The notes under the pieces: model-generated | Seen by the model: only the letters and a program-made list of their open reading frames with translations | Told to the model about the DNA's origin: nothing | The model's database searches: none | In this document: positions 1 through 64,000 of the stretch, piece by piece | Position numbering within the stretch: position 1 is the first letter of the stretch | Layout of the letters: every line of letters starts with the position of its first letter | Position numbers and translations under genes: made by a program | Assembly: GCF_014522265.1 (NCBI RefSeq) | Contig: NZ_CP017024.1 | Coordinates: forward strand, 3,916,501 to 3,980,500 | From: Pseudomonas oryzihabitans | GTDB lineage: Bacteria; Pseudomonadota; Gammaproteobacteria; Pseudomonadales; Pseudomonadaceae | DNA length: 64,000 nt | Direction of reading: 5' to 3'

Positions 1-212
1 CCTCGGGGATCGTCCGCGTCGAGCAGCAGCAGATCACTGGCGCGGATGCGCGAGAAGTACTTCCACTTGGGGTTGATCAGGAACTGCTTGCCGTCGGTGG
101 AGACGGCGGCGCTGAAGTGGTTGGCGACGGCTTCGTGCATGTCGAGGTGGGCGATGACGCGAAAGGTCGCCGCCAGATCGATGCGCAGCCGTTCCTCGGG
201 AGAAAGTGCCAT
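1..212 (-). CDS. Class II aldolase/adducin family protein (N-terminal part, truncated by window edge)
   Basis: Only the first 70 codons are present, read on the minus strand from an ATG at 212; the rest lies beyond base 1. The start is preceded by GGAG about 9 nt upstream. The translated stretch includes IAHLDMHEAVANHFSA followed by FLINPKWKYFSRIRASDLLLLD, the usual N-terminal layout of class II aldolase/adducin domains, where the conserved N-H region helps bind substrate and later histidines (outside the window) bind the metal. It is the last visible gene of an ABC operon, 19 nt after the binding-protein gene. The family covers sugar-phosphate aldolases and decarboxylases; the substrate cannot be told from this fragment. 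Confidence 0.8.
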   Translation of the reverse strand, partial: MALSPEERLRIDLAATFRVIAHLDMHEAVANHFSAAVSTDGKQFLINPKWKYFSRIRASDLLLLDADDPR

Positions 213-231
213 GGTCGTGACTCCGTAAGGC

Positions 232-1071
232 TCAGGGCTTGGGCATCAGGGCGGCGATGTCCGCCTCGGTGGGCGCCTGGAAGTTGTATTTCTTCAGCAG
301 CGCGGCGTACTCCGGGGTGGCGCTGTATTGCTTGAGCGCCTCCACCAGGGCGGTCTTGACCGCATCGTTGCCCTTCTTCACGCCAAAGCCGTTGAGCACC
401 GGGTAAATCAGGGTGTCCGAGGAGATCACCACGCGATTGCCGAGCTTTTCCACCAGGCCGCGGGCCACGGCGGCGTCGGTGATCTGCGCCTCCACGGCCT
501 TGGACAGCAGCGCCTGGGTGGTCTGGGGATCGGTGCCGTATTCGCTCACGGCGATCGGCTGCAGACCGTTCTTCACGCAATACTCGTCGGAGAGCTTGTG
601 CAGTTGCTGCAGCCAGGAGGTGGCGCCCATGGAGCCGATCTTGTGGCCGCAGAAATCTTCCGGCTTCTTGGGCTGATAGCTGCTGCCCTTGAGCGCGATG
701 ATCGACTCGCCGCTCTTCAGGTAGGGGATCATGTCGATCACCTTGAGGCGGTCCGCGGTGATGTACATCGAGGAGTTGGTGATGTCGAAGCGCCCGCCCT
801 GCAGCCCGGTGATGAGGTTGGGAAAACGGGTGTCCAGCGTTTCCACGGAGCGCCCCATGAGCTTGCCCAGCCCCTCGACGAATTCGATGTCGAAGCCTGC
901 CGGCTTGTTGTCCTGCACGTATTCGTAGGGGAAGAAGGTCAGGTCGGAACCGGCGACGAGTTTGCCTGGCTGCAGGAAGTCGGCCGAGGCCAGGCTGGAG
1001 ACCAGCGCCAGGCCGGCGCCCAGTACGGCGGTGGAGAGGATTCGAATCGAGGCGCTGCTGACTCTTTGCAT
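232..1071 (-). CDS. Amino-acid-type ABC transporter substrate-binding protein (family 3)
   Basis: 279-residue periplasmic solute-binding protein. Start chosen at 1071 because AAGGAG lies 7 nt upstream and the protein then opens with a typical signal peptide (basic start, hydrophobic core, cleavage near ASA-DF about residue 28). The mature part begins VAGSDLTFFPYEY and continues with GFDIEFVEGLGKLMGR, the characteristic opening of family-3 (SBP_bac_3) amino-acid binding proteins. A longer in-frame extension to 1284 overlaps the upstream gene and is unlikely. It lies between a PhyH-type dioxygenase and a class II aldolase, and the fused permease-ATPase upstream is its likely partner. The ligand is unknown; the neighbouring catabolic enzymes suggest a modified amino acid or related small acid rather than a common amino acid. 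Confidence 0.88.
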   Translation of the reverse strand: MQRVSSASIRILSTAVLGAGLALVSSLASADFLQPGKLVAGSDLTFFPYEYVQDNKPAGFDIEFVEGLGKLMGRSVETLDTRFPNLITGLQGGRFDITNSSMYITADRLKVIDMIPYLKSGESIIALKGSSYQPKKPEDFCGHKIGSMGATSWLQQLHKLSDEYCVKNGLQPIAVSEYGTDPQTTQALLSKAVEAQITDAAVARGLVEKLGNRVVISSDTLIYPVLNGFGVKKGNDAVKTALVEALKQYSATPEYAALLKKYNFQAPTEADIAALMPKP

Positions 1072-1099
1072 GGCGGTGCTCCTTGGAGGGTAGGAAAGA

Positions 1100-1972
1100 T
1101 CAAACGGCAGCCTGGTCGAGCCCGGCCTGCTGGACGAAGAAGGACGCGCCGCGCGGTTTCTGCGGCAGCCGCACGCTGTTGGCCACGCTGCGCACCAGCC
1201 CGCTTTCCTGGCCGGCCACCAGCACCCCGGCGTGCTCGCTGGGCAGCGGATTCTCGCCGAAGGGCAGGGCGTCCTCGGCGGCATAGACGCTGATGAACAG
1301 GGTGCGCGGCAGCTCGGTCTGGTTGGGGCTGGAGGCGTGCAGCAGGCGGGTGTGCATGAAGCACACCGAACCGGCCGGGCCGAAGCAGGCCACGGGCTCG
1401 CCGCAGTGCTCGGCCACCACGCCGTCGTCGACCGCGCCGGTGAAACGGCCGTCCTGCCAGTGCGACCACAGCGGGCCCCTGTGGCTGCCGGGGATGACGG
1501 TGAGGGGGCCGTTCTCCGGAGTCACCTCGCTCACCATCAGCAGCGCGGTGACCACGTCATCGTTGCTGTGGGGCGTGAAGAGGAAGTCCTGGTGCCACTT
1601 CACCTGGGTGGCGGTGCGCGGCAGCTTCGAATTGATCTTGCTGTGGTGGAATCGCGTGCCGCTGCCACCGATGAGCTGAGCCGCGACCTGGGCCATCCGC
1701 GAGGTGAAGGCGACCTGGCGATAGGCCGCGGAGATCTCGGTCGGCGAACTGACCCGGCGCAGGGAGGGGTGGTCGGGCCGGTGATCCAGTTCGACATCGA
1801 AGCGGGCGCGGCCGTCCTGGGTCTCGCCCCAGGCCTCGGTGTGGCTTCGACTGTCTTCCACCCAGCGCTCGAAATCGCTCTGTAGGGCGGCGATCTCCGC
1901 GGCCGTCAGCAGGTTCTCGACCACCAGGTAGCCGTTCTTGTGGAAACTCTCCAGTTGCGCTTGCTCGATCAT
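1100..1972 (-). CDS. Phytanoyl-CoA dioxygenase (PhyH) family protein
   Basis: 290-residue Fe(II)/2-oxoglutarate-dependent oxygenase. Start at 1972 is supported by GGAG 8 nt upstream. The iron-binding facial triad is visible: the HxD pair in VKWHQDFLF near the middle, and the distal histidine in LLHASSPNQT, followed by the arginine that usually holds 2-oxoglutarate (ELPRTLF). Family members hydroxylate small molecules, using O2 and 2-oxoglutarate and releasing succinate and CO2. Here it lies within an ABC uptake operon between the transporter and binding-protein genes (29 and 28 nt gaps), so it probably hydroxylates the imported compound as the first catabolic step. The substrate is not identifiable from sequence. 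Confidence 0.87.
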   Translation of the reverse strand: MIEQAQLESFHKNGYLVVENLLTAAEIAALQSDFERWVEDSRSHTEAWGETQDGRARFDVELDHRPDHPSLRRVSSPTEISAAYRQVAFTSRMAQVAAQLIGGSGTRFHHSKINSKLPRTATQVKWHQDFLFTPHSNDDVVTALLMVSEVTPENGPLTVIPGSHRGPLWSHWQDGRFTGAVDDGVVAEHCGEPVACFGPAGSVCFMHTRLLHASSPNQTELPRTLFISVYAAEDALPFGENPLPSEHAGVLVAGQESGLVRSVANSVRLPQKPRGASFFVQQAGLDQAAV

Positions 1973-2001
1973 AGGGGTTCTCCAGAAGCCAAGGGTGGGG
2001 G

Positions 2002-3522
2002 TCAAGCCAGGGACACGTCCTTGAGGAAAGCCTCGACGCGGGGATGCTGGCCGTTGCGCAGTACCTGGGGCGCGTCGTCGCAGACCACACGGCCCTTTTC
2101 CATGAACACGATGCGGTCCGAGACCTTGAAGGCGAAGTTCATCTCGTGGGTGACGATCACCATGGTGATGCCCTCCTGGGCCAGGGCCTCGATCACCTGC
2201 AGCACCTCGTTGACCTTTTCCGGGTCCAGCGCCGAGGTGGGCTCGTCGAACAGCATGATCTGCGGTCGCATCATCAGCGCCCGGGCGATGGCCACCCGCT
2301 GCTGCTGGCCGCCGGACAGCTGGTGCGGATACTTCCAGGTGTGATCGAGCATCCCGACCTTGTGCAGCAGGGCATAGGCCTGCTGCCTGAGCGCCGCGGG
2401 GGTATCCAGGCGGTGATAGCGCGGCGCGAGCAGCAGGTTGTCCAGCACCGTGAGGTGGGGGAAGAGATTGAAGCTCTGGAACACCATGCCGATGTCCAGG
2501 CGATGCTCGCTGTGCTCGATGAAGCGCGGCTTCTGGGCGCCGTCCTTGTGCAGGTGGATGAAGGGCTGGCCGTTGATGCGGATCTCGCCGTTGTCCAGTT
2601 GCTCCAGGCCGTTGAGCAGGCGGATCAGGGTGGTCTTGCCCGAGCCGGACGGGCCGATCACCGAGACCACCTCGCCGGGCTGGACGCGCAGGTTGACCGA
2701 GCCCAGCACCTCGACGTCGTTGTAGGCCTTGTGCAGGCGGGCGGCCTGTAGCGCCGGGGTGGCGGCGTCCCACTGCGGCTTGGCGCTGGCGGTGGAGGCC
2801 TGGGTGGCCAGGGCCAGCACCTGCTCATCGGGGGTCCGCACCACCTTGCGCTGGGTAACGTCGAGGAAGCGCTCCAGGCGTTTGAGCAGGAAGTCGAACA
2901 GGGTGACGATCAGCACGTAGTAGAAGGCCACCGCCACCATGGTCTCCATGACCAGGAAATTCTGCGAATAGAGACGCTGGCCGACCATCAGGATCTCGGT
3001 GAGGGAGATCACCGACACCAGGGAGCTGAGCTTGACGATGGAAATGTACTCGTTGGCCAGCGAGGGCAGGGCCACGCGCAGGGCCTGGGGAATGACGATG
3101 CGCCACTGGGTGCCGAGAAAGCGCAGCCCCAGCGCTCGCGCCGCTTCGCCCTGGCCCTTGGGAATCGACAGCAGGCCGCCACGGTGGATCTCGGCGACAT
3201 AGGCCGTCTCGCTGATGACCAGGCCGATCAGGCCGGCCCAAAAGGGATCCGCGAGCACCACCGAGGTGCCCGGCAGCGCCTGCGGCAGGTTGTAGATGAA
3301 GATCAGCAGCACCAGCAGCGGCACGCTGCGAAAGAACCAGATGTAGGCACGGGCCGGCAGGTTGAGCGCGGGATGCCGGGACTGCTTGGCCAGGGCGATG
3401 AAGAAGCCCAGGGCGATGCTGATGACCCAGGTGAGGGTGCTGAGTTTGATGACGGTCCAGGTTGCCAGCCAGAATTGAGTGTCGCCGATAAGGCCGAACA
3501 TGTAGTTCCAGTCGAAAGTCAT
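2002..3522 (-). CDS. Fused amino-acid ABC transporter permease/ATP-binding protein
   Basis: 506-residue single-chain fusion of the two inner-membrane transporter parts. The first ~240 residues are a HisM/GlnP-type permease with several hydrophobic segments and the EAARALGLRFLGTQWRIV coupling loop. The C-terminal ~240 residues are a polar-amino-acid ATPase with Walker A GPSGSGKTT (about 288-296), signature LSGGQQQR (about 401-408), Walker B IMLFDEPTS and a switch histidine in VIVTHEM. The start MTFDWNYMFG at 3522 is preferred over an upstream in-frame ATG at 3585, which adds a segment with no membrane or domain character. It is the first gene of the minus-strand operon and needs only the binding protein at 232-1071 to form an importer. 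Permease and ATPase are usually separate polypeptides; fusions of this order occur in some proteobacterial uptake systems. Confidence 0.88.
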   Translation of the reverse strand: MTFDWNYMFGLIGDTQFWLATWTVIKLSTLTWVISIALGFFIALAKQSRHPALNLPARAYIWFFRSVPLLVLLIFIYNLPQALPGTSVVLADPFWAGLIGLVISETAYVAEIHRGGLLSIPKGQGEAARALGLRFLGTQWRIVIPQALRVALPSLANEYISIVKLSSLVSVISLTEILMVGQRLYSQNFLVMETMVAVAFYYVLIVTLFDFLLKRLERFLDVTQRKVVRTPDEQVLALATQASTASAKPQWDAATPALQAARLHKAYNDVEVLGSVNLRVQPGEVVSVIGPSGSGKTTLIRLLNGLEQLDNGEIRINGQPFIHLHKDGAQKPRFIEHSEHRLDIGMVFQSFNLFPHLTVLDNLLLAPRYHRLDTPAALRQQAYALLHKVGMLDHTWKYPHQLSGGQQQRVAIARALMMRPQIMLFDEPTSALDPEKVNEVLQVIEALAQEGITMVIVTHEMNFAFKVSDRIVFMEKGRVVCDDAPQVLRNGQHPRVEAFLKDVSLA

Positions 3523-3635
3523 CGTTAAAACCTGTCGCCATTCATTGGAAGGACACGCCCGAAGAGGGCTGTCCGGTCGCTGCAATTACAGAATTGGCAA
3601 TCGGCGGACTTATCGTCAATTAACAAATTACGGGC

Positions 3636-3662
3636 CTCTGTATAGAACTTTGCTATACAGAG
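3636..3662. promoter_or_regulatory. LysR-type operator palindrome in divergent intergenic region
   Basis: The 379-base gap 3523-3901 holds no gene. It contains a perfect inverted repeat, CTCTGTATAG, 7-base spacer AACTTTG, CTATACAGAG. The inner part reads ATAG-N7-CTAT and so satisfies the T-N11-A rule for LysR-type binding sites. It lies between the ABC operon start (3522) and the LysR start (3902), closer to the operon. No T-tract follows on either strand, so a terminator is unlikely. Binding by the adjacent LysR protein is inference. Confidence 0.65.
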
Positions 3663-3901
3663 AAAACGGCTGCTGGAGAACTTTTCCTCTATGCCCTCAT
3701 AAGGAGCAAAGTGCCGCCATTAAAGGCTTCGATGCAGGTTTTTGGTGCACTGGGATGATAAGGACGCGGCGGAGATCCACTGGATTTTCAAAGGTTTGAT
3801 GGGCGTTGAAGACAGACGCAGCCTGCCTGGCACAGCTTTCGCTTCGGGGGTAGAGGCTATGCAAAAACGAGCTCTGCACAGTTTTTTCCTATAGGTAATC
3901 C

Positions 3902-4831
3902 GTGACCCACTTTACGCTCAGGCAACTTCGTTATTTCGTCGCGGTGGTCGAGGAAGACAGCATCGTCGAGGCAGCGCGACAACTGCACATATCCCAGCCG
4001 TCGATTTCCGTCGCCATCAAGAATCTCGAAGAAAGTTTCGAGCAGAAGCTGTTTATCCGCCATCACGCCCAGGGCGTTTCCCTCACCGCCAGTGGGCGCC
4101 GACTCTACGACAAGGCCAAGGAACTGTTGCGGCTGTCCCACGAGCTGGAACAGAACGCCAAGGCGGAAAACGAGATGGTCTCGGGGACCGTGGCCATCGG
4201 TTGCTTCGAGTCCGCCGCGCCGCTCTACCTGCCCAAGCTGGTCGCCGGCTTCAAGCGGCTCTATCCGGAAATCACCATCCAGCTGCACGACGGCGAGCAG
4301 CACGAACTCATGCACGGCGTGCATCGGGGACGCTTCGACCTGGTGTTTCTCTACGATCTGGAGCTGGGTGATTCCATCACCAAGGAGAAGCTCAATGCGC
4401 CGCACAAGCCCTATGCCCTGTTGCCTATTGCCCACCCCCTGGCGGGCAAGAAGGCGGTGACGCTCAAGGAGCTGAGTCGCGAGCCCATGATCCTGCTGGA
4501 CGTGGTGCCCAGCCGTAACTACTTCATCGACATCTTCAAGGAGAAGGGCTACCACCCCACGGTGGCCTACAGCTCCCCCTCCATCGAGATGGTGCGCTGC
4601 ATGGTGGGGCAGGGGCTGGGCTTTTCCGTGCTGGTCACCCGGCCGACCACCAACCTGACCTACGACGGCAAGCGTCTGGCCCAGGTCAACATCCACGACG
4701 ACATGCCGGCCTCGACCTTCATCATGGCCTACCTGCGCAACAACGAGCCGACCAAGGCGACGCGGCTGTTCATGGACTATTGCCGGAGTGTCGATCTGTC
4801 GCCGGTGCCGGCGGAAAACCCGGCAGGCTGA
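3902..4831 (+). CDS. LysR family transcriptional regulator
   Basis: 309-residue regulator that begins with a GTG codon. The N-terminal winged helix-turn-helix (LRQLRYFVAVVEEDSIVEAA, then LHISQPSISVAIKNLEE, residues about 6-45) is typical of LysR proteins. The remainder is a two-lobed effector-binding domain beginning near VSGTVAIGCFESAAP at about residue 93. It is divergent from the ABC operon at 1-3522 and separated from it by 379 bases carrying a perfect LysR-type palindrome, so it probably controls that operon and itself, with a co-inducer related to the transported compound. The effector is unknown. Confidence 0.9.
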   Translation: MTHFTLRQLRYFVAVVEEDSIVEAARQLHISQPSISVAIKNLEESFEQKLFIRHHAQGVSLTASGRRLYDKAKELLRLSHELEQNAKAENEMVSGTVAIGCFESAAPLYLPKLVAGFKRLYPEITIQLHDGEQHELMHGVHRGRFDLVFLYDLELGDSITKEKLNAPHKPYALLPIAHPLAGKKAVTLKELSREPMILLDVVPSRNYFIDIFKEKGYHPTVAYSSPSIEMVRCMVGQGLGFSVLVTRPTTNLTYDGKRLAQVNIHDDMPASTFIMAYLRNNEPTKATRLFMDYCRSVDLSPVPAENPAG

Positions 4832-4960
4832 ACGCCGTGCTGGCAGTTACCCATCTTCCGGGCGAAAGGGCAGGGATAGACGGCTCCGGGCTGGTCGCGG
4901 ATGCGTGATGTAAAGTAGAATCAATATCATCTAAGTATCATCGAGCAGGCAGCACCCGTC

Positions 4961-5473
4961 ATGAGTGATATGGCTCTCGCATCCTCACGCCATCTTCATC
5001 GGCTCTATTGCGACCACAGCGGCTGGCTACAGGCCTGGTTGCGGCGGCGGCTGGGCAGCGAATGGGATGCGGCCGATCTCAGCCAGGAGGCCTTTCTGCG
5101 GCTGGTGCGCAACCCCGAGGTGCTGGGCGAACTGCAGGAGCCGCGGGCGTATCTGGTGACCATCGGCAAGCGCCTGCTGATCAATTTCCAGCGCCGGCGC
5201 AGCCTGGAGCAGGCGTATCTCGACGCCCTGGCCGAGCTGCCCGAAGCCTGCGCGCCATCGCCCGAGCAACGCTGGATCCTGCTGGAAACCCTGCAGGCCC
5301 TCGATGAGCTGCTCGACGGCCTGCCCGCCACGGTGCGCCATGCCTTCCTGCTCAGCCAGCTCGAAGACCTCACCTACCGCGAGATCGCCGAGCGCTTGCA
5401 GGTCTCCGAGCGCACCATCAAGAGATACATGGCGCAGGCCTATGAACATTGCCTGCTGGCGGAGCTGTGCTGA
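4961..5473 (+). CDS. FecI-like ECF RNA polymerase sigma factor
   Basis: 170-residue extracytoplasmic-function sigma factor of the iron-starvation class. Region 2 is seen as WDAADLSQEAFLRLVRN (about 36-52) and region 4 as LTYREIAERLQVSERTIKRY (about 135-154), the helix-turn-helix for the -35 element. It begins a sigma/anti-sigma/TonB-receptor set that leads into the achromobactin genes. In this arrangement a surface signal passes from the receptor through FecR to release the sigma factor, which then transcribes the receptor and often the siderophore genes. In P. syringae an ECF sigma factor (AcsS) controls achromobactin genes; this one is a good positional candidate for the same job. Its stop overlaps the fecR-like start. 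Confidence 0.9.
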   Translation: MSDMALASSRHLHRLYCDHSGWLQAWLRRRLGSEWDAADLSQEAFLRLVRNPEVLGELQEPRAYLVTIGKRLLINFQRRRSLEQAYLDALAELPEACAPSPEQRWILLETLQALDELLDGLPATVRHAFLLSQLEDLTYREIAERLQVSERTIKRYMAQAYEHCLLAELC

Positions 5474-6414
5474 GCGGCGCCCAGGACCGGCGGCGGACCG
5501 CGATCCGCGAGGCCGCGGGCTGGCTGGCGTTACTGGAGTCCGGTGCGGCTGGCGAGCGCGAACACCAGCAGTTGCAGGCCTGGCGCCAGGCCCATGCCGA
5601 GCACGAGCGCGCCTGGCAGGCGGCCTTGGCGCTGCAGCAACGCTTCGCCGCGGTGCCGTCGCGCCTGGCCATGGCCAGTCTGCAACCGGCCGATCGCGGC
5701 CGACGTACCGCCCTGCGGCAGTTGCTGGGCCTGGCGGTGGTGGTACCGACGGGGTGGTGGCTGACCCAGGAAGTGCCGCTGGACGCCTGGACCGCCGATC
5801 TCAGCACCGCCACCGGCGAACGCCGCAGCCTGACCCTGGCGGATGGCAGCCTGCTGCAACTCAATACCGCGACCGCCGTGGACCTGGATCAGACCCGGCG
5901 ACGCCTGACCCTGGTGCGCGGCGAGCTCTCGCTGTGCGTACCCGGTACCCAGGCGCTGAGGCTGGATACCCGCTTCGGGACCCTGATGGTGGAGCAGGCC
6001 GAGGTCTGCGTGCAGCAGGACGATGAAGGATGCGACGTGCGCGTGGTCAGCGGTAGCGTGGGGGTTCGCCCGCTGAGCGGGCCGGGGCTGGAACTGGGCA
6101 GGGGCCAGCAGTTGCGCCTGAGTACCCTGGGGATCGGTGCCATAGAGCCGTTTTCCGCGACGCTGCTGAGCTGGCGCCAGGGCGTGCTGATCGCCCAGGA
6201 CCAGCCACTGGGCGAATTCCTGCAGCAATTCAGTCGCTATCGTCCTGGCCTGCTGCGCTGGGATCCCGCGGTGGCCGACCTCAGGGTCACCGGCAGCTTT
6301 CAGCTCGCCGATACCGACCGGGTACTGGCGCTACTGGCCGCGACGCTGCCAGTGGAGCTGCACTGGCGTACCCGCTTCTGGGTGACCCTGAAACCCCGCT
6401 CGGTCGCCGCCTGA
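5467..6414 (+). CDS. FecR-like anti-sigma factor/sensor
   Basis: About 315 residues if started at the GTG at 5467, which overlaps the sigma-factor stop (GTGCTGA) and has GGAG just upstream; a TTG at 5449 is the longer alternative. The N-terminal DUF4880 region is recognisable (EAAGWLALLESGAAGEREH, then LQAWRQAHAEHERAW), followed by one hydrophobic segment near LLGLAVVVPTGWWL and a periplasmic FecR domain (GERRSLTLADGSLLQLNTAT). FecR proteins hold the cognate sigma factor at the inner membrane and receive the signal from the N-terminal domain of the TonB receptor. The next gene encodes such a receptor. Confidence 0.9.
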   Translation: MLSGAQDRRRTAIREAAGWLALLESGAAGEREHQQLQAWRQAHAEHERAWQAALALQQRFAAVPSRLAMASLQPADRGRRTALRQLLGLAVVVPTGWWLTQEVPLDAWTADLSTATGERRSLTLADGSLLQLNTATAVDLDQTRRRLTLVRGELSLCVPGTQALRLDTRFGTLMVEQAEVCVQQDDEGCDVRVVSGSVGVRPLSGPGLELGRGQQLRLSTLGIGAIEPFSATLLSWRQGVLIAQDQPLGEFLQQFSRYRPGLLRWDPAVADLRVTGSFQLADTDRVLALLAATLPVELHWRTRFWVTLKPRSVAA

Positions 6415-6484
6415 AAAAAGCCTGTCCCCTTTTCCGTACTCGTCGGTCATTAACGGCATAGGACAATCAAAGGAGGGGGATTCA

Positions 6485-8881
6485 ATGGTGGCGTTGGTAC
6501 TGCGTCCGTTGCTGCGCACGGGCTTGCTGGTGGCGTTGAGTGGTACTCCCTGGTGGGCGGGTTCTGCCTGGGCCCAGGAGGCCGCCCGCCGGCACTACGA
6601 GATTCCCGCTGGCAGTCTCGCCCAGGCGCTGACGCGCTTCGCCGCGGAATCCGGCGTCAATCTGGCGGTGGATCCGGGGCTGGTGGGCAAGCGCGACAGC
6701 GCTGGCCTCAACGGCGACTACGGCGTGGAGGAGGGCTTCAGCCGCCTGCTCGCCGGCTCGGGCCTGCGACTGCAACCGCTGGGGGAGCGCGACTTCACCC
6801 TGGCGCCAGCGCCGCAGGACAGCGGCGTCCAGGAGCTGGCCAGCACCTCCATCGTCGCCACCAGTCTGCAGGCGGATGACACGCCCTACGCCGGCGGCCA
6901 GGTCGCGCGGCAAGGCTCCCAGGGACTGCTGGGCAATCGCGACTTCATGGACACGCCCTTCAGCCAGACCTCCTACACCGCCCAGACCGTCCAGAATCTC
7001 CAGGCCCGCACCCTTACCGACCTGATCGCCAGCGATCCCTCGGTGCGCTCCACCAATCCGTCGAGTGGTCGCTTTGAGCAATTCACTATCCGCGGTTTCA
7101 GCCTGTTCAACAGCGACGTCGCCTACAACGGGCTCTATGGCGTGCTGCCGACCTATTCCATCGACATGGAGATGGCCGAGCGGGTCGACATCCTCAAGGG
7201 CCCGAGCCAGTTGCTCAACGGCATCTCGCCTCGCGGCAGCGTCGGCGGGGGCATCAACGTGGTGCCCAAGCGCGCCACCGATCAGCCCATCACCGAAATC
7301 ACCGGCAGCTATGCCTCCGACAGCCAGGTGGGCGGCGCCGTGGACATCGGTCGTCGCTTCGGCGAGGACAATCGCTTCGGGATGCGCTTCAACGGCGTCA
7401 AGCAATCCGGCGATACCACCTGGGATCACCAGCACGTCGACCGGCAGATGGGCGTGCTCGGTCTGGACTATCGCGTGGAACGCCTGCGCCTGGGCCTCGA
7501 TCTCGGCCACACCGAGCGCGACACCGATGCGCCCCAGGAGCGGGTGCTGGTCGGTGCCAATGCCCGGGTGCCCGATGCCGACGACGTGCGCCACAACTAT
7601 GCCCAGCGCTGGACCCGCGCCCAGACCAAGGACACCTTTGGCGCCCTGCGTGGCGAATTCGACGTCGACGATTCGCTGATGGTCTACGGTGCCGTGGGCG
7701 CGCGCCGCAGCGATCACGATTTCCTGCGCCACAATGTTTCCCTCACCAACGACGCCGGCGATTTCACCGTCCAGCCGCGCGACTTCACCCGCGACGAAAA
7801 CGTCCGTACCGCCAACGTGGGCGCGCGCAAATGGCTGCAGACCGGGCCGGTCAGCCACGAGCTCAATGTCAGTGCCGACTACTTCTACATGGACTTCGAG
7901 AACGGTGGCGGGCGCTACGCCAGCGGGGCCAGCAACCTCTATGCGCCCCGCGACCTGCCCGCGCCGGGCGTGCGCACCCGGTCCGATGCCAAGGACTACA
8001 CCGAGAACCGCTTCAGTGGCGTGGCCCTGGCCGACACCCTGGGCTTCTTCGACGACCGCCTGCTGGTCACCCTCGGCGCCCGCTGGCAGCGGGTCAAGGT
8101 GGACGACTGGTCCGATGGGGTGAAGCAAACCACCGCCTACGACGAGGAAAAGGTCTCGCCCTCGGCGGGGGTGCTATTCAAGGCCACCGAGCGCCTGTCG
8201 CTCTATGCCAACTACATGGAAGGCCTCAGCCAGGGCAAGATCGCGCCGTCCACCGCGCTGAACGAGGACGAGATCTTCCCGCCCTTCATCAGCCGTCAGG
8301 CGGAGGTGGGCGCCAAGTACGACTTCGGCGCCGTGGCCGTGACCGCGAGTGCCTTCCGCATCAAGCAGCCAGCCTACGAGACCAACGCCACCAGCCGTAC
8401 CTTCGGTCCCAACGGCAAGCGGATCAACGATGGAGCGGAGCTGAGCGTGTTCGGCGAGCCGCTGGCCGGCTTCCGCGTGCTGGGCGGCCTGATGTACATC
8501 GACAGCGAGCTCAGGGACACCGTGGGCGGCACCTTCGACGGCAATCGCGCCCCGGCCACGCCCAGGCTCAATGCCAACCTCGGCGCCGAACTGGACATCC
8601 CGGCGGTGCCCGGCCTGACCCTGACCGGACGGGGGATCTACACCAGCTCCCAGTATCTGGACCAGGCCAACAGCAAGGAAATCGACGCCTGGCATCGCTT
8701 CGACGTGGGCGCGCGCTACGCCTTCAAGGTCGACGCCACCCGCGTGACCCTGAGGGCCTCGGTGGAGAACGTGATGAACGAGCGCTACTGGGCCTCCGCC
8801 GGCGCGTCCGACGACAGCGAACCCGGCCTGACGATCTCCACGCCGCGGACCTTCGTCTTCTCCACCACCCTGGCGTTCTGA
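6485..8881 (+). CDS. TonB-dependent siderophore receptor with signalling (STN) domain
   Basis: 798-residue outer-membrane receptor. A signal peptide ends near SAWA-QEAARRHYEI (about residue 29). It is followed by a secretin/TonB short N-terminal domain (about 35-105, PAGSLAQALTRFAAESGVN), the domain that contacts FecR in transducing receptors. The plug domain begins near VARQGSQGLLGNRDF and includes VDILKGPSQLLNG, and the C-terminal beta-barrel ends in FSTTLAF with the terminal phenylalanine typical of outer-membrane proteins. A strong GGAGGGGG ribosome site precedes the ATG. Its position between sigma/anti-sigma genes and the acs/cbr operon makes ferric achromobactin the likely ligand, the role of Acr in Dickeya, although Acr-type receptors need not carry an STN domain. 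Confidence 0.92.
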   Translation: MVALVLRPLLRTGLLVALSGTPWWAGSAWAQEAARRHYEIPAGSLAQALTRFAAESGVNLAVDPGLVGKRDSAGLNGDYGVEEGFSRLLAGSGLRLQPLGERDFTLAPAPQDSGVQELASTSIVATSLQADDTPYAGGQVARQGSQGLLGNRDFMDTPFSQTSYTAQTVQNLQARTLTDLIASDPSVRSTNPSSGRFEQFTIRGFSLFNSDVAYNGLYGVLPTYSIDMEMAERVDILKGPSQLLNGISPRGSVGGGINVVPKRATDQPITEITGSYASDSQVGGAVDIGRRFGEDNRFGMRFNGVKQSGDTTWDHQHVDRQMGVLGLDYRVERLRLGLDLGHTERDTDAPQERVLVGANARVPDADDVRHNYAQRWTRAQTKDTFGALRGEFDVDDSLMVYGAVGARRSDHDFLRHNVSLTNDAGDFTVQPRDFTRDENVRTANVGARKWLQTGPVSHELNVSADYFYMDFENGGGRYASGASNLYAPRDLPAPGVRTRSDAKDYTENRFSGVALADTLGFFDDRLLVTLGARWQRVKVDDWSDGVKQTTAYDEEKVSPSAGVLFKATERLSLYANYMEGLSQGKIAPSTALNEDEIFPPFISRQAEVGAKYDFGAVAVTASAFRIKQPAYETNATSRTFGPNGKRINDGAELSVFGEPLAGFRVLGGLMYIDSELRDTVGGTFDGNRAPATPRLNANLGAELDIPAVPGLTLTGRGIYTSSQYLDQANSKEIDAWHRFDVGARYAFKVDATRVTLRASVENVMNERYWASAGASDDSEPGLTISTPRTFVFSTTLAF

Positions 8882-8898
8882 CGCCGCCGGAGCCCGCT

Positions 8899-8929
8899 GC
8901 TGCGCAAGGCTCGTACAGTCCTGCGCAGC
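8899..8929 (+). terminator. Stem-loop after the receptor gene (possible terminator)
   Basis: The 339-base gap 8882-9220 has no gene. It begins with a perfect 8-bp inverted repeat, GCTGCGCA and TGCGCAGC separated by 15 bases, 18 nt after the receptor stop. The T-rich tract expected of an intrinsic terminator is weak (ATTTAT further on), so termination is only possible. The gap also carries the direct repeat ACCGGAATAGC at 8953-8963 and 9146-9156, and a Fur-box-like site at 9168-9186. Confidence 0.35.
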
Positions 8930-9167
8930 GGCACATTTATGAGCAGTTAATTACCGGAATAGCCTTGCTGCATTATTCGGTTGAAAGTCGTTATTCATCG
9001 ACAGGAGTGCCTTGCGGATATAGCTGAAACAAGATCCTTATCAGGCTTATCACCGAGCTATTTCAATAACGGACTGTAGTGAGTTCGGGTTTCCTGTCGT
9101 CCGCACATTGGCCAAAGTTGGGCGAGTTCAAAGACTGGGCTATTCACCGGAATAGCGGTTGAAGGAT

Positions 9168-9186
9168 GAGAATGAAACTGATTATC
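9168..9186 (+). promoter_or_regulatory. Fur box upstream of acsF
   Basis: The 19-mer GAGAATGAAACTGATTATC matches the classical Fur consensus GATAATGATAATCATTATC at 15 of 19 positions. It ends 34 bases before the acsF start. Iron-loaded Fur bound here would repress the biosynthetic operon, as expected for a siderophore locus. Counted by eye; binding is inferred. Confidence 0.7.
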
Positions 9187-9220
9187 GTTACCGAAGATAA
9201 ACGTCCCGAGGTCTGACGCC

Positions 9221-10594
9221 ATGCTTCAACCATCCCTCAGTCGCGATACCGCAGTAGCCGACAACGCCTTCTTTCTCGCTCGCCAGGCGCGCTTCGAATC
9301 AAATGTCCGCAGCTATCCGCGCAAGCTGCCGCTGGCCATCGCCAAGGCCGCCGGTGTCTGGGTGACCGACGTCGAAGGCAAGACCTACCTGGATTGCCTG
9401 GCCGGGGCCGGCACCCTGGCCCTGGGGCACAACCATCCGGCGGTTACCGCGGCCATCACCGACTTTCTCGGCAGCGGGCTGCCGATGCACAGCCTGGATC
9501 TCACCACGCCGCTCAAGGACGCCTTCAGCGAGCACCTGCTGGGCCTGCTGCCGGGTCGGGCGGAAGACTACTGCCTGCAATTCTGCGGGCCGTCCGGCGC
9601 CGATGCGGTGGAAGCGGCACTGAAGCTGGCCAAGAAGGTCACCGGACGCAGCAACGTGGTGGCCTTTTCCGGCGGCTACCACGGCATGACCCACGGCGCC
9701 CTGGCCGTGACCGGCAATCTCGCGCCCAAGCAGGGCGTGGCGGGGTTGATGCCCGGGGTGCAATTCCTGCCCTATCCCCATGAATACCGCTGCCCGCTGG
9801 GACTGGGCGGCGAGCAGGGCGCCGCGGCCCTGGCGGGCTATCTGGAGCGGTTCTTCGGCGATGTGGAAAGCGGCGTCTGCCGGCCGGCGGCGGTGATCGT
9901 CGAGGCGGTCCAGGGGGAGGGCGGCGTCAATCCGGCACCGGCGGCCTGGCTGCGGACCCTGCGCCAGGTCACCCGGGAGCACGGAATCCTGCTCATCGTC
10001 GACGAGGTCCAGACCGGTTTCGGTCGCACCGGCGCGCTGTTCGCCTGCCAGCATGCCGGCATCGAGCCGGACATCCTGGTGCTGTCCAAGGCCGTGGGCG
10101 GTGGCCTGCCGCTGGCCATGCTGGCGATACGTCGGGAGTTCGACGCCTGGGAGCCCGGTGGCCATACCGGCACCTTCCGCGGCAATCAATTGGCGATGGC
10201 CACGGGGCTGGCCACCCTGGAGGTCATCGAGCGCGATGGCCTGGTCAGCCATGCCGCCCAGCTCGGGGGCTGGCTCAGGCGCCATCTGGAGCGGCTGCGC
10301 GAGCGCTTTCCCGCCATCGGTAATGTCCGCGGGCTGGGGCTGATGCTGGGCCTGGAAATTGTCGAGGCGGGCGGCGACGCGGATGCGCTCGGCAGCCTGC
10401 CGGCCGATCCCGCCCTGGCGGCGGCCATCCAGCGCCACTGTTTCGCCCAGGGGCTGCTGCTCGAACGCGGTGGCCGCGACGGCAACGTGGTGCGCCTGCT
10501 GCCCCCGCTGATCCTCCAGGAAAGCCACTGCCTGGTGCTGCTCGATCGCCTGGAGGCGGCCCTCGTGGCGGCCCTGGCCGAACCCCGTGGCTGA
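9221..10594 (+). CDS. acsF: Diaminobutyrate-type aminotransferase, achromobactin biosynthesis AcsF
   Basis: 457-residue class III (fold type I) PLP aminotransferase similar to diaminobutyrate-2-oxoglutarate transaminases (Dat/EctB/RhbA type). The PLP lysine is in [15 protein letters not shown] (K290), the cofactor aspartate in [15 protein letters not shown], and the phosphate-binding region in [18 protein letters not shown]. In achromobactin synthesis AcsF supplies L-2,4-diaminobutyrate, the backbone that receives the two citrate-derived arms. It is the first gene of the acs operon, 34 nt after the Fur-like site, and is followed by acsD after about 70 nt. Family, position and gene order all agree. 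Confidence 0.9.
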
Positions 10595-10663
10595 GCGCAA
10601 GGCACCCCCGAGTGCCGTGACACCGGATCGCCCGCAGGGACGCGCAACCTCTTGGACACTGCC

Positions 10664-12436
10664 ATGACTTCTCTAGAATCCACGCTGCTTTCCCGCATCG
10701 TCAGCGAGCTGGCGTCTTCCCACGCCCTGATGAATTGCCTCATCAAGGAATTCGCGCTGCCGGAAAAGTGCCTGACTTATAACTGGCCGGAAGATCGGCG
10801 CGGTATAGCGCCGGCCAATTATCTGAGTTGGTTACAAGACGGCGGCGTTCCCTTGCTGATCAGCTTTCCTGGAGACCGCCAGTTCTTTCTGGTCGTCGAT
10901 CGACAGGATGAACTCGGCAGCCAGCGTTATCTATCCGATATCTATGTAAGACGCGGCGACCAGCCCTGGTATTGCCCGGACTTTCCCGCCTTCATCGATT
11001 ATCTGCTGGAAGCCTGCGAAGAACTCGCCGGCGCCCACAATGGCGAGTTGCTGCAGCAGGTCCTGCAGAGCCAGCGCCTGACCGCGGCCATCGTCGACCA
11101 CGTGCAGGTCACTCGACATCCCGCGCCGCTCAGCGACTACCTGGCCAGCGAGCAGGGCCTGTGGTTCGGCCATCCCAATCACCCGGCGCCCAAGGCGCGG
11201 CGCTGGCCGGAGCCTCTGCCGGCCGAGGCCTATGCACCGGAGTTGCACACCAGCACCCCCATGCACGTGCTGGAGGTGCCGCGCGCCGGGTTGCAGGTGG
11301 CTGGCAACGGCCTGAGCGATGCCCAGGTGTTGCAGGGCTTCGTGGACCAGGCGCAGGCCGCTCCGGAGCGGGCGCGGATCGTGCTGCACCCGGTCCAGGC
11401 GCAGCTGTTCCTGGGCGATCCGCGGGTCCAGGCGCTGGTCAGCCAGGGGCTGATCCATGACCTCGGGCCCAGCGGCGCCCTGGCCAGTCCCACTGCCTCC
11501 ATGCGCACCTGGTACCGCGCGGGCCATGCCTTCTTCGTCAAGGGCTCGCTGAATGTGCGCATCACCAATTGCGTGCGCAAGAACGCCTGGTACGAACTGC
11601 AGAGCAGCCTGATCGTCGATCGCCTCATGCAACGCCTGCAGGGGCGGGTGGCGGGCCTGGACATGGTGCGTGAGCCGGGTGCCCTGAGCTGGGCACCGCC
11701 GGCGGCGAGTGCCGAGGACGAGCGCTGGTTCCGGGAGCAGACCGGCGCCATCCTGCGCGAGAATTTTTGCCTGGAGCATGGCGCCGACTGCTGCCTGCTG
11801 GCCGGCACCCTGTTCGCCCGCGACACCCGCCTGCAGCCGCTGCTGCAGGACTTCCTCAGTCGCTGCGGCGGTAGGGAACCCAGCGATCAGGCGCGGCTGG
11901 CCTGGTTCCAGGATTACCAGCGGCTGTTGCTGGGGCCGGTGCTGCGACTGTTCTTCGAGCACGGCGTGGTGCTGGAGCCGCACCTGCAGAATTGCGTCCT
12001 GGTGCATGACAATGGCCGGCCCGTCCGGCTGCTGCTGCGCGACTTCGAAGGTATCAAGCTGACCGATACCCTCGGCGCCGAGGCCCTGGACGCCCACGTC
12101 CATCCCCGGGTGCGCCAGTCGTTGCTCTACAGCCGCGACCAGGGCTGGCGGCGCATCGCCTACTGCCTGTTCGTCAATAACCTCGCCGAGGCGGTGCTGG
12201 CGCTGAGCTGGGAGCGTCCGCACCTGGCGCCGCGCCTGTGGCGGCAGGTGGAAGCCGAGTTGATCGCCATCCGCGCGGATCTGCAACGCGCCGCGCCCGA
12301 GCTGGATGCGCTGATCGCCGGCCAGCCGATTCCCTGCAAGACCAATCTCAAGGTGCGCCTCGCCGCCCAGGCCGATCGCCAGGCCGGCTACGTGCAGTTG
12401 CCTTGCCCCTGGGGCGCGGAGGTGCGTCATGGGTGA
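10664..12436 (+). CDS. acsD: NIS siderophore synthetase AcsD (IucA/IucC family)
   Basis: 590 residues from the ATG at 10664; an upstream in-frame TTG at 10652 would add four residues. NRPS-independent siderophore synthetase: motifs include VLHPVQAQLFL in the ATP/citrate region, SPTASMRTWY, the core KGSLNVRITNCVRKNAWYE, and EPHLQNCVLVHD near the C terminus, followed by the FhuF-like end segment. Dickeya AcsD adenylates citrate and couples it to L-serine, the first committed step of achromobactin assembly. Assignment as AcsD rather than AcsA/AcsC rests on gene order (directly after acsF, before the decarboxylase) and on family resemblance. Its stop overlaps the acsE start by 8 nt (ATGGGTGA), indicating translational coupling. 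Confidence 0.88.
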   Translation: MTSLESTLLSRIVSELASSHALMNCLIKEFALPEKCLTYNWPEDRRGIAPANYLSWLQDGGVPLLISFPGDRQFFLVVDRQDELGSQRYLSDIYVRRGDQPWYCPDFPAFIDYLLEACEELAGAHNGELLQQVLQSQRLTAAIVDHVQVTRHPAPLSDYLASEQGLWFGHPNHPAPKARRWPEPLPAEAYAPELHTSTPMHVLEVPRAGLQVAGNGLSDAQVLQGFVDQAQAAPERARIVLHPVQAQLFLGDPRVQALVSQGLIHDLGPSGALASPTASMRTWYRAGHAFFVKGSLNVRITNCVRKNAWYELQSSLIVDRLMQRLQGRVAGLDMVREPGALSWAPPAASAEDERWFREQTGAILRENFCLEHGADCCLLAGTLFARDTRLQPLLQDFLSRCGGREPSDQARLAWFQDYQRLLLGPVLRLFFEHGVVLEPHLQNCVLVHDNGRPVRLLLRDFEGIKLTDTLGAEALDAHVHPRVRQSLLYSRDQGWRRIAYCLFVNNLAEAVLALSWERPHLAPRLWRQVEAELIAIRADLQRAAPELDALIAGQPIPCKTNLKVRLAAQADRQAGYVQLPCPWGAEVRHG

Positions 12437-13636
12437 GCTACCGACCGTGGTCCGCGCCGCCCTGGTGGAAGCCCAGGCGCAGTCCAGCGATCCCCTGGCG
12501 GCCTTCGTCTACGACCTCGATGCCCTGCGGCGGCACGTCGCCGCGCTGATGGCCGAATTGCCGCCGGGCGTGGAGCTGTACTACGCCATCAAGGCCAACA
12601 GCGAGGCGCCGATCCTGGCGGCCCTGGCGCCGCTGGTGCACGGCTTCGAGATCTCCTCCGGTGGTGAGATCGATCGCCTCGCCGCCTGCCCGCAGCGCAA
12701 GCCGTTCATCTTCTCCGGTCCGGGCAAGCTGGATTCCGACCTGCGCACCGCCCTGAGCGCCGGGGTCGAAGCCATCCACCTGGAGAGCCTCGGCGAGATC
12801 CAGCGCCTGCAACGCCTGGCCCGCTCCCTGGGGCGGCTACAGCCGGTGTACATCCGCATCAACCCACAATTGCCGGCCGGGCTGACCAGTACCCTGGCCA
12901 TGGCCGGTACGGCGACGCCCTTCGGCTTCGACGAGGCCGATCTGCACGCCGCGGTGGCAGCGGTGGAGGCGGCCAGTCACCTGCAGCTGCAGGGTTTCCA
13001 TGTGCATGCCCTGTCGCACCAGCACTCGGTCGAGCGCCATCTGCACCTGCTGGACTTCTACCTGCAGCGTTGGCCGCACTGGTGCGGCCTGGCCCGGCGC
13101 CCGGAGAGCCTGGTGCGGCTCAACGTCGGGGCGGCATCGGCGTTGACTATCGCGAAGGTCGGCGATTCGACTGGGCGCGGCTGTGCGCGCACCTGCGCGC
13201 CCGTCTGGCCGCCCAGGCGCAGCCGCCGCTGATCCGCTTCGAACCGGGCCGTTTCCTCGCGGCCTTCTGCGGCTACTACGCCATGGAGGTGCTGGATACC
13301 AAGACCAGTCATGGCCAGCACTTCCTGGTCTGCCGCGGCGGAACCCACCAGTTCCGCCTGCCGGTGGCCCAGGGGCACGATCACCCGGTGCTGCACCTGC
13401 CCCGCGAGGCGCGGGCGACGGCGACCGGGGGCAAGGCCTGGACGGTGGTGGGCCAGCTCTGTACCCCCAAGGACGTCCTCAGCCGCGGCCAGCCGCTGGG
13501 TGAGGTACGGGTGGGCGACCTGCTGGTGCTGCCCCTGGCCGGCGCCTATGGCTACAACATCTCCCACGCGGATTTCCTCTGCCATCCGCGCCCGCGGCAG
13601 CTGTTCCTCGACGGGAACGGGAGGGCCTCGGCGTGA
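12429..13636 (+). pseudogene. acsE: PLP-dependent decarboxylase AcsE, interrupted by a frameshift
   Basis: Fold type III (ornithine/diaminopimelate-type) decarboxylase, expected to decarboxylate O-citryl-L-serine to O-citryl-ethanolamine. The N-terminal frame has the PLP lysine in LYYAIKANSEAPIL (about residue 52) and runs correctly to LVRLNV near 13127. There the expected glycine-rich phosphate loop (GGGIGVDY) appears one frame later, and the C-terminal half continues to the stop at 13636 with FEPGRFLAAFCGYYAMEVLDTK and GAYGYNISHADFLCHP. Restoring one G to the run at 13128-13131 gives a continuous 402-residue protein, the usual size. As given, the gene encodes a truncated product. The stop overlaps the MFS start (GTGA). 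Confidence 0.85.
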
Positions 13637-15039
13637 GCGTGGCGATCCCGCGGGTCTGGGTGGCGGTGAACGTGCTGCTGGGCACGGTCACCGTCAGCCT
13701 GGCCAATACCGCGCTCAATCCGGCGCTGCCGGCCTTCATCGCCACCTTCGACCTGGGGCCGCTGCTGGCCAGCTGGATCGTCGCCGGCTTCATGGTGGCC
13801 ATGGGCATCACCATGCCGCTGACCGGTTTCCTGGCCGGGCGCCTCGGGCGCCGGCGGCTCTATCGCCTCGGGCTGCTGGCCTTCATCGCCGGTTCGGCGC
13901 TGGGCGCCCTGGCCGATTCCATCGCCGGCGTGCTGCTGGCGCGCATGGTTCAGGGGGTGGCCAGCGGCCTGATGATTCCCCTGGCGCTGGGCATCATCTT
14001 CTCCGTCTATCCCAAGGAGGAGCGCGGGCGGGTGACCGGCTGGTGGGGTGGGGCGGTGATGCTGGCGCCGGCGGTAGGGCCCTTGTGCGGCAGCCTGCTG
14101 CTGGAGGTGTTCGACTGGCGCGCCCTGTTCCTGCTCAACGTCCCGGTGGGCCTGCTGGCCCTGGCCATGGGGCAGGTGGTGCTGCCCGCGGATGGCCCTC
14201 GCGAACACCAGCCCTTCGACCTGGCCGGCTACCTGCTGATCGCCGGTGGCCTGGGGTTGCTGCTGGTGACCCTCGGCCGGCTGCGCGAGCTGGCGGCGCT
14301 GGGCGAACCCCTCAATCTGCTGGCCCTGGCGGCCGGCTTCCTGTGCCTGCTGGCCTTTGTCCGGCTGCAACTGCGGCGCAGCCATCCGCTGCTGCCGCTG
14401 CGACTGTTCGCCCTGCGCGGCTACCGGGCCAGCGTCATCATCGCCGTGGTCCAGGCGGTGGGCATGTTCGAATGCCTGGTGCTGCTGCCGCTGCTCATCC
14501 AGCTGGTACTGGGCCACAGCGCGCTCTGGACCGGTCTGGCACTGCTCTGCACGGCGCTGGCGGCGGCGCTGTTCGGTCAGGTCGGCGGGCGCCTGCTCGA
14601 CCGCCGCGGACCCCGTGGCGTGATCGCCACCGGTCTGGCGCTCAGCGGCCTGGCCACCCTGGCCCTGGGTGTGGTTGGCAGCCATGCCGGACTCGCCTGG
14701 ATCTGCGCGCTGATGGTGCTGCGCGGCGTCGGCCTGGGGCTGTCCTACATGCCGGCCACCACCGCCGGCCTCAATACCCTGCCGGATGCCCAGGTCACCC
14801 AGGGCGCGGCCATGAACAACATCGCCCGGCGCCTGGTGTCCTCGGTGGCCGTGGTGGCCGCCTCCCTGTGGCTGGAACTGCGCCTGGGCGGCGCGGCCGG
14901 CTGGGGCCCGCGCCAGGCTGCCACCGGCGTCGCCATCCAGGACGCCTTCATCGCCACCGGTCTGTTCATCCTGCTGGCACTGCCCTGGGCCTGGCGCTTT
15001 CCCGCCGGCCAATCCCTTTCCGTTCGGAGGTACTCATGA
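13633..15039 (+). CDS. MFS transporter of the achromobactin cluster (YhcA-like, DHA2 type)
   Basis: 468-residue multi-pass inner-membrane protein starting with GTG that overlaps the acsE stop by 4 nt. About 14 hydrophobic segments are evident, with the MFS loop motif LAGRLGRRRLYRLG between helices 2 and 3 and the antiporter-type WWGGAVMLAPAVGP segment, features of the EmrB/QacA 14-helix drug:H+ antiporter group. In the Dickeya and P. syringae clusters the gene at this place (yhcA) is an MFS protein; export of newly made achromobactin is the natural proposal but is inferred. The ATGA overlap with acsC shows it is part of the operon. Confidence 0.88.
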   Translation: MSVAIPRVWVAVNVLLGTVTVSLANTALNPALPAFIATFDLGPLLASWIVAGFMVAMGITMPLTGFLAGRLGRRRLYRLGLLAFIAGSALGALADSIAGVLLARMVQGVASGLMIPLALGIIFSVYPKEERGRVTGWWGGAVMLAPAVGPLCGSLLLEVFDWRALFLLNVPVGLLALAMGQVVLPADGPREHQPFDLAGYLLIAGGLGLLLVTLGRLRELAALGEPLNLLALAAGFLCLLAFVRLQLRRSHPLLPLRLFALRGYRASVIIAVVQAVGMFECLVLLPLLIQLVLGHSALWTGLALLCTALAAALFGQVGGRLLDRRGPRGVIATGLALSGLATLALGVVGSHAGLAWICALMVLRGVGLGLSYMPATTAGLNTLPDAQVTQGAAMNNIARRLVSSVAVVAASLWLELRLGGAAGWGPRQAATGVAIQDAFIATGLFILLALPWAWRFPAGQSLSVRRYS

Positions 15040-16877
15040 CCGCTCAGCTTTCACTTCCTGCGCAGCCCTGGCCGTCGCCCGCCGACGCCGCCCTCTATCG
15101 CCAGGTCGAGCAGCGCGTGGTGGCGCAATTGCTGCAGACGCTGATCTACGAAGAGGTGCTCAGCGCCCAGGTACAGCCAGTGGCGGATGGCCTGGCGCAG
15201 TATCGCCTGGCCGGTCACGCCGCCGATGGCCAACCGGTGCAGTACCTGGGCTATGCGCCCGCCGCTGCCAGCTTCGGCCTGATCCGCCTGGACCCCCAGC
15301 GCCTGGTTCGCCAGGACGCCCAGGGGAGCCGTGCGCCGACGCTGCACGAGACCCTGGCCGAATTGCTCGGCGAGCAGAGCGCCGCGCCGCTATGGCCGCG
15401 CTTCGTCCAGGAGCTGGAGCAGACCCTGCTCAAGGACCTGCAGTCGCGCCGCCAGGATTATCGTCCCGACCGCCCGGCCCACGAACTGGATGTGGACGCG
15501 CTGGAACGGCACTTCATGGATGCCCATGGCTACCACCCCTGCTACAAGTCGCGCATCGGCTTTTCCCTAGCCGAAAATCGCCGCTACGGACCGGAATTCG
15601 GCGAGCCGATCCAGCTGGTCTGGCTGGCCCTGGCGCGCGAGCGGGCCTCGGTGGGGCACTCTCGCCATCTGGATTTTCCGGCCTTCATCGCCGAGGAATT
15701 CGGTGCCCAGCGCTGGGCGGCCCTGGCCGCCGAGTGGCGCGAACAGGGGCGGGCGCTGGACGACTACCAACTGATCCCGGTGCATCCCTGGCAGTGGGAG
15801 CAGCACCTCGCCGCGCTGTTCCAGCCCGAGCTGGTGAGTGGCGAGCTGCTCTACCTGGGCACCTCTCGCGACCAGTACGCCGCCCAGCAGTCCATCCGCA
15901 CCCTGGCCAACCGCAGTGCGCCCCGGCGGCCCTACGTCAAGTTGGCGATGTGCCTGACCAATACCTCCAGCACCCGCATCCTGGCGCGCCATACGGTGCT
16001 CAACGGCCCAATCATCACCGACTGGCTGCAGCGCCTGATCGAAACCGATGCCACGGCCCGCGACCTGGACTTCGTGGTGCTCGGCGAGGTCGCCGGCGTC
16101 GCCTACGACAGTCGCACGCTGCCGGTCAGTCGCGCGGGGCAGGTCTACGGCACCCTCGGCGCCGTCTGGCGCGAGAGCATCCATGCCTATCTGCGCGCGG
16201 ATGAACAGGCGGTACCCTTCAATGGCCTGACCCAGGTGGAGCATCGTTATGGCCAGGGCGCGCCGCAGCCCTTCGTCGCCGCCTGGATCGAGCGCTACGG
16301 CCTGGACGCCTGGCTGCGGCAACTGCTCAGGGTCACGGTGACGCCGCTCATGCACATGCTCCACGCCGAAGGCATCGGCATGGAGTCCCACGGCCAGAAC
16401 ATCGTGCTGATCCACCGCGACGGCTGGCCGCTGCGCATCGCCCTCAAGGACTTCCACGACGGCGTACGCTATGCCGAGCGCCACCTGGCGCGTCCGGAGC
16501 TGCGCCCGACCCTTGCGCCCTTGCCGGCAAGCCACGCGCGGATCAACCGCAACTCCTTCATCCTCACCGAGGACGTGGACGCGGTCCGGGACTTCACCTG
16601 CGATGCCTTCTTTTTCATCGCCCTGGGCGAACTGGCGGTATTTCTGCGCCAGCACTTCGCCCTGGCCGAGGCCGACTTCTGGCAGGCGACCGCCACGGTC
16701 ATCCTCGACTACCAGCGCGCCCATCCCCAGCACCGGGAGCGCTATGCGCTGTTCGACGTCTTCGCCCCCACCTTCGAGGTGGAGGAGCTGACCAAGCGGC
16801 GCCTGCTGGGCGATGGCGAGCGGCGTTTCAAGGCGGTGGCCAATCCCCTGCATCCCTACCGGCCCGCCGCATGCTGA
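15036..16877 (+). CDS. acsC: NIS siderophore synthetase AcsC (IucA/IucC family)
   Basis: 613 residues from the ATG at 15036 (CGGAGG 7-12 nt upstream; overlaps the MFS stop as ATGA). Motifs of NIS synthetases: HPCYKSRIGFS (about 166-176), IPVHPWQWEQH (about 247), a conserved core of YVKLAMCLTNTSSTRIL and the C-terminal GMESHGQNIVLIHRDGWPLRIALKDF. The HGQN segment is in the FhuF-like end domain. AcsC and AcsA together join O-citryl-ethanolamine units to 2,4-diaminobutyrate; which acts first is not decided from sequence. A much longer reading frame starting upstream in a different gene's shadow is rejected in favour of the coupled ATG. It overlaps acsB by 7 nt. Confidence 0.9.
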   Translation: MTAQLSLPAQPWPSPADAALYRQVEQRVVAQLLQTLIYEEVLSAQVQPVADGLAQYRLAGHAADGQPVQYLGYAPAAASFGLIRLDPQRLVRQDAQGSRAPTLHETLAELLGEQSAAPLWPRFVQELEQTLLKDLQSRRQDYRPDRPAHELDVDALERHFMDAHGYHPCYKSRIGFSLAENRRYGPEFGEPIQLVWLALARERASVGHSRHLDFPAFIAEEFGAQRWAALAAEWREQGRALDDYQLIPVHPWQWEQHLAALFQPELVSGELLYLGTSRDQYAAQQSIRTLANRSAPRRPYVKLAMCLTNTSSTRILARHTVLNGPIITDWLQRLIETDATARDLDFVVLGEVAGVAYDSRTLPVSRAGQVYGTLGAVWRESIHAYLRADEQAVPFNGLTQVEHRYGQGAPQPFVAAWIERYGLDAWLRQLLRVTVTPLMHMLHAEGIGMESHGQNIVLIHRDGWPLRIALKDFHDGVRYAERHLARPELRPTLAPLPASHARINRNSFILTEDVDAVRDFTCDAFFFIALGELAVFLRQHFALAEADFWQATATVILDYQRAHPQHRERYALFDVFAPTFEVEELTKRRLLGDGERRFKAVANPLHPYRPAAC

Positions 16878-17647
16878 GGCGCAATCGACTCAAGGCCGCC
16901 CTGGCGGCCGGCACGCCCAGCCACGGCCTGTTCGCCTCGTTGCCCACGCCCGCCAGCATCGAGCTGATCGCCGAAGCCGGCTACGACTTCGTGATCATCG
17001 ACCTGGAGCACGTGCTGATCAATCCGGAAACCCTGGAGAACATGATCCGCACCGCCGAGAGCTACGACCTCACGCCGCTGGTGCGGGTGCCGGACGCCGA
17101 GCCCAAGCGCCTGCTGCGCCTGCTCGATGCCGGGGCCCAGGGGATCGTGCTGCCCTGCGTGGAAGACCCGGCAGTGCTGGCCGCCGCGGTGCGCGCCTGC
17201 AAATACCACCCGGAGGGCGAGCGCAGCCTCAATGCCGGGCGGCCTGGCTCCTTCGGCAAAACCAGCCTGGCCGACTACGTGACCCGCGCCAATGCGCAGA
17301 TCCTGGTGGTCGCCATGATCGAGAGCGCCACCGGCGTTGCCCGGGCAGCGGAGATCGCCGCGGTGCCGGGAGTGGACCTGCTGCTCGAAGGGGCGGCGGA
17401 CCTGTCGCAATCCCTCGGTCGCCCCTGGCGCATCGCCGATCCGGAGGTGCAGGAGGCCCTGCACAAGACCTGGTACTCGGCAAGACGCCAGGGCACACCC
17501 TATTGCGCCATCCCCCGGCGCCCGGAGGACCTCGATCTCTGGCGCGCCCGGGGCGTCACCACCTTTGTGCTCGGCGACGAGCGCGGCATCGCCTTCCGGG
17601 CCCTGCAGGCCCGCCTGACCGCCCATTCCTGCGGAGAATCCCCATGA
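16871..17647 (+). CDS. acsB: HpcH/HpaI aldolase family protein AcsB
   Basis: 258-residue TIM-barrel protein of the HpcH/HpaI (2-keto-3-deoxy-acid/citrate lyase-like) family. Signature parts are FVIIDLEHVLINPETL, LVRVPDAEPKRLLRLLDAGAQGIVLP and VVAMIESATGVARAAEI, whose E and following D normally bind Mg2+, and VDLLLEGAADLSQSLG. Most relatives split or condense keto acids with pyruvate. In achromobactin clusters this gene (acsB) lies between acsC and acsA as here; its exact step is not established to my knowledge, and supply or rearrangement of a citrate/2-oxoglutarate unit is a guess. It overlaps acsC by 7 nt and acsA by 4 nt (ATGA). Confidence 0.87.
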   Translation: MLRRNRLKAALAAGTPSHGLFASLPTPASIELIAEAGYDFVIIDLEHVLINPETLENMIRTAESYDLTPLVRVPDAEPKRLLRLLDAGAQGIVLPCVEDPAVLAAAVRACKYHPEGERSLNAGRPGSFGKTSLADYVTRANAQILVVAMIESATGVARAAEIAAVPGVDLLLEGAADLSQSLGRPWRIADPEVQEALHKTWYSARRQGTPYCAIPRRPEDLDLWRARGVTTFVLGDERGIAFRALQARLTAHSCGESP

Positions 17648-19493
17648 ACGCCCAGACCCTCGCCACCGATCTGATCCTGCAGGACCTGTTCGACTGCCTG
17701 CTGGCCGAAGACGTCTTCGCCCCGCTGGCCGTGACCCTGGCGGCCGCGGCCCCGGAACTTCCCGCCATCCTGCAGCCGGCCGCCCCGGAGGAGCGCCTCT
17801 GGGAGTGCTGCTGCGATCCCCGCGAGCAGCGCTTCATCGCCGCGCGGGTGCGTCCGGGTATCACCCAGGCCTGGGTAAAGGTGCCCGGTACGCCGATCCT
17901 GGCGCGCCAGGGCGACGCCTGGAGCACCCTCACGCCCGAGGCCTTCGTCTCCCTGGTCTTCGCCGAGGCGGCTGCCGATCCGGAGCGGGCACGGGGCATC
18001 GCCCTGCTGCGCGAGACCCTGGCCACCAGCCTGCGGCAAACCCGGCTGTCGCTGGAACGACCCCTGGTCCCGGGTCCGCTGCTGGAGGGCGACGGCCAGG
18101 CCGCCTTCCTGCAACTGGAGCGCTGGGCCGCCCTGCGGGATCGACCCTATCACCCCCTGGCCAAGGCCAAGCTGGGCCTGAACGACGCCGACTACCAGGC
18201 CTATCAGGCCGAATTCGGCCAACCCGTGCGCCTGGCCTGGGTCGCGGTGCACCGCGATCAGCTGCTGTGCGGCGAGGGGGTGGCGGCGGAGAGCCAGGGG
18301 CCGGCGGCCGCCCTGCTGACCCCAGCGGCGCTGGCCGAGTTGCAGGCCGAATTGCAGCAGCGCGGCCTGGCCGAGAGTCACCTGGCGCTGCCGGTACACC
18401 CCTGGCAACTCGCCGAGGGACTGCCGGGCCGGCTGGACGAGGCCTTCACCAGCGGCGTCTGCCAGCACCTGGACTTCGCCGGCGCACGTTGCCACGCGAC
18501 CTCGTCGCTGCGCTCCATGCTCATGGAGGAGGGCGCGGGCGTGGCCCAGCTCAAGTTGCCCATGGCGGTGCATTCCCTGGGCGCCTCGCGCTACCTGCCG
18601 GCGGTGAAGATGATCAACGGCTCGCGCAGCGAGGCCCTGTTGCGCCAGGCCCGCACCCTGGACCCGGTGCTCGCGGAGAGCCTGCACCTGTGCGACGAGT
18701 CGCGCTGGTGGGCCTTCATGCCGCCGGCGGCGACCTTGTTCGACGAGGCGCCGCGGCATCTGTCAGCCATGGTGCGCGGCTATCCCGCGGCGCTGCTGGC
18801 CGATCCCGACTGCCGGCTGCTGCCCATGGCCGCGCTCGGCACGCCGTTGCCGGGCAGTCGCCGGCATTTCTTCGATGACTGGCTGGCGGCCCGGGCGCTG
18901 GCACCGACGCCGGCCAACGTCCAGCTGTTGCTGGGTGAGCTGTGCCACAGTTTCATCGATCTCAACCTGCGGCTGTTCCGCCTCGGCCTGCTCGGCGAGG
19001 TGCACGGGCAGAATGCCGTGCTGGTCTGGCGCGCCGGGCGCATCCAGGGCCTGCTGCTACGCGACCACGACTCCCTGCGCCTGTACGTGCCCTGGCTGGA
19101 GCGCCAGGGGCTGGCCGATCCGCAGTACCGGATCAAGCCCGGCCATGCCCAGACGCTCTATCACGAGCATCCGCGCGATCTGCTGTTCTGGTTCCAGACG
19201 CTGGGCATCCAGGTCAACCTCAGGGCCATCTTCGAGACCGTCGCGAACTGCTACGCTGTCCCGCTGACCGCTGCCTGGACGCTGCTGCGCGAGGTACTGG
19301 AGGAGCGCATCGCGGCCCTGGACTTCGACGCCGAGGCCCGGGCGCTGCTCCGGGAGACCTTGTTCGAGGCACCGGACTGGCCGCAGAAGTGGCTGCTGCG
19401 CCCGATGATCGAGCGGGCCGGTGGGCCCGGCAGCATGCCGTTCGGCAAGGGCAGGGTGGTCAATCCCTTTCATCAGGTGAGCCATGCCCCTAG
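17644..19493 (+). CDS. acsA: NIS siderophore synthetase AcsA (stop codon out of frame; reads on into cbrA)
   Basis: Third IucA/IucC-family synthetase. It opens MNAQTLATDLILQDLFDCLL and has LPVHPWQLAEG (about residue 250), the core YLPAVKMINGSRSEALLRQ and LGEVHGQNAVLVWRAGRIQG, and ends near PFGKGRVVNPFHQ (about 605-617). In the sequence as given there is no in-frame stop after this point: the frame runs through into the downstream binding protein and ends at 20400, giving a 918-residue hybrid. One extra C in the C4 run at 19487-19490 would bring TAG (19491) into frame and end AcsA at HQVSHAP, a 616-residue product typical of the family. I therefore place the probable end at 19493. Confidence 0.85.
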
Positions 19494-19506
19494 TGTTTCC
19501 CTCTCT

Positions 19507-20400
19507 ATGACCCGCCGCCGCCTGCTCGGGCTCGGCGGCGTGCTCGCCACCGGCCTGGCGCTGCCGCCAGGCGTCGCCCGGGCGCAGTCCACGCGCGTAG
19601 CCACGCTGTTCCAGGGTGCCACCGACAGTGCCGTGGCCCTAGGGCTCAGGCCTTGCGGGGTGGTCGAATCCTGGAGCGAGAAACCTGTCTATCGCTACCT
19701 GCGCCCGGCGCTGGCAGGGGTGCCCTCGCTGGGTCTGGAAACCCAGCCAAGTCTGGAGGCCCTGGCGCTGCTGGCGCCCGACCTGATCGTCGCCTCGCGC
19801 TTTCGCCATGGCCGGATCGCACCCTTGCTGCAGCAGCTGTGCCCGGTGGTGATGCTGGAGGAGGTCTTCGAATTCAAGCAGACCCTGCTGGCCCTGGGCA
19901 CCGCTGCGGGGCGTGAAGCGGACGCCATGGCCCTGCTGCAGGCCTGGCAGGCGCGCATCGCCCGTCTGCGCGAGGCGCTGCAACGCCATTACGGGACCCA
20001 GTGGCCGCCGACGGTGGCGGTACTGGATGTGCGCGCCGATCACCTGCGCAGCTACCTGCCCGACAGCTTCGCCGGGCGGGTACTCAGCGAACTGGGCTTC
20101 GCCTGGCCGGCGGCCAGCCAGGGCAGCGCCGCGTCCTCGATCAAGCTGACCTCCCGGGAAAGCCTCCCGGTGGTGGAGGCCGAGGTCTTCTTCGTCTTCC
20201 TGCGCGCCGACCAGGCCGCGGTGCAGCGCAACTACGCCAGTCTGCTCGAACACCCGCTCTGGCAACGCCTGAGCGCCCCCCGGCGCGGGCAGGTCTGGCG
20301 GGTCGACGGGGTGGCCTGGAGCCTGGGCGGCGGCATTCTCGCGGCGAATCGGCTGCTGGACGATATCGAGGGCGTTCTGGCCGCCCAGGGGGCCGCATGA
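19507..20400 (+). CDS. cbrA: Ferric-achromobactin periplasmic binding protein CbrA (Tat signal)
   Basis: 297 residues from the ATG at 19507, in the same open frame as acsA. The N terminus [11 protein letters not shown] is a twin-arginine signal, with a hydrophobic stretch ending near [12 protein letters not shown] (about residue 27). The body is a Fe-siderophore binding protein (PeripBP_2/FepB-FecB class): [21 protein letters not shown], then [12 protein letters not shown]. There is no ribosome site before 19507. If one C is restored at 19487-19490 the gene would start at ATG 19484, behind AGGTGA, giving 305 residues with the same signal and overlapping acsA. It delivers ferric achromobactin to CbrBCD and overlaps cbrB by 4 nt. 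Confidence 0.85.
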
Positions 20401-21398
20401 GCGCACCCTTCAGATTGCTGCTGCTCGCCCTGGCCCTGGCGCTGACCGCCGTGCTGAGCCTCTCGGTCGGTGCGCGCTGGATCGCGCCTAGCAGCGTGGT
20501 GGCGGCGCTGGTGCAGGATCCTTCGCTGGCGCTGGATGCCACCCTGGTCAACACCACGCGCCTGACGCGGCTGCTGGTCGCTCTGGTGGTGGGTGCCAAC
20601 CTGGCGGTGGCCGGTGCCCTGATGCAGGCCATGACGCGCAATCCCCTGGCTTCGCCGGGGCTGTTCGGCATCAACGCCGGGGCCACCTTCGCCCTGGTGC
20701 TGGGCATCACCCTGCTGGGGCTGTCCAGCACGGAAGGCTGGGTGCTCTGCGCGCTGCTGGGCGCTGCGGTGGCCGGCACCCTGGTCTGGATCCTGGGCAA
20801 CCGGGGCCAGGCGCGCCTGACGCCGCTGCGCATCGTGCTGGCTGGCGCCGCCCTGGCGGCGCTGTTCACCGCTTTCAGCCAGGCGCTGCTGGTGATCAAT
20901 CAGGAGGGCCTGGACAGCGTGCTGTTCTGGCTGGCCGGTTCGGTGGGTGAGCGCAACCTGGCCATGGCTGCGCCCCTGCTGGTGTTCAGCCTGCTGGCCC
21001 TGGCCGCCGCCATGGTCCTGGCCGGGCAGCTGGATGTACTGGTCGCCGGTGACGACCTGGCCCGTGGCCTCGGCCAGCCGATCGGACTGATCCGCTTGCT
21101 GGCCGGGGTGCTGGTGATCTGCCTGGCTGGCAGCGCCGTGGCCCTGGCCGGCAACATCGGCTTCATCGGCCTGATGGTGCCGCACCTGGTGCGCGGGCTG
21201 TTGGCCCGCGCGCGAAACGAGCATCGCTGGCTGATCCCCGGCTGCGCCCTGGGCGGGGCCCTGCTGCTGGTGCTGGCCGACAGCCTGGCGCGGGTGGTGA
21301 TCCTGCCCCAGGAGGTGCCCGTGGGCATCATGACCGCCCTGTTCGGCGGGCCGTTCTTCATCCATCTCGCGCGCCGGGGAGGCCGCCATGGCCGTTGA
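20397..21398 (+). CDS. cbrB: Iron-siderophore ABC permease CbrB (FecCD family)
   Basis: 333-residue inner-membrane permease starting with the ATG that overlaps the cbrA stop (ATGA). Roughly nine to ten hydrophobic helices are present. FecCD family motifs are [40 protein letters not shown], and the ATPase-contact loop [20 protein letters not shown]. It pairs with cbrC to form the membrane channel for ferric achromobactin, driven by CbrD. Its last codons overlap the cbrC start by 11 nt. Confidence 0.92.
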
Positions 21399-22418
21399 GA
21401 TCGTCTGGCGGCTCGGCCGCTTTTCCCGGCGCCTGGCCCCGGCCACCCTGGGGCGGCTGGTCGTCGCCGCGCTGGTGGCCCTGGCGGCCTTGCTGCTGTG
21501 CCTCTGCCTGGGCAAGGTCTGGTTGACGCCCACCCAGGTGCTGGCCGTCTTCGCCGACGACGCGCACGGCGGCCGGAATTTCATCGTCACCCAGTTGCGC
21601 CTGCCGCGGGCGCTGCTGGCGGCCCTGGTCGGCAGCGCCCTGGCGGTGTCCGGCCTGCTGCTGCAGGGCCAGGTTCGCAATCCCCTGGCCTCGCCGGACC
21701 TGCTCGGCATCACCAGTGGCGCCAGTGCCGGGGCGGTCTGCTATCTGGCGTTTCTGGCCGGGAGTCTCGGGCCGCATGGCCTGCCGCTGGCCGCGATGCT
21801 CGGCGCGGGCCTGGCGGCGCTGCTGGTCTATGGCCTGGCCTGGAATCACGGAGCCTCGCCGTTGCGGCTGGTGCTGGTGGGGGTAGGGGTATCGGCCATG
21901 CTCGCCGCGGCCACTACCTTCCTGCTGGTGTTCAGTCCGCTGACCACCACGCTGTCCGCCTACGTCTGGCTGACCGGCAGCGTCTATGGCGCCAGCTGGC
22001 CGGAGGTGCGCGCCCTGGGCCTCTGGTGGCTGGCCCTGTTGCTGCCACTGGCGGCTCTGGCGCGACACGCCGTGCTGGCGCAACTCGACGACGACCTGGC
22101 CCGCGGCCTCGGCGTGCGCCTGCAGCGGCAACGCGCGGCCCTGCTGGCGCTGGCCGTGGCCCTGGCCGGGGTGGCCATCGCCTGGGGGGCGCCATCGCCT
22201 TCGTCGGCCTCATCGCGCCCCATATCGCCCGCCGCCTGCTGCCCAGTGGGTTCGCCGGTCAGGCGCTGCTGGCGGCCCTGGTGGGAGCGCTGCTGGTCAT
22301 GCTCGCCGACCTCCTGGGTCGTACCCTGTTCCTGCCCCTGGATCTGCCGGCCGGCATCTTCGTCGCCGCCCTGGGGGCGCCCTTTTTCCTCTACCTGCTG
22401 ATCCGGCAACGCCCCTGA
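21388..22418 (+). pseudogene. cbrC: Iron-siderophore ABC permease CbrC (FecCD family), interrupted by a frameshift
   Basis: Second FecCD-type permease. The first ~265 residues read correctly from the ATG at 21388: RLPRALLAALVGSALAVSGL and QGQVRNPLASPDLLGITSGA are family motifs. After GVAIAWG near 22184 the given frame turns into arginine/proline/serine-rich nonsense, while the neighbouring frame continues with GAIAFVGLIAPHIARRLLPS and LDLPAGIFVAALGAPFFLYL to the stop at 22418. One G restored to the G6 run at 22184-22189 gives an intact 343-residue permease. As given, the protein lacks the ATPase-coupling loop and last helices and would not function. The cbrD gene follows after 10 nt. Confidence 0.87.
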
Positions 22419-22428
22419 AGGAGGCTTC

Positions 22429-23226
22429 ATGGCAACCCTGGCCAGCCGCGGCCTGACCCTCGGCTACGGCACCCAGACCATCATCGAGGCCCTCGACCTC
22501 GACCTACCACCGGGTCGCGTCTCGGTCCTCATTGGCAGCAACGGCTCCGGCAAGAGCACCCTGCTCAAGGCCTGCGCCCGGCTGCTGGAACCACGCCAGG
22601 GCCAGGTGCTGCTCGACGGCCAGGACATCCACCGGCAGTCCACCGCCGCCCTGGCCCGGCGATTGGCGGTCCTGCCACAGACCCCGGTGGCGCCCGAGGG
22701 CATCAGCGTGCGGCAGCTGGTCAGCCTGGGCCGCTATCCCTACCAGAACTGGATGCGCCAATGGTCGCCAGACGATGCCGCGGCGGTGGACAAGGCGCTG
22801 CGCCTCACCGACCTGCTGGCGCTGGCGGAGCGGCCGGTGGACGACCTCTCCGGCGGTCAGCGCCAGCGCGCCTGGATCGCCCTGACCCTGGCCCAGGATA
22901 CCGATTGCCTGCTGCTGGACGAACCCACCACCTACCTGGACCTGGCGCACCAGATCGAGGTGCTGGACCTGCTGCGCCAGCTGAACCGGGAGGAAGGCAA
23001 GACCATCGTCATGGTGCTGCACGACCTCAATCTCGCCTGCCGCTATGCCGATCACCTGGTCGCCGTCCACCAGCGTCGCGCTTACGCCCAGGGCGCTCCC
23101 GCGGCGGTGTTGACGCAAGCCCTGGTACGGGAGGTGTTCGCCCTGGAATGCCGGATCATCGCCGATCCCTATTTCGGCACGCCGCTGTGCATTCCCTTCG
23201 GTCGCGAGGTACCGCCATGTGCCTGA
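22429..23226 (+). CDS. cbrD: Iron-siderophore ABC transporter ATPase CbrD
   Basis: 265-residue FepC/FecE-type ATPase. Walker A is GSNGSGKST (36-44), the signature is DLSGGQRQR (about 140-148), Walker B is [13 protein letters not shown] (about 160-172) and the switch histidine is in [15 protein letters not shown] lies just upstream of the ATG. It energises uptake of ferric achromobactin through CbrBC. The segment [12 protein letters not shown] at the C terminus is common in this subfamily. The final 10 nt overlap the next gene. Confidence 0.93.
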
Positions 23227-24002
23227 GGCTCACCTTCGACAGTGCCCAACGGGACGAGCTGCGCGCTACCTTCGGCCTGCGCGAAGCCAGCGAGCGCGAT
23301 GGGCAGCACAGCCAGCCGGTCGCCGCCTGGCTGGACGCCGCGCGCTGCGCCGAGTTGCTCGACGATCTGGCGGCGCGCATGCAAGCCCCCACGCGGCGGG
23401 TCGCGGCGTCGTTGCTGACCAAACGGCTGGGCTTCCTTACCACCGGGGTGGCCTTTCACGCCCTGTCGGCCTATGACCGGCGCCTGGACCTGACGCCTGG
23501 CAATGTCTGGATCGAGGATGGCCACGCCCAGGGGCGCTGGCGATCGGCCCTACCGTTGAGCGATACCCGGCCGCTGCCTGCCGTGGAAGATCATGCCACT
23601 GCCCGGGCGTTGCTGGCCCGCACCCTGTTCGGCGAGTTGCTGCGGCCGCTCTGGGAGACCCTGGCGCAGGTTGGCCGCGTCTCGCCCCGCATCCTCTGGG
23701 AGAACGCGGCGGTGCGGCTCTATTCGCTGTACGACCGGCGCCTTGCCGAATTGGCCGATCCGGCCATTCGTGCCCGCTGCGCCGAGGACTTCGCCTGGCT
23801 GCTGGCGGCCACGCCGGCGGAGCTGGGACTGGAGACCAATCCGCTGGCGCAATTCCGCCGGCCTGCAACGGCCAGTACCGTGGGACGTCCCGTCCGCTTC
23901 CGGCGCACCTGCTGCTTCTACTACCAGGCCACGGCACCTGCCGAATACTGCTCCAACTGTCCGCTGATCCGCCCCCGGGAGGCCGTATGCCCAGCCACCT
24001 GA
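23217..24002 (+). CDS. FhuF-like ferric-siderophore reductase
   Basis: 261 residues from the ATG at 23217 (ATGTGCCTGA, overlapping the cbrD stop). The C terminus carries the FhuF-type 2Fe-2S cysteine cluster, [20 protein letters not shown], a CC-x11-C-x2-C pattern. The central part has weak resemblance to the ferric iron reductase domain ([21 protein letters not shown], then [16 protein letters not shown]). FhuF proteins reduce Fe(III) in imported hydroxamate- or citrate-type siderophores so that iron is released in the cytoplasm. Its place directly after the importer ATPase fits removal of iron from achromobactin. It overlaps the next gene by 16 nt. Confidence 0.82.
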
Positions 24003-24598
24003 ACGAGCTGCCGGCCGCGCTGATCGCCGGCTACGCCGAGATTTCCGCCTCGACCCTGGGTCATCTCGGACGTACGGGTTACCTGCCCGAGCTCAAGCCG
24101 GCGGTAGCCGGCGCGCGCCTGCTGGGCCGGGTGGTGACGGCGCGCATTCCCTTGCCCCACGGCGCCCTGTTGCGCGAGGCGCTGATCGCCAGTCGCCCGG
24201 GCGACGTCCTGGTGATCGAGGCCGTCGGCGATCCCCACTGCGCCTGCTGGGGCGAATTGCGCACCCTGGCGGCCCTGGTCAAGGGCCTGGCCGGCGTGGT
24301 GGTGAGCGGCGCCATCACCGACATCCAGGCGCTTCGCCAACTCGGTCTGCCGGTCTTCCATCGCGGCATCAGCGCCGTCACCACCCAAGGCGGCGAGGCG
24401 CTGGGCGAATTGGACGTCGAACTCCAGCTCGGCGAGACGCTCGTCTGCCCCGGTGACCTCGCCCTGGGAGACGACGACGGCCTGTTCATCCTGTCGCCCG
24501 CGCGGGCCACAGCCTTGCTGCCACTGGCCCAGGCCAAGGAAGCCGCGGACCAGGCGCGGCGTGTGCAACTGCTGCAGCGGCTCACCGAAGGGCGCTAA
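23987..24598 (+). CDS. RraA/HMG-aldolase family protein with altered active site
   Basis: 203-residue protein of the RraA / 4-hydroxy-4-methyl-2-oxoglutarate aldolase / oxaloacetate decarboxylase family. The fold is recognised from GRVVTARIPL, RPGDVLVIEAVGDPHCACWGEL, and LAGVVVSGAITDIQALRQLGLPVF. In catalytic members the last motif reads DGxxRD; here it is SGAITD, so Asp109-type and Arg positions are replaced (by S and T111) while the final Asp (D112) is kept. Aldolase activity therefore cannot be assumed. It is the last gene of the acs/cbr operon, overlapping the FhuF-like gene, and may handle a citrate- or oxaloacetate-like compound. Convergent LysR gene ends 5 nt away. Confidence 0.8.
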   Translation: MPSHLNELPAALIAGYAEISASTLGHLGRTGYLPELKPAVAGARLLGRVVTARIPLPHGALLREALIASRPGDVLVIEAVGDPHCACWGELRTLAALVKGLAGVVVSGAITDIQALRQLGLPVFHRGISAVTTQGGEALGELDVELQLGETLVCPGDLALGDDDGLFILSPARATALLPLAQAKEAADQARRVQLLQRLTEGR

Positions 24599-24603
24599 GG
24601 CTA

Positions 24604-25500
24604 CTATTCAGGCTTGGTGCCGATCTGCTCCCGCAGGAGTTGCAAATAACGCCGCGCGCCCAAGCCCTGAGGGCGGTTCTTGATCCAGATGACGTCGATC
24701 CAGCGACGGATCTGGCTGGCCATGTTGTCGAATTGCACCTGTTCGAGCAGCCCGGCGGCGATCAGTGGGCGCACCAGCGGGTGAGGCAGATAGGCCCAGC
24801 CCAGCCCGGCCTGCACCAGGTCCAGCGTCGCCAGATAGCTGTCGGTGAGCCAGACCCGCTGCGACAGCACGATCTGCGGGTCCGAGGCGTTGCGGTCGCC
24901 GCCGGCCACCACGATCTGGCGGGTATCGGCCATCAGCGTTTCGCCCAGAGGTCGACCGGTGCGGGTCGAGGGGTAGCCGGGCGCCGCCACCGCCGTGAGC
25001 AACTGGCTGCCGGCCTCGGCGAAACCTTCCTGCTCGTTGATCCCCGGTCGTTCGAAGATCAGCGCCAGGTCGACGCTGCCATCGTGCAGCAGGCGGATCG
25101 CCTCGGCGCGTGCCGCCGAGCGGATCTCGATTTCCAGCGCCGGAAATTCCTCGGCCAGGGTCACCAGCGGTCGACTCCAGGCACCCGTCTGCAACTCCGG
25201 CGCCATCACCAGCACGAAGCGCCGCTCCAGCCCGGCGTGCAATTGCAGGGCATGGGCGTCGAGCAGGTTGAGCTGGCTGGCCACCTGCCGCGCCTGGGGT
25301 TCGAGGGCGCGCGCGGCGGGGGTAGGCAAGGCCTTGCGGGTGGCGCGATCGAACAGCACCAGGTCCAGCTCGGCCTCCAGCTGGGAAATCGCCATGTTCA
25401 CCGCTGACGGCACCCGCCCCAGGACGCGGGCCGCCGCGGAAAAGGAGCCCTCGTCGATCACGGCGAGGAATACCCGAAGCGTTTCGCTGGTAAAGGCCAT
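24604..25500 (-). CDS. LysR family transcriptional regulator
   Basis: 298 residues from the ATG at 25500 (an in-frame TTG at 25509 adds three). The N-terminal helix-turn-helix is TSETLRVFLAVIDEGSFSAA followed by GRVPSAVNMAISQLEAEL (about residues 3-45), then an effector domain (RRFVLVMAPELQTGAW onward). Divergent from the SDR/aminotransferase/ligase operon at 25587, with an 86-base gap holding an inverted repeat GCTGATA-N15-TATCAGC, so it is the likely regulator of that operon. Effector unknown. Confidence 0.9.
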   Translation of the reverse strand: MAFTSETLRVFLAVIDEGSFSAAARVLGRVPSAVNMAISQLEAELDLVLFDRATRKALPTPAARALEPQARQVASQLNLLDAHALQLHAGLERRFVLVMAPELQTGAWSRPLVTLAEEFPALEIEIRSAARAEAIRLLHDGSVDLALIFERPGINEQEGFAEAGSQLLTAVAAPGYPSTRTGRPLGETLMADTRQIVVAGGDRNASDPQIVLSQRVWLTDSYLATLDLVQAGLGWAYLPHPLVRPLIAAGLLEQVQFDNMASQIRRWIDVIWIKNRPQGLGARRYLQLLREQIGTKPE

Positions 25501-25513
25501 GGTTGTCAATTTC

Positions 25514-25542
25514 GCTGATAACGATCGTCTTTTTGTATCAGC
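25514..25542. promoter_or_regulatory. Inverted repeat, probable LysR-type operator
   Basis: GCTGATA and TATCAGC, perfect 7-bp arms separated by 15 bases, centred in the 86-base divergent gap between the LysR gene (start 25500) and the first SDR (start 25587). Placement and dyad symmetry suit a LysR-type activator site overlapping its own promoter. Inference only. Confidence 0.5.
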
Positions 25543-25586
25543 CAGACAGGCTTAGAGTCCAGTCAGACCATAACGGAGACAGTGAC

Positions 25587-26363
25587 ATGAGCGAGTCGAT
25601 GGCGGGCCAGGTGGCCCTGATCAGCGGTGCCGGCAGCGCAGCCGGCATCGGCATGGCGATAGCCCGCCGCCTGGGCGCGGCGGGGGCGCGGTTGCTTGTC
25701 ACCGCCAGCAGTGCCCGGATCGCGGAGCGGGTGGCGGAACTGCGCGCTGCCGGCTTCACCGCTGAAGGTCAGGCCCTGGATCTCACCGAGGAGGCCGCCG
25801 TTGGCGACTTCTGCCAGTGGGCCGAGGCGCGTTGGGGCCGCATCGACATCCTGGTCAACAACGCCGGCATGACCATGCAGGGCAGTCCCGAGCCCCTGGT
25901 GGAGGTGGCGCGGATGACCCTGGCCGACTGGAATCTGACCCTGGCGCGCAACCTGACCACGGCCTTCCTGCTGACTCGCGCCGTATTGCCCGGCATGCAG
26001 GCGCGCGGCTATGGCCGCATTGTCCACGTCAGTTCCGCCACCGGCACCCGGGCGGGCATTCCGCAGGCAGCGGCCTACAGCGCGGCCAAGGCGGCCATGG
26101 TCGGCATGAACATGAGTCTGGCGCTGGAGGTGGCCGGGCAGGGCATCACGGTCAACGCCGTCGCCCCTGGCTGGATCGAAACCGCCTCCAGCCTGCCGGA
26201 AGAATTGCAGGCGGCGACGCGGGTCCCCGTGGGTCGCGCCGGCCGCCCCGCCGAGGTCGCCGCGGCGGTGGCCTTCCTGGCCTCGCCCGAGGCGAGCTAC
26301 ATCACCGGGGAATACCTGGTGGTGGACGGCGGCAACAGCCGCATCGAAAACAAGGGGGCCTGA
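25587..26363 (+). CDS. Short-chain dehydrogenase/reductase (SDR)
   Basis: 258 residues from the ATG at 25587, chosen because the longer frame from 25503 covers the promoter/operator region. Classical SDR layout: cofactor loop ISGAGSAAGIG (12-22), NNAG (91-94), Ser near HVSS (149-150), and the catalytic pair Y164-K168 in AAAYSAAKAAM. The NADP/NAD preference is not clear. First gene of an operon with a second SDR (1 nt gap), an aminotransferase and a glutamine-synthetase-like ligase, so it probably oxidises or reduces a hydroxy/keto group of the pathway substrate. Confidence 0.9.
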   Translation: MSESMAGQVALISGAGSAAGIGMAIARRLGAAGARLLVTASSARIAERVAELRAAGFTAEGQALDLTEEAAVGDFCQWAEARWGRIDILVNNAGMTMQGSPEPLVEVARMTLADWNLTLARNLTTAFLLTRAVLPGMQARGYGRIVHVSSATGTRAGIPQAAAYSAAKAAMVGMNMSLALEVAGQGITVNAVAPGWIETASSLPEELQAATRVPVGRAGRPAEVAAAVAFLASPEASYITGEYLVVDGGNSRIENKGA

Positions 26364-26364
26364 C

Positions 26365-27120
26365 ATGCAGCCGGTCGTACTGGTCAGTGGGGTTCTGGGT
26401 GGCATCGGGGGGGCGGTGCGCGAGCATTTCCTGCTGGCGGGCTGGCAGGTCTTCGGCACCGATCTCGACGGCGCAGCCCTGGCGGCGCTCCAGGCCGACG
26501 GCCACCTTGCCGGCCAGCACGCCGCCGACCTGCGCCAGGCCCGCGCGAGCCGGGAGGTGGTCGCCAGCGTCCTGGACCGCCTCGGTCGCCTCGACGCCCT
26601 GGTCAACTGCGCCGGCGTCTGGCGCGAAGGCCCGGCCGAGACCTTCAGCGAGGAAGACTTCGACCTGGTGCTGGACGTCAATCTCAAGGCCAGCTTCTTT
26701 CTCTGCGCCGCGGCCATTCCCGCGCTGCGCGACACCCGCGGCGCCATCGTCAACCTGAGCAGCGATGCCGGCCGCCAGGGCAATCGCAATGCCGCCGTCT
26801 ACTGCGCCAGCAAGGGCGCGGTGACCCTGATGACCAAGGCCCTGGCGCTGGATCTGGCGCCCAGCGGGGTGCGCTGCAACAGCATCTCCCCCGGCGATGT
26901 GGCGACGCCCATGCTGAACTTTCAGGCAGAGCGCTACGGCAATGGCGATCCCGCCGCCTATCTGCAGGAATTGCTGGAGAAGTATCCGCAAGGCGAGCAG
27001 GCGCGCTTCATCCAACCCGAGGAAGTCGCCGAACTGGCCTTTTTCCTGTGCCAACCCGCCGCGCGCTCCATCACCGGCGCCGACCTGGCCATCGATTGCG
27101 GCGTCTCGGCCGGGCACTGA
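26365..27120 (+). CDS. Short-chain dehydrogenase/reductase (SDR)
   Basis: 251 residues; ATG follows the previous stop by 1 nt. Motifs: VSGVLGGIG (7-15) for dinucleotide binding, NCAG (81-84), SS at 132-133, and the catalytic Y146 and K150 in AVYCASKGAV. D33 (GTDLDG) after the second strand suggests NAD+ use, in line with oxidation. The C-terminal part (ITGADLAIDCGVS) is typical of the classical SDR group. It works beside a sister SDR and an aminotransferase; a two-step alcohol-to-ketone conversion before transamination is a reasonable but unproven idea. Confidence 0.9.
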   Translation: MQPVVLVSGVLGGIGGAVREHFLLAGWQVFGTDLDGAALAALQADGHLAGQHAADLRQARASREVVASVLDRLGRLDALVNCAGVWREGPAETFSEEDFDLVLDVNLKASFFLCAAAIPALRDTRGAIVNLSSDAGRQGNRNAAVYCASKGAVTLMTKALALDLAPSGVRCNSISPGDVATPMLNFQAERYGNGDPAAYLQELLEKYPQGEQARFIQPEEVAELAFFLCQPAARSITGADLAIDCGVSAGH

Positions 27121-27160
27121 GCCCTGGCCGAGCCGCCCTCAACCCCAAGAGGAGTCCGAC

Positions 27161-28561
27161 ATGACCACCAGTGGTATCAGCGAAGCCGCCGTCCAGACCT
27201 TTGTCGCGGCCGAACGCGAGCGCTTCCTGGCGCGCAATCCCAAATCCCTCGCCCTGGCCGAGCGGGCCCGGCACTCGCTGTTCGGCGGCGTGCCCATGCA
27301 CTGGATGAACGACTGGTCGATGCCCAGTGCGCTGTTCGTCAGCCATGCCCAGGGTTCGCGCTTCCACGATGTAGACGGCCACGAGTACATCGACTTCTGC
27401 CTGGGCGACACCGGCAGCATGTTCGGCCATTCGCCGGCACCCATCGCCCGGGCCCTGGCCGAGCAGGGCGCGCGCGGGCTCACCACCATGCTGCCCGGCG
27501 AGGATGCCGTGGTCGCCGGGGAATTGCTCGCCGAGCGCTTCGGCCTGCCGTTCTGGCAGGTGGCGACCACCGCCACCGACGCCAATCGCTATGTCATCCG
27601 CTGGGCGCGCGCCATCACCAATCGCAAGGTGCTGCTGGTGTTCGACGGCTGCTATCACGGCACCGTCGACGACGTCATGGTGCGCCATCAGGACGGTCGC
27701 ACCGTGCACCGCGGCGGCCTGATCGGCCAGGCGCACAACCTGGCCGAGACCAGCCGGGCCGTGCCCTTCAACGACCTCGCGGCGCTGGAGGAGGCGCTGG
27801 CGAAGGGCGACGTCGCCGCGCTGATCTGCGAACCGGCCATGACCAACATCGGCATGGTACTGCCCGCCCCGGGCTTCATGGACCAGGTCCGCGCCCTGAC
27901 CCGGCAATACGGCACCCTGCTGATCATCGACGAGACCCATACCCTGTCCACCGGCCCCGGCGGCTGTACCCGCGCCTGGAATCTGCAGCCGGACTTCATC
28001 ACCTTCGGCAAACCCATCGCCGGGGGCGTGCCCTGTTCGGCCTATGGCTGCAGCCACGAGATGGCCCAGGCCATGCGCCTGGCACAGCAGCACGCCAGCG
28101 AGACCAGCCACGGCCATGGGCACAGCGGCATGGGCACCACGCTGTCGGCCAATGCCCTGGCCATGCGCTGCCTGAGAGTCAACCTGGAGGAAGTGGCGAC
28201 GCCGGCCGCCTACGAACGGATGCTGCCGCTGGCAGCGCGACTGGCCGCCGGTCTGCGCGCGGTGATCGCCCGCCATGGCCTGGCCTGGTCGGTGACGGAG
28301 CTGGGCGCCCGCTGCGAATTCCAGTTCTGCGCCACGCCGCCCACCACCGGCGCCGAGGCGGAAGCCGCCTTCCATGACAGCCTGCAGCAGGCGTTGCACC
28401 TCTATCTGATCAACCGGGGCATCCTCATCACCCCCTTCCACAACATGACCCTGTGCTGCCCGGACCTCGCTGCGGCGGACGTCGATCTACTGCTCGCCAC
28501 CCTCGACCAGGGCCTCGCCGAACTCCTGGCGCTGCCCGGCGCCCGGGAGTGTCAGTCATGA
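27161..28561 (+). CDS. Class III PLP aminotransferase (glutamate-1-semialdehyde aminomutase-like)
   Basis: 466-residue fold type I PLP enzyme. GAGG stands 7-10 nt before the ATG at 27161. The PLP aspartate lies in LLIIDETHTLSTGPGG (D257) and the Schiff-base lysine in TFGKPIAGGVPC (K284). GCYHGTVDDVMV and the EYIDFCLGDTGSMFGHSP N-terminal region resemble glutamate-1-semialdehyde 2,1-aminomutase and omega-amine transaminases. It is not hemL, since it lies in a catabolic operon and its flanking genes are SDRs and a gamma-glutamyl-amine-type ligase. Likely transaminates a keto or amine intermediate; substrate unknown. Its stop overlaps the next start (ATGA). Confidence 0.87.
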   Translation: MTTSGISEAAVQTFVAAERERFLARNPKSLALAERARHSLFGGVPMHWMNDWSMPSALFVSHAQGSRFHDVDGHEYIDFCLGDTGSMFGHSPAPIARALAEQGARGLTTMLPGEDAVVAGELLAERFGLPFWQVATTATDANRYVIRWARAITNRKVLLVFDGCYHGTVDDVMVRHQDGRTVHRGGLIGQAHNLAETSRAVPFNDLAALEEALAKGDVAALICEPAMTNIGMVLPAPGFMDQVRALTRQYGTLLIIDETHTLSTGPGGCTRAWNLQPDFITFGKPIAGGVPCSAYGCSHEMAQAMRLAQQHASETSHGHGHSGMGTTLSANALAMRCLRVNLEEVATPAAYERMLPLAARLAAGLRAVIARHGLAWSVTELGARCEFQFCATPPTTGAEAEAAFHDSLQQALHLYLINRGILITPFHNMTLCCPDLAAADVDLLLATLDQGLAELLALPGARECQS

Positions 28562-29925
28562 ACGTCGCCGACGCCCAGGAAGCCCGCGACTTCCTCGCCG
28601 CCCACCCCGAGGTGCGCAGCATCGAACTCATGCTGATCGATGCCAATGGCGTGCCCCGCGGCAAGCTGCTGCACCGGGACGAATTGCTGGCCATCTACGA
28701 AGAGGGCCGGCCGCTGCCCAGCTCCATCCTGGCGCTGACCCTGCAGGGGGAGGACGTCGAAGCCACCGGTCTGGTCTGGGAGGTCGCCGATGTCGACTGC
28801 TGGACCTATCCACTGCCCGGCAGTCTGACCCTGCAACCCTGGCGCAGCACCCCAACCGGTCAGGTGCAGGTGAGCATGCACCCGACCCAGGGGCTGCCGG
28901 CCACGCCCGCCGATCCCCGGCACGCCCTGGTACGGGTGATCGAACGGCTGCAGGCCGACGGCTTCCAGCCGGTGATGGCGGTGGAGCTGGAGTTCTATCT
29001 GCTCGACCGCACCCGCGACGCCCAGGGCCGGCCGCAACCGGCGCTGCAGATGAATGGCGTGCGACCCGGCTCGCCGCAGGTCTACGGGGTCTACGAACTG
29101 GAGCAGCTGCAACCCTTTCTCGATGACCTCTACGCCGCCTGCGAGGTGCAGGGCCTGCCGGTGCGCACGGCCATCTCCGAATACGCCCCTGGCCAGCTCG
29201 AATTGACCCTGCTGCACCGCTTCGACGCCCTCCAGGCCATCGACGAAGGCATTCGCTACAAACGCCTGGTCAAGGGCGTGGCCAACCGCCACGGGCTGCA
29301 GGCCTGCTTCATGGCCAAGCCGTTCGGCGACCAGGCGGGCAGCGGCCTGCACCTGCACGTCAGCCTGGCCGATGCCGAAGGCCACAACCTCTATGCCAGC
29401 GACGACCCGCAGGGCACGCCGCTGCTGCGCCATTCCATCGGCGGCATGCAGCACCGGATGCTGGATGCCCTGGCGATCTTCTGTCCCAACGCCAACTCCT
29501 ACCGCCGTTTCCAGGCCAACAGCTATGCGCCGCTGGCCAAGAGCTGGGGGGTCAACAACCGCAGCGTATCCTTGCGCGTGCCGGGTGGTCCGGCCGGCAG
29601 TCGCCACATCGAACACCGCATCTGCGGCGCCGATGCCAATCCCTATCTGGCCGCCGCGGCCATCCTCGCCGCCATTCACGAAGGCATCCGTGACGAGCGT
29701 GACCCGGGGCCGGCCATCGTCGGCAATGGCTACGAGCAGGCCACCGACTTCCTGCCCACCGACTGGCTCACCGCGCTGCAGGCGCTGGAGCGCTCCAGCT
29801 GGATCCGGGAGGCGCTGGGTGAGCGTTTCGTCGAGGTCTATCTGGCGATCAAGCGTGCGGAATACCGGCAATTCATGGCCGAGGTGGGGGAACAGGACTG
29901 GCGCTGGTATCTGACCCACGCCTGA
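28558..29925 (+). CDS. Glutamine synthetase family protein (gamma-glutamyl-amine ligase-like)
   Basis: 455 residues, starting in a 4-nt overlap with the aminotransferase. Glutamine synthetase catalytic core is evident: VELEFYLLDRT (metal-binding E), SEYAPGQLELTL, GSGLHLHVSLAD (H of the nucleotide site), PNANSYRRFQANSYAPL and HIEHRICGADANPYLAAA. Length and lack of the adenylylation region match PuuA/SpuI-type enzymes that ligate glutamate to amines using ATP, rather than housekeeping GlnA (about 470 residues with a tyrosine loop). With an aminotransferase and two SDRs it probably makes a gamma-glutamyl derivative of an amine substrate, but the amine is not known. Confidence 0.87.
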   Translation: MNVADAQEARDFLAAHPEVRSIELMLIDANGVPRGKLLHRDELLAIYEEGRPLPSSILALTLQGEDVEATGLVWEVADVDCWTYPLPGSLTLQPWRSTPTGQVQVSMHPTQGLPATPADPRHALVRVIERLQADGFQPVMAVELEFYLLDRTRDAQGRPQPALQMNGVRPGSPQVYGVYELEQLQPFLDDLYAACEVQGLPVRTAISEYAPGQLELTLLHRFDALQAIDEGIRYKRLVKGVANRHGLQACFMAKPFGDQAGSGLHLHVSLADAEGHNLYASDDPQGTPLLRHSIGGMQHRMLDALAIFCPNANSYRRFQANSYAPLAKSWGVNNRSVSLRVPGGPAGSRHIEHRICGADANPYLAAAAILAAIHEGIRDERDPGPAIVGNGYEQATDFLPTDWLTALQALERSSWIREALGERFVEVYLAIKRAEYRQFMAEVGEQDWRWYLTHA

Positions 29926-29940
29926 TGGGTCGGTGTCAGA

Positions 29941-30648
29941 TCAGTCCGACTCGCCCGGCACGGCGATGAGGCGATTCACGCTGATGATGCCGCCATTCCA
30001 GATCATCTCAACCGGCGCCGCCTGGACCACGGCAGTGACCAGGCGCGGGGTTAGCAGCGCCCAGCAATGGCTGCCGGGGCGGCGTACCGAGCGATAGCGC
30101 AGACCTGGGCAGCCGGCGCGTTTGGCGGCACCGCCTAGACTGCGCGCCGCGCTGTAGTCCAAGGGATCATGGATAGGGTCTGCTGCTTTTAGCACCAGGG
30201 CGTCGCGTACCCCCTTCTCGGAGAAGCTCACCGAAAGATTACGGAAGACGAAACGCTCGTACTTCAGTGCCGGCACCTTCGACCAGTAGGCCTGCTGATG
30301 ATGGTGGACTTCGGCAAGGGCGGTATCGGGATGGTCGGCCAGATAGAGAACGCCGAAGGTGCCATCGCTGAAGCGCGAACCCTCTGGATTGACATGAGTG
30401 AAGGGCGCTGTCGCATAGGAGCAACCCGAGATGCCGAAGGGAATCTGTTCGCGAGGAATCAGCTCCAGACGCCCCAGCTCGTTTTGTAGTCGCGGGTTGG
30501 TCAACACCTGTAACTGATAGAGCACGGCGAAATCTTCGGCATTGGCAACATCGTCGAACAGGTGGATGGGTGGGAATTTGGAGTTGACCAGGCGATGCCC
30601 TTGTAGACGCTCATCGGCCAGCAGGGGCAGGTCCTCCAGCTTCACCAT
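29941..30648 (-). CDS. RES-domain toxin
   Basis: 235-residue RES-family protein. The conserved segments are RLVNSKFPPIHLFDD near the N terminus (first Arg), GVLYLADHPDTALAEVHHH in the middle (Glu), and the C-terminal strands. RES toxins such as ParT, MbcT and P. putida RES act on NAD+ or related substrates and stop growth. It is encoded immediately downstream of, and overlapping by 7 nt, a ParS/MbcA-type antitoxin. The pair is less GC-rich than its neighbours and lies between unrelated operons, suggesting acquisition. Confidence 0.88.
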   Translation of the reverse strand: MVKLEDLPLLADERLQGHRLVNSKFPPIHLFDDVANAEDFAVLYQLQVLTNPRLQNELGRLELIPREQIPFGISGCSYATAPFTHVNPEGSRFSDGTFGVLYLADHPDTALAEVHHHQQAYWSKVPALKYERFVFRNLSVSFSEKGVRDALVLKAADPIHDPLDYSAARSLGGAAKRAGCPGLRYRSVRRPGSHCWALLTPRLVTAVVQAAPVEMIWNGGIISVNRLIAVPGESD

Positions 30649-31046
30649 CCGGCACCGCGCAGGACGTCGATACGCCGGAAGGTTTCATAGAGGGAGATCA
30701 TGTCGCCTTGGGCCATGATCTCCAGCGGCGAACGGCCATTGAAGAATTCATTGTGATTGGCCATGGCGACGAAGCCATAGACGTTTTCCGGGTTGTCGAA
30801 AACCAGGCGCAACGCGGAATGCATGTTCAGCACCAGGCTGACACGCTGCAGTTGATCGGCATCCAGGCTCACCGCCCATTCGCTGTCCCGCTGCGACGCT
30901 CGGGTATAGGTGCTGCGTGAGATGCGCAGGATCCGGCAACTCTGCTCGCTGGAAGCTTGCCATCTTTCCAGGATATTGAGCGCTGCCCTTAGACCAATCG
31001 TGCTCTGGCTTTTCGAAAATTGCTCGACGATGGCAACCTGGGACAT
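30642..31046 (-). CDS. Xre/MbcA/ParS-type antitoxin
   Basis: 134 residues from the ATG at 31046 (GGAG 7 nt upstream); the longer frame to 31088 has no ribosome site. N-terminal half is a helix-turn-helix of the Xre-like kind (ILRISRSTYTRASQRDSEW); the C-terminal half is the toxin-binding DUF2384 domain (LVFDNPENVYGFVAMANHNE, then FFNGRSPLEIMAQGD). It is transcribed first and overlaps the RES toxin start, the standard order that ensures antitoxin excess. Antitoxins of this family also repress their own promoter, which would lie just upstream of 31046. Confidence 0.87.
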   Translation of the reverse strand: MSQVAIVEQFSKSQSTIGLRAALNILERWQASSEQSCRILRISRSTYTRASQRDSEWAVSLDADQLQRVSLVLNMHSALRLVFDNPENVYGFVAMANHNEFFNGRSPLEIMAQGDMISLYETFRRIDVLRGAGW

Positions 31047-31141
31047 AGTATTCTCCAATCTGTAGAGGCAAATATAATGAATTTGCATCTACAGAGATAG
31101 AGGCTTTACCGCTCCCTCGCTAGGGCGGCTAGATGGGCGTC

Positions 31142-32472
31142 CTAGCGAGGGAGCGCCAGGCTGGCCTGCCAGCGCCGATCCCGGGTCGAGGGCCGGCGGT
31201 GCAGCCGCTCGTCCAGCAGCGCCGCGGCCTTGCCCTGTTCGCCCCGCGCAGCAGGGCGACCAGCAGGGTGTCTTCGATGACCTCGCGCTGGGCGCCGCTG
31301 CCACCGATGCGGGGGACGTCCGCGCGCAGCGGCTCCAGCAGCCGGGCACAAGCTAGATAATCTTCCTCGGCGAAAGCCAGCAGGGCGCTGCAGAGCAGCG
31401 GGACGACCGGCCCGGCGGGCAGGACGCCGTCGCGCAGACGACTTTCCAATACGGCGACGCGGGTTTCCACCGCCCGACGATCCCCGGTCGCCGCGGCGAT
31501 CAGTGCCATATGGACATCGGCAAAGGCCAGCCCCGGTTGCTGGAACAGCCCATCTGCGCTGGCTGCGGTGGCCTGCCAGAGGCCGACGGGCACCTCATGG
31601 CCATAGAGGCCCAGGCGCCAGAGAAAGGAGGCGTTGTCGCTGACCCGATTGAGTGGGCCGGCGGTGGACGCGGCCGGCGCCACGAAGCGCTGATAGAGGG
31701 CCAGCGCGCCCTGGCTGTCACCCTGTTCCAGGGCCACCAGGGCGCCGTGCCAGGCGATATGGCCATGCAGGGTACCGTGATGGGGGTACTCGGGCAGCCA
31801 GCCGGCAATCAGGGCCTGAGCGGACTGGCTGGCGCCGGATTCGTGCAGGACATGGGTCAGGGCATGGGCCGCGTTGACGTTGTGGCGGCGCAGCTCGAGC
31901 GCCCGCTCGGCAAGCGCCCGACCGCGGACCACGTCGCCGTTCTCGCCGTGGGACCAGCCGCGGTAGGTCAGGAACCACCAGTCATCCGCGGCGAAATGGC
32001 GGGCATGGCGCTCGCAGAGGTCGACCCGCGCCTGGTCATGATCGGCGCGCCCGGAAAACGCCAGCAAGCCGAAGGCCCCCAGCGGCAGGCCGAGGATCAG
32101 GATGTCGCGCGGCCAGCGCTCGGCGTGTTCCAGCGCGCCCTGCAGGGCCTGGGCGGCCTCACCGGCGATCAGCCGCCGCACGACTTCCACATGGCTGCGC
32201 TCGCGCTCCGTGCCCTGTCGCTCAACCAGCCGGTGCGCCTGGGCGATGGTCTCCCGGGCAGCGCCGGCCTGGTTGTCGATCAGCTGCAGCCGTGCCCGCG
32301 CTGCATGGGCCAGGGCGAAGCCAGGATCGGCCGCGATGGCCTCGTCCAACGCTTCCGCCGCACCGGGCCAGAGCGACAGCAAGAGATCTATGCCGGCCTG
32401 ATAGCGCTCGGCGGCGCTGGCGGAAGCGGTGGACAGGGGAAGGTCGTAGCGGTCGGTGCAGGAGAGAGGCAT
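31142..32472 (-). pseudogene. Tetratricopeptide repeat protein (TTC38-like), frameshifted near its C terminus
   Basis: TPR protein read from the ATG at 32472 (MPLSCTDRYDLPLS). Repeats rich in Ala-Leu helices are visible, e.g. EALDEAIAADPGFALAHAAR, then ALAERALELRRHNVNAAHAL and a glycine-tryptophan loop (WWFLTYRGWSHGENGD). The sequence is like the TTC38-type proteins found in many bacteria, whose function is unknown; protein-binding scaffold is a family-level guess. After LLVALLRG the frame changes at 31242-31245, where a C4 (G4 on the coding strand) probably lost one base; the restored frame continues GEQGKAAALLDERLHRR and stops at 31142, giving 443 residues. As read, the protein ends at 31129 with a foreign tail. 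Confidence 0.78.
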
Positions 32473-32711
32473 GAGGGTGTTTCGATCTTCAAGCAAGGAG
32501 GCGCCACTGCCCAGCAACGGTCAGCGGCTTCGAACACCCTTGATAGCAGGCGGCCACGGGTACGGCTAGCGCCCGCAGCTCATGGCGGCTTGAAAGAAGC
32601 TCATGAACAGCAGACGGGTGCTTGCGTCCACCGCTTGCACAGCGGCGGTTAGAAGCGGCGCTGCGCATCCTGGCTGATACGGTGGCTTCGCCGCCTAGCT
32701 CGTTTCCCGAC

Positions 32712-34514
32712 CTAAACGGCGCTGCGACTCGCCAACCACGCCCGCCACCCACCATGCGCCGTGATGTCCTCAGCCTCCGCCAGGCCATAGGGCTCGCAGA
32801 TGAAGCCGGTTTCCCAGCTGCCATCGGCCAGTTCCACCTTGCCCAGGCCGAGCGGGGCGGGGATGCCGGTGAGAAAGCTACCCAGTTCGCTGCTGGGCAG
32901 CTCCCAGACCTCCACCTCGATGGCGGCGCCGTCTTCGGCGACCCGGACCATGCCCGGACGTAGCGGCGGGCCGCCGGCCAGGGCGTGGAGGCGATAGTGC
33001 GGCGCGCTCCGGGTCAGGGCCAGGCGGCGGGCACCGCGGGCGAGCAACTGGCCATTGAGGGGCAGCCCCTGCAGATGGGCACCGCAGACCACCAGCCGGG
33101 CACGGTCATGGTGGGCGGGACGCGCCGGCAGGCTGGCGTGCGGCAGGGCGCCGCCGACCAGCGCCAGGCCTTGGGCTTCCTGCAGGGCCGCGGCCAGGCT
33201 CAGCAGGTACTGGTCGGTGAAGACCCGGCCGAACAGCGTCACGCCCCAGGGCAGGCCGTTGGCCATGACGCCGGCCGGCACGGCCACGGCGGCGTAGTCC
33301 AGCAGGTTCATGAAGTTGGTGTAGTAACCCAGATCGGCGTTGCGGGTGACCGGTTCGGCGGCCAGTTCCGCCAGGGTCACCGGGCGCGGATAGGTGGGGG
33401 TAAGGACGCAATCCAGTTCGGCGAGCAGGGTGTCGCACCGGGCTTTCAGCGCCTGCAGGCGGTAGCCGGCGCGAAAGGCGTCCACCGCCGTGGTGTCGGG
33501 CGCCTTTTCCAGCACGGCGCGGATCACTGGCAGTACGGCGTCCGGTTCGGCCTCGATCAGGGCGCCGGCCACGCTATAGCGCTCGGCGACCCAGGGGCCT
33601 TCATAGAGCAGGCGCGCGGCTTCCAGGAAGGGCGCAAGGTCCAGCGGCACGGCTTCGCCCCCCAGGGCCTCCAGCTGGGCCTTGGCCGCCGCGAACAGCG
33701 CCGGGCTTTCCGGGCAGCCGAGGAATTCCAGCTGGGTCGGGACGCCGAAGCGGAAGGGCCGCGGGCGGCCGAAGGCGCTGGCGTCGTTCCACTGTGGATT
33801 GGCGCGGCTGTAGGGATCGCGCGGATCGAGGCGGGCGGTGAGCGCCAGCAGCGTGCTGGCTTCGGCGGCGGTGGCGGTAAAGAAGGTCACGCAGTCCAGG
33901 GTCTGGCAGGCAGGGACCACGCCGGCGGTGGACAGCAGTCCCTTGCTGCCCTTGAGGCCCACCAGGTTGTTCAGCCCCGCGGGCACGCGCCCGGAACCGG
34001 CGGTATCGGTGCCCAGGGCGAAGCTGGCGACACCCAGGGACACGGCCAGCGCCGAACCGGCACTGGAGCCGCCGGAAGGATAGTCCGGATGGACACTGTT
34101 GCGACAGGCGCCGTAGGGCGAACGGGTGCCGTTGAGGCCGGTGGCGAACTGGTCGAGATTGCACTTGCCCAGCGGCACGGCGCCCAGGGCGACCAGCTGT
34201 TCCACCAGGGTCGCCGAGCGTTCGGGCACATAGGCATAGGCCGGGCAGGCCGCCGTGGTGGGGATGCCGGCGAGGTCGATGTTGTCCTTGATGGCGAAGG
34301 GGATGCCATAGAGCGGCAGCTCGGCGGGATCGCGATCGTCCAGGGCGGCGAGATAGGGCTCCAGCTCGGCTGGGGTCAGCAGGTGGATGAACAGGTGGTA
34401 CTCGGGGTTGAGGGCCGCGGCCTGTTCCCGCAATTCAACGATGAGCGTGCGTGGGGTCCGGGTCCCGGCGGCATAGGCGGCGCTCAGGGTGTCGAGGCGC
34501 AGATCGAATGTCAT
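32712..34514 (-). CDS. atzF: Allophanate hydrolase (AtzF-type), guanidine/urea pathway
   Basis: 600 residues from the ATG at 34514. The amidase-signature catalytic triad is visible: K76 in FAIKDN, S150/S151 in SGGSSAGSA, and S174 in DTAGSGR. The C-terminal ~150 residues are the extra AtzF domain (VVCGAHLQGLPLNGQLLARG). It hydrolyses allophanate to 2 NH3 and 2 CO2 and is the last enzyme of the guanidine operon, 11 nt after the carboxylase stop. Upstream proteins deliver allophanate from carboxyguanidine. A true urea route would share this enzyme, so it does not discriminate by itself. The 239-base gap 32473-32711 to the TPR gene shows nothing recognisable. Confidence 0.92.
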   Translation of the reverse strand: MTFDLRLDTLSAAYAAGTRTPRTLIVELREQAAALNPEYHLFIHLLTPAELEPYLAALDDRDPAELPLYGIPFAIKDNIDLAGIPTTAACPAYAYVPERSATLVEQLVALGAVPLGKCNLDQFATGLNGTRSPYGACRNSVHPDYPSGGSSAGSALAVSLGVASFALGTDTAGSGRVPAGLNNLVGLKGSKGLLSTAGVVPACQTLDCVTFFTATAAEASTLLALTARLDPRDPYSRANPQWNDASAFGRPRPFRFGVPTQLEFLGCPESPALFAAAKAQLEALGGEAVPLDLAPFLEAARLLYEGPWVAERYSVAGALIEAEPDAVLPVIRAVLEKAPDTTAVDAFRAGYRLQALKARCDTLLAELDCVLTPTYPRPVTLAELAAEPVTRNADLGYYTNFMNLLDYAAVAVPAGVMANGLPWGVTLFGRVFTDQYLLSLAAALQEAQGLALVGGALPHASLPARPAHHDRARLVVCGAHLQGLPLNGQLLARGARRLALTRSAPHYRLHALAGGPPLRPGMVRVAEDGAAIEVEVWELPSSELGSFLTGIPAPLGLGKVELADGSWETGFICEPYGLAEAEDITAHGGWRAWLASRSAV

Positions 34515-34525
34515 GGTGGCTTCCT

Positions 34526-37500
34526 TCACGTCTTGTCGATGACCAGCAGGCGCTGGCCGGCGCGGATCGGCGAGCCGGGCTGGACCTGCAGGTCGTGGAT
34601 CCGGCCGCTGCAAGGCGCGAGCAACGGGATTTCCATCTTCATGGATTCCAGGATCAGCAACGGCTGGCCGGCTTCCACCTGGTCGCCCGGCTGCACCTGG
34701 GCCTGCCAGAGATTGCCGGCCACCGGGCTTTCCAGGGCCAGCTGGTGGCTGGCGAGGGGGACATCCTCGGTGGCTTCCACGGCGGCTTCCTGGCTGTCGA
34801 AATGCGCCTGGCCGGAGTCGATCCAGCGCTGCCGCTCGGCGGCGAAGGCGCTCTGCTGGCGCGTGCGGAAGGTGGTAATACCCTCGGCTTCGCGTGCCAG
34901 GAAGGCCTGGTAGTCGGCCAGGGACAATTCGCTCTCTTCGATGCGCAGCGGCACGCGACCCAGTGGGAAGTCCGCGCGGATGCGTAGCAGCTCGTCCGCC
35001 GACACCTCATGGAAGCGGATCTGATCGAAGAAGCGCAGCAGATAGGGCTGGCCGTGGAAGGCTTCCACGTCACGGTAGCGATTCCACATCTGCAGGGTGC
35101 GACCGACGAACTGATAGCCGCCAGGGCCTTCCATGCCGTACACGCAGAGATAGGCGCCACCGATGCCCACCGAGTTTTCCGCGGTCCAGGTACGCGCCGG
35201 GTTGTACTTGGTGGTCACCAGCCGGTGACGCGGATCGAGGGGGGTGGCCACCGGCGCACCCAGATAAACGTCGCCGAGGCCCATCACCAGGTAGCTGGCG
35301 TCGAAGACGATGCGCTTGACCGCCTCCAGGGACTCCAGGTCATTCACCCGGCGGATGAACTCCAAGTTGCTCGGGCACCAGGGCGCGTCCTTGCGCACCG
35401 TGGTGGTGTATTTTTCGATGGCCAGGCGGCAGGCCGGATCGTCCCAGGACAGCGGCAGATGGACGATGCGCGAGGGCACCCGCAGGTCCTGGGCATCGCC
35501 CAGCGCCTGCCAGCAGCGACTGACCGCCGCCAGCAGCTCTGCCAGAGGCAGTGCCTCGGGCTGGTAGTGCACCTGTAGCGAACGGATGCCGGGGGTGAGT
35601 TCGTACAACCCGGGCAGCGCCAGCGCGGCCAGTGCCTGCATCAGCCCATGGCCGCGAAAGCGCAAGGCCAGGTCCAGCTCCGGTGGGCCGATCTCCAGCA
35701 GCAGATGGGTATCCCCGGAAAGCCGCGCCACCAGGCGCTCGGCGCCCTGGCCCAGATCCAGCACCACGGGATCGCCGCGCTCGGGCGTAATGGCGATCTC
35801 CGCCTGCGGCTGCAAGCTGCTTTCCTCGGCCAGGCGTGCCTGCTGCAGGCGTCGCGCGGTCGCCAGGTCCACCGGCAGGAAGCGCAGCCGGTCGCCGGCC
35901 TTGAGCTGGCCCAGTTGCCAGAGGTCGGCTTCGATCACTGTGACCGGACAGACGAAGCCGCCCAGGCTGGGGCCGTCCGGGCCGAGGATGACCGGCATGT
36001 CGCCGGTGAAGTCCACCGCGCCCACCGCATAGGGATTGTCATGGATATTGGAGGGATGCAGACCAGCCTCGCCGCCGTCTTCGCGGGTCCATTCCGGCTT
36101 GGGGCCGATCAGGCGCACGCCGGTGCGACTGGAATTGAAGTGCACCTCCCAGTCGGTGGCGAGAAAGAGATCCAGATAGGCCGGGCTGAAATAGTCCGGC
36201 GCACCGTGCGGTCCATAGATGACGCGCAGGGTGCGGGTCTCGGGCAGCCGGGTGGTCAGGGCGAGGGGCAGCCGGGCCTCCGCACGTGCGTCGGTCAGCG
36301 AGTGCAGGTGCAGCACGTCGCCGGCGCGCAGGGCGCGGCCACCGTGACCGCCGAACTGGCCGAGGGTGAAGGTGCTGCGACTGCCCAGGTAGTCGGGCAG
36401 GTCCAGGCCGCCTCTCAGGCAGAGATAGCTGCGGGCGCCGGCGCCGGTGATGGCGCCCAGGTGCAGGATGGCACCCGCGGGGACGCGAAAGACGCTGTCC
36501 ATGGCCTGGGGTTGGTCGTCCAGCAGGATCGGCAGCGCCGCGCCGGTGACCACCACCACGGCCTCGGTGTTGAATCTCAGGGTAGGGCCGGCCAGGGTGA
36601 TTTCCAGGGCGGCCGCGCGGCCGTCGTTACCGAGCAGGCGATTGCCCAGGCGCAGGGCGCGGTCGTCCATGGGGCCGGAAGGGGGAATGCCCACCGACCA
36701 GTAGCCGAGGCGCCCGGGGGCGTCCTGCACCGTGGTCTGGGTGCCGGCGCTGAGCACCTCCAGGGTGGTGGCCTGGTAGGTCAGCCCTTCCAGGCAGCGC
36801 GTCCAGGGCTGGCCCGAGGCGAAGGGCGCGGCGGCGAGGATCTGCCGCAGGTAGTCGCCATTGGTTTCCACGCCATAGAGCCGGGTTGCCGCCAGGGCCT
36901 GATCGAGGCGTTGCCGGGCGGCGTCACGGTCGGGGGCCCAGGCGATGACCTTGGCCACCAGGGGATCGAAATAGGGCGGGATCTCGCAGCCGGCCTCGAC
37001 CCAGGTGTCCAGGCGCAACGCCCGGCCATCCGCGGGTGGGAAGTCGACCTGGGTCAGCAGGCCCGGGCTGGGCTGGAAGTCGCGACCCGGGTCTTCGGCA
37101 TAGAGCCGCGCCTGGATGGCATGGCCCTGGGGCTGCAGCCCCGCGGCGAGCACGGCCAGCGGCGGCAGTTCGCCAGCGGCCAGTTCGATCATCCAGCGCA
37201 CCAGGTCCACGCCCCAGACCTGCTCGGTGACGCCGTGCTCGACCTGCAGCCGGGTGTTCACCTCCAGGAAGTAGAAGCGGTCGGCGGCGCTGTCGTAGAC
37301 GAACTCCACGGTACCGGCGCTGCGATAGCGTACCGCGCGTGTCAGCTCCAGGGCGGCGGCGCAGAGCGCCTCGGCCATGCCGGCCGGCAGGTTGGGCGCC
37401 GGGGTTTCCTCCAGTACCTTCTGGTTGCGGCGCTGTACCGAGCAGTCGCGCACGCCCAGCGCCAGCACCTCGCCCTGGCCATCACCGAACACCTGCACCT

Positions 37501-38125
37501 CCAGGTGCCGGGCGCGTTCGATGTACTTCTCCAGGAAGACGCCCGCGTCGCTGAAGTTGTTCTGGCCCAGCCGGCGCACGGCGTCGAAGGCCTCGGCGAG
37601 TTCAGGGTCCGTGCGGCACACGCGCATGCCGATGCCGCCGCCACCGGCGGTGCTCTTGAGCATCACCGGATAACCGATCTGTTGCGCGGCCGCCAGTGCC
37701 CCTTCCAGGGTATCCAGCAGCTCGGTGCCCTCCAGCAGCGGCACGCCCTGGGCGCGCGCCAGGGCCCGCGCCGTGTGCTTGAGACCAAAGGTGCGCAGTT
37801 GCTCGGGGGTGGGCCCGACGAAGGCGATGCCGGCGGCTTCGCAGGCTTCGGCGAAGGCGGCGTTCTCGGAGAGGAAGCCATAACCCGGGTGAATGGCCTG
37901 GGCGCCGCTCTGGCGCGCCACCTCGAGCAGCTTGGCGGTGTCCAGGTAGGTGGCCGCGGCGGCGCCTTCGCCCAGGCTGAAGGCCTGGTCGGCCGCGCTG
38001 ACATGGCGGCTGGCGCGATCGGCTTCGCTGTAGACGGCGACCGCGGCGACGCCCAAGTCGCGCAGGGTGCGCTGGATGCGGCAGCTGATGGCGCCACGGT
38101 TGGCGATGAGCAGGGTGGTGAACAT
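34526..38125 (-). CDS. Urea/guanidine carboxylase (biotin-dependent, multidomain)
   Basis: 1199-residue cytosolic enzyme with biotin carboxylase (about 1-450: TTLLIANRGAISCRIQRTL, AGGGGIGMRV, FYFLEVNTRLQVEHGVTE), carboxyltransferase halves of the KipA type (about 470-790; VQDAPGRLGYWSVGIPPSGP) and KipI type (about 830-1050), and a biotinyl domain with the lysine in LESMKMEIP near the C terminus. Proteins of this architecture were annotated urea carboxylase, but those in ykkC-controlled operons with DUF1989 partners preferentially carboxylate guanidine (ATP + HCO3- + guanidine to carboxyguanidine). The riboswitch and partners here support guanidine. It lies directly upstream of atzF. Confidence 0.93.
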   Translation of the reverse strand: MFTTLLIANRGAISCRIQRTLRDLGVAAVAVYSEADRASRHVSAADQAFSLGEGAAAATYLDTAKLLEVARQSGAQAIHPGYGFLSENAAFAEACEAAGIAFVGPTPEQLRTFGLKHTARALARAQGVPLLEGTELLDTLEGALAAAQQIGYPVMLKSTAGGGGIGMRVCRTDPELAEAFDAVRRLGQNNFSDAGVFLEKYIERARHLEVQVFGDGQGEVLALGVRDCSVQRRNQKVLEETPAPNLPAGMAEALCAAALELTRAVRYRSAGTVEFVYDSAADRFYFLEVNTRLQVEHGVTEQVWGVDLVRWMIELAAGELPPLAVLAAGLQPQGHAIQARLYAEDPGRDFQPSPGLLTQVDFPPADGRALRLDTWVEAGCEIPPYFDPLVAKVIAWAPDRDAARQRLDQALAATRLYGVETNGDYLRQILAAAPFASGQPWTRCLEGLTYQATTLEVLSAGTQTTVQDAPGRLGYWSVGIPPSGPMDDRALRLGNRLLGNDGRAAALEITLAGPTLRFNTEAVVVVTGAALPILLDDQPQAMDSVFRVPAGAILHLGAITGAGARSYLCLRGGLDLPDYLGSRSTFTLGQFGGHGGRALRAGDVLHLHSLTDARAEARLPLALTTRLPETRTLRVIYGPHGAPDYFSPAYLDLFLATDWEVHFNSSRTGVRLIGPKPEWTREDGGEAGLHPSNIHDNPYAVGAVDFTGDMPVILGPDGPSLGGFVCPVTVIEADLWQLGQLKAGDRLRFLPVDLATARRLQQARLAEESSLQPQAEIAITPERGDPVVLDLGQGAERLVARLSGDTHLLLEIGPPELDLALRFRGHGLMQALAALALPGLYELTPGIRSLQVHYQPEALPLAELLAAVSRCWQALGDAQDLRVPSRIVHLPLSWDDPACRLAIEKYTTTVRKDAPWCPSNLEFIRRVNDLESLEAVKRIVFDASYLVMGLGDVYLGAPVATPLDPRHRLVTTKYNPARTWTAENSVGIGGAYLCVYGMEGPGGYQFVGRTLQMWNRYRDVEAFHGQPYLLRFFDQIRFHEVSADELLRIRADFPLGRVPLRIEESELSLADYQAFLAREAEGITTFRTRQQSAFAAERQRWIDSGQAHFDSQEAAVEATEDVPLASHQLALESPVAGNLWQAQVQPGDQVEAGQPLLILESMKMEIPLLAPCSGRIHDLQVQPGSPIRAGQRLLVIDKT

Positions 38126-38221
38126 TCGAGGCGTCCTCGAAGGCGGCGGGCCGTCCCGCCAGATAAAAGCTCCCGGGGTCGTCCCCAGGAGGCCGCGCGA
38201 GGGCGGTAGGTCAGTCGGCGT

Positions 38222-38326
38222 CTAGCGCTTGCCGCGGTAGCTGTAGCGCCCGGCGCGGACTTCGCAGAGGCGATGGAGACGCGGTCGCAGCCACTGCCAG
38301 AGCTGGCGTGCGTGGGTCAGTCCCAT
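38222..38326 (-). CDS. Small basic ORF (34 residues) in guanidine operon
   Basis: Unreported-looking small ORF between UAAP2 and the carboxylase. Its ATG at 38326 lies inside the UAAP2 end (overlap ATGGGACTGA) and has a strong ribosome site GGAGG 7-8 nt upstream, located within UAAP2 coding sequence. The product contains 8 Arg, 1 Lys and 3 Trp/Tyr-type aromatics in its first half and ends GRYSYRGKR; it is strongly basic and could form a short amphipathic helix ([17 protein letters not shown]). No family recognised. Coupling and ribosome site argue for translation; conservation has not been tested. The 96-base stretch 38126-38221 after it contains a short G/C hairpin (38145-38160) and nothing else. 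Confidence 0.6.
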
Positions 38327-38952
38327 AGCAGCACCTCCGCCGGAGTAGGGTTCCAGCCGTTGCAGGGGTTGTTGAGTTGCGGGCAATTGGAAATAAGCAG
38401 GATGACGTTGGTCTCGGCGCGCAACTCCACATACTTGCCGGCGCCGGAGATGCCATCGGCGAAGGTCAGGCCGCCGTCCGCGGTCACCGGCACGTTCATG
38501 AAGAAGTTGATGTTGGCCCCGATGTCGCGCTTGCCCAGGCGCCCGTCATGGCCACCGGCGCAGAGGAAGTTGTCACGGCAGCTGTGCATCTGCCGGCGAT
38601 CCAGGGCGTAGCGCACCGTGTTGCTCTCCTGGGAGCAGGCGCCGCCCAGGGTGTCATGGCGGCCACAGGTGTCGGCGACGATGGTCAGCAGGGGATTGCC
38701 CAGGTTGGAATAGAGCACGCTGCCGGTCGACAGATAGACCCGGCCCTGGCGTCTCAGGGTGCGCTGGGGATCGTAGCGTTCCTGGGGGTTGGCGGCGGCG
38801 TAGAAGAGGGTGTCCACCGCCTGGTTGCCTTCCAGGTCATGGATGCGCAGGGTCTGGCCGGCCTTGACCTCCTTGAGGTAGGGCGCTCCGGCCGGCAGGA
38901 GGGCGCGGTAGCTGGCATCTTCCGGGCGTTTGGTGCTGGCGATCAGGGTCAT
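38317..38952 (-). CDS. Urea amidolyase-associated protein 2 (DUF1989), carboxyguanidine deiminase subunit
   Basis: 211-residue DUF1989 protein (UAAP2). Conserved residues include the cysteine/histidine segment [15 protein letters not shown] (about 108-122) and [13 protein letters not shown], probable metal-binding sites, and the end [18 protein letters not shown]. With the neighbouring UAAP1 it forms a heteromeric enzyme shown in Pseudomonas to be a carboxyguanidine deiminase (CgdA/CgdB), which converts carboxyguanidine to allophanate and ammonia. Older annotation as urea metabolism proteins of unknown role is superseded by that work. Encoded 9 nt downstream of UAAP1 and overlapping a small ORF at its 3' end. 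Confidence 0.9.
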
Positions 38953-38961
38953 GGCAGGGCC

Positions 38962-39672
38962 TCAGAGGAAGTAGCGGGCGGTGTTCTGGAAGGCGCGCTC
39001 GTTTTCCGGGCGCGAGGTGCGGCAGCGTTCGGCCACCTCGGGCGCCGCGCGCAACTGGGCGAGATCGACCGGGCGCGGCGCATAGACCGGGTCCGGGTCC
39101 AGCGGATGCTGCAGGGCGGTCAGCACCACCAGGGTGTTCATGGGCGCATGGAGCTCGACCAGATCGCCGGCGCGGGAGTTGCCGGGCACGAAGGCAAAGG
39201 CGCCCGCGGCATCCACGTCCACCCGGCTGAACAGGTTGAGGGTCATCAGCAGGTCTTCCAGGCCCAGGCCCCACTTGGCCAGTTCCACCAGCAGGTTGTC
39301 GGTGCCATTGCGGTGGAAGCCGTTGCGCAGCTCCTGGTAGCGACCCGCGCCGTATTTCTCCGCCACCTCGGCGGCATTGGCCACGCCGCCGAAGCTGTCG
39401 TGCCAGCCGCAGGTGTCGCGCACCACGGCCGCCAGCACCCGCCCCATGTCGGAATAGAGGCAGTGTCCGGCGGTGAGACGCGCGGTGTGCTGGCCCTTGA
39501 GGGTATCGGGCAGGTTCAGCCGCTCGCTGCGGTCATCGGCATTGAACAGCAGCAGGCTGACATTGGCGCCGCCTTCCACGTCGGTCAGCCGCAGGGTCTG
39601 GCCGCGGCGCAGGATGAAGGAGGCGGTGCCGCCGCCGGGGACGCGTTCCTGGTAGAGCAGTTCGTCAGTCAT
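38962..39672 (-). CDS. Urea amidolyase-associated protein 1 (DUF1989), carboxyguanidine deiminase subunit
   Basis: 236 residues from the ATG at 39672 (an in-frame TTG at 39678 adds two). DUF1989 fold like UAAP2, with RGQTLRLTDVEGGANVSLLLF, the DTCGWHDSFGG motif and NLFSRVDVDAAGAFAF. It pairs with UAAP2 as the carboxyguanidine deiminase; which of the two matches CgdA or CgdB is not assigned here. Encoded between the importer ATPase (11 nt upstream) and UAAP2, in the usual gene order of ykkC-regulated guanidine operons. Confidence 0.9.
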   Translation of the reverse strand: MTDELLYQERVPGGGTASFILRRGQTLRLTDVEGGANVSLLLFNADDRSERLNLPDTLKGQHTARLTAGHCLYSDMGRVLAAVVRDTCGWHDSFGGVANAAEVAEKYGAGRYQELRNGFHRNGTDNLLVELAKWGLGLEDLLMTLNLFSRVDVDAAGAFAFVPGNSRAGDLVELHAPMNTLVVLTALQHPLDPDPVYAPRPVDLAQLRAAPEVAERCRTSRPENERAFQNTARYFL

Positions 39673-39683
39673 GGGCAACCTCG

Positions 39684-40442
39684 TCAGGTAAGGGCTGGCC
39701 GAGTCCCAGCCGCATGCACGGGCCGGGTCTTGGCGGTCAGGGGCAGGTCGTAGGTGATGCGGGCGCCATAGGCGCCGGGGGCTTGCGGGTCCTGGCGGAC
39801 CTTGTCGAACACCAGCACCCGGGTGGCCAGGCTGAAGCCCTCGTGCAGGTCATGGGTGACCATGAACACCGTGAGCGGGCGCTCGTGCCAGAGCTCCAGC
39901 AGCAGGGCGTGCATGTCCTTGCGGATGCCGGGATCGAGGGCGCCGAAAGGCTCGTCCAGGAGCAGGATGCGCGGCCGGACGATCAGCGCCTGGGCGATGG
40001 CGAGGCGCTGCTGCATGCCGCCGGACAGCTGCCCCGGGTACTTGCCCAGCGCCTGGCTCAGGCCGACGCGTTCGAGCAGGGCGGCGGCCTGTTCCCGGGC
40101 CTGGCGCTTGGCCGTGCCCAGCAGCCGGCCGAGCAGCGGGGACCTGGGCAATTCCAGGCCCAGGGCGACGTTGTCCAGCACGCTCAGGTGGGGAAACACC
40201 GAATAGCGCTGAAAGACCACGCCCCGCTCGGGATCCGGTTCCGCCGAGAGCGGCTGACCATCGATGCTGATCTCGCCACGGCTGGGCCGCTCCTGGCCGA
40301 GCAGCAGACGCAGGAAGGTGGACTTGCCGCAGCCGGAGGCACCGACCAGGGCGCAGAATTCGCCTTCGCGCACCTGCAGATTGAGACCTTCGAGCACCAC
40401 CTGCTCGCCATAGCGTTGCCAGAGATTGCGGACCTCGATCAT
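39684..40442 (-). CDS. Guanidine-operon ABC transporter ATPase (SsuB/TauB type)
   Basis: 252-residue ATPase: Walker A GASGCGKST (about 34-42), signature LSGGMQQR, Walker B ILLLDEPFGALD, switch histidine in MVTHDLHEG. The C-terminal KVRQDPQAPGAYGARITYDL tail is typical of the subset linked to urea carboxylase operons. Paired with the permease (1-nt overlap, ATGA) and the binding protein at 41278. Imports the operon's substrate, most likely guanidine or a derivative, across the inner membrane. Confidence 0.9.
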   Translation of the reverse strand: MIEVRNLWQRYGEQVVLEGLNLQVREGEFCALVGASGCGKSTFLRLLLGQERPSRGEISIDGQPLSAEPDPERGVVFQRYSVFPHLSVLDNVALGLELPRSPLLGRLLGTAKRQAREQAAALLERVGLSQALGKYPGQLSGGMQQRLAIAQALIVRPRILLLDEPFGALDPGIRKDMHALLLELWHERPLTVFMVTHDLHEGFSLATRVLVFDKVRQDPQAPGAYGARITYDLPLTAKTRPVHAAGTRPALT

Positions 40443-41254
40443 CAGCGACCCTCCCCGTACCAGGGAAAGGCGCGCCGCGTCAGCAGGCGCAGGCCCGCGT
40501 CCAGCAGCCAGGCCAGCAGGGTGATCCAGGCGACATAGGGCAGGATCACGTCCATGGCCAGATAGCGCCGCACCAGGAAGATGCGATAGCCCAGGCCATC
40601 GGTGGCGGCGATGGCCTCGGCGGCGATGAGAAACAGCCAGGCGGCGCCCAGCTGCAGCCGCAGGGCGATGAGCAGGCGCGGCAGCAGCTGCGGCAGCACC
40701 AGGCGCAGGATCACCGTCCAGCTGTTGGCGCCCAGGGTCTGGGCCTTGATCAGCAGTTCGCGTGGCAGCTCCCGGGCGCGCTGGTCCAGCTCGCGGATCA
40801 GCACCGGGGTGACGCCCACCACGATCAGCATCACCTTGGCCAGTTCGCCCAGGCCGAAGACGATGAAGAGGATCGGCAGGATCGCCAGCGGCGGGATCAT
40901 CGAGAGCACCGTCACCAGCGGCGACAGCGGCGCGCCGACCAGGGGCAGACTGCCCGCGGCGATGCCCACCACCAGGGCGATCAGCGCGGCGATCCCCAGG
41001 CCCAGGCCCAGGCGTTGCAGGCTGGCCAGGGTGTCCTGCCAGAACGGATAACCCCCGGTACGCACGTCGGCGGTAAAGGCCAGGCGCTGCACCGCATCGG
41101 CCATCTGCGCCACGCTGGGCAACAGCTTGTCGTTGGGGTTTTCCGCCAGCCGGGTGGCCGAGCCCACCAGATAGAGCAGAGCGAGCAGGGCGAAGGGCAG
41201 CAGGACCAGCAGGAGCCGGCCGCCCCGATCGGGATGCCGATTGATGAAGCGCAT
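40442..41254 (-). CDS. Guanidine-operon ABC transporter permease
   Basis: 270 residues from the ATG at 41254; the larger frame from 42379 is a shadow of the binding-protein gene. Six or so membrane helices of the BPD_transp_1 family (SsuC/TauC type), with the ATPase-coupling loop REELLIKAQTLGANSWTVIL-like region (ELLIKAQTLGANSWTVI) and a C-terminal PYVAWITLLAWLLDAGLRLL helix. Works with the ATPase and binding protein as the guanidine-type importer. Confidence 0.9.
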   Translation of the reverse strand: MRFINRHPDRGGRLLLVLLPFALLALLYLVGSATRLAENPNDKLLPSVAQMADAVQRLAFTADVRTGGYPFWQDTLASLQRLGLGLGIAALIALVVGIAAGSLPLVGAPLSPLVTVLSMIPPLAILPILFIVFGLGELAKVMLIVVGVTPVLIRELDQRARELPRELLIKAQTLGANSWTVILRLVLPQLLPRLLIALRLQLGAAWLFLIAAEAIAATDGLGYRIFLVRRYLAMDVILPYVAWITLLAWLLDAGLRLLTRRAFPWYGEGR

Positions 41255-41277
41255 GGGCGTCGTCCTCGCGGCGGGGC

Positions 41278-42342
41278 TCAGAGCTTGCCGTCGGCGGCCA
41301 GCTGTACGAAGGTCGGATCGAAGCGCAGCTTGAGATTGCCCGCGTCCCCGCTGGTCTTGCCGCCCGGATAGGCGATGCCGATGGCCTCGGCGCTGGGTGC
41401 GCCCTGGCCCAGCAGGCCGTGTTCGAAGGAGAAGTGGGCGATGCGCTGCATGGTGGTCGGCAGCGCGGGATCCTTGACGAAGGCCAGGGCCTCGGCGGGC
41501 GTGGCGAACAGCCGGGTCTTGTCCAGTTGCGCCTGGAAGCCGGCGAGATCGGTACCCGAGGCCTTGGCCATGGCCTCCAGGGCCGCCTTGCCCTTGGCGT
41601 CGCCGGACTGCATCAGCGCCAGCATCTCGAACCAGGCACCGGTCAGGGCCTTGCCCAGGGCCGGGTTGTCCTTGAGCGTGGCGGTGTTCACCACCAGCAT
41701 GTCGAGGATCTCGCCGGGAATCTTGCTGGAGTCGAACACCTCGGTGGTGTCTGGCTGAGCCTTGATCTCGGCCAGCAGCGGATTCCAGGTCACCACGTTG
41801 CGCACGTCGGCGGTCTGGAAGGCGGCCACCATGTCGGCGTCGGAGGTGTTGACGGTGGTCAGGTCCCTCTCGCTCAGTCCCACGCTCTGCAGCGCGCGCG
41901 CCAGCAAATAGTGGGAGACGGAGAACTGCACCAGGTTGACCTGCTGGCCCTTGAGGTCGGCCAGGGTCTTGCCCTTGCCCTTCATCACCACGCCGTCGTT
42001 GCCGTTGGAGTAGTCGCTGACGATCAGCGCCGTGCTGTCCACGCCGCCGGCGGCCGGAATGGTCAGGGCGTCCATGTTGGTCATGGCGCAGCCGTCGAAC
42101 TGGCCGGTGGTGTATTGATTGATGGATTCGACGTAGTCGTTGAGCTGCACGACCTCGATGTGGATGCCGTATTTCTTGGCCCACTTGTCGATGATGCCCT
42201 GGGCCTGGGCTTCGCCCCAGGGCATCCAGCCGGCATAGATCGTCCAGCACACCTTGAAGTCGTCGCGCGGCGCCGCCTGAGCGGTGGCACCGAGGAGCAG
42301 GGAACAACCGAGAACGAGCGAGGCGAGCAGGGAATGGCGCAT
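41278..42342 (-). CDS. Guanidine-operon ABC transporter substrate-binding protein
   Basis: 354 residues from the ATG at 42342, with GGAGG 5 nt upstream. Signal peptide ends near TAQA-APRDDFKVCWT (about residue 23). The mature protein belongs to the NMT1/SsuA-like binding proteins that accompany urea carboxylase genes; DFKVCWTIYAGWMPWGEAQ and NDYVESINQYTTGQFDGCAM are characteristic. Previously called putative urea-binding proteins, but a ykkC guanidine-I riboswitch about 50 nt upstream argues that guanidine or a close relative is the ligand. First gene of the operon. Confidence 0.9.
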   Translation of the reverse strand: MRHSLLASLVLGCSLLLGATAQAAPRDDFKVCWTIYAGWMPWGEAQAQGIIDKWAKKYGIHIEVVQLNDYVESINQYTTGQFDGCAMTNMDALTIPAAGGVDSTALIVSDYSNGNDGVVMKGKGKTLADLKGQQVNLVQFSVSHYLLARALQSVGLSERDLTTVNTSDADMVAAFQTADVRNVVTWNPLLAEIKAQPDTTEVFDSSKIPGEILDMLVVNTATLKDNPALGKALTGAWFEMLALMQSGDAKGKAALEAMAKASGTDLAGFQAQLDKTRLFATPAEALAFVKDPALPTTMQRIAHFSFEHGLLGQGAPSAEAIGIAYPGGKTSGDAGNLKLRFDPTFVQLAADGKL

Positions 42343-42392
42343 GGGACCTCCAATAGGATGGACGACGGGACAGGAGCACGCGACTGGCGCTG

Positions 42393-42487
42393 TGTCTCCC
42401 GGGCTTTTGTCCCGCCGTGTAACCCCATCAGAGGTCGACGACTCTCGGACCAGACACCCGCACGAGCGAGTCGGAACCCTAGTCATC
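42393..42487 (-). promoter_or_regulatory. Guanidine-I riboswitch (ykkC)
   Basis: The 329-base gap 42343-42671 contains no protein gene. On the minus strand it carries the conserved ykkC blocks in order: ACTAGGGTTCCG (about 42473-42484), CTGGTCCGAGAG (about 42442-42453) and ACACGGCGGGACAAAAGCCC with GGGAGA (about 42395-42420). These match the guanidine-I aptamer, which folds around guanidinium and usually switches transcription on. It ends about 50 nt before the substrate-binding-protein start, so guanidine probably induces the whole operon down to 32712. I recognised it by its motifs; an Rfam RF00442 search would confirm it. Confidence 0.93.
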
Positions 42488-42545
42488 CATTGCAGATTGT
42501 GGTGCATCAAACCGGCTGGCCGGTGCTCCTGCACGCTATGGCCTT

Positions 42546-42561
42546 TGCCAGATGCGTGCCA
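42546..42561 (-). promoter_or_regulatory. Sigma-54 (-24/-12) promoter upstream of the riboswitch
   Basis: On the minus strand the site reads TGGCACGCATCTGGCA, one mismatch from the RpoN consensus TGGCACRNNNNTTGCW (GG at -24; GC at -12). The predicted start, near 42535, leaves about 50 nt before the riboswitch. RpoN/NtrC control fits a nitrogen-scavenging operon. The enhancer site was not searched. Confidence 0.6.
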
Positions 42562-42671
42562 GTTGCCGCCAGGCCCCGTGCCATGCTGATTTCTCGCCAT
42601 GACGTTGAGGCTGTATCCAGCGCGCCGCCCCGTTGCAGTGCGTTCGAGGCGGCACGATGCACTGCTTTGAC

Positions 42672-43577
42672 TCAGCGCCCCAGCGCCGCGATCAGCGCCT
42701 GGCGAAAGGCATTCACCGCCGGGGGCAATTCGCGACCCGCCATGCTCTGCAATTCGATCCGCCGCGCGGCCAGGCCTTCGTCCAGCAGGGGCAGGGCCAC
42801 CAGTTGGCCTTCGCGCAGTCGACTACGCAGGCTCAGTTCGCTTGAGAGTGCCACGCCACCGCCCAAGGCGGCGAAGCGATAGAGCGCCTGCATGTTGTTG
42901 CTCACCAGCACGGGTTCGAAGGAGAGGCCCTGGACGCCACAGCAGATGTCGAACAGCTGGCGCACCGTGGTATCGGGCATCGGCAGCGCCAGTGGAAAGG
43001 GCTGCAGATCGGCCAGGGTCAGCCCGGTACGGCCGGCAAGGGGATGCTCGGGCGCCACCACCGCCTCAATGGCGCCACTCAAGGTGGCGTCGACGCTGAT
43101 GTCCGGCTCTGGCCTGAGGCTGAAGGTGAGGCCCAGATCGGCGTCACCTTCCTGGACCCGGCGCGTGACCGCCGCCGGCGCGCAGACCTCCAGGGAAAAG
43201 TGGATGCCGGCATAGCCCTGGCGAAAGGCCACGATGACCTCGGGCAGGAAGTCCAGCGAAAAGCCTTCGGTGGTGGCCAGGCGTACCTGGCCGCGGCGCA
43301 GGTCGGCGAGGCCCCGCAACTCGGCCGCGACCTGCTCGCTGGCCAGCTGCGCCTTGCGCGCATGCACGGCCAGACGCTCGCCGGCGGCGCTGGGCACGAC
43401 GCCACGGGCGCGGCGTTCGAGCAGCGGCGTCTGCAGTTCGCGCTCCAGTTTGGCGATCTGGCGACTCACCGCACTGGCCGCGACATTGAGCCGCTGGGAA
43501 GCTTCGCTGATGGAGCCGCACCGCACCACCTCGAGGAAATAGCGCAGGGCGGTGGACTGAATGCCGTAGGGCTGCAT
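42672..43577 (-). CDS. LysR family transcriptional regulator
   Basis: 301 residues from the ATG at 43577 (an upstream in-frame ATG at 43643 is less likely). The N-terminal helix-turn-helix is TALRYFLEVVRCGSISEASQ followed by NVAASAVSRQIAKLEREL, and the rest is a LysR substrate-binding domain ending near VNAFRQALIAALG. It is divergent from the ABC/M20 cluster at 43749, 171 bases away, so it probably controls that cluster; it lies upstream of but separate from the guanidine operon on the same strand. Ligand unknown. Confidence 0.88.
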   Translation of the reverse strand: MQPYGIQSTALRYFLEVVRCGSISEASQRLNVAASAVSRQIAKLERELQTPLLERRARGVVPSAAGERLAVHARKAQLASEQVAAELRGLADLRRGQVRLATTEGFSLDFLPEVIVAFRQGYAGIHFSLEVCAPAAVTRRVQEGDADLGLTFSLRPEPDISVDATLSGAIEAVVAPEHPLAGRTGLTLADLQPFPLALPMPDTTVRQLFDICCGVQGLSFEPVLVSNNMQALYRFAALGGGVALSSELSLRSRLREGQLVALPLLDEGLAARRIELQSMAGRELPPAVNAFRQALIAALGR

Positions 43578-43748
43578 AGGGCCTCCTTTGCCGAAAAGGC
43601 ATGGCTCGCATCTAAATATTCTGCTTGTGGCATGGGATGGCAAGACCTAGAGTCGGGTCAAGAGACCAACAACAGGCTTCAGCAAGAACTCCTTTCCCGC
43701 GTTTCGCGGACCTGCCTTTGACCAACCACCGCCCCGGAGACAGACGGC

Positions 43749-45269
43749 ATGGGACTCAAAGGTTTCGCTTGTGGCATCGCGTTTTCCCTCTTCCTGGCCC
43801 AGGGCCAGGCCTTCGCCGGCAAAGCCAACGACACCCTGGTCTACGCCTCCGACACCGAGCCCGAAAACGTCAGCCCCTATCACAACGATGCCCGTGAAGG
43901 CGTCATCCTCGCCCACCTGGCCTGGGATACCCTGATCTACCGCGATCCCCAGACCGGTGAATACCGGCCGATGCTGGCCACCGGCTGGCAGCAGGTCGAT
44001 CCGCTGACCCTTGACTTCGATCTGCGCCAGGGCGTGACCTTCCACAACGGCGATCCCTTCACCGCCGACGACGTGGTCTTCACCTTCAACTACGTGGCCT
44101 CGCCCGAAGGCAAGGTGGTCACCCAGCAGAACGTCAACTGGATCAAGAGCGCCGAGAAGCTGGGCGAATACAAGGTTCGCTTGCACCTCAAGCAGCCGTT
44201 TCCCGCCGCGCTGGAATACCTGGCCAATCCCTTGCCCATCTATCCCGGCAAGTACTTCCAGAAGGTCGGTCTGGCGGGCTTCGCGCAAAAGCCGGTGGGT
44301 ACCGGGCCCTATCGCATCGTCGCGGTCACCAGCGGCCAGGGGGTCACGCTGGAGCGCAATCCGGACTACTTCAAGGACAGCCCCCAGGGTCAGCCACGCA
44401 TCGGCCATATCCAGTTCCGCGTCATCCCCGACGCCGAGACCCGGCTCGCCGAACTCATGACCGGCGGCATCGACTGGGCCTGGCGCGTGGCGCCGGACCA
44501 GGCCGAGCAACTCAAGGCCGCGCCCAACCTCACCGTGGAAAGCGGCGCCAGCATGAGGATCGGCTTCCTCAGCATGGACGCCCAGGGCGCCTCCAGTCCG
44601 GATTCACCCTTCGCCAAGGCCGAGGTGCGCCAGGCGGTCAACTACGCCATCAATCGCCAGGCCATCGCCAGTCAGCTCATGGGGGGCGGCAGCCAGCCGC
44701 TGCAGGTGGCCTGCTATCCGGAGCAATTCGGTTGCGATGCCAAGGCGGTGCCGGGCTACCCCTACGACCCGGCCAAGGCCAAGGCGCTGCTCAAGGCCGC
44801 CGGCTACCCCAACGGCTTCAGCACCGAGATCTTCGCCTACCGGGATCGCGACGTGGTGGAGGCGCTGATCGGGGACCTGCGCGCGGTGGGCATCGACGCC
44901 AAGCTGCGCTATCTGAAATATGCCGCGCTGCGTGACCAGCAGCGCGCCGGCAAGGTGCCCATGGCCTTTCTCGCCTGGGGTTCCTTCTCCATCGCCGATG
45001 CCTCGGCGGCCACCGGCGTCTATTTCAAGGGCAATGCCGACGACGTGGCCAAGGATCCCCAGGTGATCGACTGGCTCAAGGTGGCCGACACCGCCATGGA
45101 CCCGGCCGTGCGCAAGGACAACTACCGCAAGGCGCTGCAGCGGATCGCCGCGCAGGCCTACTGGGCGCCGGTGTTCAACTATTCCATCAACTACGCCTTC
45201 ACCTCGGACCTGGCCTTCCAGCCCTATCCGGACGAGTTGCCGCGATTCGCCCTGGCCCACTGGAACTGA
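43749..45269 (+). CDS. Peptide/opine-type ABC transporter substrate-binding protein (family 5)
   Basis: 506-residue SBP_bac_5 protein. Signal peptide ends near AFA-GKANDTLVYA (about residue 23). Conserved motifs are FDLRQGVTFHNGDPFTADDVVFTF (split: FDLRQGVTFHNGDP, FTADDVVFTF) and PVGTGPYRIV, typical of DppA/OppA relatives. It is followed by two permeases, two ATPases and two M20 peptidases, so it probably captures a peptide or N-acyl/glutamyl compound that is then hydrolysed in the cytoplasm. Divergent from the LysR gene. Confidence 0.9.
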   Translation: MGLKGFACGIAFSLFLAQGQAFAGKANDTLVYASDTEPENVSPYHNDAREGVILAHLAWDTLIYRDPQTGEYRPMLATGWQQVDPLTLDFDLRQGVTFHNGDPFTADDVVFTFNYVASPEGKVVTQQNVNWIKSAEKLGEYKVRLHLKQPFPAALEYLANPLPIYPGKYFQKVGLAGFAQKPVGTGPYRIVAVTSGQGVTLERNPDYFKDSPQGQPRIGHIQFRVIPDAETRLAELMTGGIDWAWRVAPDQAEQLKAAPNLTVESGASMRIGFLSMDAQGASSPDSPFAKAEVRQAVNYAINRQAIASQLMGGGSQPLQVACYPEQFGCDAKAVPGYPYDPAKAKALLKAAGYPNGFSTEIFAYRDRDVVEALIGDLRAVGIDAKLRYLKYAALRDQQRAGKVPMAFLAWGSFSIADASAATGVYFKGNADDVAKDPQVIDWLKVADTAMDPAVRKDNYRKALQRIAAQAYWAPVFNYSINYAFTSDLAFQPYPDELPRFALAHWN

Positions 45270-45301
45270 TCCGTCCCGGCGCCCCGCACGGGGGCGTCTT
45301 C

Positions 45302-45441
45302 AGAACCTGTTCAAGCTCGCGAGCTAGAGCCAAACAAGGCGAAAAGGCCTGAGGAAGCGGAGTTTACGAATGGTAAATGAGCATTCCGAAGGCCTTTTCA
45401 ACGCCGTTTGGCCGACGCGCAGCAGCGCTTGAACAGGTTCT
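45302..45441. repeat. MITE-like palindromic intergenic repeat
   Basis: Element of 140 bases with perfect 14-bp terminal inverted repeats, AGAACCTGTTCAAG and CTTGAACAGGTTCT, and internal partly paired arms (CCAAAC...GTTTGG; AAAAGGCCT...AGGCCTTTT; GTTTAC-N5-GTAAAT). It can fold end to end. It lies between the binding protein and the first permease, 18 bases before the latter's start. Similar palindromic repeats are scattered in Pseudomonas genomes; no second copy is in this window. It may affect transcription or mRNA stability between the genes. Confidence 0.75.
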
Positions 45442-45458
45442 CAGCCGAGGAGCCGAAC

Positions 45459-46376
45459 ATGTCCGCCTATCTCCTGCGCCGCCTGGGTATCGCCCTGGCC
45501 GTGGCCTTTACCGTTTCCCTCATCAGTTTCTTCCTGCTGCACCTGTCCGGCGACCTGGCCACCGCCATCGCCGGACCCGAGGCCACCGCCGAGCAGATCG
45601 AGGTGGTGCGTCACCAACACGGCCTCGATAGGCCCCTGGCGACGCAGTACGTCGAGTGGATCGGGCAGTTGCTGCGCCTGGACCTGGGGCAGTCGTTCTT
45701 CTTCCAGGAATCGGTGCGGGATCTCATCGCCAGCCGCCTGCCCATCACCCTGACCCTGGGCGCCATCGCGCTGCTGGTGGCGCTGCTCATCGCCATCCCG
45801 CTCGGGGTGCTGGCCGCGGTCCGGCGCGACACCTGGATCGACCGCCTGGCGCTGACCCTGGCGACCTTCGGCCAGGCGATGCCCAGCTTCTGGTTCGCCC
45901 TGGTGCTGATCGTCGTCTTCGCCGTGACCCTTAAATGGCTGCCGGTGTCCGGCAATACCAGCTGGCAGCACTTCATCCTGCCGGCGATCGCCCTGGGCTA
46001 CTACGCCACTCCCTCGCTGATGCGCCTGACCCGGGCCGGGATGCTCGATGTACTGGGCGCCGACTACATCCGCACCGCCCGGGCCAAGGGCCTGAGTCCG
46101 GCCCGGGTACTGTTCAAGCACGCCCTGCGCAATGCGCTGATCCCGGTGGTGGCCCTGGCCGCGGTGGAGTTCGGCTTCATGCTGGGCGGCTCGGTGGTGA
46201 TCGAGGCGGTGTTCTCGCTGCAGGGCATCGGCCAGCTGGCCTGGGACGCCATCGCCCGCAACGACTTCCCGGTGGTGCAGGCCATCGTCCTCTTGATCGC
46301 GTTGATCTATATCGTGCTGACGCTGGTGGCCGATCTGCTCAACGCCTTGCTCGACCCGCGCATTCGCGTGCGCTAG
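45459..46376 (+). CDS. Peptide-type ABC transporter permease (DppB/OppB family)
   Basis: 305 residues from the ATG at 45459 (GAGGAG 6-11 nt upstream); the longer frame from 45408 runs through the repeat. N-terminal LLRRLGIALAVAFTVSLISF and HQHGLDRPLATQYVEW are hallmarks of DppB-type permeases, with the coupling loop ADYIRTARAKGLSPARVLFKH and EFGFMLGGSVVIEAVFSLQG at the end. Forms the membrane part with the next gene, which it precedes by 8 nt. Confidence 0.92.
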   Translation: MSAYLLRRLGIALAVAFTVSLISFFLLHLSGDLATAIAGPEATAEQIEVVRHQHGLDRPLATQYVEWIGQLLRLDLGQSFFFQESVRDLIASRLPITLTLGAIALLVALLIAIPLGVLAAVRRDTWIDRLALTLATFGQAMPSFWFALVLIVVFAVTLKWLPVSGNTSWQHFILPAIALGYYATPSLMRLTRAGMLDVLGADYIRTARAKGLSPARVLFKHALRNALIPVVALAAVEFGFMLGGSVVIEAVFSLQGIGQLAWDAIARNDFPVVQAIVLLIALIYIVLTLVADLLNALLDPRIRVR

Positions 46377-46384
46377 GAGGCTCC

Positions 46385-47287
46385 ATGACCGTCGCCAATC
46401 CCTTCGTGCTCGACGACTATCTGCCCCCGCGCCCGACGCTGGGCCGCCAGCTGCGCCGCTGGTTCGGCCACCGCGGCTTCGCCCTGGGCGCCGTGCTGCT
46501 CGTCGTCATCGTCTTCGCCGCCCTGGCCGCGTCCTGGCTGGCGCCCCACGACCCCTATGCCCAGGACGTGATGCAGCGGATGAAACCACCGGTATGGATG
46601 GCCAAGGGCACCTGGGCCCATCCGCTGGGCACAGACAAGCTCGGCCGCGACTATCTCTCCCGGCTGCTCTATGGCGCGCGCATCTCGCTGTTCATCGGTC
46701 TCGCCGCGGCGCTCATCTCCGGCGCCATCGGCACCTTGCTCGGGGTGCTCGCCGGTTACTACGGCGGCAAGGTCGACGCCCTGGTGAGCTACCTGGTGAC
46801 CACCCGCCTGGCCTTGCCGGTGGTGATGGTGGCCCTGGCCGCCGCCTCCCTGGTGGGTGGCTCGCTGCAGGTGGTGGTGATCCTGCTCGGCTGTCTGCTG
46901 TGGGATCGCTTCGCCGTGGTGGTGCGCGCCGCCGTGCAGCAGATTCGCGACGCCGAATACGTCGCCGCTGCCCAGGCGCTGGGCTGTTCACCCTGGCGGG
47001 TCATCGTCGGCGAGATCCTGCCCAATGTGCTGGGGGCGCTGATCGTGGTGATCACCCTGGAGATGGCCCACGCCATCCTGCTCGAGGCGACCCTGTCCTT
47101 TCTCGGCGTGGGCGTGCAGCCGCCGTTGCCGTCCTGGGGCCTGATGATCGCCGAAGGCAAGCCCTACATGTTCTTTTCGCCCTGGGTGATCGCCATTCCC
47201 GGCATCGCCCTGATGCTGCTGGTGCTGGCCATCAACCTGGTGGGTGACGGTATCCGGGACCTTGCCGCGCCCAGCGGGCGCAACTAA
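46385..47287 (+). CDS. Peptide-type ABC transporter permease (DppC/OppC family)
   Basis: 300 residues; GGAGG immediately before the ATG at 46385. DppC layout: N-terminal soluble extension, a first helix (GAVLLVVIVFAALAASWLAP), HPLGTDKLGRDYLSRLLYGAR, coupling loop DAEYVAAAQALGCSPWRVI, and the LEATLSFLGVGVQPPLPSWG segment. Partner of the preceding permease in a heterodimeric channel. Confidence 0.92.
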   Translation: MTVANPFVLDDYLPPRPTLGRQLRRWFGHRGFALGAVLLVVIVFAALAASWLAPHDPYAQDVMQRMKPPVWMAKGTWAHPLGTDKLGRDYLSRLLYGARISLFIGLAAALISGAIGTLLGVLAGYYGGKVDALVSYLVTTRLALPVVMVALAAASLVGGSLQVVVILLGCLLWDRFAVVVRAAVQQIRDAEYVAAAQALGCSPWRVIVGEILPNVLGALIVVITLEMAHAILLEATLSFLGVGVQPPLPSWGLMIAEGKPYMFFSPWVIAIPGIALMLLVLAINLVGDGIRDLAAPSGRN

Positions 47288-47301
47288 GCGGAGGACTGAC
47301 C

Positions 47302-48296
47302 ATGGCACTGCTCGACGTAAGAGACCTGCGCATCGATATCCCCCTGGGGGATGACACCCTGCACGCCGTGCGCGGCCTGGACCTGCAGGTGGAGCGGGGC
47401 GAAATGCTCTGCCTGGTGGGCGAGTCCGGCTGCGGCAAGTCGCTCACCTCCCTGGCGCTGATGGATCTGCTGCCGCGCCAGGCCCGGCGCCAGGCGGCGC
47501 GCCTGACGCTGGGCGAGCACGACCTCCTGACCCTGGGCGAAAAGGGCATGCGCGACCTGCGCGGCAATCGCCTGGCGATGATATTCCAGGAACCCATGAC
47601 CGCCCTCAATCCGGCCTACAGCATCGGCGACCAGCTCGCCGAGGTGCTGCGGCGCCACCGCAGGCTGGATCGCAAGGCCGCCTGGGCAGGCGCGGAGGCC
47701 ATGCTGGAAAAGGTCGGCATCAGCAACGCCGGCGAGCGCCTGCGCCAGTATCCGCACCAGCTCAGTGGCGGATTGCGCCAGCGGGTGGTGATCGCCATGG
47801 CGCTGCTCTGCGAACCGGACCTCATCATCGCCGACGAACCCACCACGGCGCTGGACGTCACCATCCAGGCGCAGATCCTGCACCTGTTGCGCGATCTGCA
47901 GCGGGAATTCGGCACGGCCATCGTGTTCATCACCCATGACCTGGGGCTGGTGGCGCGCATCGCCGACCGGGTAGCGGTCATGTATGCCGGCCAGATCGTC
48001 GAGCAGGCACCGGCCGCCGAGCTGTTCGCCGCCCCCGACACCCCTATACCCGGGGGCTGCTGGCGAGCATCCCGGTACCGGGCCGGACCCGTCCCGGGCA
48101 GCCGCTGGGCGCCATTCCCGGCCTGGTCCCCAGCCTGGTCGGCGAGCAGCACGGCTGTGCCTTTCGCAACAGATGCCCGCAGGCGGTGGCGGTCTGCGCC
48201 GACAGCGTGCCCTTGTTGGAGGAGGACGCGCACCTGGCGCGTTGCCATTTCGCCCTGCCCAGCGAACCCCTGCGCCGGGTCGGAGGTGTGCGATGA
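47302..48296 (+). pseudogene. Oligopeptide-type ABC ATPase (OppD/DppD), frameshifted near its C terminus
   Basis: First of two transporter ATPases. Walker A GESGCGKSL, signature YPHQLSGGLRQRV, Walker B LIIADEPTTALDVT and the switch histidine in FITHDLGLV are intact. After AELFAAP near 48032 the given frame diverges; the adjacent frame gives HPYTRGLLASIPVPG and CPQAVAVCADSVP, the normal C-terminal oligopeptide-binding tail with conserved Cys residues. One C restored to the C5 run at 48032-48036 gives 331 residues ending at 48296, the family size. The nucleotide-binding domain is complete without the tail, so partial function is possible. The restored stop overlaps the next ATG. Confidence 0.83.
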
Positions 48297-49255
48297 GCCG
48301 CGAGATCGCCCTGGAACTGTGCGACATCCGCCGCGAATTCACCCTGGGTCGCGGCCTGTTCCGCCCGCCGGCCACCCTCAAGGCGGTGGATGGCATTTCG
48401 TTGCGGCTCCATCGCGGCGAGACCCTGGGTCTGGTGGGGGAATCGGGGTGCGGCAAGAGCACCCTGGCCAAGCTGCTGCTGGGGCTGCTGGCACCCACCA
48501 GCGGCGACATCCTGGTAGGCGGCGAGCACCTGCGCGGGGTGGATCGCAAGCGAATGGCCCGGCATATCCAGCCGATCTTCCAGGACCCTTATTCGTCGCT
48601 CAATCCGCGCAAGACGGTGCGCGAGATCGTGGCATTGCCGCTCAAGGTGCATGGCCTGGGCTCGACGGCCGAGCAGCAACAGCGGGTCGCCGAGATGCTC
48701 GACGTGGTGGGTTTGCCACGGCGCGCCGCCGACAGCCATCCCGGCCAGCTCAGTGGTGGTCAGCGCCAGCGGGTGGCCATTGCCCGCGCCCTGGTGATGC
48801 GCCCGGACGTGCTGATCTGCGACGAACCCACCTCGGCACTGGACGTCTCGGTGCAGGCGCAGATCCTCAACCTGCTGCTGGAACTCAAGCGTGAATTCGG
48901 TCTGACCTATCTGCTCATCAGCCACAACCTGGCGGTGGTGGAGCACCTGGCGGACCGGGTGGCGGTGATGTACCTCGGCAAGATCGTCGAGGAGCGCGAG
49001 CGAGCGGCGCTGTTCGCCCAGCCGGCGCATCCCTATACCCGGGCGCTGCTGGATGCGGTGCTCACCCCTGATCCCAGCCTGGGCCTGCCGGCGCTGGGCC
49101 TGGGCGGCAGCTTTCCCAATCCCATCTCGCCGCCCAGCGGCTGCGCCTTCCATCCCCGCTGCCCGCGCTGCTTCGGCCCCTGCGCCGAGCGCTATCCGGA
49201 ACGCGAACCCATCCCCGGCGGCAGCAAGCGCTGCCATCTGCCCGAACCTGCCTGA
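48293..49255 (+). CDS. Oligopeptide-type ABC ATPase (OppF/DppF)
   Basis: 320 residues from the ATG at 48293 (ATGA overlap with the previous gene's restored stop). Walker A GESGCGKST, signature [12 protein letters not shown], Walker B VLICDEPTSALDVS, switch histidine in LISHNLAVVEHL, and the C-terminal oligo_HPY domain (HPYTRALLDAVL, then GCAFHPRCPRCFGPC). Hydrolyses ATP together with the OppD-like partner to drive peptide uptake. Confidence 0.92.
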   Translation: MSREIALELCDIRREFTLGRGLFRPPATLKAVDGISLRLHRGETLGLVGESGCGKSTLAKLLLGLLAPTSGDILVGGEHLRGVDRKRMARHIQPIFQDPYSSLNPRKTVREIVALPLKVHGLGSTAEQQQRVAEMLDVVGLPRRAADSHPGQLSGGQRQRVAIARALVMRPDVLICDEPTSALDVSVQAQILNLLLELKREFGLTYLLISHNLAVVEHLADRVAVMYLGKIVEERERAALFAQPAHPYTRALLDAVLTPDPSLGLPALGLGGSFPNPISPPSGCAFHPRCPRCFGPCAERYPEREPIPGGSKRCHLPEPA

Positions 49256-49269
49256 CCCCGGAGTCCGCC

Positions 49270-50664
49270 ATGACCAGCCGTACCCATGCCCTTGAGCTTG
49301 CCGCCGCGCACTTCGACAGCGGCGCCTTTCGTACGCGGCTCGCCACCGCGGTGGCCCATCCTACCGAAAGCCAGGCGCCCGAGCGCCAGGCGGAGCTGCA
49401 GCGCTACCTGGATGAATTCATCGCCCCCTATGTGGCCAGTCTCGGCTTCACCAGCCGGCAGCTGGACAATCCGGTCGCCGGCAAGGGGCCCTTGCTGATC
49501 GCCGAGCGAATCGAGGACTTGGCGTTGCCGACCCTGCTCAGCTATGGCCACGGTGACGTGGTGCGCGGTGATGCCAGCCGCTGGCGCGAAGGCCTCGCGC
49601 CCTGGACCCTGGTGGAGCAGGGCGAGCGCTGGTACGGCCGCGGCACCGCCGACAACAAGGGCCAGCACCTGCTCAACCTGGCGGCGCTGGAACAGGTGAT
49701 CGCCGCCCGCGGCGGACGCCTGGGCTACAACGTCAAGCTGCTGCTGGAGATGGGCGAGGAGATCGGCTCGGTCGGCCTGCGCGCCTTCTGCCAGGAGCAG
49801 CGCCAGGCCCTGGCCGCCGATCTGTTCATCGCCTCCGACGGTCCGCGAGTCTCAGCATCCCGGCCGACGCTGTTCCTGGGTGCCCGCGGCACCTTCAATT
49901 TCGATCTGCACCTGGAGCTGCGCGAAGGCGGCCATCACTCCGGCAACTGGGGCGGGCTGCTGGCCAATCCCGGGATCATCCTCGCCCATGCCCTGGCCAG
50001 CCTGGTGGATGCCCGGGGCCAGATCCAGGTCGCGGGGCTCAAGCCCACCGAGCTGCCCGCACCGGTGCGCAGGGCGCTGGCCGACATTGAGGTGGGCGGC
50101 GCGCCGGGCGATCCGGCCATCGATCCCCACTGGGGCGAGCCCGGGCTGACCCCGGCGGAACGTGTCTACGGCTGGAACACCTTCGAACTGCTGGCCTTCA
50201 CCACCGGCAATCCCGAGGCACCGGTGAATGCCATTCCCGGCAGCGCCCGCGCCCACTGCCAGATCCGCTTCGTCGCCGGCTGCGATTGCACGACCTTCAT
50301 CCCGCTGATCGAGGCGCACCTGGCCGAACGGGGTTTCGCCGCGGTGCGCGTTTCCCGTGCCAAGGACGAGATCCTCCACGCCTCGCGGCTGGACCCGGAG
50401 AATCCCTGGGTGGGTTGGGCGCTGACCTCCCTGACCCGCACCCTGGGCGAAAAGCCCGCCTTGCTGCCCAATTTCGGCGGTGGCTTGCCCAATGACATCT
50501 TTGCCGACATCCTCGAACTGCCCACCCTCTGGGTGCCCCATTCCTATCCCGCCTGCTCCCAGCACGCGCCCAACGAGCATCTCCTGGCCCCGGTCGCGCG
50601 GCAGGGGCTGCAACTCATGGCCGGGTTGTTCTGGGACCTGGGCGATCGCTGGAGCCGCAGCTGA
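49270..50664 (+). CDS. M20 family metallopeptidase/amidohydrolase
   Basis: 464-residue cytosolic M20 hydrolase. Metal ligands of the two-zinc site are visible: H94/D96 in SYGHGDVV, the bridging Asp in GTADNKGQH, the catalytic Glu pair in EMGEEIGSVG, Asp in SDGPR, and the final His in VPHSYPACSQHAPNEH. The dimerisation/lid region lies between. It resembles ArgE/DapE-type and N-acyl-amino-acid or dipeptide hydrolases. Encoded directly after the transporter, with the next M20 gene overlapping by 1 nt; together they probably trim the imported peptide or acyl compound. Confidence 0.88.
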   Translation: MTSRTHALELAAAHFDSGAFRTRLATAVAHPTESQAPERQAELQRYLDEFIAPYVASLGFTSRQLDNPVAGKGPLLIAERIEDLALPTLLSYGHGDVVRGDASRWREGLAPWTLVEQGERWYGRGTADNKGQHLLNLAALEQVIAARGGRLGYNVKLLLEMGEEIGSVGLRAFCQEQRQALAADLFIASDGPRVSASRPTLFLGARGTFNFDLHLELREGGHHSGNWGGLLANPGIILAHALASLVDARGQIQVAGLKPTELPAPVRRALADIEVGGAPGDPAIDPHWGEPGLTPAERVYGWNTFELLAFTTGNPEAPVNAIPGSARAHCQIRFVAGCDCTTFIPLIEAHLAERGFAAVRVSRAKDEILHASRLDPENPWVGWALTSLTRTLGEKPALLPNFGGGLPNDIFADILELPTLWVPHSYPACSQHAPNEHLLAPVARQGLQLMAGLFWDLGDRWSRS

Positions 50665-51818
50665 TGCCCCTTGCCAAGACCACTGCCCTGGAGTGGCTCG
50701 CCACCCAGCGCGAGCCGATGACCCTTCTCCTGCAACGCCTGGTCGATACCGATTCCAACAGCTACGACAAGGCCGGCGTCGATGCCGTCGGTACGGTGCT
50801 CGCCGCGGCCCTGGCCGAAGACGGCATCGAGGTTGCCCGGACGCCGGTCGCCGACTTCGGTGACGTCCTCGCCGCCCAGGTGGGGCCCGCCACCGGCGCT
50901 GCGGTGTTGCTGCTGGGCCACCGCGACACCGTCTTTCCGCCGGGCACCGTGGCCAGCCGCGGCTTCACCCGCGATGCCAGCCAGGCCTATGGCCCCGGCG
51001 TCGCGGACATGAAGGGTGGACTGGTGGCGAGCTGCTTCGCGCTGCGCGCGCTGAAGCGCGCCGGCGAGTTGCCGTTTCCGGTGCAGGTGCTCTACACCGG
51101 CGACGAAGAGATCGGTTCCGGCACGGCTCGCCCGCACCTGGAAGCGGCGGCCCGCGGCGCCCGGGCCGTGCTCAACTGCGAGCCCGGGCGGGTCAGTGGC
51201 AACGTGGTCAAGGCGCGCAAGGGCGGCGCCACCCTGGCTATCAGCGTGAGCGGTCGTGCCGCCCATGCCGGCGTCAGCCACGCCGAGGGCGCCAGTGCCA
51301 TCCAGGCCCTGGCGCTCAAGGTGGCCAAGCTGCACGCCCTGACCGACTACGAGCGCGGCATCACCACCAACGTCGGCCTCATCGAGGGCGGCACCTCCAG
51401 CAATACCGTGGCGCCCAGCGCCACCGCGCGCCTGGATGTGCGCTTCGTCGCCTTGGCCGACTGGCCCGCGCTGCAGGCGCGCATCGAGGCCATCATCGCC
51501 GAGGTGGAGGTGCCGGGGACAGCCGCCCGTGTCGAACCCACCTGCCTGTTCCTGCCGATGGAGGCGCACCTGAGCCACGAGCTGCTGGCGCTCTACCAGC
51601 GCGAGGCCGAGGACCTCGGCTTCGGCGTCGAGGGCGAATTCACCGGCGGTTGCGCCGACTCCGGGTTCACCGCCAGCCTGGGCGTGCCCACCCTCTGTGG
51701 CCTGGGCCCCGTGGGCGGCAAGGTACACACCGACGCCGAATTCCTGGTGCTCGATACCCTGGTTCCACGCACCCAGGCGCTGGTGGCGACCATCCTGGCC
51801 CTGGCCGTAAAGGCCTGA
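50664..51818 (+). CDS. M20 family carboxypeptidase (glutamate carboxypeptidase/CPG2-like)
   Basis: 384-residue M20 protein closer to carboxypeptidase G2. Ligands: H86/D88 in LGHRDTVFPPG, the bridging Asp in VADMKGGLV, the catalytic Glu pair in YTGDEEIGSGTARP, and the terminal His in GGKVHTDAEF. CPG2 relatives remove C-terminal glutamate from folates and peptides. With the preceding M20 enzyme and the peptide importer this suggests use of an N-acyl- or glutamyl-type nutrient. The 281-base gap 51819-52099 downstream holds no gene; it contains the promoter for the next unit. Confidence 0.88.
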   Translation: MPLAKTTALEWLATQREPMTLLLQRLVDTDSNSYDKAGVDAVGTVLAAALAEDGIEVARTPVADFGDVLAAQVGPATGAAVLLLGHRDTVFPPGTVASRGFTRDASQAYGPGVADMKGGLVASCFALRALKRAGELPFPVQVLYTGDEEIGSGTARPHLEAAARGARAVLNCEPGRVSGNVVKARKGGATLAISVSGRAAHAGVSHAEGASAIQALALKVAKLHALTDYERGITTNVGLIEGGTSSNTVAPSATARLDVRFVALADWPALQARIEAIIAEVEVPGTAARVEPTCLFLPMEAHLSHELLALYQREAEDLGFGVEGEFTGGCADSGFTASLGVPTLCGLGPVGGKVHTDAEFLVLDTLVPRTQALVATILALAVKA

Positions 51819-52022
51819 CCCTCACGCCGGTTTCCGAAACAGGTGCGACTCCTGGTCGGGGAGGGCCACAATTGGCGGCTTTAGATCCTCGAGCTATCGA
51901 TTCATAGCTGCCCTTGGTTCGGGGCAGCAATCGGCCAGGATCTGATATTGCTGGCGAAGACCTGCCTGTCGATGACAAGGGCGGTAGGGCAGCCATTCGT
52001 CAGCGAGACAAAAGGCCCTTCC

Positions 52023-52051
52023 TTGACAGCGAAGTTGTCTGGGCAAATACT
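52023..52051 (+). promoter_or_regulatory. Sigma-70 promoter upstream of GntR gene
   Basis: TTGACA at 52023-52028, 17-base spacer, AATACT at 52046-52051; the -35 is a perfect consensus hexamer and the -10 matches at 4 of 6 positions. The GntR start at 52100 is about 43 bases downstream of the expected transcription start. Confidence 0.55.
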
Positions 52052-52099
52052 CGCTGCAAGATTCATATAGATGACTAGATAACAAGGTGAATAAAGTCG

Positions 52100-52831
52100 A
52101 TGAATTCTTTATCCAGTGATGCCCGACTGCCGCTGTACCAACGCCTGCGTGACCAATTGGCTGAGCAGATCGCCAATAATCGCTGGCGTCCGGGGGAGGC
52201 GATCCCTACCGAAGCGGCGCTTTCTGCGGAATATCAGCTGTCCACCGGCACGGTGCGCAAGGCGATTGATGCCTTGGTCAGTGAGGGCATTCTGGAGCGT
52301 CAGCAAGGGCGCGGGACGTTCATTCGACGGCCGCAGTTTCAATCCTCCTTGTTCCGTTTCTTCCGATTCCAGACTGTTTCCGGAGAGCGCCAGGTCCCGG
52401 AGAGTCGCATCCTCTCGATCGAGCCCGTTGCCGCACCTTCGGCCGTAGCGCAAGCGCTAGGGTTGCCTGCCGATGCGTTGGTCATTCGTATTGTCCGCGT
52501 GCGTCTGCTTGAGGTTAAGCCGGTGCTCGCCGAAGAAATCTGGCTGCCCCGCCAGCAGTTCCAGGCGCTGCTGGAGATCGATCTCAGTCGCGAAGGGCCG
52601 CTGCTGTATCCGATCTACGAAGAGGTGTGCGGACAGGTTGTTGCATCGGCCGAAGAAACGCTGACCGCCGAATCGGTGAATGACGTGCATGCCCGCCTGC
52701 TCCAGGTACCGGTCAACAGTCCGGTGATCGTGATCGAGCGGTTGGCCCGTGATTACGCGGGTAGCCCGCTGGAGTGGCGTCGCTCGCGCGGCCACGCGGA
52801 GCATTTCCGCTACAGCGTGGATATTCGCTGA
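52100..52831 (+). CDS. GntR family transcriptional regulator (HutC/UTRA type)
   Basis: 243 residues. Winged helix-turn-helix at about 10-75 (LYQRLRDQLAEQIANNRW, then STGTVRKAIDALVSEGILER) and a C-terminal UTRA ligand domain (RVRLLEVKPVLAEEIWLPRQ). Precedes an MFS transporter, an amidohydrolase and a GntP transporter on the same strand, so it is the likely repressor/activator of this cassette; sugar-acid or lactone ligands are plausible. The stretch 52100-56578 is less GC-rich than its surroundings, suggesting separate origin. Confidence 0.9.
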   Translation: MNSLSSDARLPLYQRLRDQLAEQIANNRWRPGEAIPTEAALSAEYQLSTGTVRKAIDALVSEGILERQQGRGTFIRRPQFQSSLFRFFRFQTVSGERQVPESRILSIEPVAAPSAVAQALGLPADALVIRIVRVRLLEVKPVLAEEIWLPRQQFQALLEIDLSREGPLLYPIYEEVCGQVVASAEETLTAESVNDVHARLLQVPVNSPVIVIERLARDYAGSPLEWRRSRGHAEHFRYSVDIR

Positions 52832-52963
52832 CGCCTGTCTGCGTAGCGAAGCGTTCTGCGGCGGCCAGATCGCCGGCCGATTGCTGTTTGGTTGCCAACG
52901 TCGATCCTGTCGCGGCGGGTTGGCCGTCGGCTGTCTTGCGTAACACCTATAAGGATAAGACTC

Positions 52964-54253
52964 ATGTTCAGCTGGTATCGCCACATCACTCCTCGTGAGC
53001 GCAAGACATTTTGGGCCTGCTTCGGCGGATGGTCGCTCGACGCCTTGGAAGTACAGATGTTCGGTCTGGCGATTCCGGCGCTGATCGCCGCTTTCGCGCT
53101 GACCAAGGGCGATGCCGGATTGATCAGCGGCGTTACCCTAGTCACCTCGGCACTCGGTGGCTGGGTGGGTGGGACGTTGTCTGACCGCTACGGCCGCGTG
53201 CGCACCTTGCAGTTGATGATTCTGTGGTTCTCGTTCTTCACCTTTCTCTCGGCTTTCGTCACGGGCTTCAATCAGCTGTTGGTGGTCAAGGCGCTGCAGG
53301 GTTTCGGGCTTGGCGGGGAGTGGGCGGCCGGCGCGGTGCTCATGGCCGAGACGATCAATCCGCGCTATCGCGGCAAGGTCATGGGCACTGTACAAAGTGC
53401 CTGGGCGGTGGGTTGGGGCCTGGCGGTCGGGGTGTTCACGCTGATCTATACCTCTGTGCCGCAGGACATGGCCTGGCGTGTGATGTTCCTTGTAGGGTTG
53501 CTGCCGTCGTTCCTGATCTTCTGGGTGCGTCGTAACGTCGAGGAGCCGGACAGCTTCCGGCGTCTGCAAGAAGGCAACGCCATTCCGCAGAGTTTCTTCA
53601 CGTCGCTCGCGGGCATTTTTCGCCCGGAACTGCTTCGCGTGACGCTGTTTGGCGGGCTGCTGGGACTGGGCGCGCACGGTGGCTATCACGCGGTAATGAC
53701 TTGGTTACCCACTTTCCTCAAGACCGAGCGCAATCTGTCCGTGCTGAACTCGGGCGGCTATCTGGCGGTGATCATCCTCGCCTTCTGGTGTGGTTGTGTG
53801 GCCAGCGGTTATTTGATCGATCGCATTGGCCGTCGTAAGAACATCGTGCTGTTTGCCTTGTGCTGCGTGGTCACGGTGCAGTGCTACGTGTTTTTGCCGC
53901 TGACCAATACGCAGATGCTGTTCCTGGGGTTCCCGCTAGGGTTCTTCGCCGCCGGTATTCCGGCCAGTCTGGGAGCGTTCTTCAACGAACTTTACCCGGC
54001 CGATGTACGCGGCGCCGGTGTTGGCTTTTGCTACAACTTTGGCCGGGTGCTGTCCGCTGTATTTCCATTCCTGGTCGGGCACATGAGTGATGCCATGTCC
54101 CTGGGTTCGGCGATCGGTATCGATGCCGGAATCGCCTACGGCGTGGGGGTGCTTGCCGCACTTTGCCTGCCTGAAACCCGGGGCAGGGACCTTGAAGCCA
54201 ATGCCACCGCCGTTCCGGCCACTATCAACGGCAATCAGCGCGCTCGGGCGTGA
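52964..54253 (+). CDS. MFS transporter (aromatic acid:H+ symporter-like)
   Basis: 429 residues from the ATG at 52964 (AAGGA 7-11 nt upstream); the longer frame from 52892 overlaps leader sequence. Twelve hydrophobic segments, the loop GGTLSDRYGRVRTLQLM between helices 2 and 3 and ASGYLIDRIGRRKNIVLF between 8 and 9 match MFS symporters of the AAHS/SHS groups. Probably imports an aromatic or sugar-derived acid that the next gene's hydrolase acts on; substrate unknown. Confidence 0.88.
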   Translation: MFSWYRHITPRERKTFWACFGGWSLDALEVQMFGLAIPALIAAFALTKGDAGLISGVTLVTSALGGWVGGTLSDRYGRVRTLQLMILWFSFFTFLSAFVTGFNQLLVVKALQGFGLGGEWAAGAVLMAETINPRYRGKVMGTVQSAWAVGWGLAVGVFTLIYTSVPQDMAWRVMFLVGLLPSFLIFWVRRNVEEPDSFRRLQEGNAIPQSFFTSLAGIFRPELLRVTLFGGLLGLGAHGGYHAVMTWLPTFLKTERNLSVLNSGGYLAVIILAFWCGCVASGYLIDRIGRRKNIVLFALCCVVTVQCYVFLPLTNTQMLFLGFPLGFFAAGIPASLGAFFNELYPADVRGAGVGFCYNFGRVLSAVFPFLVGHMSDAMSLGSAIGIDAGIAYGVGVLAALCLPETRGRDLEANATAVPATINGNQRARA

Positions 54254-54281
54254 TGGTCCCAACCTTCAGTAGATAAAACCC

Positions 54282-55112
54282 ATGTCAGCTCCCCGCTCCA
54301 AGTCGATCACCGGCATTGACGCCCATGCCCATGTGTTCAGCCGTGATCTGCAGCTGATCGGTGCACGCCGCTACAGTCCCGAGTACGACGCCACGCTCGA
54401 CCAGTACCTTGAGCATTTGCAAACCCAAGGTCTGAGTCACGGTGTCCTGGTGCAACCAAGTTTCCTTGGCACTGACAACAGCTACCTGTTGGCGGCGTTG
54501 AAGCAAGCACCTCAGCAGTTGCGTGGTGTGGTCGTGCTGGAGCCAGGCATCAGTCGTTCTACCTTGAACGACATGGCGCAACTGGGCGTGGTCGGCGTGC
54601 GCCTGAACCTGATCGGCAAAGCGTTACCTGATTTTCGTGACAGTGCCTGGCAAGGGTTTTTCAGCGATATCGCCGATCTTGACTGGCATGTCGAGTTGCA
54701 CCGGGAAGTCAGGGATCTGCCGGGCTTGATCCGGCAATTGACGCCGTTCGGGGTGAAATTGGTGATCGATCACCTGGGGCGGCCGGACGCGAATGCGGGT
54801 CTCGATCAGCCCGGGTTTGGCGAGTTGCTTGAGGCCGGATCGAAAGGCTCGATCTGGATCAAGGTATCGGGAATCTATCGTCTGGGAGGTACGCCACGAC
54901 AGAACATTGATTTCGCTCGAAGGGCATTACCGTTGCTGGAAAAAAGCGTTGGCCTGCATCAGTTGGTATGGGGCAGCGACTGGCCGCACACGCAACATGA
55001 GCAAAGCGTTGACTTCGCCACCGTCGTCGACCAGTTGCAAGCCCTGGAGCTCTCCGCGCAAGCCAGCGCCGCGCTGCTGGTGCAGGCGCCTCGCAGGTTA
55101 TTTGGTTTCTAG
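54282..55112 (+). CDS. Amidohydrolase (2-pyrone-4,6-dicarboxylate lactonase-like, LigI group)
   Basis: 276-residue amidohydrolase-2 family TIM barrel. Metal/substrate motifs: HAH in GIDAHAHVF (12-20), H in VELHREV, H in LVIDHLGRPDA and D in VWGSDWPHTQH. Relatives hydrolyse lactones or decarboxylate aromatic acids; LigI opens 2-pyrone-4,6-dicarboxylate and others open sugar lactones. Encoded 28 nt after the MFS gene and ahead of a GntP transporter, consistent with lactone or sugar-acid use. Confidence 0.85.
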   Translation: MSAPRSKSITGIDAHAHVFSRDLQLIGARRYSPEYDATLDQYLEHLQTQGLSHGVLVQPSFLGTDNSYLLAALKQAPQQLRGVVVLEPGISRSTLNDMAQLGVVGVRLNLIGKALPDFRDSAWQGFFSDIADLDWHVELHREVRDLPGLIRQLTPFGVKLVIDHLGRPDANAGLDQPGFGELLEAGSKGSIWIKVSGIYRLGGTPRQNIDFARRALPLLEKSVGLHQLVWGSDWPHTQHEQSVDFATVVDQLQALELSAQASAALLVQAPRRLFGF

Positions 55113-55201
55113 AAAGACGAACGCTGCAACCTAGCCGTTACAGAGGCCATTCATCTCACCCTCCTACAAGAGTTTGGCACCAGCCCAACCGAGAACCTTT
55201 C

Positions 55202-56578
55202 ATGACTCCCTTAGATATAAATCTGTTACTGACTGCATTGATCAGCGTCGTGGTGCTGGTAGTGCTGATCGTCTCGCGCCTCAAAATGCACCCGCTGCTG
55301 GCGTTGCTGGTGGTTTCCGTCGGCGTAGGCTTTGCAACCGGTATGGAGCCAGATCGCATCGTCTCCCAGCTGGTCACCGGCGCCGGCAAGACACTGGGGG
55401 CTGTGGGGGTGGTCATCGCGCTGGGGGCGATGCTCGGCAAAATACTTGCGGACGCCGGCGTCACCGAGCAGATTGCCGCGGTCATCCTCAGGCGCACATC
55501 GGATCGGATGATTCCGTGGGCGATGATGATGGTCGCGTTCGTGATTGGCATTCCGATGTTTTTCGAGGTCGGCCTGGTGATCATGCTGCCGCTGATCTTT
55601 AGCGTGGCGCGCAAGCTGGAAAGTCAGGCGCGCTTCAAGGGGTCAGCCTATGTCTATGTGGGCGTTCCGGTGATTGCCGCACTGGCCGCCATGCACGGTA
55701 TGGTCCCGCCGCACCCTGGCCCGTTGACGGCCATCGCCGCGCTGAAAACCTCGGTCGGACCGACCATGCTCTATGGTTTCCTGGCGGCTATCCCGGCGAT
55801 GATCCTGGGCGGCCCACTGTATGGCGCTTTCATTTCCCCGCGCATGAGCACTCGGCCCGATCAGGTGTTGCTGGATCAGTTCACCCTGGCTGAAAAAGCC
55901 GACAATAAACCAGGCCCCAGCGTATACCTTGGCGTGCTGGCAGCCTTGCTGCCGGCGATCCTGATGCTGATCCATGCCGTCGCCGAGATGGTATTGGCCA
56001 AGGACAATGCGCTGCTGAAAATGGCCGGTTTCCTCGGCAATCCGCTGATAGCGATGCTGCTGGGCGTGCTGTTCGCCGGGGCAAGTCTGGTACTCGCGCG
56101 TGGCGGCGATGCGGAGCAATTGCGCGAATCGCTGGGCAAGAGCCTCAAGCCAATCGCCTCGATCATCATGATCATCGCCGGCGGCGGTGCCTTTCAGCAG
56201 CTGCTGACCAGCGCCAAGGTGGGCGATGCGATTGTCCACCTGACTCAGCAGTCGGCGTTCCCTCCGCTGGTCCTCGGCTGGTTGATCGCCATGTTGCTTT
56301 CGGTCTCTACCGGTTCCGCCACGGTAGGTATCGTAGGGGCTGCCGGCTTGCTGGCGCCGCTCGCCGGTGCCGATCCCAGCCTCAACCTGCCGCTGCTGGC
56401 CTTGTCCATTGGCTGCGGCTCGCTGTTCTTCAACTACGCCAACCATGCAGGTTTCTGGATGGTGAAGGAATCCTTCGGCATGACGATGGGCGAAGCCACC
56501 AAGACCATTTCGGTGGTGCAATCGATCGTCGCCGTGGTCGGTTTGATCGTGGTGTTGCTGTTGAACGTGGTCGTGTAA
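55202..56578 (+). CDS. GntP family gluconate:H+ symporter-like transporter
   Basis: 458-residue inner-membrane protein with about 12-14 hydrophobic segments. Family motifs: LGAMLGKILADAGVTEQIA, IGIPMFFEVGLVIMLPL, MHGMVPPHPGPLTAIA and FFNYANHAGFWMVKESFGM. GntP proteins import gluconate or related sugar acids. Second transporter of the cassette controlled by the GntR protein, 89 nt after the hydrolase. Its end is followed by a stem-loop. Confidence 0.92.
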   Translation: MTPLDINLLLTALISVVVLVVLIVSRLKMHPLLALLVVSVGVGFATGMEPDRIVSQLVTGAGKTLGAVGVVIALGAMLGKILADAGVTEQIAAVILRRTSDRMIPWAMMMVAFVIGIPMFFEVGLVIMLPLIFSVARKLESQARFKGSAYVYVGVPVIAALAAMHGMVPPHPGPLTAIAALKTSVGPTMLYGFLAAIPAMILGGPLYGAFISPRMSTRPDQVLLDQFTLAEKADNKPGPSVYLGVLAALLPAILMLIHAVAEMVLAKDNALLKMAGFLGNPLIAMLLGVLFAGASLVLARGGDAEQLRESLGKSLKPIASIIMIIAGGGAFQQLLTSAKVGDAIVHLTQQSAFPPLVLGWLIAMLLSVSTGSATVGIVGAAGLLAPLAGADPSLNLPLLALSIGCGSLFFNYANHAGFWMVKESFGMTMGEATKTISVVQSIVAVVGLIVVLLLNVVV

Positions 56579-56588
56579 TGACCTGAGG

Positions 56589-56609
56589 CGGCGTCGAATC
56601 AGGACGCCG
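56589..56609. terminator. Stem-loop between gntP-like gene and acdR (possible terminator)
   Basis: CGGCGTC, loop GAATCAG, GACGCCG: a perfect 7-bp stem 10 bases after the gntP-like stop, between convergent genes. No strong T-tract follows, so its use as a bidirectional terminator is only probable. Confidence 0.45.
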
Positions 56610-56680
56610 TCCTCTGTGAAATCCCTTATCTGAACGGGCGCCGCTCGGCACCCGTCCTTCCCTGGGCGCCACCCGCCTGT

Positions 56681-57151
56681 TCAGATAGGCAACAGCCCCT
56701 CGGTCTTGACTTCGTTCAGCACGAAAAAGGTGCGCACCTGGCGCACGCCGGGCAGGGCGATCAGCCGTTCGCTGTGCAGGCGATTGAAGGCGGCGATGTC
56801 CTTGACCCTGAGCTTGATGAAGTAGTCGACGTCACCGGCCACCAGGTAACACTCCAGCACCGGGGGCAGGGCGCGGGCCGCCGCTTCGAAGGCCTCAAAA
56901 GAATCCGGGGTCGATCTGTCCAGCACCACGCCCACCAGTACCGCGGTTTCCCGTTGCACCGCCTTGGGGTCCACATGGGCCCTGACGCTGGTGATGACGC
57001 CGCTCTCGAACAGCCTGCGCGTGTGGTTCCAGCAGGCGCTCGGGCTCAGGGCAACCTGGCGGGCCAGCTCGGCATTGCTCAGCCGGCCGTCCTGCTGCAG
57101 GGCGCGCAGGATCTTGCGTTCTACCGAGGTCAGTTCCGCAGCTTCGCTCAT
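56681..57151 (-). CDS. acdR: Lrp/AsnC family regulator AcdR
   Basis: 156 residues from the ATG at 57151 (AAGGAG 8 nt upstream). Lrp helix-turn-helix (ERKILRALQQDGRLSNAELA, then ALSPSACWNHTRRLFESG; about 10-55) and AsnC effector domain (CYLVAGDVDYFIKLRVKD). It is divergent from the ACC deaminase gene, the arrangement of acdR-acdS in plant-associated Pseudomonas, where AcdR (Lrp-like) activates acdS in response to ACC. A 159-base gap separates them and contains an inverted repeat GATTC-TGG-GAATC (57198-57210), a candidate operator. Confidence 0.88.
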   Translation of the reverse strand: MSEAAELTSVERKILRALQQDGRLSNAELARQVALSPSACWNHTRRLFESGVITSVRAHVDPKAVQRETAVLVGVVLDRSTPDSFEAFEAAARALPPVLECYLVAGDVDYFIKLRVKDIAAFNRLHSERLIALPGVRQVRTFFVLNEVKTEGLLPI

Positions 57152-57310
57152 CGAAAGATTCTCCTTATAAAGCGGTTGTTGGAGGAACATCCATGCGGAT
57201 TCTGGGAATCGTTCAAAAGGAAAGCAGATTTCGTACCGCTCATTCGAAAGCACCTTTTTCAGGGTTTTCCCTAGCATTGAAGGCGTTCTCTCACCACTGG
57301 AGTCGCTGCT

Positions 57311-58324
57311 ATGTCCCTGGATCTCGAAAAGCGTTTTCCCCGCGTCAAGCTCGGTTACTTCCCATCGCCCCTGCACAAGCTGGAGCGCATGTCGAAGGAC
57401 CTCGGTATCGAACTCTGGGCCAAGCGTGACGACGTGTCCTCCGGTCTCGCCTATGGCGGCAACAAGGTGCGCAAGCTGGAATGGCTGGCCGCCGATGCCC
57501 TGGCGCAGGGCTGCGACACCCTGGTCTCCATCGGCAACATCCAGTCCAACCACACCCGCCAGGTCGCTGCCGTCGCCGCGGTGCTGGGCATGAAGTGCCG
57601 GCTGGTCCAGGAGGAGTGGACCAAGTGGGAAGACCCGGTCTACGACAAGGTCGGCAACATCCTGCTGTCCCGCCTGATGGGCGCCCAGACGCTGCTGGAA
57701 GGCGAGGGCTATTCCACCGCGGTGAAGGCCACTTGGGAGCGTGCCCTGGATGAGGTGCGGCGTGAGGGCGGCAAGCCCTACGCCATTCCCGCCGGCGCCT
57801 CGGACCATCCGCTGGGTGGCCTCGGCTATGCTCATTTCGCCGATGAACTGGCCGGCCAGGAGCGCGAGCAGGGCCTCTTCTTCGATACCGTGGTGACGGC
57901 CACCTGTACCGGTTCTACCCAGGGCGGCATGGTGGTGGGCTTTCGCGCCCAGGAGCGCGAGCGGCGCCTGATCGGCATCGACACGGCGGCGGACGCCGAG
58001 ATGACCCGCGCCGCGGTGACCAAGATCGCGCGCAACACCGCCGAGATGATCGGCCTGAAGCAGGAGATCCGCGACGAGGATGTCATCATCGAGCCCCGCT
58101 TCTGCGGACCGGACTACGGCCTGCCGGATGGTCCCACCGTCGAGGCCATCCGCTACACCGCGCAGATGGAGGGGATGCTCACCGACCCGGTCTACGAGGG
58201 AAAATCCATGGCCGGGCTGATCGCCATGGCGCGCAGTGGCGAGATCGCCAAGGGCAGTCGGGTACTCTATGTTCACCTCGGGGGTGCCCCGGCGCTCAAC
58301 GCCTACCACAACGCCTTCGCCTGA
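57311..58324 (+). CDS. acdS: 1-aminocyclopropane-1-carboxylate (ACC) deaminase
   Basis: 337-residue PLP enzyme of the tryptophan-synthase-beta fold. Active-site residues are K52 (GGNKVRKLEWL), S79 (IQSNHTRQVAA), Y295 and E296 (TDPVYEGKSM), and L323 (VHLGGAPALN), matching K51, S78, Y294, E295 and L322 of Pseudomonas AcdS by a one-residue offset. D-cysteine desulfhydrases of the same family replace the Glu and Leu, so the retained pair supports true ACC deaminase, which turns ACC into 2-oxobutyrate and ammonia and lowers plant ethylene. GGAG 9 nt upstream of the ATG. Regulated by AcdR by position. Confidence 0.88.
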   Translation: MSLDLEKRFPRVKLGYFPSPLHKLERMSKDLGIELWAKRDDVSSGLAYGGNKVRKLEWLAADALAQGCDTLVSIGNIQSNHTRQVAAVAAVLGMKCRLVQEEWTKWEDPVYDKVGNILLSRLMGAQTLLEGEGYSTAVKATWERALDEVRREGGKPYAIPAGASDHPLGGLGYAHFADELAGQEREQGLFFDTVVTATCTGSTQGGMVVGFRAQERERRLIGIDTAADAEMTRAAVTKIARNTAEMIGLKQEIRDEDVIIEPRFCGPDYGLPDGPTVEAIRYTAQMEGMLTDPVYEGKSMAGLIAMARSGEIAKGSRVLYVHLGGAPALNAYHNAFA

Positions 58325-58358
58325 ACCCAGGCCACGACCGATCACCAGGAGGTCCCGC

Positions 58359-58757
58359 ATGACGAGCCAATGCTGGACAGCGGTAGACGACCTCCGACCG
58401 GCCGTGGCGCTGGTCATCCTGCATGGCGATCTCGACCCCGCGGTGACGGCGGAATTGCGCAGCGGCTTGCCCGGCTGCAGCGACCTCCCGGTGCTGCAGC
58501 TGGAGGACGTCGGCGGGCTGCACGAGGAGTGGCTCACCCAGGGTCCGCAGAGCCGGATCGTACGGCTGTTGTCCCGGCTGGGCGGTGACTGCCTGCTGCT
58601 GGCGGTCGAGCCGGCGGGCTCGAACGAGCTGGAATGGCTGGGATCGGTCGCCGGTCAACGGCTGCAACAGTTCACGAGTGGCACATCCACGCGGGAGCTG
58701 ATTGCCCGCCTGCAGCAGCTCAGACGCGAACGCCTGCTGGCGGTGTTGCCGCTTTGA
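58359..58757 (+). CDS. Hypothetical small protein downstream of acdS
   Basis: 132 residues from the ATG at 58359, with AGGAGG 5-10 nt upstream, 34 nt after the acdS stop. No recognised family. It begins MTSQCWTAVDDLRPAVALV, has helix-forming Leu-rich stretches (LLSRLGGDCLLLAVEPAG, then LIARLQQLRRERLLAVLPL) and no membrane segment or signal peptide. Strong ribosome site and codon use like its neighbours support translation; co-transcription with acdS suggests a linked role, not known. An alternative reading as an extension of another frame from 58236 is not supported. Confidence 0.7.
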   Translation: MTSQCWTAVDDLRPAVALVILHGDLDPAVTAELRSGLPGCSDLPVLQLEDVGGLHEEWLTQGPQSRIVRLLSRLGGDCLLLAVEPAGSNELEWLGSVAGQRLQQFTSGTSTRELIARLQQLRRERLLAVLPL

Positions 58758-58766
58758 GCGTGGCCG

Positions 58767-60053
58767 TCAGGCCAGCCGCTCGACCTGTTCGGCGATCAGC
58801 GCCCTGATCGCGCGCAGACAGCGCAACTCGCCGGCGAAGACCGCCCGCAGCTCCGGTCGCGCGATGGCCAGAGTCTGATTTTCCCGCTCGGTCTGTTCCA
58901 GCAACTGCTGAGCCTGCAGGGACAGGCGCTGGCGCAGGCGTTGCAACTGGGCAGCAGCCGGCGAGCGCTTGATACCCAGCGCTTCGGCTGCATCCAGCAG
59001 TCGCTCGCGGTCGATGGCCACCAGCCGGCTTTCACCCAGGATCGGCCAGGCGAGGGTGGTCGCGTCCGGCCAGCGCTGCTGATCGAAGGCGCGGCTCTCG
59101 TACACGGCCGTGCAGAGCAGGTCATAGCAGGGCGCGAGGGCCAGCCCACGGGGTGAGACCAGAAAGCCCAGATTCTTCAGATGGGCATCGGTATTGCCCA
59201 CCAGCACGTTGAAGGCCAGCCAGTTGAACAGCCGCGTCCGGGTCACGGCGGGCGCCTCGCACAGCCGGGCCAGTTCGGCCAGGCGCTCCACGCTACCCGC
59301 CTGGTACTTGAAATGACGGTCCAGACCCAGCACCTGGCAGGCGTCGATGCCATGGCGCCGTTGCCAGCCGCCCGGGGTACGGACGCGGTCGAAGCGCTCG
59401 ATCAGATAGATCGGCTCGGGCACGTAGCGGCGCTCGACGGCGGGAACCATCAGCCCGGCCAGACCCGCCAGGCGCATGGTGAACCACTCGTTGATCACCG
59501 AATGGGCGAAGGCCTCGTGGGGATGGTCCGGCTTGAGGATATGGGTGGAGGGCAGGGCGCCCACGGGTTCCTGCAACCCCTGGTCATCGAGAATCACCGC
59601 CAGCTTGTGCTGGGCGCCGGCCAGCGACATGCGCTTGTGCGCCTCGTGGGTCAGCGGCAACTGCGGCATGGCCTGGATCCGCCGGGAGAGATCGGCATCG
59701 CTCAGGGGGCGGCGATCTCCCGGTGGCAGGTGCTGTCCTTCGGCGAGCAGGGTAAGGGATCCGGCGGATTCGGCGCCGTACCAGCTCAGCAGGGCGAAGG
59801 CATCGGCGGCATCCAGGCGCGCATCCTGGGCGAGCAGTTGCCGCTGGCCTTCCTCGGGCAGCAGGTTGTCGAAGTACCACTGCACCGGTCGCTGCGAACT
59901 GCCATCGATCAGTGGCGCTCGCTGCAAGGGCAATTGCGGACAGAGCCCGAAGGCCTGCCAATCGGACTCGTACCGGAACGACCAGATACCGTTCTCGTCA
60001 GCCAGCCGACCCACCAGCTGGTCGTCGATCCAGGCCAGGAGTTCACGCCTCAT
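58767..60053 (-). CDS. hipA: HipA family toxin kinase
   Basis: 428-residue HipA-type Ser/Thr kinase. Recognised by the ATP-site motif SLAGAQHKLAV (about 154-164), and the catalytic/Mg motif NVLVGNTDAHLKNLGFL (about 278-292) with the base in TDAH. HipA phosphorylates glutamyl-tRNA synthetase in E. coli and causes persistence; targets of relatives differ. Start overlaps hipB stop by 4 nt (minus strand), so HipB is made first. N-terminal subdomain (WIDDQLVGRLADENGIWSF) is complete. Confidence 0.88.
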   Translation of the reverse strand: MRRELLAWIDDQLVGRLADENGIWSFRYESDWQAFGLCPQLPLQRAPLIDGSSQRPVQWYFDNLLPEEGQRQLLAQDARLDAADAFALLSWYGAESAGSLTLLAEGQHLPPGDRRPLSDADLSRRIQAMPQLPLTHEAHKRMSLAGAQHKLAVILDDQGLQEPVGALPSTHILKPDHPHEAFAHSVINEWFTMRLAGLAGLMVPAVERRYVPEPIYLIERFDRVRTPGGWQRRHGIDACQVLGLDRHFKYQAGSVERLAELARLCEAPAVTRTRLFNWLAFNVLVGNTDAHLKNLGFLVSPRGLALAPCYDLLCTAVYESRAFDQQRWPDATTLAWPILGESRLVAIDRERLLDAAEALGIKRSPAAAQLQRLRQRLSLQAQQLLEQTERENQTLAIARPELRAVFAGELRCLRAIRALIAEQVERLA

Positions 60054-60301
60054 GGTGTCCGGGTATCCGGCTGGGCTGCCACTTCAGTGGGCAGATCCAC
60101 GATCAGGCGCACCCCCAGGCCTTCCAATACCTGGAACAGCTTGCCCCACTGGACGGTTTCGCCACCGCGCTCGACCTTGCCGAGAAAGTTTTCACTGACG
60201 CCGAGACTGCCGGCGGCATCGTCCTGGCGCAGCGACTGGGCCTTGCGCGCCTGGCGGACGAGGGCGCCCAGGTCGGCGGCATTCTTGAGTATCACCTGCA
60301 T
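60050..60301 (-). CDS. hipB: HipB family antitoxin/repressor
   Basis: 83-residue Xre-type helix-turn-helix protein: ADLGALVRQARKAQSLRQDD, then SLGVSENFLGKVERGGETVQW (about 10-50). HipB neutralises HipA and represses the operon. Three matching palindromes upstream (see 60307-60426) are its probable operators; the first begins 5 nt before the start codon. Confidence 0.88.
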   Translation of the reverse strand: MQVILKNAADLGALVRQARKAQSLRQDDAAGSLGVSENFLGKVERGGETVQWGKLFQVLEGLGVRLIVDLPTEVAAQPDTRTP

Positions 60302-60306
60302 GATTT

Positions 60307-60426
60307 ATCCTCACGAGCGTGGGGATCAGGCTAACGCCAAAGGGAAAGGCAGCGCAATCCTCAAGATCGTGAGGATTTCAGTTGCTGATAACGCTGCTAA
60401 TACAAAATCCTTTCGATCATGAGGAT
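60307..60426. promoter_or_regulatory. hipB: Three evenly spaced HipB-type operators
   Basis: Three 20-bp palindromes with the same half-site: ATCCTCACGAGCGTGGGGAT at 60307-60326, ATCCTCAAGATCGTGAGGAT at 60357-60376, and ATCCTTTCGATCATGAGGAT at 60407-60426. Start-to-start spacing is exactly 50 bp each time. The middle one has perfect ATCCTC/GAGGAT arms with no mismatch. This is the hipBA promoter region, also the 3' end of the LysR gene starting at 61356. E. coli HipB binds repeated operators; the half-sites here (ATCC...GGAT) resemble them but have a wider spacer. Confidence 0.75.
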
Positions 60427-60438
60427 TTTAATCTTCTG

Positions 60439-61356
60439 CTAACGTCGCGCCCCCAGTTGCTGGGGTGCCAGAAAGGCGCTGTGGAAGTAGCTGCGAAAGG
60501 CCTGCATGGCCGGTGTCAGGGGGTGTTCGCGGTGCCAGGCCAGCCCCACGCTCATGGGCGTGATGGGCTCTATCAGGGTGCGCGTCTCCAGGCGCTTGCC
60601 CTCCAGCGACCAGGGGCGATAGACCAGGTCGGAGAGAATGGCCACGCCGCTGCCGTTGGCCACCATGCTGCGCACGGCTTCCACCGAGCTGGTCCGCAAG
60701 CGCACCTGGGGTTCAAGGCCTGACTGGCGCCAGTAGCGCCTGGCACTCTGTTCCGCCTCATCGACGGTCAGCAGCACATAGGGCTCGCGGGCGACATCGG
60801 CCAGGCTGACATTGGGTCGATCGCGCAGGGGATGGCCACTGGGCAGCCAGAGACGGCGTTCGGAATTGAAGAGCGTCTCGGAGACGATGTCCTCGTGGGT
60901 CAGGTTGGCGGTCAGGACCACCGCCATGTCGATGCGCCTGTCCAGCAGCGCCTCCTCGATGGCCTGGCGCTCCTGTTCGTGCACCGCCACCGTCACCTCG
61001 GGATAGAGCTGCGCCAGGCGTTGCAGATGGTGCGGCAGGAAGTAGCCGATCACCGTATAGCTGGCGGCGATGCGCAGTTCGCCGCTGGCGCGGTGGTCGG
61101 GCAGGGCGCTGCTCAGGGCATCGTCGACCCCGCGCAGGATGCCGTAGGCATGGTTGAGGAAATGCCGGCCGGCATCGGTCAGCGCCATTCCTTGCGCCGA
61201 GCGGACGAAAAGACTGGCGCCCAGCAGACTCTCCAGTTCCTGGATGGCACTGGTCACCGCCGACTGGGAAATGTTTAGGTGGATGGCCGCCTGGGAGATC
61301 TGCCCCAGTTCGGCGGTCGCGGTGAAGTAGCGCAGCTGACGCAGGGTAAGGGCCAT
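60439..61356 (-). CDS. LysR family transcriptional regulator
   Basis: 305 residues from the ATG at 61356. N-terminal helix-turn-helix: LRQLRYFTATAELGQISQAA, then LNISQSAVTSAIQELESLLG (about 5-45), and an effector-binding domain with RIAASYTVIGYFLPHHL. It is divergent from the pxpA operon at 61475, with 118 bases between, so it probably controls it. Its 3' end lies 13 nt from the distal hipB operator. Confidence 0.9.
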   Translation of the reverse strand: MALTLRQLRYFTATAELGQISQAAIHLNISQSAVTSAIQELESLLGASLFVRSAQGMALTDAGRHFLNHAYGILRGVDDALSSALPDHRASGELRIAASYTVIGYFLPHHLQRLAQLYPEVTVAVHEQERQAIEEALLDRRIDMAVVLTANLTHEDIVSETLFNSERRLWLPSGHPLRDRPNVSLADVAREPYVLLTVDEAEQSARRYWRQSGLEPQVRLRTSSVEAVRSMVANGSGVAILSDLVYRPWSLEGKRLETRTLIEPITPMSVGLAWHREHPLTPAMQAFRSYFHSAFLAPQQLGARR

Positions 61357-61474
61357 GACAACTGTCCTGAGGTATCGATTTTTCCGAACGCTGGACCTTG
61401 GATAATAAATCTTCCCAAGGGGGCAGGGCAGTCCTAAGGTCGAGGACACCGCACCACTGCAAGGGAATACCGCA

Positions 61475-62239
61475 ATGATCGAGGTGGACTTCAATTCCGA
61501 CATGGGCGAGGGCTTTGGCGCCTGGACGCTGGGCGATGGCGTGGATGACCAACTGCTCGACCTGGTCAGTTCGGCCAATATCGCCACCGGCTTCCATGCC
61601 GGCGATCCCGCCCTCATGCAGCGCACCGTGCTGCAGGCCAAGGCGCGCAACGTGGCCATCGGCGCCCATCCGGGCTATCGCGATCTGGTGGGTTTCGGCC
61701 GCCGGCCCCTGCAGATGCCCGCCGAAGAACTGGTGGCCGATATCGTCTATCAGCTCGGCGCCCTGCGTGAATTCGCCCGATTGCATGGCCTGCGGCTGCA
61801 ACACCTCAAACCCCATGGCGCGCTGTTCATGCACCTGGCGCGGGACGAGACGGCTGCCCGGCTGCTGGTGGAGACGCTGCAACGGATCGAACCCGGGCTG
61901 CTGCTCTATTGCCTGCCCGATTCGGCCACCTGGCGAATCGGTCGCGAGCTGGGCCAGCCCCTGGTGCGCGAGTTCTATGCCGACCGGGACTATGACGCCA
62001 GCGGGTCCATCGTGCTGGTCCGGCGCATGGGTGAGCTGGATCCCCAGGCCGTGGCCGAACGGGTGCTCAGAGCCTGCCAGCAGGGCAGGGTCGCCACGGT
62101 GGAGGGGGGCGAGGTCGAGGTGGCCTTCGAATCCATCTGCCTGCACAGCGATACCCCCGGTGCGCTGGGCCTGGCCCAGGCCATCCGCCAGCGCCTCGAC
62201 GCCGCCGGCATCGCCATCCGCGCCCCTGGCGCCGGCTAG
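61475..62239 (+). CDS. pxpA: 5-oxoprolinase subunit A / LamB-YcsF family protein
   Basis: 254-residue LamB/YcsF family protein. The opening [19 protein letters not shown] and [20 protein letters not shown] are diagnostic, with [15 protein letters not shown] and HLKPHGALF carrying the metal-binding histidines. PxpA, with PxpB and PxpC, hydrolyses 5-oxoproline to glutamate with ATP. Here the downstream genes encode a biotinyl carrier and a biotin carboxylase before a PxpB-type protein, an extended version that may act on a related lactam. The 92-base gap to the next gene shows nothing notable. Confidence 0.9.
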
Positions 62240-62331
62240 TTTTCATGCGGACACCGGCGCCAAGACGCCGGGTCCTCCAGTCCTTCGCTACGCCTGCCTT
62301 TCCGACAACATTGCCTAGAAGAGGAATCGTC

Positions 62332-62583
62332 ATGGCCGAACATTCGGTGCTTTCGCCCTTGCCCGGAACGTTCTATCGCAAACCCACGCCCGATGCGGCG
62401 CCCTATGTGGAGGTCGGGGAAACCGTCACCGCCGGCACGGTGATCGGCCTGGTCGAGGTGATGAAGCAATTCTCGGAGGTCCACGCCGAAGTGGACGGGA
62501 CCCTGACGGCCTTCGCGGTGGAGGACGGTGACCCGGTCGAGCCGGGTCAGTTGCTGGCCACCCTGAGCGGAGCCGCCTCGTGA
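62332..62583 (+). CDS. Biotin carboxyl carrier protein (biotinyl domain)
   Basis: 83-residue single biotinyl domain from the ATG at 62332. The biotin-attachment motif is GLVEVMKQFSEV (about 40-51), where MKQ replaces the usual MKM; the preceding GTFYRKPTPDAAPYVEVGE and following DGDPVEPGQLLATL are typical of AccB-like carrier domains. It carries the carboxyl group between the biotin carboxylase (4-nt overlap, GTGA) and a carboxyltransferase-like KipI/KipA pair beyond the window. Confidence 0.88.
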   Translation: MAEHSVLSPLPGTFYRKPTPDAAPYVEVGETVTAGTVIGLVEVMKQFSEVHAEVDGTLTAFAVEDGDPVEPGQLLATLSGAAS

Positions 62584-63953
62584 GTACGTCAGGGAGCGGC
62601 ATCCGCCGTCTGCTGGTGGCCAATCGTGGCGAGATCGCCGTTCGTATCCTGCGCGCCGCCAAGGCGCTGGACATCGAGACGGTACTGGCCTGCAGCGAGG
62701 CCGACCAGGATTCGCTGGCGGCGCGCCAGGCCGATGCCGTGGTGGTGATCGGCCCGGCGCGGGCGGATCGCAGCTACCTCAATATAGAGGCGCTGCTCAA
62801 GGCCTTGCGTGACAGCGGCGCCGATGCGGTGCATCCCGGCTATGGCTTTCTGGCCGAGAACGCTGCCTTTGCCGATGCAGTGGAGGCGGCGGGTGCCGTC
62901 TTCGTCGGCCCCTCGGGTGACATCATCCGCCGCATGGGCGACAAGGCCGAGGCACGACGCACCGCGCAGGCGGCTGGCGTCCCGGTGGTCCCGGGCTCTG
63001 CCAGCGAACCGGCTGATATAGAGGCCGCCATAGCGGCAGCCGAGACGGTGGGCTATCCGCTGCTGATCAAGGCAGCGGCCGGGGGAGGAGGTCGGGGCAT
63101 CCGCCTGGCCCGCGACGCCGCCGAGCTGGCGCGGGAATTTCCCGTCGCCCAGCGCGAAGCCCAGACCGCCTTTGGCAACGGCGCCCTCTATCTGGAGCGC
63201 TTCATCGAGCGCGCTCGTCATATAGAGGTGCAGATCCTTGGCGATGGCCAGCGCGCCGTGCATCTGTTCGAGCGCGAATGCTCGTTGCAGCGGCGCCGCC
63301 AGAAGCTCCTGGAAGAAGCGCCATCGCCGGTGCTGAGCGCTGCCCAGCGCGAGACCCTCTGCGCCAGCGCGGTACGCCTGGCCGAACGCCTCGGCTATCG
63401 CGGCGCGGGGACCCTGGAGTACCTGTTCGATGAAGCCAGCGGCGAATTCTTCTTCATCGAGATGAACACCCGCATCCAGGTCGAGCACCCGGTCTCCGAG
63501 ATGGTCACCGGTATCGATCTGGTCCAGGCCATGCTGCGCATCGCCGGGGGTGAACCCCTGGGGCTGCGCCAGGAAGACATCCATCTGCAGGGCGCCGCCA
63601 TCGAGCTGAGACTCAACGCCGAAGATCCGGCGCGCAACTTCTTTCCCAGCCCCGGGACGGTCGAGCAGCTCGCCTGGCCGCAGGGCCCGGGCATCCGCGT
63701 CGACAGTCATCTCTACGCAGGCTATCGGGTGCCCCCTTATTACGACTCGCTGCTGGCCAAGCTCATCGCCCATGGCGCCGATCGCGGCGAGGCCCTGGCC
63801 CGTGCCCGCCAGGCGCTGGACGAATTGCGTCTGAGCGGCATGGCCACCACCGCCAGCCTGCATCGCCGTCTGCTGGACGAACCCTGGGTGATCGAAGCGC
63901 GCTTCGACACCGGTACCCTGGAACACTGGTTGGCCGAGGAGATCTCCGCATGA
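62580..63953 (+). CDS. Biotin carboxylase (AccC-like)
   Basis: 457-residue ATP-grasp biotin carboxylase beginning with GTG that overlaps the carrier stop. Motifs: RRLLVANRGEIAVRILRAAK, HPGYGFLAENAAFADAVEAA, the ATP-grasp loop AAAGGGGRGIRLARD, ECSLQRRRQKLLEEAPSP and FFIEMNTRIQVEHPVSEM with the catalytic Glu and Arg. Carboxylates biotin on the small carrier protein. It is not the housekeeping AccC since it lies in a pxpA-type operon. Confidence 0.92.
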   Translation: MSTSGSGIRRLLVANRGEIAVRILRAAKALDIETVLACSEADQDSLAARQADAVVVIGPARADRSYLNIEALLKALRDSGADAVHPGYGFLAENAAFADAVEAAGAVFVGPSGDIIRRMGDKAEARRTAQAAGVPVVPGSASEPADIEAAIAAAETVGYPLLIKAAAGGGGRGIRLARDAAELAREFPVAQREAQTAFGNGALYLERFIERARHIEVQILGDGQRAVHLFERECSLQRRRQKLLEEAPSPVLSAAQRETLCASAVRLAERLGYRGAGTLEYLFDEASGEFFFIEMNTRIQVEHPVSEMVTGIDLVQAMLRIAGGEPLGLRQEDIHLQGAAIELRLNAEDPARNFFPSPGTVEQLAWPQGPGIRVDSHLYAGYRVPPYYDSLLAKLIAHGADRGEALARARQALDELRLSGMATTASLHRRLLDEPWVIEARFDTGTLEHWLAEEISA

Positions 63954-64000
63954 CGACCGCGATCCGCTATAGCTTCGGTGGCGACGAGCACCTGTTCGTC
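63950..64000 (+). CDS. 5-oxoprolinase subunit B / KipI family protein (N-terminal fragment)
   Basis: Only 17 codons are present, from the ATG at 63950 (ATGA overlap with the biotin carboxylase stop) to the window end: MTTAIRYSFGGDEHLFV. The IRYSFGGDEHLFV opening resembles the start of KipI/PxpB-type proteins (compare IRFHEVSADELL in the carboxylase at 34526). Position after pxpA, carrier and biotin carboxylase supports the call; function cannot be checked on this fragment. Confidence 0.6.
   Translation, partial: MTTAIRYSFGGDEHLFV

Follow-up and report, generated by a model that had tools for sequence, protein, structure and literature searches.

Operons that carry both guanidine-I and guanidine-II riboswitches have already been described in several bacteria. 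In Vreelandella boliviensis, as set out in the part of PMC12508155 available, a guanidine-I element at the 5′ end is followed by an ABC importer, CgdA/B, a guanidine-II element before the carboxylase, and an allophanate hydrolase, with two further genes, mgdH and mgdL, standing between the carboxylase and the allophanate hydrolase; binding by both aptamers was measured there. In Raoultella terrigena, Erwinia rhapontici and Klebsiella michiganensis, all of another bacterial family than the genome considered here, the portion of PMC12186494 consulted places guanidine-I before the importer and deiminase genes and guanidine-II before the carboxylase and allophanate hydrolase genes. The same portion describes guanidine-I as usually transcriptional, operating through a terminator, and the ykkC element of Bacillus subtilis, a member of the same RF00442 family, as one that promotes transcription; the V. 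boliviensis element is likewise presumed to be transcriptional (terminator). For the guanidine-II aptamer of P. aeruginosa, guanidine-dependent ribosome loading was measured and a helix of the flanks (P0) that hides the Shine–Dalgarno (SD) sequence was modeled (PMC9561414, in part). As for the enzymes, an aspartate at the position of residue 1330 of the Kluyveromyces lactis urea carboxylase sets guanidine carboxylases apart from urea carboxylases, and an aspartate at 1584 is also required (PMC11410670, in the sections at hand).

The operon analyzed here is of this already published kind and is a clear added case for the known pathway. It lies on the minus strand, as do all features given below, of a 64,000-nucleotide stretch of contig NZ_CP017024.1 of Pseudomonas oryzihabitans (hereinafter the window, in whose numbering all positions are given). 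Searched with cmscan against Rfam 15, the window in its full length returned two matches above the gathering score, one for each of the two guanidine classes. The guanidine-I aptamer (RF00442; 42394..42493) scores 91.5 bits against a gathering score of 63 (E 3.4e-15) and agrees with the consensus and structure of the family over its full length (1–107 of 107). An earlier sequence-only reading had placed ykkC blocks at 42393–42487 on this strand; the Rfam search bears out the aptamer itself, while its 5′ edge had been set 6 nt short. Both the guanidine-I and the guanidine-II aptamers are predicted to bind guanidine.

The NCBIfam matches uphold the gene order proposed in that reading: importer, two DUF1989 proteins, carboxylase, and allophanate hydrolase. 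The importer comprises a substrate-binding protein (41278..42342; TIGR03427, 559.6 bits, cut-off 333.9) annotated as a putative urea binder, a permease of the taurine/nitrate/sulfonate type (40442..41263; top NCBIfam match 129.6 bits, under the equivalog cut-off of 342), and an ATP-binding protein (39684..40442) which is matched by 186 families of the ABC ATPase type, none of the 25 matches listed being above its cut-off. No solved structure is closely related to the binding protein, the three relatives retrieved being proteins that bind sulfonate, nitrate and taurine and score 27–33 bits; guanidine is the plausible substrate of this importer, whose binding protein is placed by family in TIGR03427. 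Next come the two DUF1989 proteins, one of the UAAP1 type (38962..39678; TIGR03425, 325.8 bits, cut-off 205.95) and the other of the UAAP2 type (38317..38952; TIGR03424, 321 bits, cut-off 284.7). With both subunit types above their cut-offs, the claim that this pair forms a carboxyguanidine deiminase finds support, and by family assignment the two are the probable homologs of CgdA and CgdB. The carboxylase (34526..38125; TIGR02712, 1824.6 bits, cut-off 1303.85) has the biotin motif ESMKME at residue 1160, and the allophanate hydrolase (32712..34514; TIGR02713, 778.8 bits, cut-off 511.05) closes the operon. For the latter, the listed reading frame begins at a TTG at 34613, whereas NF006043 matches that frame from residue 34 onward; the actual start is likely the ATG at 34514.

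The NCBIfam labels in this operon, namely urea carboxylase and putative urea ABC transporter, would make it a urea assimilation operon with a urea carboxylase and an allophanate hydrolase. However, in an alignment to the K. lactis urea carboxylase (urea amidolyase, PDB 5i8i), Asp705 takes the place of Asn1330 and Asp952 aligns with position 1584. The protein, accordingly, has both aspartates of the guanidine carboxylases, and the asparagine at 1330 that marks urea carboxylases is not present. Moreover, a urea carboxylase would be redundant because the genome encodes a urease alpha subunit elsewhere; outside the operon, the genome yields only partial matches to the carboxylase. The deiminase step of the DUF1989 proteins is part of the guanidine pathway (PMC11410670, same sections) and, by our reasoning, would have no task on urea; the two guanidine riboswitches in the operon also speak against such a function. 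On account of Asp705 and the urease we rejected urea assimilation, which we regard as improbable in the extreme, and the aligned residues, together with that urease and the partial nature of the other carboxylase matches, favor guanidine over urea as the substrate of the putative guanidine carboxylase. Slightly less remote, albeit highly unlikely, is an operon devoted chiefly to a substituted guanidine, for instance methylguanidine, or to detoxification, guanidine being an intermediate. This would suit the guanidine-II element of V. boliviensis, which does not tell methylguanidine apart according to the portion of PMC12508155 cited above, and a SugE-type exporter gene that lies behind a guanidine-II element in the same genome as the operon. 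Against this, the mgdH and mgdL genes that V. boliviensis has between carboxylase and allophanate hydrolase are absent from that gap here, which measures about 11 nt from the proposed ATG of the hydrolase.

Thus, guanidine assimilation in this bacterium of the P. oryzihabitans group, which had been proposed from the guanidine-I element, is well supported, and independently of that element, because the specificity residues Asp705 and Asp952, the presence of both DUF1989 types, the urease elsewhere in the genome and the internal guanidine-II element all point to it. As this operon shows, labels of the urea carboxylase or urea importer type are misleading in the genus Pseudomonas. In the pathway known from the literature, and with the enzymes assigned by homology, imported guanidine would be carboxylated with ATP and bicarbonate, the two DUF1989 subunits would deiminate the carboxylated guanidine to allophanate, and the hydrolysis of the latter would bring the total yield to three ammonia.

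The guanidine-I element is unique in the 5.05 Mb genome, with no other RF00442 match at E <= 0.001. Among named genomes, the nearest relatives of the carboxylase are found in Pseudomonas sp. 102515 (98% identity) and P. oryzihabitans NBRC 102199 (97%). Across 13 Pseudomonas genomes, guanidine-I is present in 11 and guanidine-II in all 13, and in 10 of the 13 both classes occur on the same strand, 2.7–4.4 kb apart by coordinates. For comparison between relatives we used the best 80 of 558 carboxylase loci; 79 of these best 80 have the guanidine-I core pattern upstream of the carboxylase gene and on its strand, and for the sole miss, L053, only 1.8 kb of upstream sequence was at hand.

The part of the operon that departs from the published accounts is the output stage of guanidine-I. 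From the end of the aptamer to the ATG of the binding-protein gene there are 52 nt, in which the longest run of T is 2; with no hairpin plus T-run in this leader, an intrinsic terminator was rejected as the mechanism in the window. Instead, the full leader is predicted to fold as one long hairpin. In this fold the P2 5′ strand, the P2 loop and five of the six bases of the 3′ strand (42422..42436) act as a predicted anti-SD, forming a 15-bp helix with a complementary leader stretch (42345..42359) which contains the SD GGAGG (42351–42347) and whose match to P2 is backed by the fold and by the permutation tests described below. The aptamer P3 region (42408..42418) is the predicted partner of the leader in an 11-bp helix with 42372–42362, and this anti-aptamer stretch of the leader (42362..42379) also pairs, through CTCC, with the aptamer 3′ end GGAG (42399–42396). 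The predicted pairing probability of the SD bases is 0.99–1.0. This OFF fold has an energy of −76.4 kcal/mol against −39.2 kcal/mol for a model in which the aptamer is enforced. The cost of opening the SD is 12.6 kcal/mol in the former and 7.5 kcal/mol in the latter, where it is still partly paired; tertiary contacts and ligand energy enter neither this calculation nor the cruder one described next. As the OFF fold is lower by 37 kcal/mol, binding at equilibrium could not undo it, and the decision would have to fall during transcription.

We also set aside an initial model that had the SD paired with the leader CTCC and pointed to an OFF switch. It had been computed with the aptamer tail only (the last 10 nt), and in the ligand-like state the SD was on average 0.7 kcal/mol harder to open, 40 of 82 unique leaders being OFF-like and 6 ON-like, a sign opposite to that of the full-leader fold. 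This model was abandoned for its lack of P2, the SD having a far stronger partner when full leaders are folded. Guanidine-I in this operon is most likely a co-transcriptionally decided translational ON switch, its direction and kinetics being deduced from the modeled folds. In the absence of guanidine, the P2 5′ strand and loop would pair the SD of the binding-protein gene and the P3 strands would pair the leader, such that a single long hairpin buries the ribosome site. With guanidine bound, P2 and P3 would be held while the approximately 50-nt leader is transcribed, and the SD would be freed.

For comparison of the predicted pairing, the window together with 71 of the 80 loci supplied 94 leaders (90 of them unique, flanks included), selected by a script pattern over the whole aptamer and a next reading frame of 350–380 aa; the loci yielding no leader were L021, L031, L047, L053, L071, L075, L079, L081 and L082. 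At mean P > 0.5, the SD partner in the 90 unique leaders is the aptamer in 65, the leader in 3 and the coding sequence in 4, which leaves 25 in which the SD is not aptamer-paired at that threshold. Pairing of the aptamer tail with the leader (four or more of the six tail bases in the minimum free energy, or MFE, structure) is seen in all 82 unique leaders. In the comparison of P2–SD duplexes, each P2 with its own SD averages −17.5 kcal/mol, as against −14.8 kcal/mol (sd 0.32) for permuted partners, and none of 5000 permutations was as good (73 unique pairs). Likewise, contiguous pairing beyond the CTC:GAG core extends for 1.56 bp in own pairs and 0.68 bp in permuted ones (0/10000; 43 unique composites), and for 1.75 against 0.74 bp when each distinct P2 loop is given a single row (0/10000; 24 rows). 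Examples of such matches between the P2 loop and the leader are CAGTTG–CAACTG, CAGTAG–CTACTG and CGA–TCG, while some loops, e.g., GTTCGG, have no match at all to the bases before the SD. When aptamers are refolded with leaders, their own give −15.9 kcal/mol and swapped ones −13.9 kcal/mol (0/10000; 40 distinct P2), although just 2 of the 40 aptamers have their own leader as the very best partner.

As a control for register, 69.1% of cells are paired at the proposed register in 75 composites, compared to 33.4–45.2% when it is slid by 1 to 3. The observed level was reached in 0 of 5000 permutations for pairing and in 6 of 5000 for both-side changes. The latter measure is weak alone because a slide of −3 scores higher (65 both-side changes against 47 at the proposed register). 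The two strands of P2 also differ in constancy: across 78 distinct aptamers the 5′ strand is GACCTC in 68, and the 3′ strand is GAGGTT in 41, GGGGTT in 29, GAGGTC in 7 and GGGGTC in 1, as expected if the 5′ strand must also match the SD. Taken together, the permutation tests on relatives, which do not remove shared ancestry among related genomes, support the predicted P2-to-SD pairing, with some results to the contrary, and the complementarity and its covariation are observed in the sequences themselves. The translational reading of guanidine-I is, on this footing, a prediction with good comparative support.

On a wider scale, a sample of 369 genomes from across the class has guanidine-I in 29. 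The class-wide comparison used 29 of the 38 guanidine-I matches (the match of the window itself was excluded, as were eight for which no locus was retrieved), and these 29 leaders come from 28 genomes other than that of the window. A T-run occurs in 6 of the 29 leaders and is lacking in 23; in the MFE structures of these 23 the SD is paired with the aptamer in 15, free in 5 and paired within the leader in 3. The gain from the own leader is −14.3 kcal/mol, against −10.8 kcal/mol (sd 0.6) from swapped ones (0/10000). Start codons were chosen by script, and in this final pass were required to lie at least 35 nt past the aptamer, the first pass having picked some implausibly near ones; that pass, with those other start codons and another T-run rule, had found the SD aptamer-paired at P > 0.5 in 13 of 29. 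Both output types appear to exist in guanidine-I, with T-run-free leaders being the commoner ones in this sample.

Two other explanations of these leaders have to be weighed. In one of them, guanidine-I would be transcriptional, with the OFF hairpin halting RNA polymerase directly or via Rho, as described for the class; we judge this unlikely, though it deserves real weight. It has the published view on its side, in that the portions of PMC12186494 and PMC12508155 consulted call guanidine-I usually or presumably transcriptional, and the universal pairing of the aptamer 3′ end with the leader has the topology of a terminator stem. T-runs do occur in the six class-wide leaders, and an mRNA that is not translated is exposed to Rho. 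However, the window's leader has no T-run longer than 2 and leaves just 52 nt before the start codon, and a plain terminator would have no use for a complementarity between P2 and the SD in which own pairs surpass permuted ones. That complementarity could in turn be coincidental, P2 being kept for the sake of the aptamer and any GGAGG pairing with CCTC. An SD is inherently rich in purines, even mismatched partners attain −14.8 kcal/mol, kinship of the genomes inflates the permutation tests, and both-side changes are not maximal at the proposed register. We nevertheless hold coincidence to be distinctly improbable: the match reaches into the P2 loop, where own pairs again do better than permuted ones, the side of P2 that would face the SD is the more constant one, and own leaders outdo swapped ones in the more distant genomes too.

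We posit, as the probable explanation of the locus as a whole, a guanidine operon with guanidine-I as a translational ON switch and an internal guanidine-II gate, such that guanidine would gate expression twice, at the 5′ end and again within the operon. With moderate confidence this can be extended to Pseudomonas and part of the other Gammaproteobacteria: guanidine-I would there be translational, with P2 as the anti-SD and a ribosome site that mimics the P2 3′ strand, in an operon with two translational sensors, one for the importer and the other for the ATP-costly carboxylase. The window thus differs from B. subtilis ykkC (PMC12186494) and from the presumption made for V. boliviensis (PMC12508155), so far as the cited parts of these sources go, in a leader without a T-run, P2–SD complementarity and a predicted translational output. 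A translational guanidine-I with P2 as anti-SD is not described in the portions consulted of PMC12186494, PMC12508155, PMC11410670, PMC7266159, PMC10907184, PMC9481103, PMC9561414, PMC7736828 and PMC9788540, a body of literature that does not extend to the primary guanidine-I papers, and the output stage proposed here is possibly a new part. If true, the usual transcriptional picture of guanidine-I would fail for Pseudomonas and for part of the class to which it belongs, and a single mRNA would respond to one small molecule through two translational gates independent of each other.

The second of these gates, which the sequence-only reading had overlooked, is the guanidine-II (mini-ykkC) aptamer (RF01068; 38146..38190; cmscan 39.3 bits, gathering score 32, E 2.4e-4). 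It lies within the 191 nt that separate the carboxylase gene from the second DUF1989 gene, ends 20 nt before the carboxylase ATG, and displays the two hairpins with ACGR loops of the family, here ACGA and ACGG. The match is more than chance because the two-hairpin pattern recurs within 150 nt upstream of the start of the carboxylase match in 78 of the best 80 related loci; of the two misses, L028 has the pattern 199 nt upstream and L021 has a variant second loop. Between aptamer and gene, and touching the start codon, a predicted 7-bp hairpin (TTCGAGG-ACG-CCTCGAA; 38125..38141) contains the carboxylase SD with a pairing probability of 0.99. A 5′-flank anti-SD helix of the P0 type gave no signal in 77 unique pairs, 1576 of 5000 permutations being as good. 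In the 46 loci with an SD-like motif (33 of 79 entries, in which no such motif was found, having been left out), the partner of the SD is the stretch after the aptamer in 26 and the 5′ flank in 6. The element shares its two-hairpin aptamer with that of P. aeruginosa as presented in the consulted part of PMC9561414 but differs in that the SD lies in a hairpin of its own, with the P0 helix unsupported. We infer that guanidine-II gates translation of the carboxylase, and in the proposed scheme it would do so after guanidine-I has opened the importer gene. The part of PMC9481103 consulted reports no tandem arrangement for the guanidine classes; in contrast to tandem riboswitches, the two switches here belong to one operon and not to one leader. 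The genome has two guanidine-II elements in all, and the other is found upstream of a gene for an SMR protein, identified as SugE by NCBIfam (127.5 bits against a cut-off of 126).

Among the related carboxylase loci (L-numbered; the best 80 of 558 found), the guanidine-I core pattern occurs two or three times on the same strand upstream of the carboxylase in 26 of the 80, with three occurrences each in, for example, L022, L025, L027, L028, L036 and L051; the ORFs downstream of these multiple patterns differ in length. In some leaders, namely those at L007:2987, L021:6482, L022:2647, L025:2480, L082:6525 and similar ones, 123–219 nt separate guanidine-I from a 271-aa ORF, and this interval holds a stretch resembling a ribosome-binding site together with an earlier ATG, which possibly marks a leader peptide or a misplaced start.

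Nine related loci further display a conserved GGACGACC motif pair on the minus strand, opposite to the operon (L007:6879, L008:6879, L022:6858, L025:6740, L027:6747, L028:6559, L036:6857, L051:6879 and L055:6087). The pair spans 33–34 nt, differing by one base in length between loci, and lies about 280 nt from the guanidine-I element that follows it (about 900 nt in L055).

The operon also contains an internal riboswitch of a class other than guanidine-I, a guanidine-II element at 38190–38146 (-), which the sequence-only reading overlooked. An additional guanidine-II element is found elsewhere in the same genome (C1:674791–674840, locus L002), ahead of a SugE-type SMR gene that likely codes for a guanidine exporter.

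The operon lies immediately downstream, on the same strand, of a LysR-type regulator gene (42672–43643, -), for which none of the 25 family matches listed scores above its own cut-off. Near this ammonia-releasing operon is a glutamine-synthetase-like gene (28453–29925, +) that matches the gamma-glutamylputrescine synthetase family with a score below the cut-off. Two overlapping ORFs at 29941–31088 (-) might constitute a toxin–antitoxin pair: in the NCBIfam search the upstream ORF gives a weak hit (19.6 bits versus a cut-off of 90) to the Xre antitoxin of RES/Xre systems, and its 235-aa partner has no NCBIfam family match at E <= 0.001. Finally, a second biotin carboxylase with adjoining segments occupies C1:3979107–3982266 (from about 62607 to beyond the window's end), and the segments after it give matches to the central and later portions of the carboxylase in the operon, an arrangement in the manner of PxpB/PxpC.
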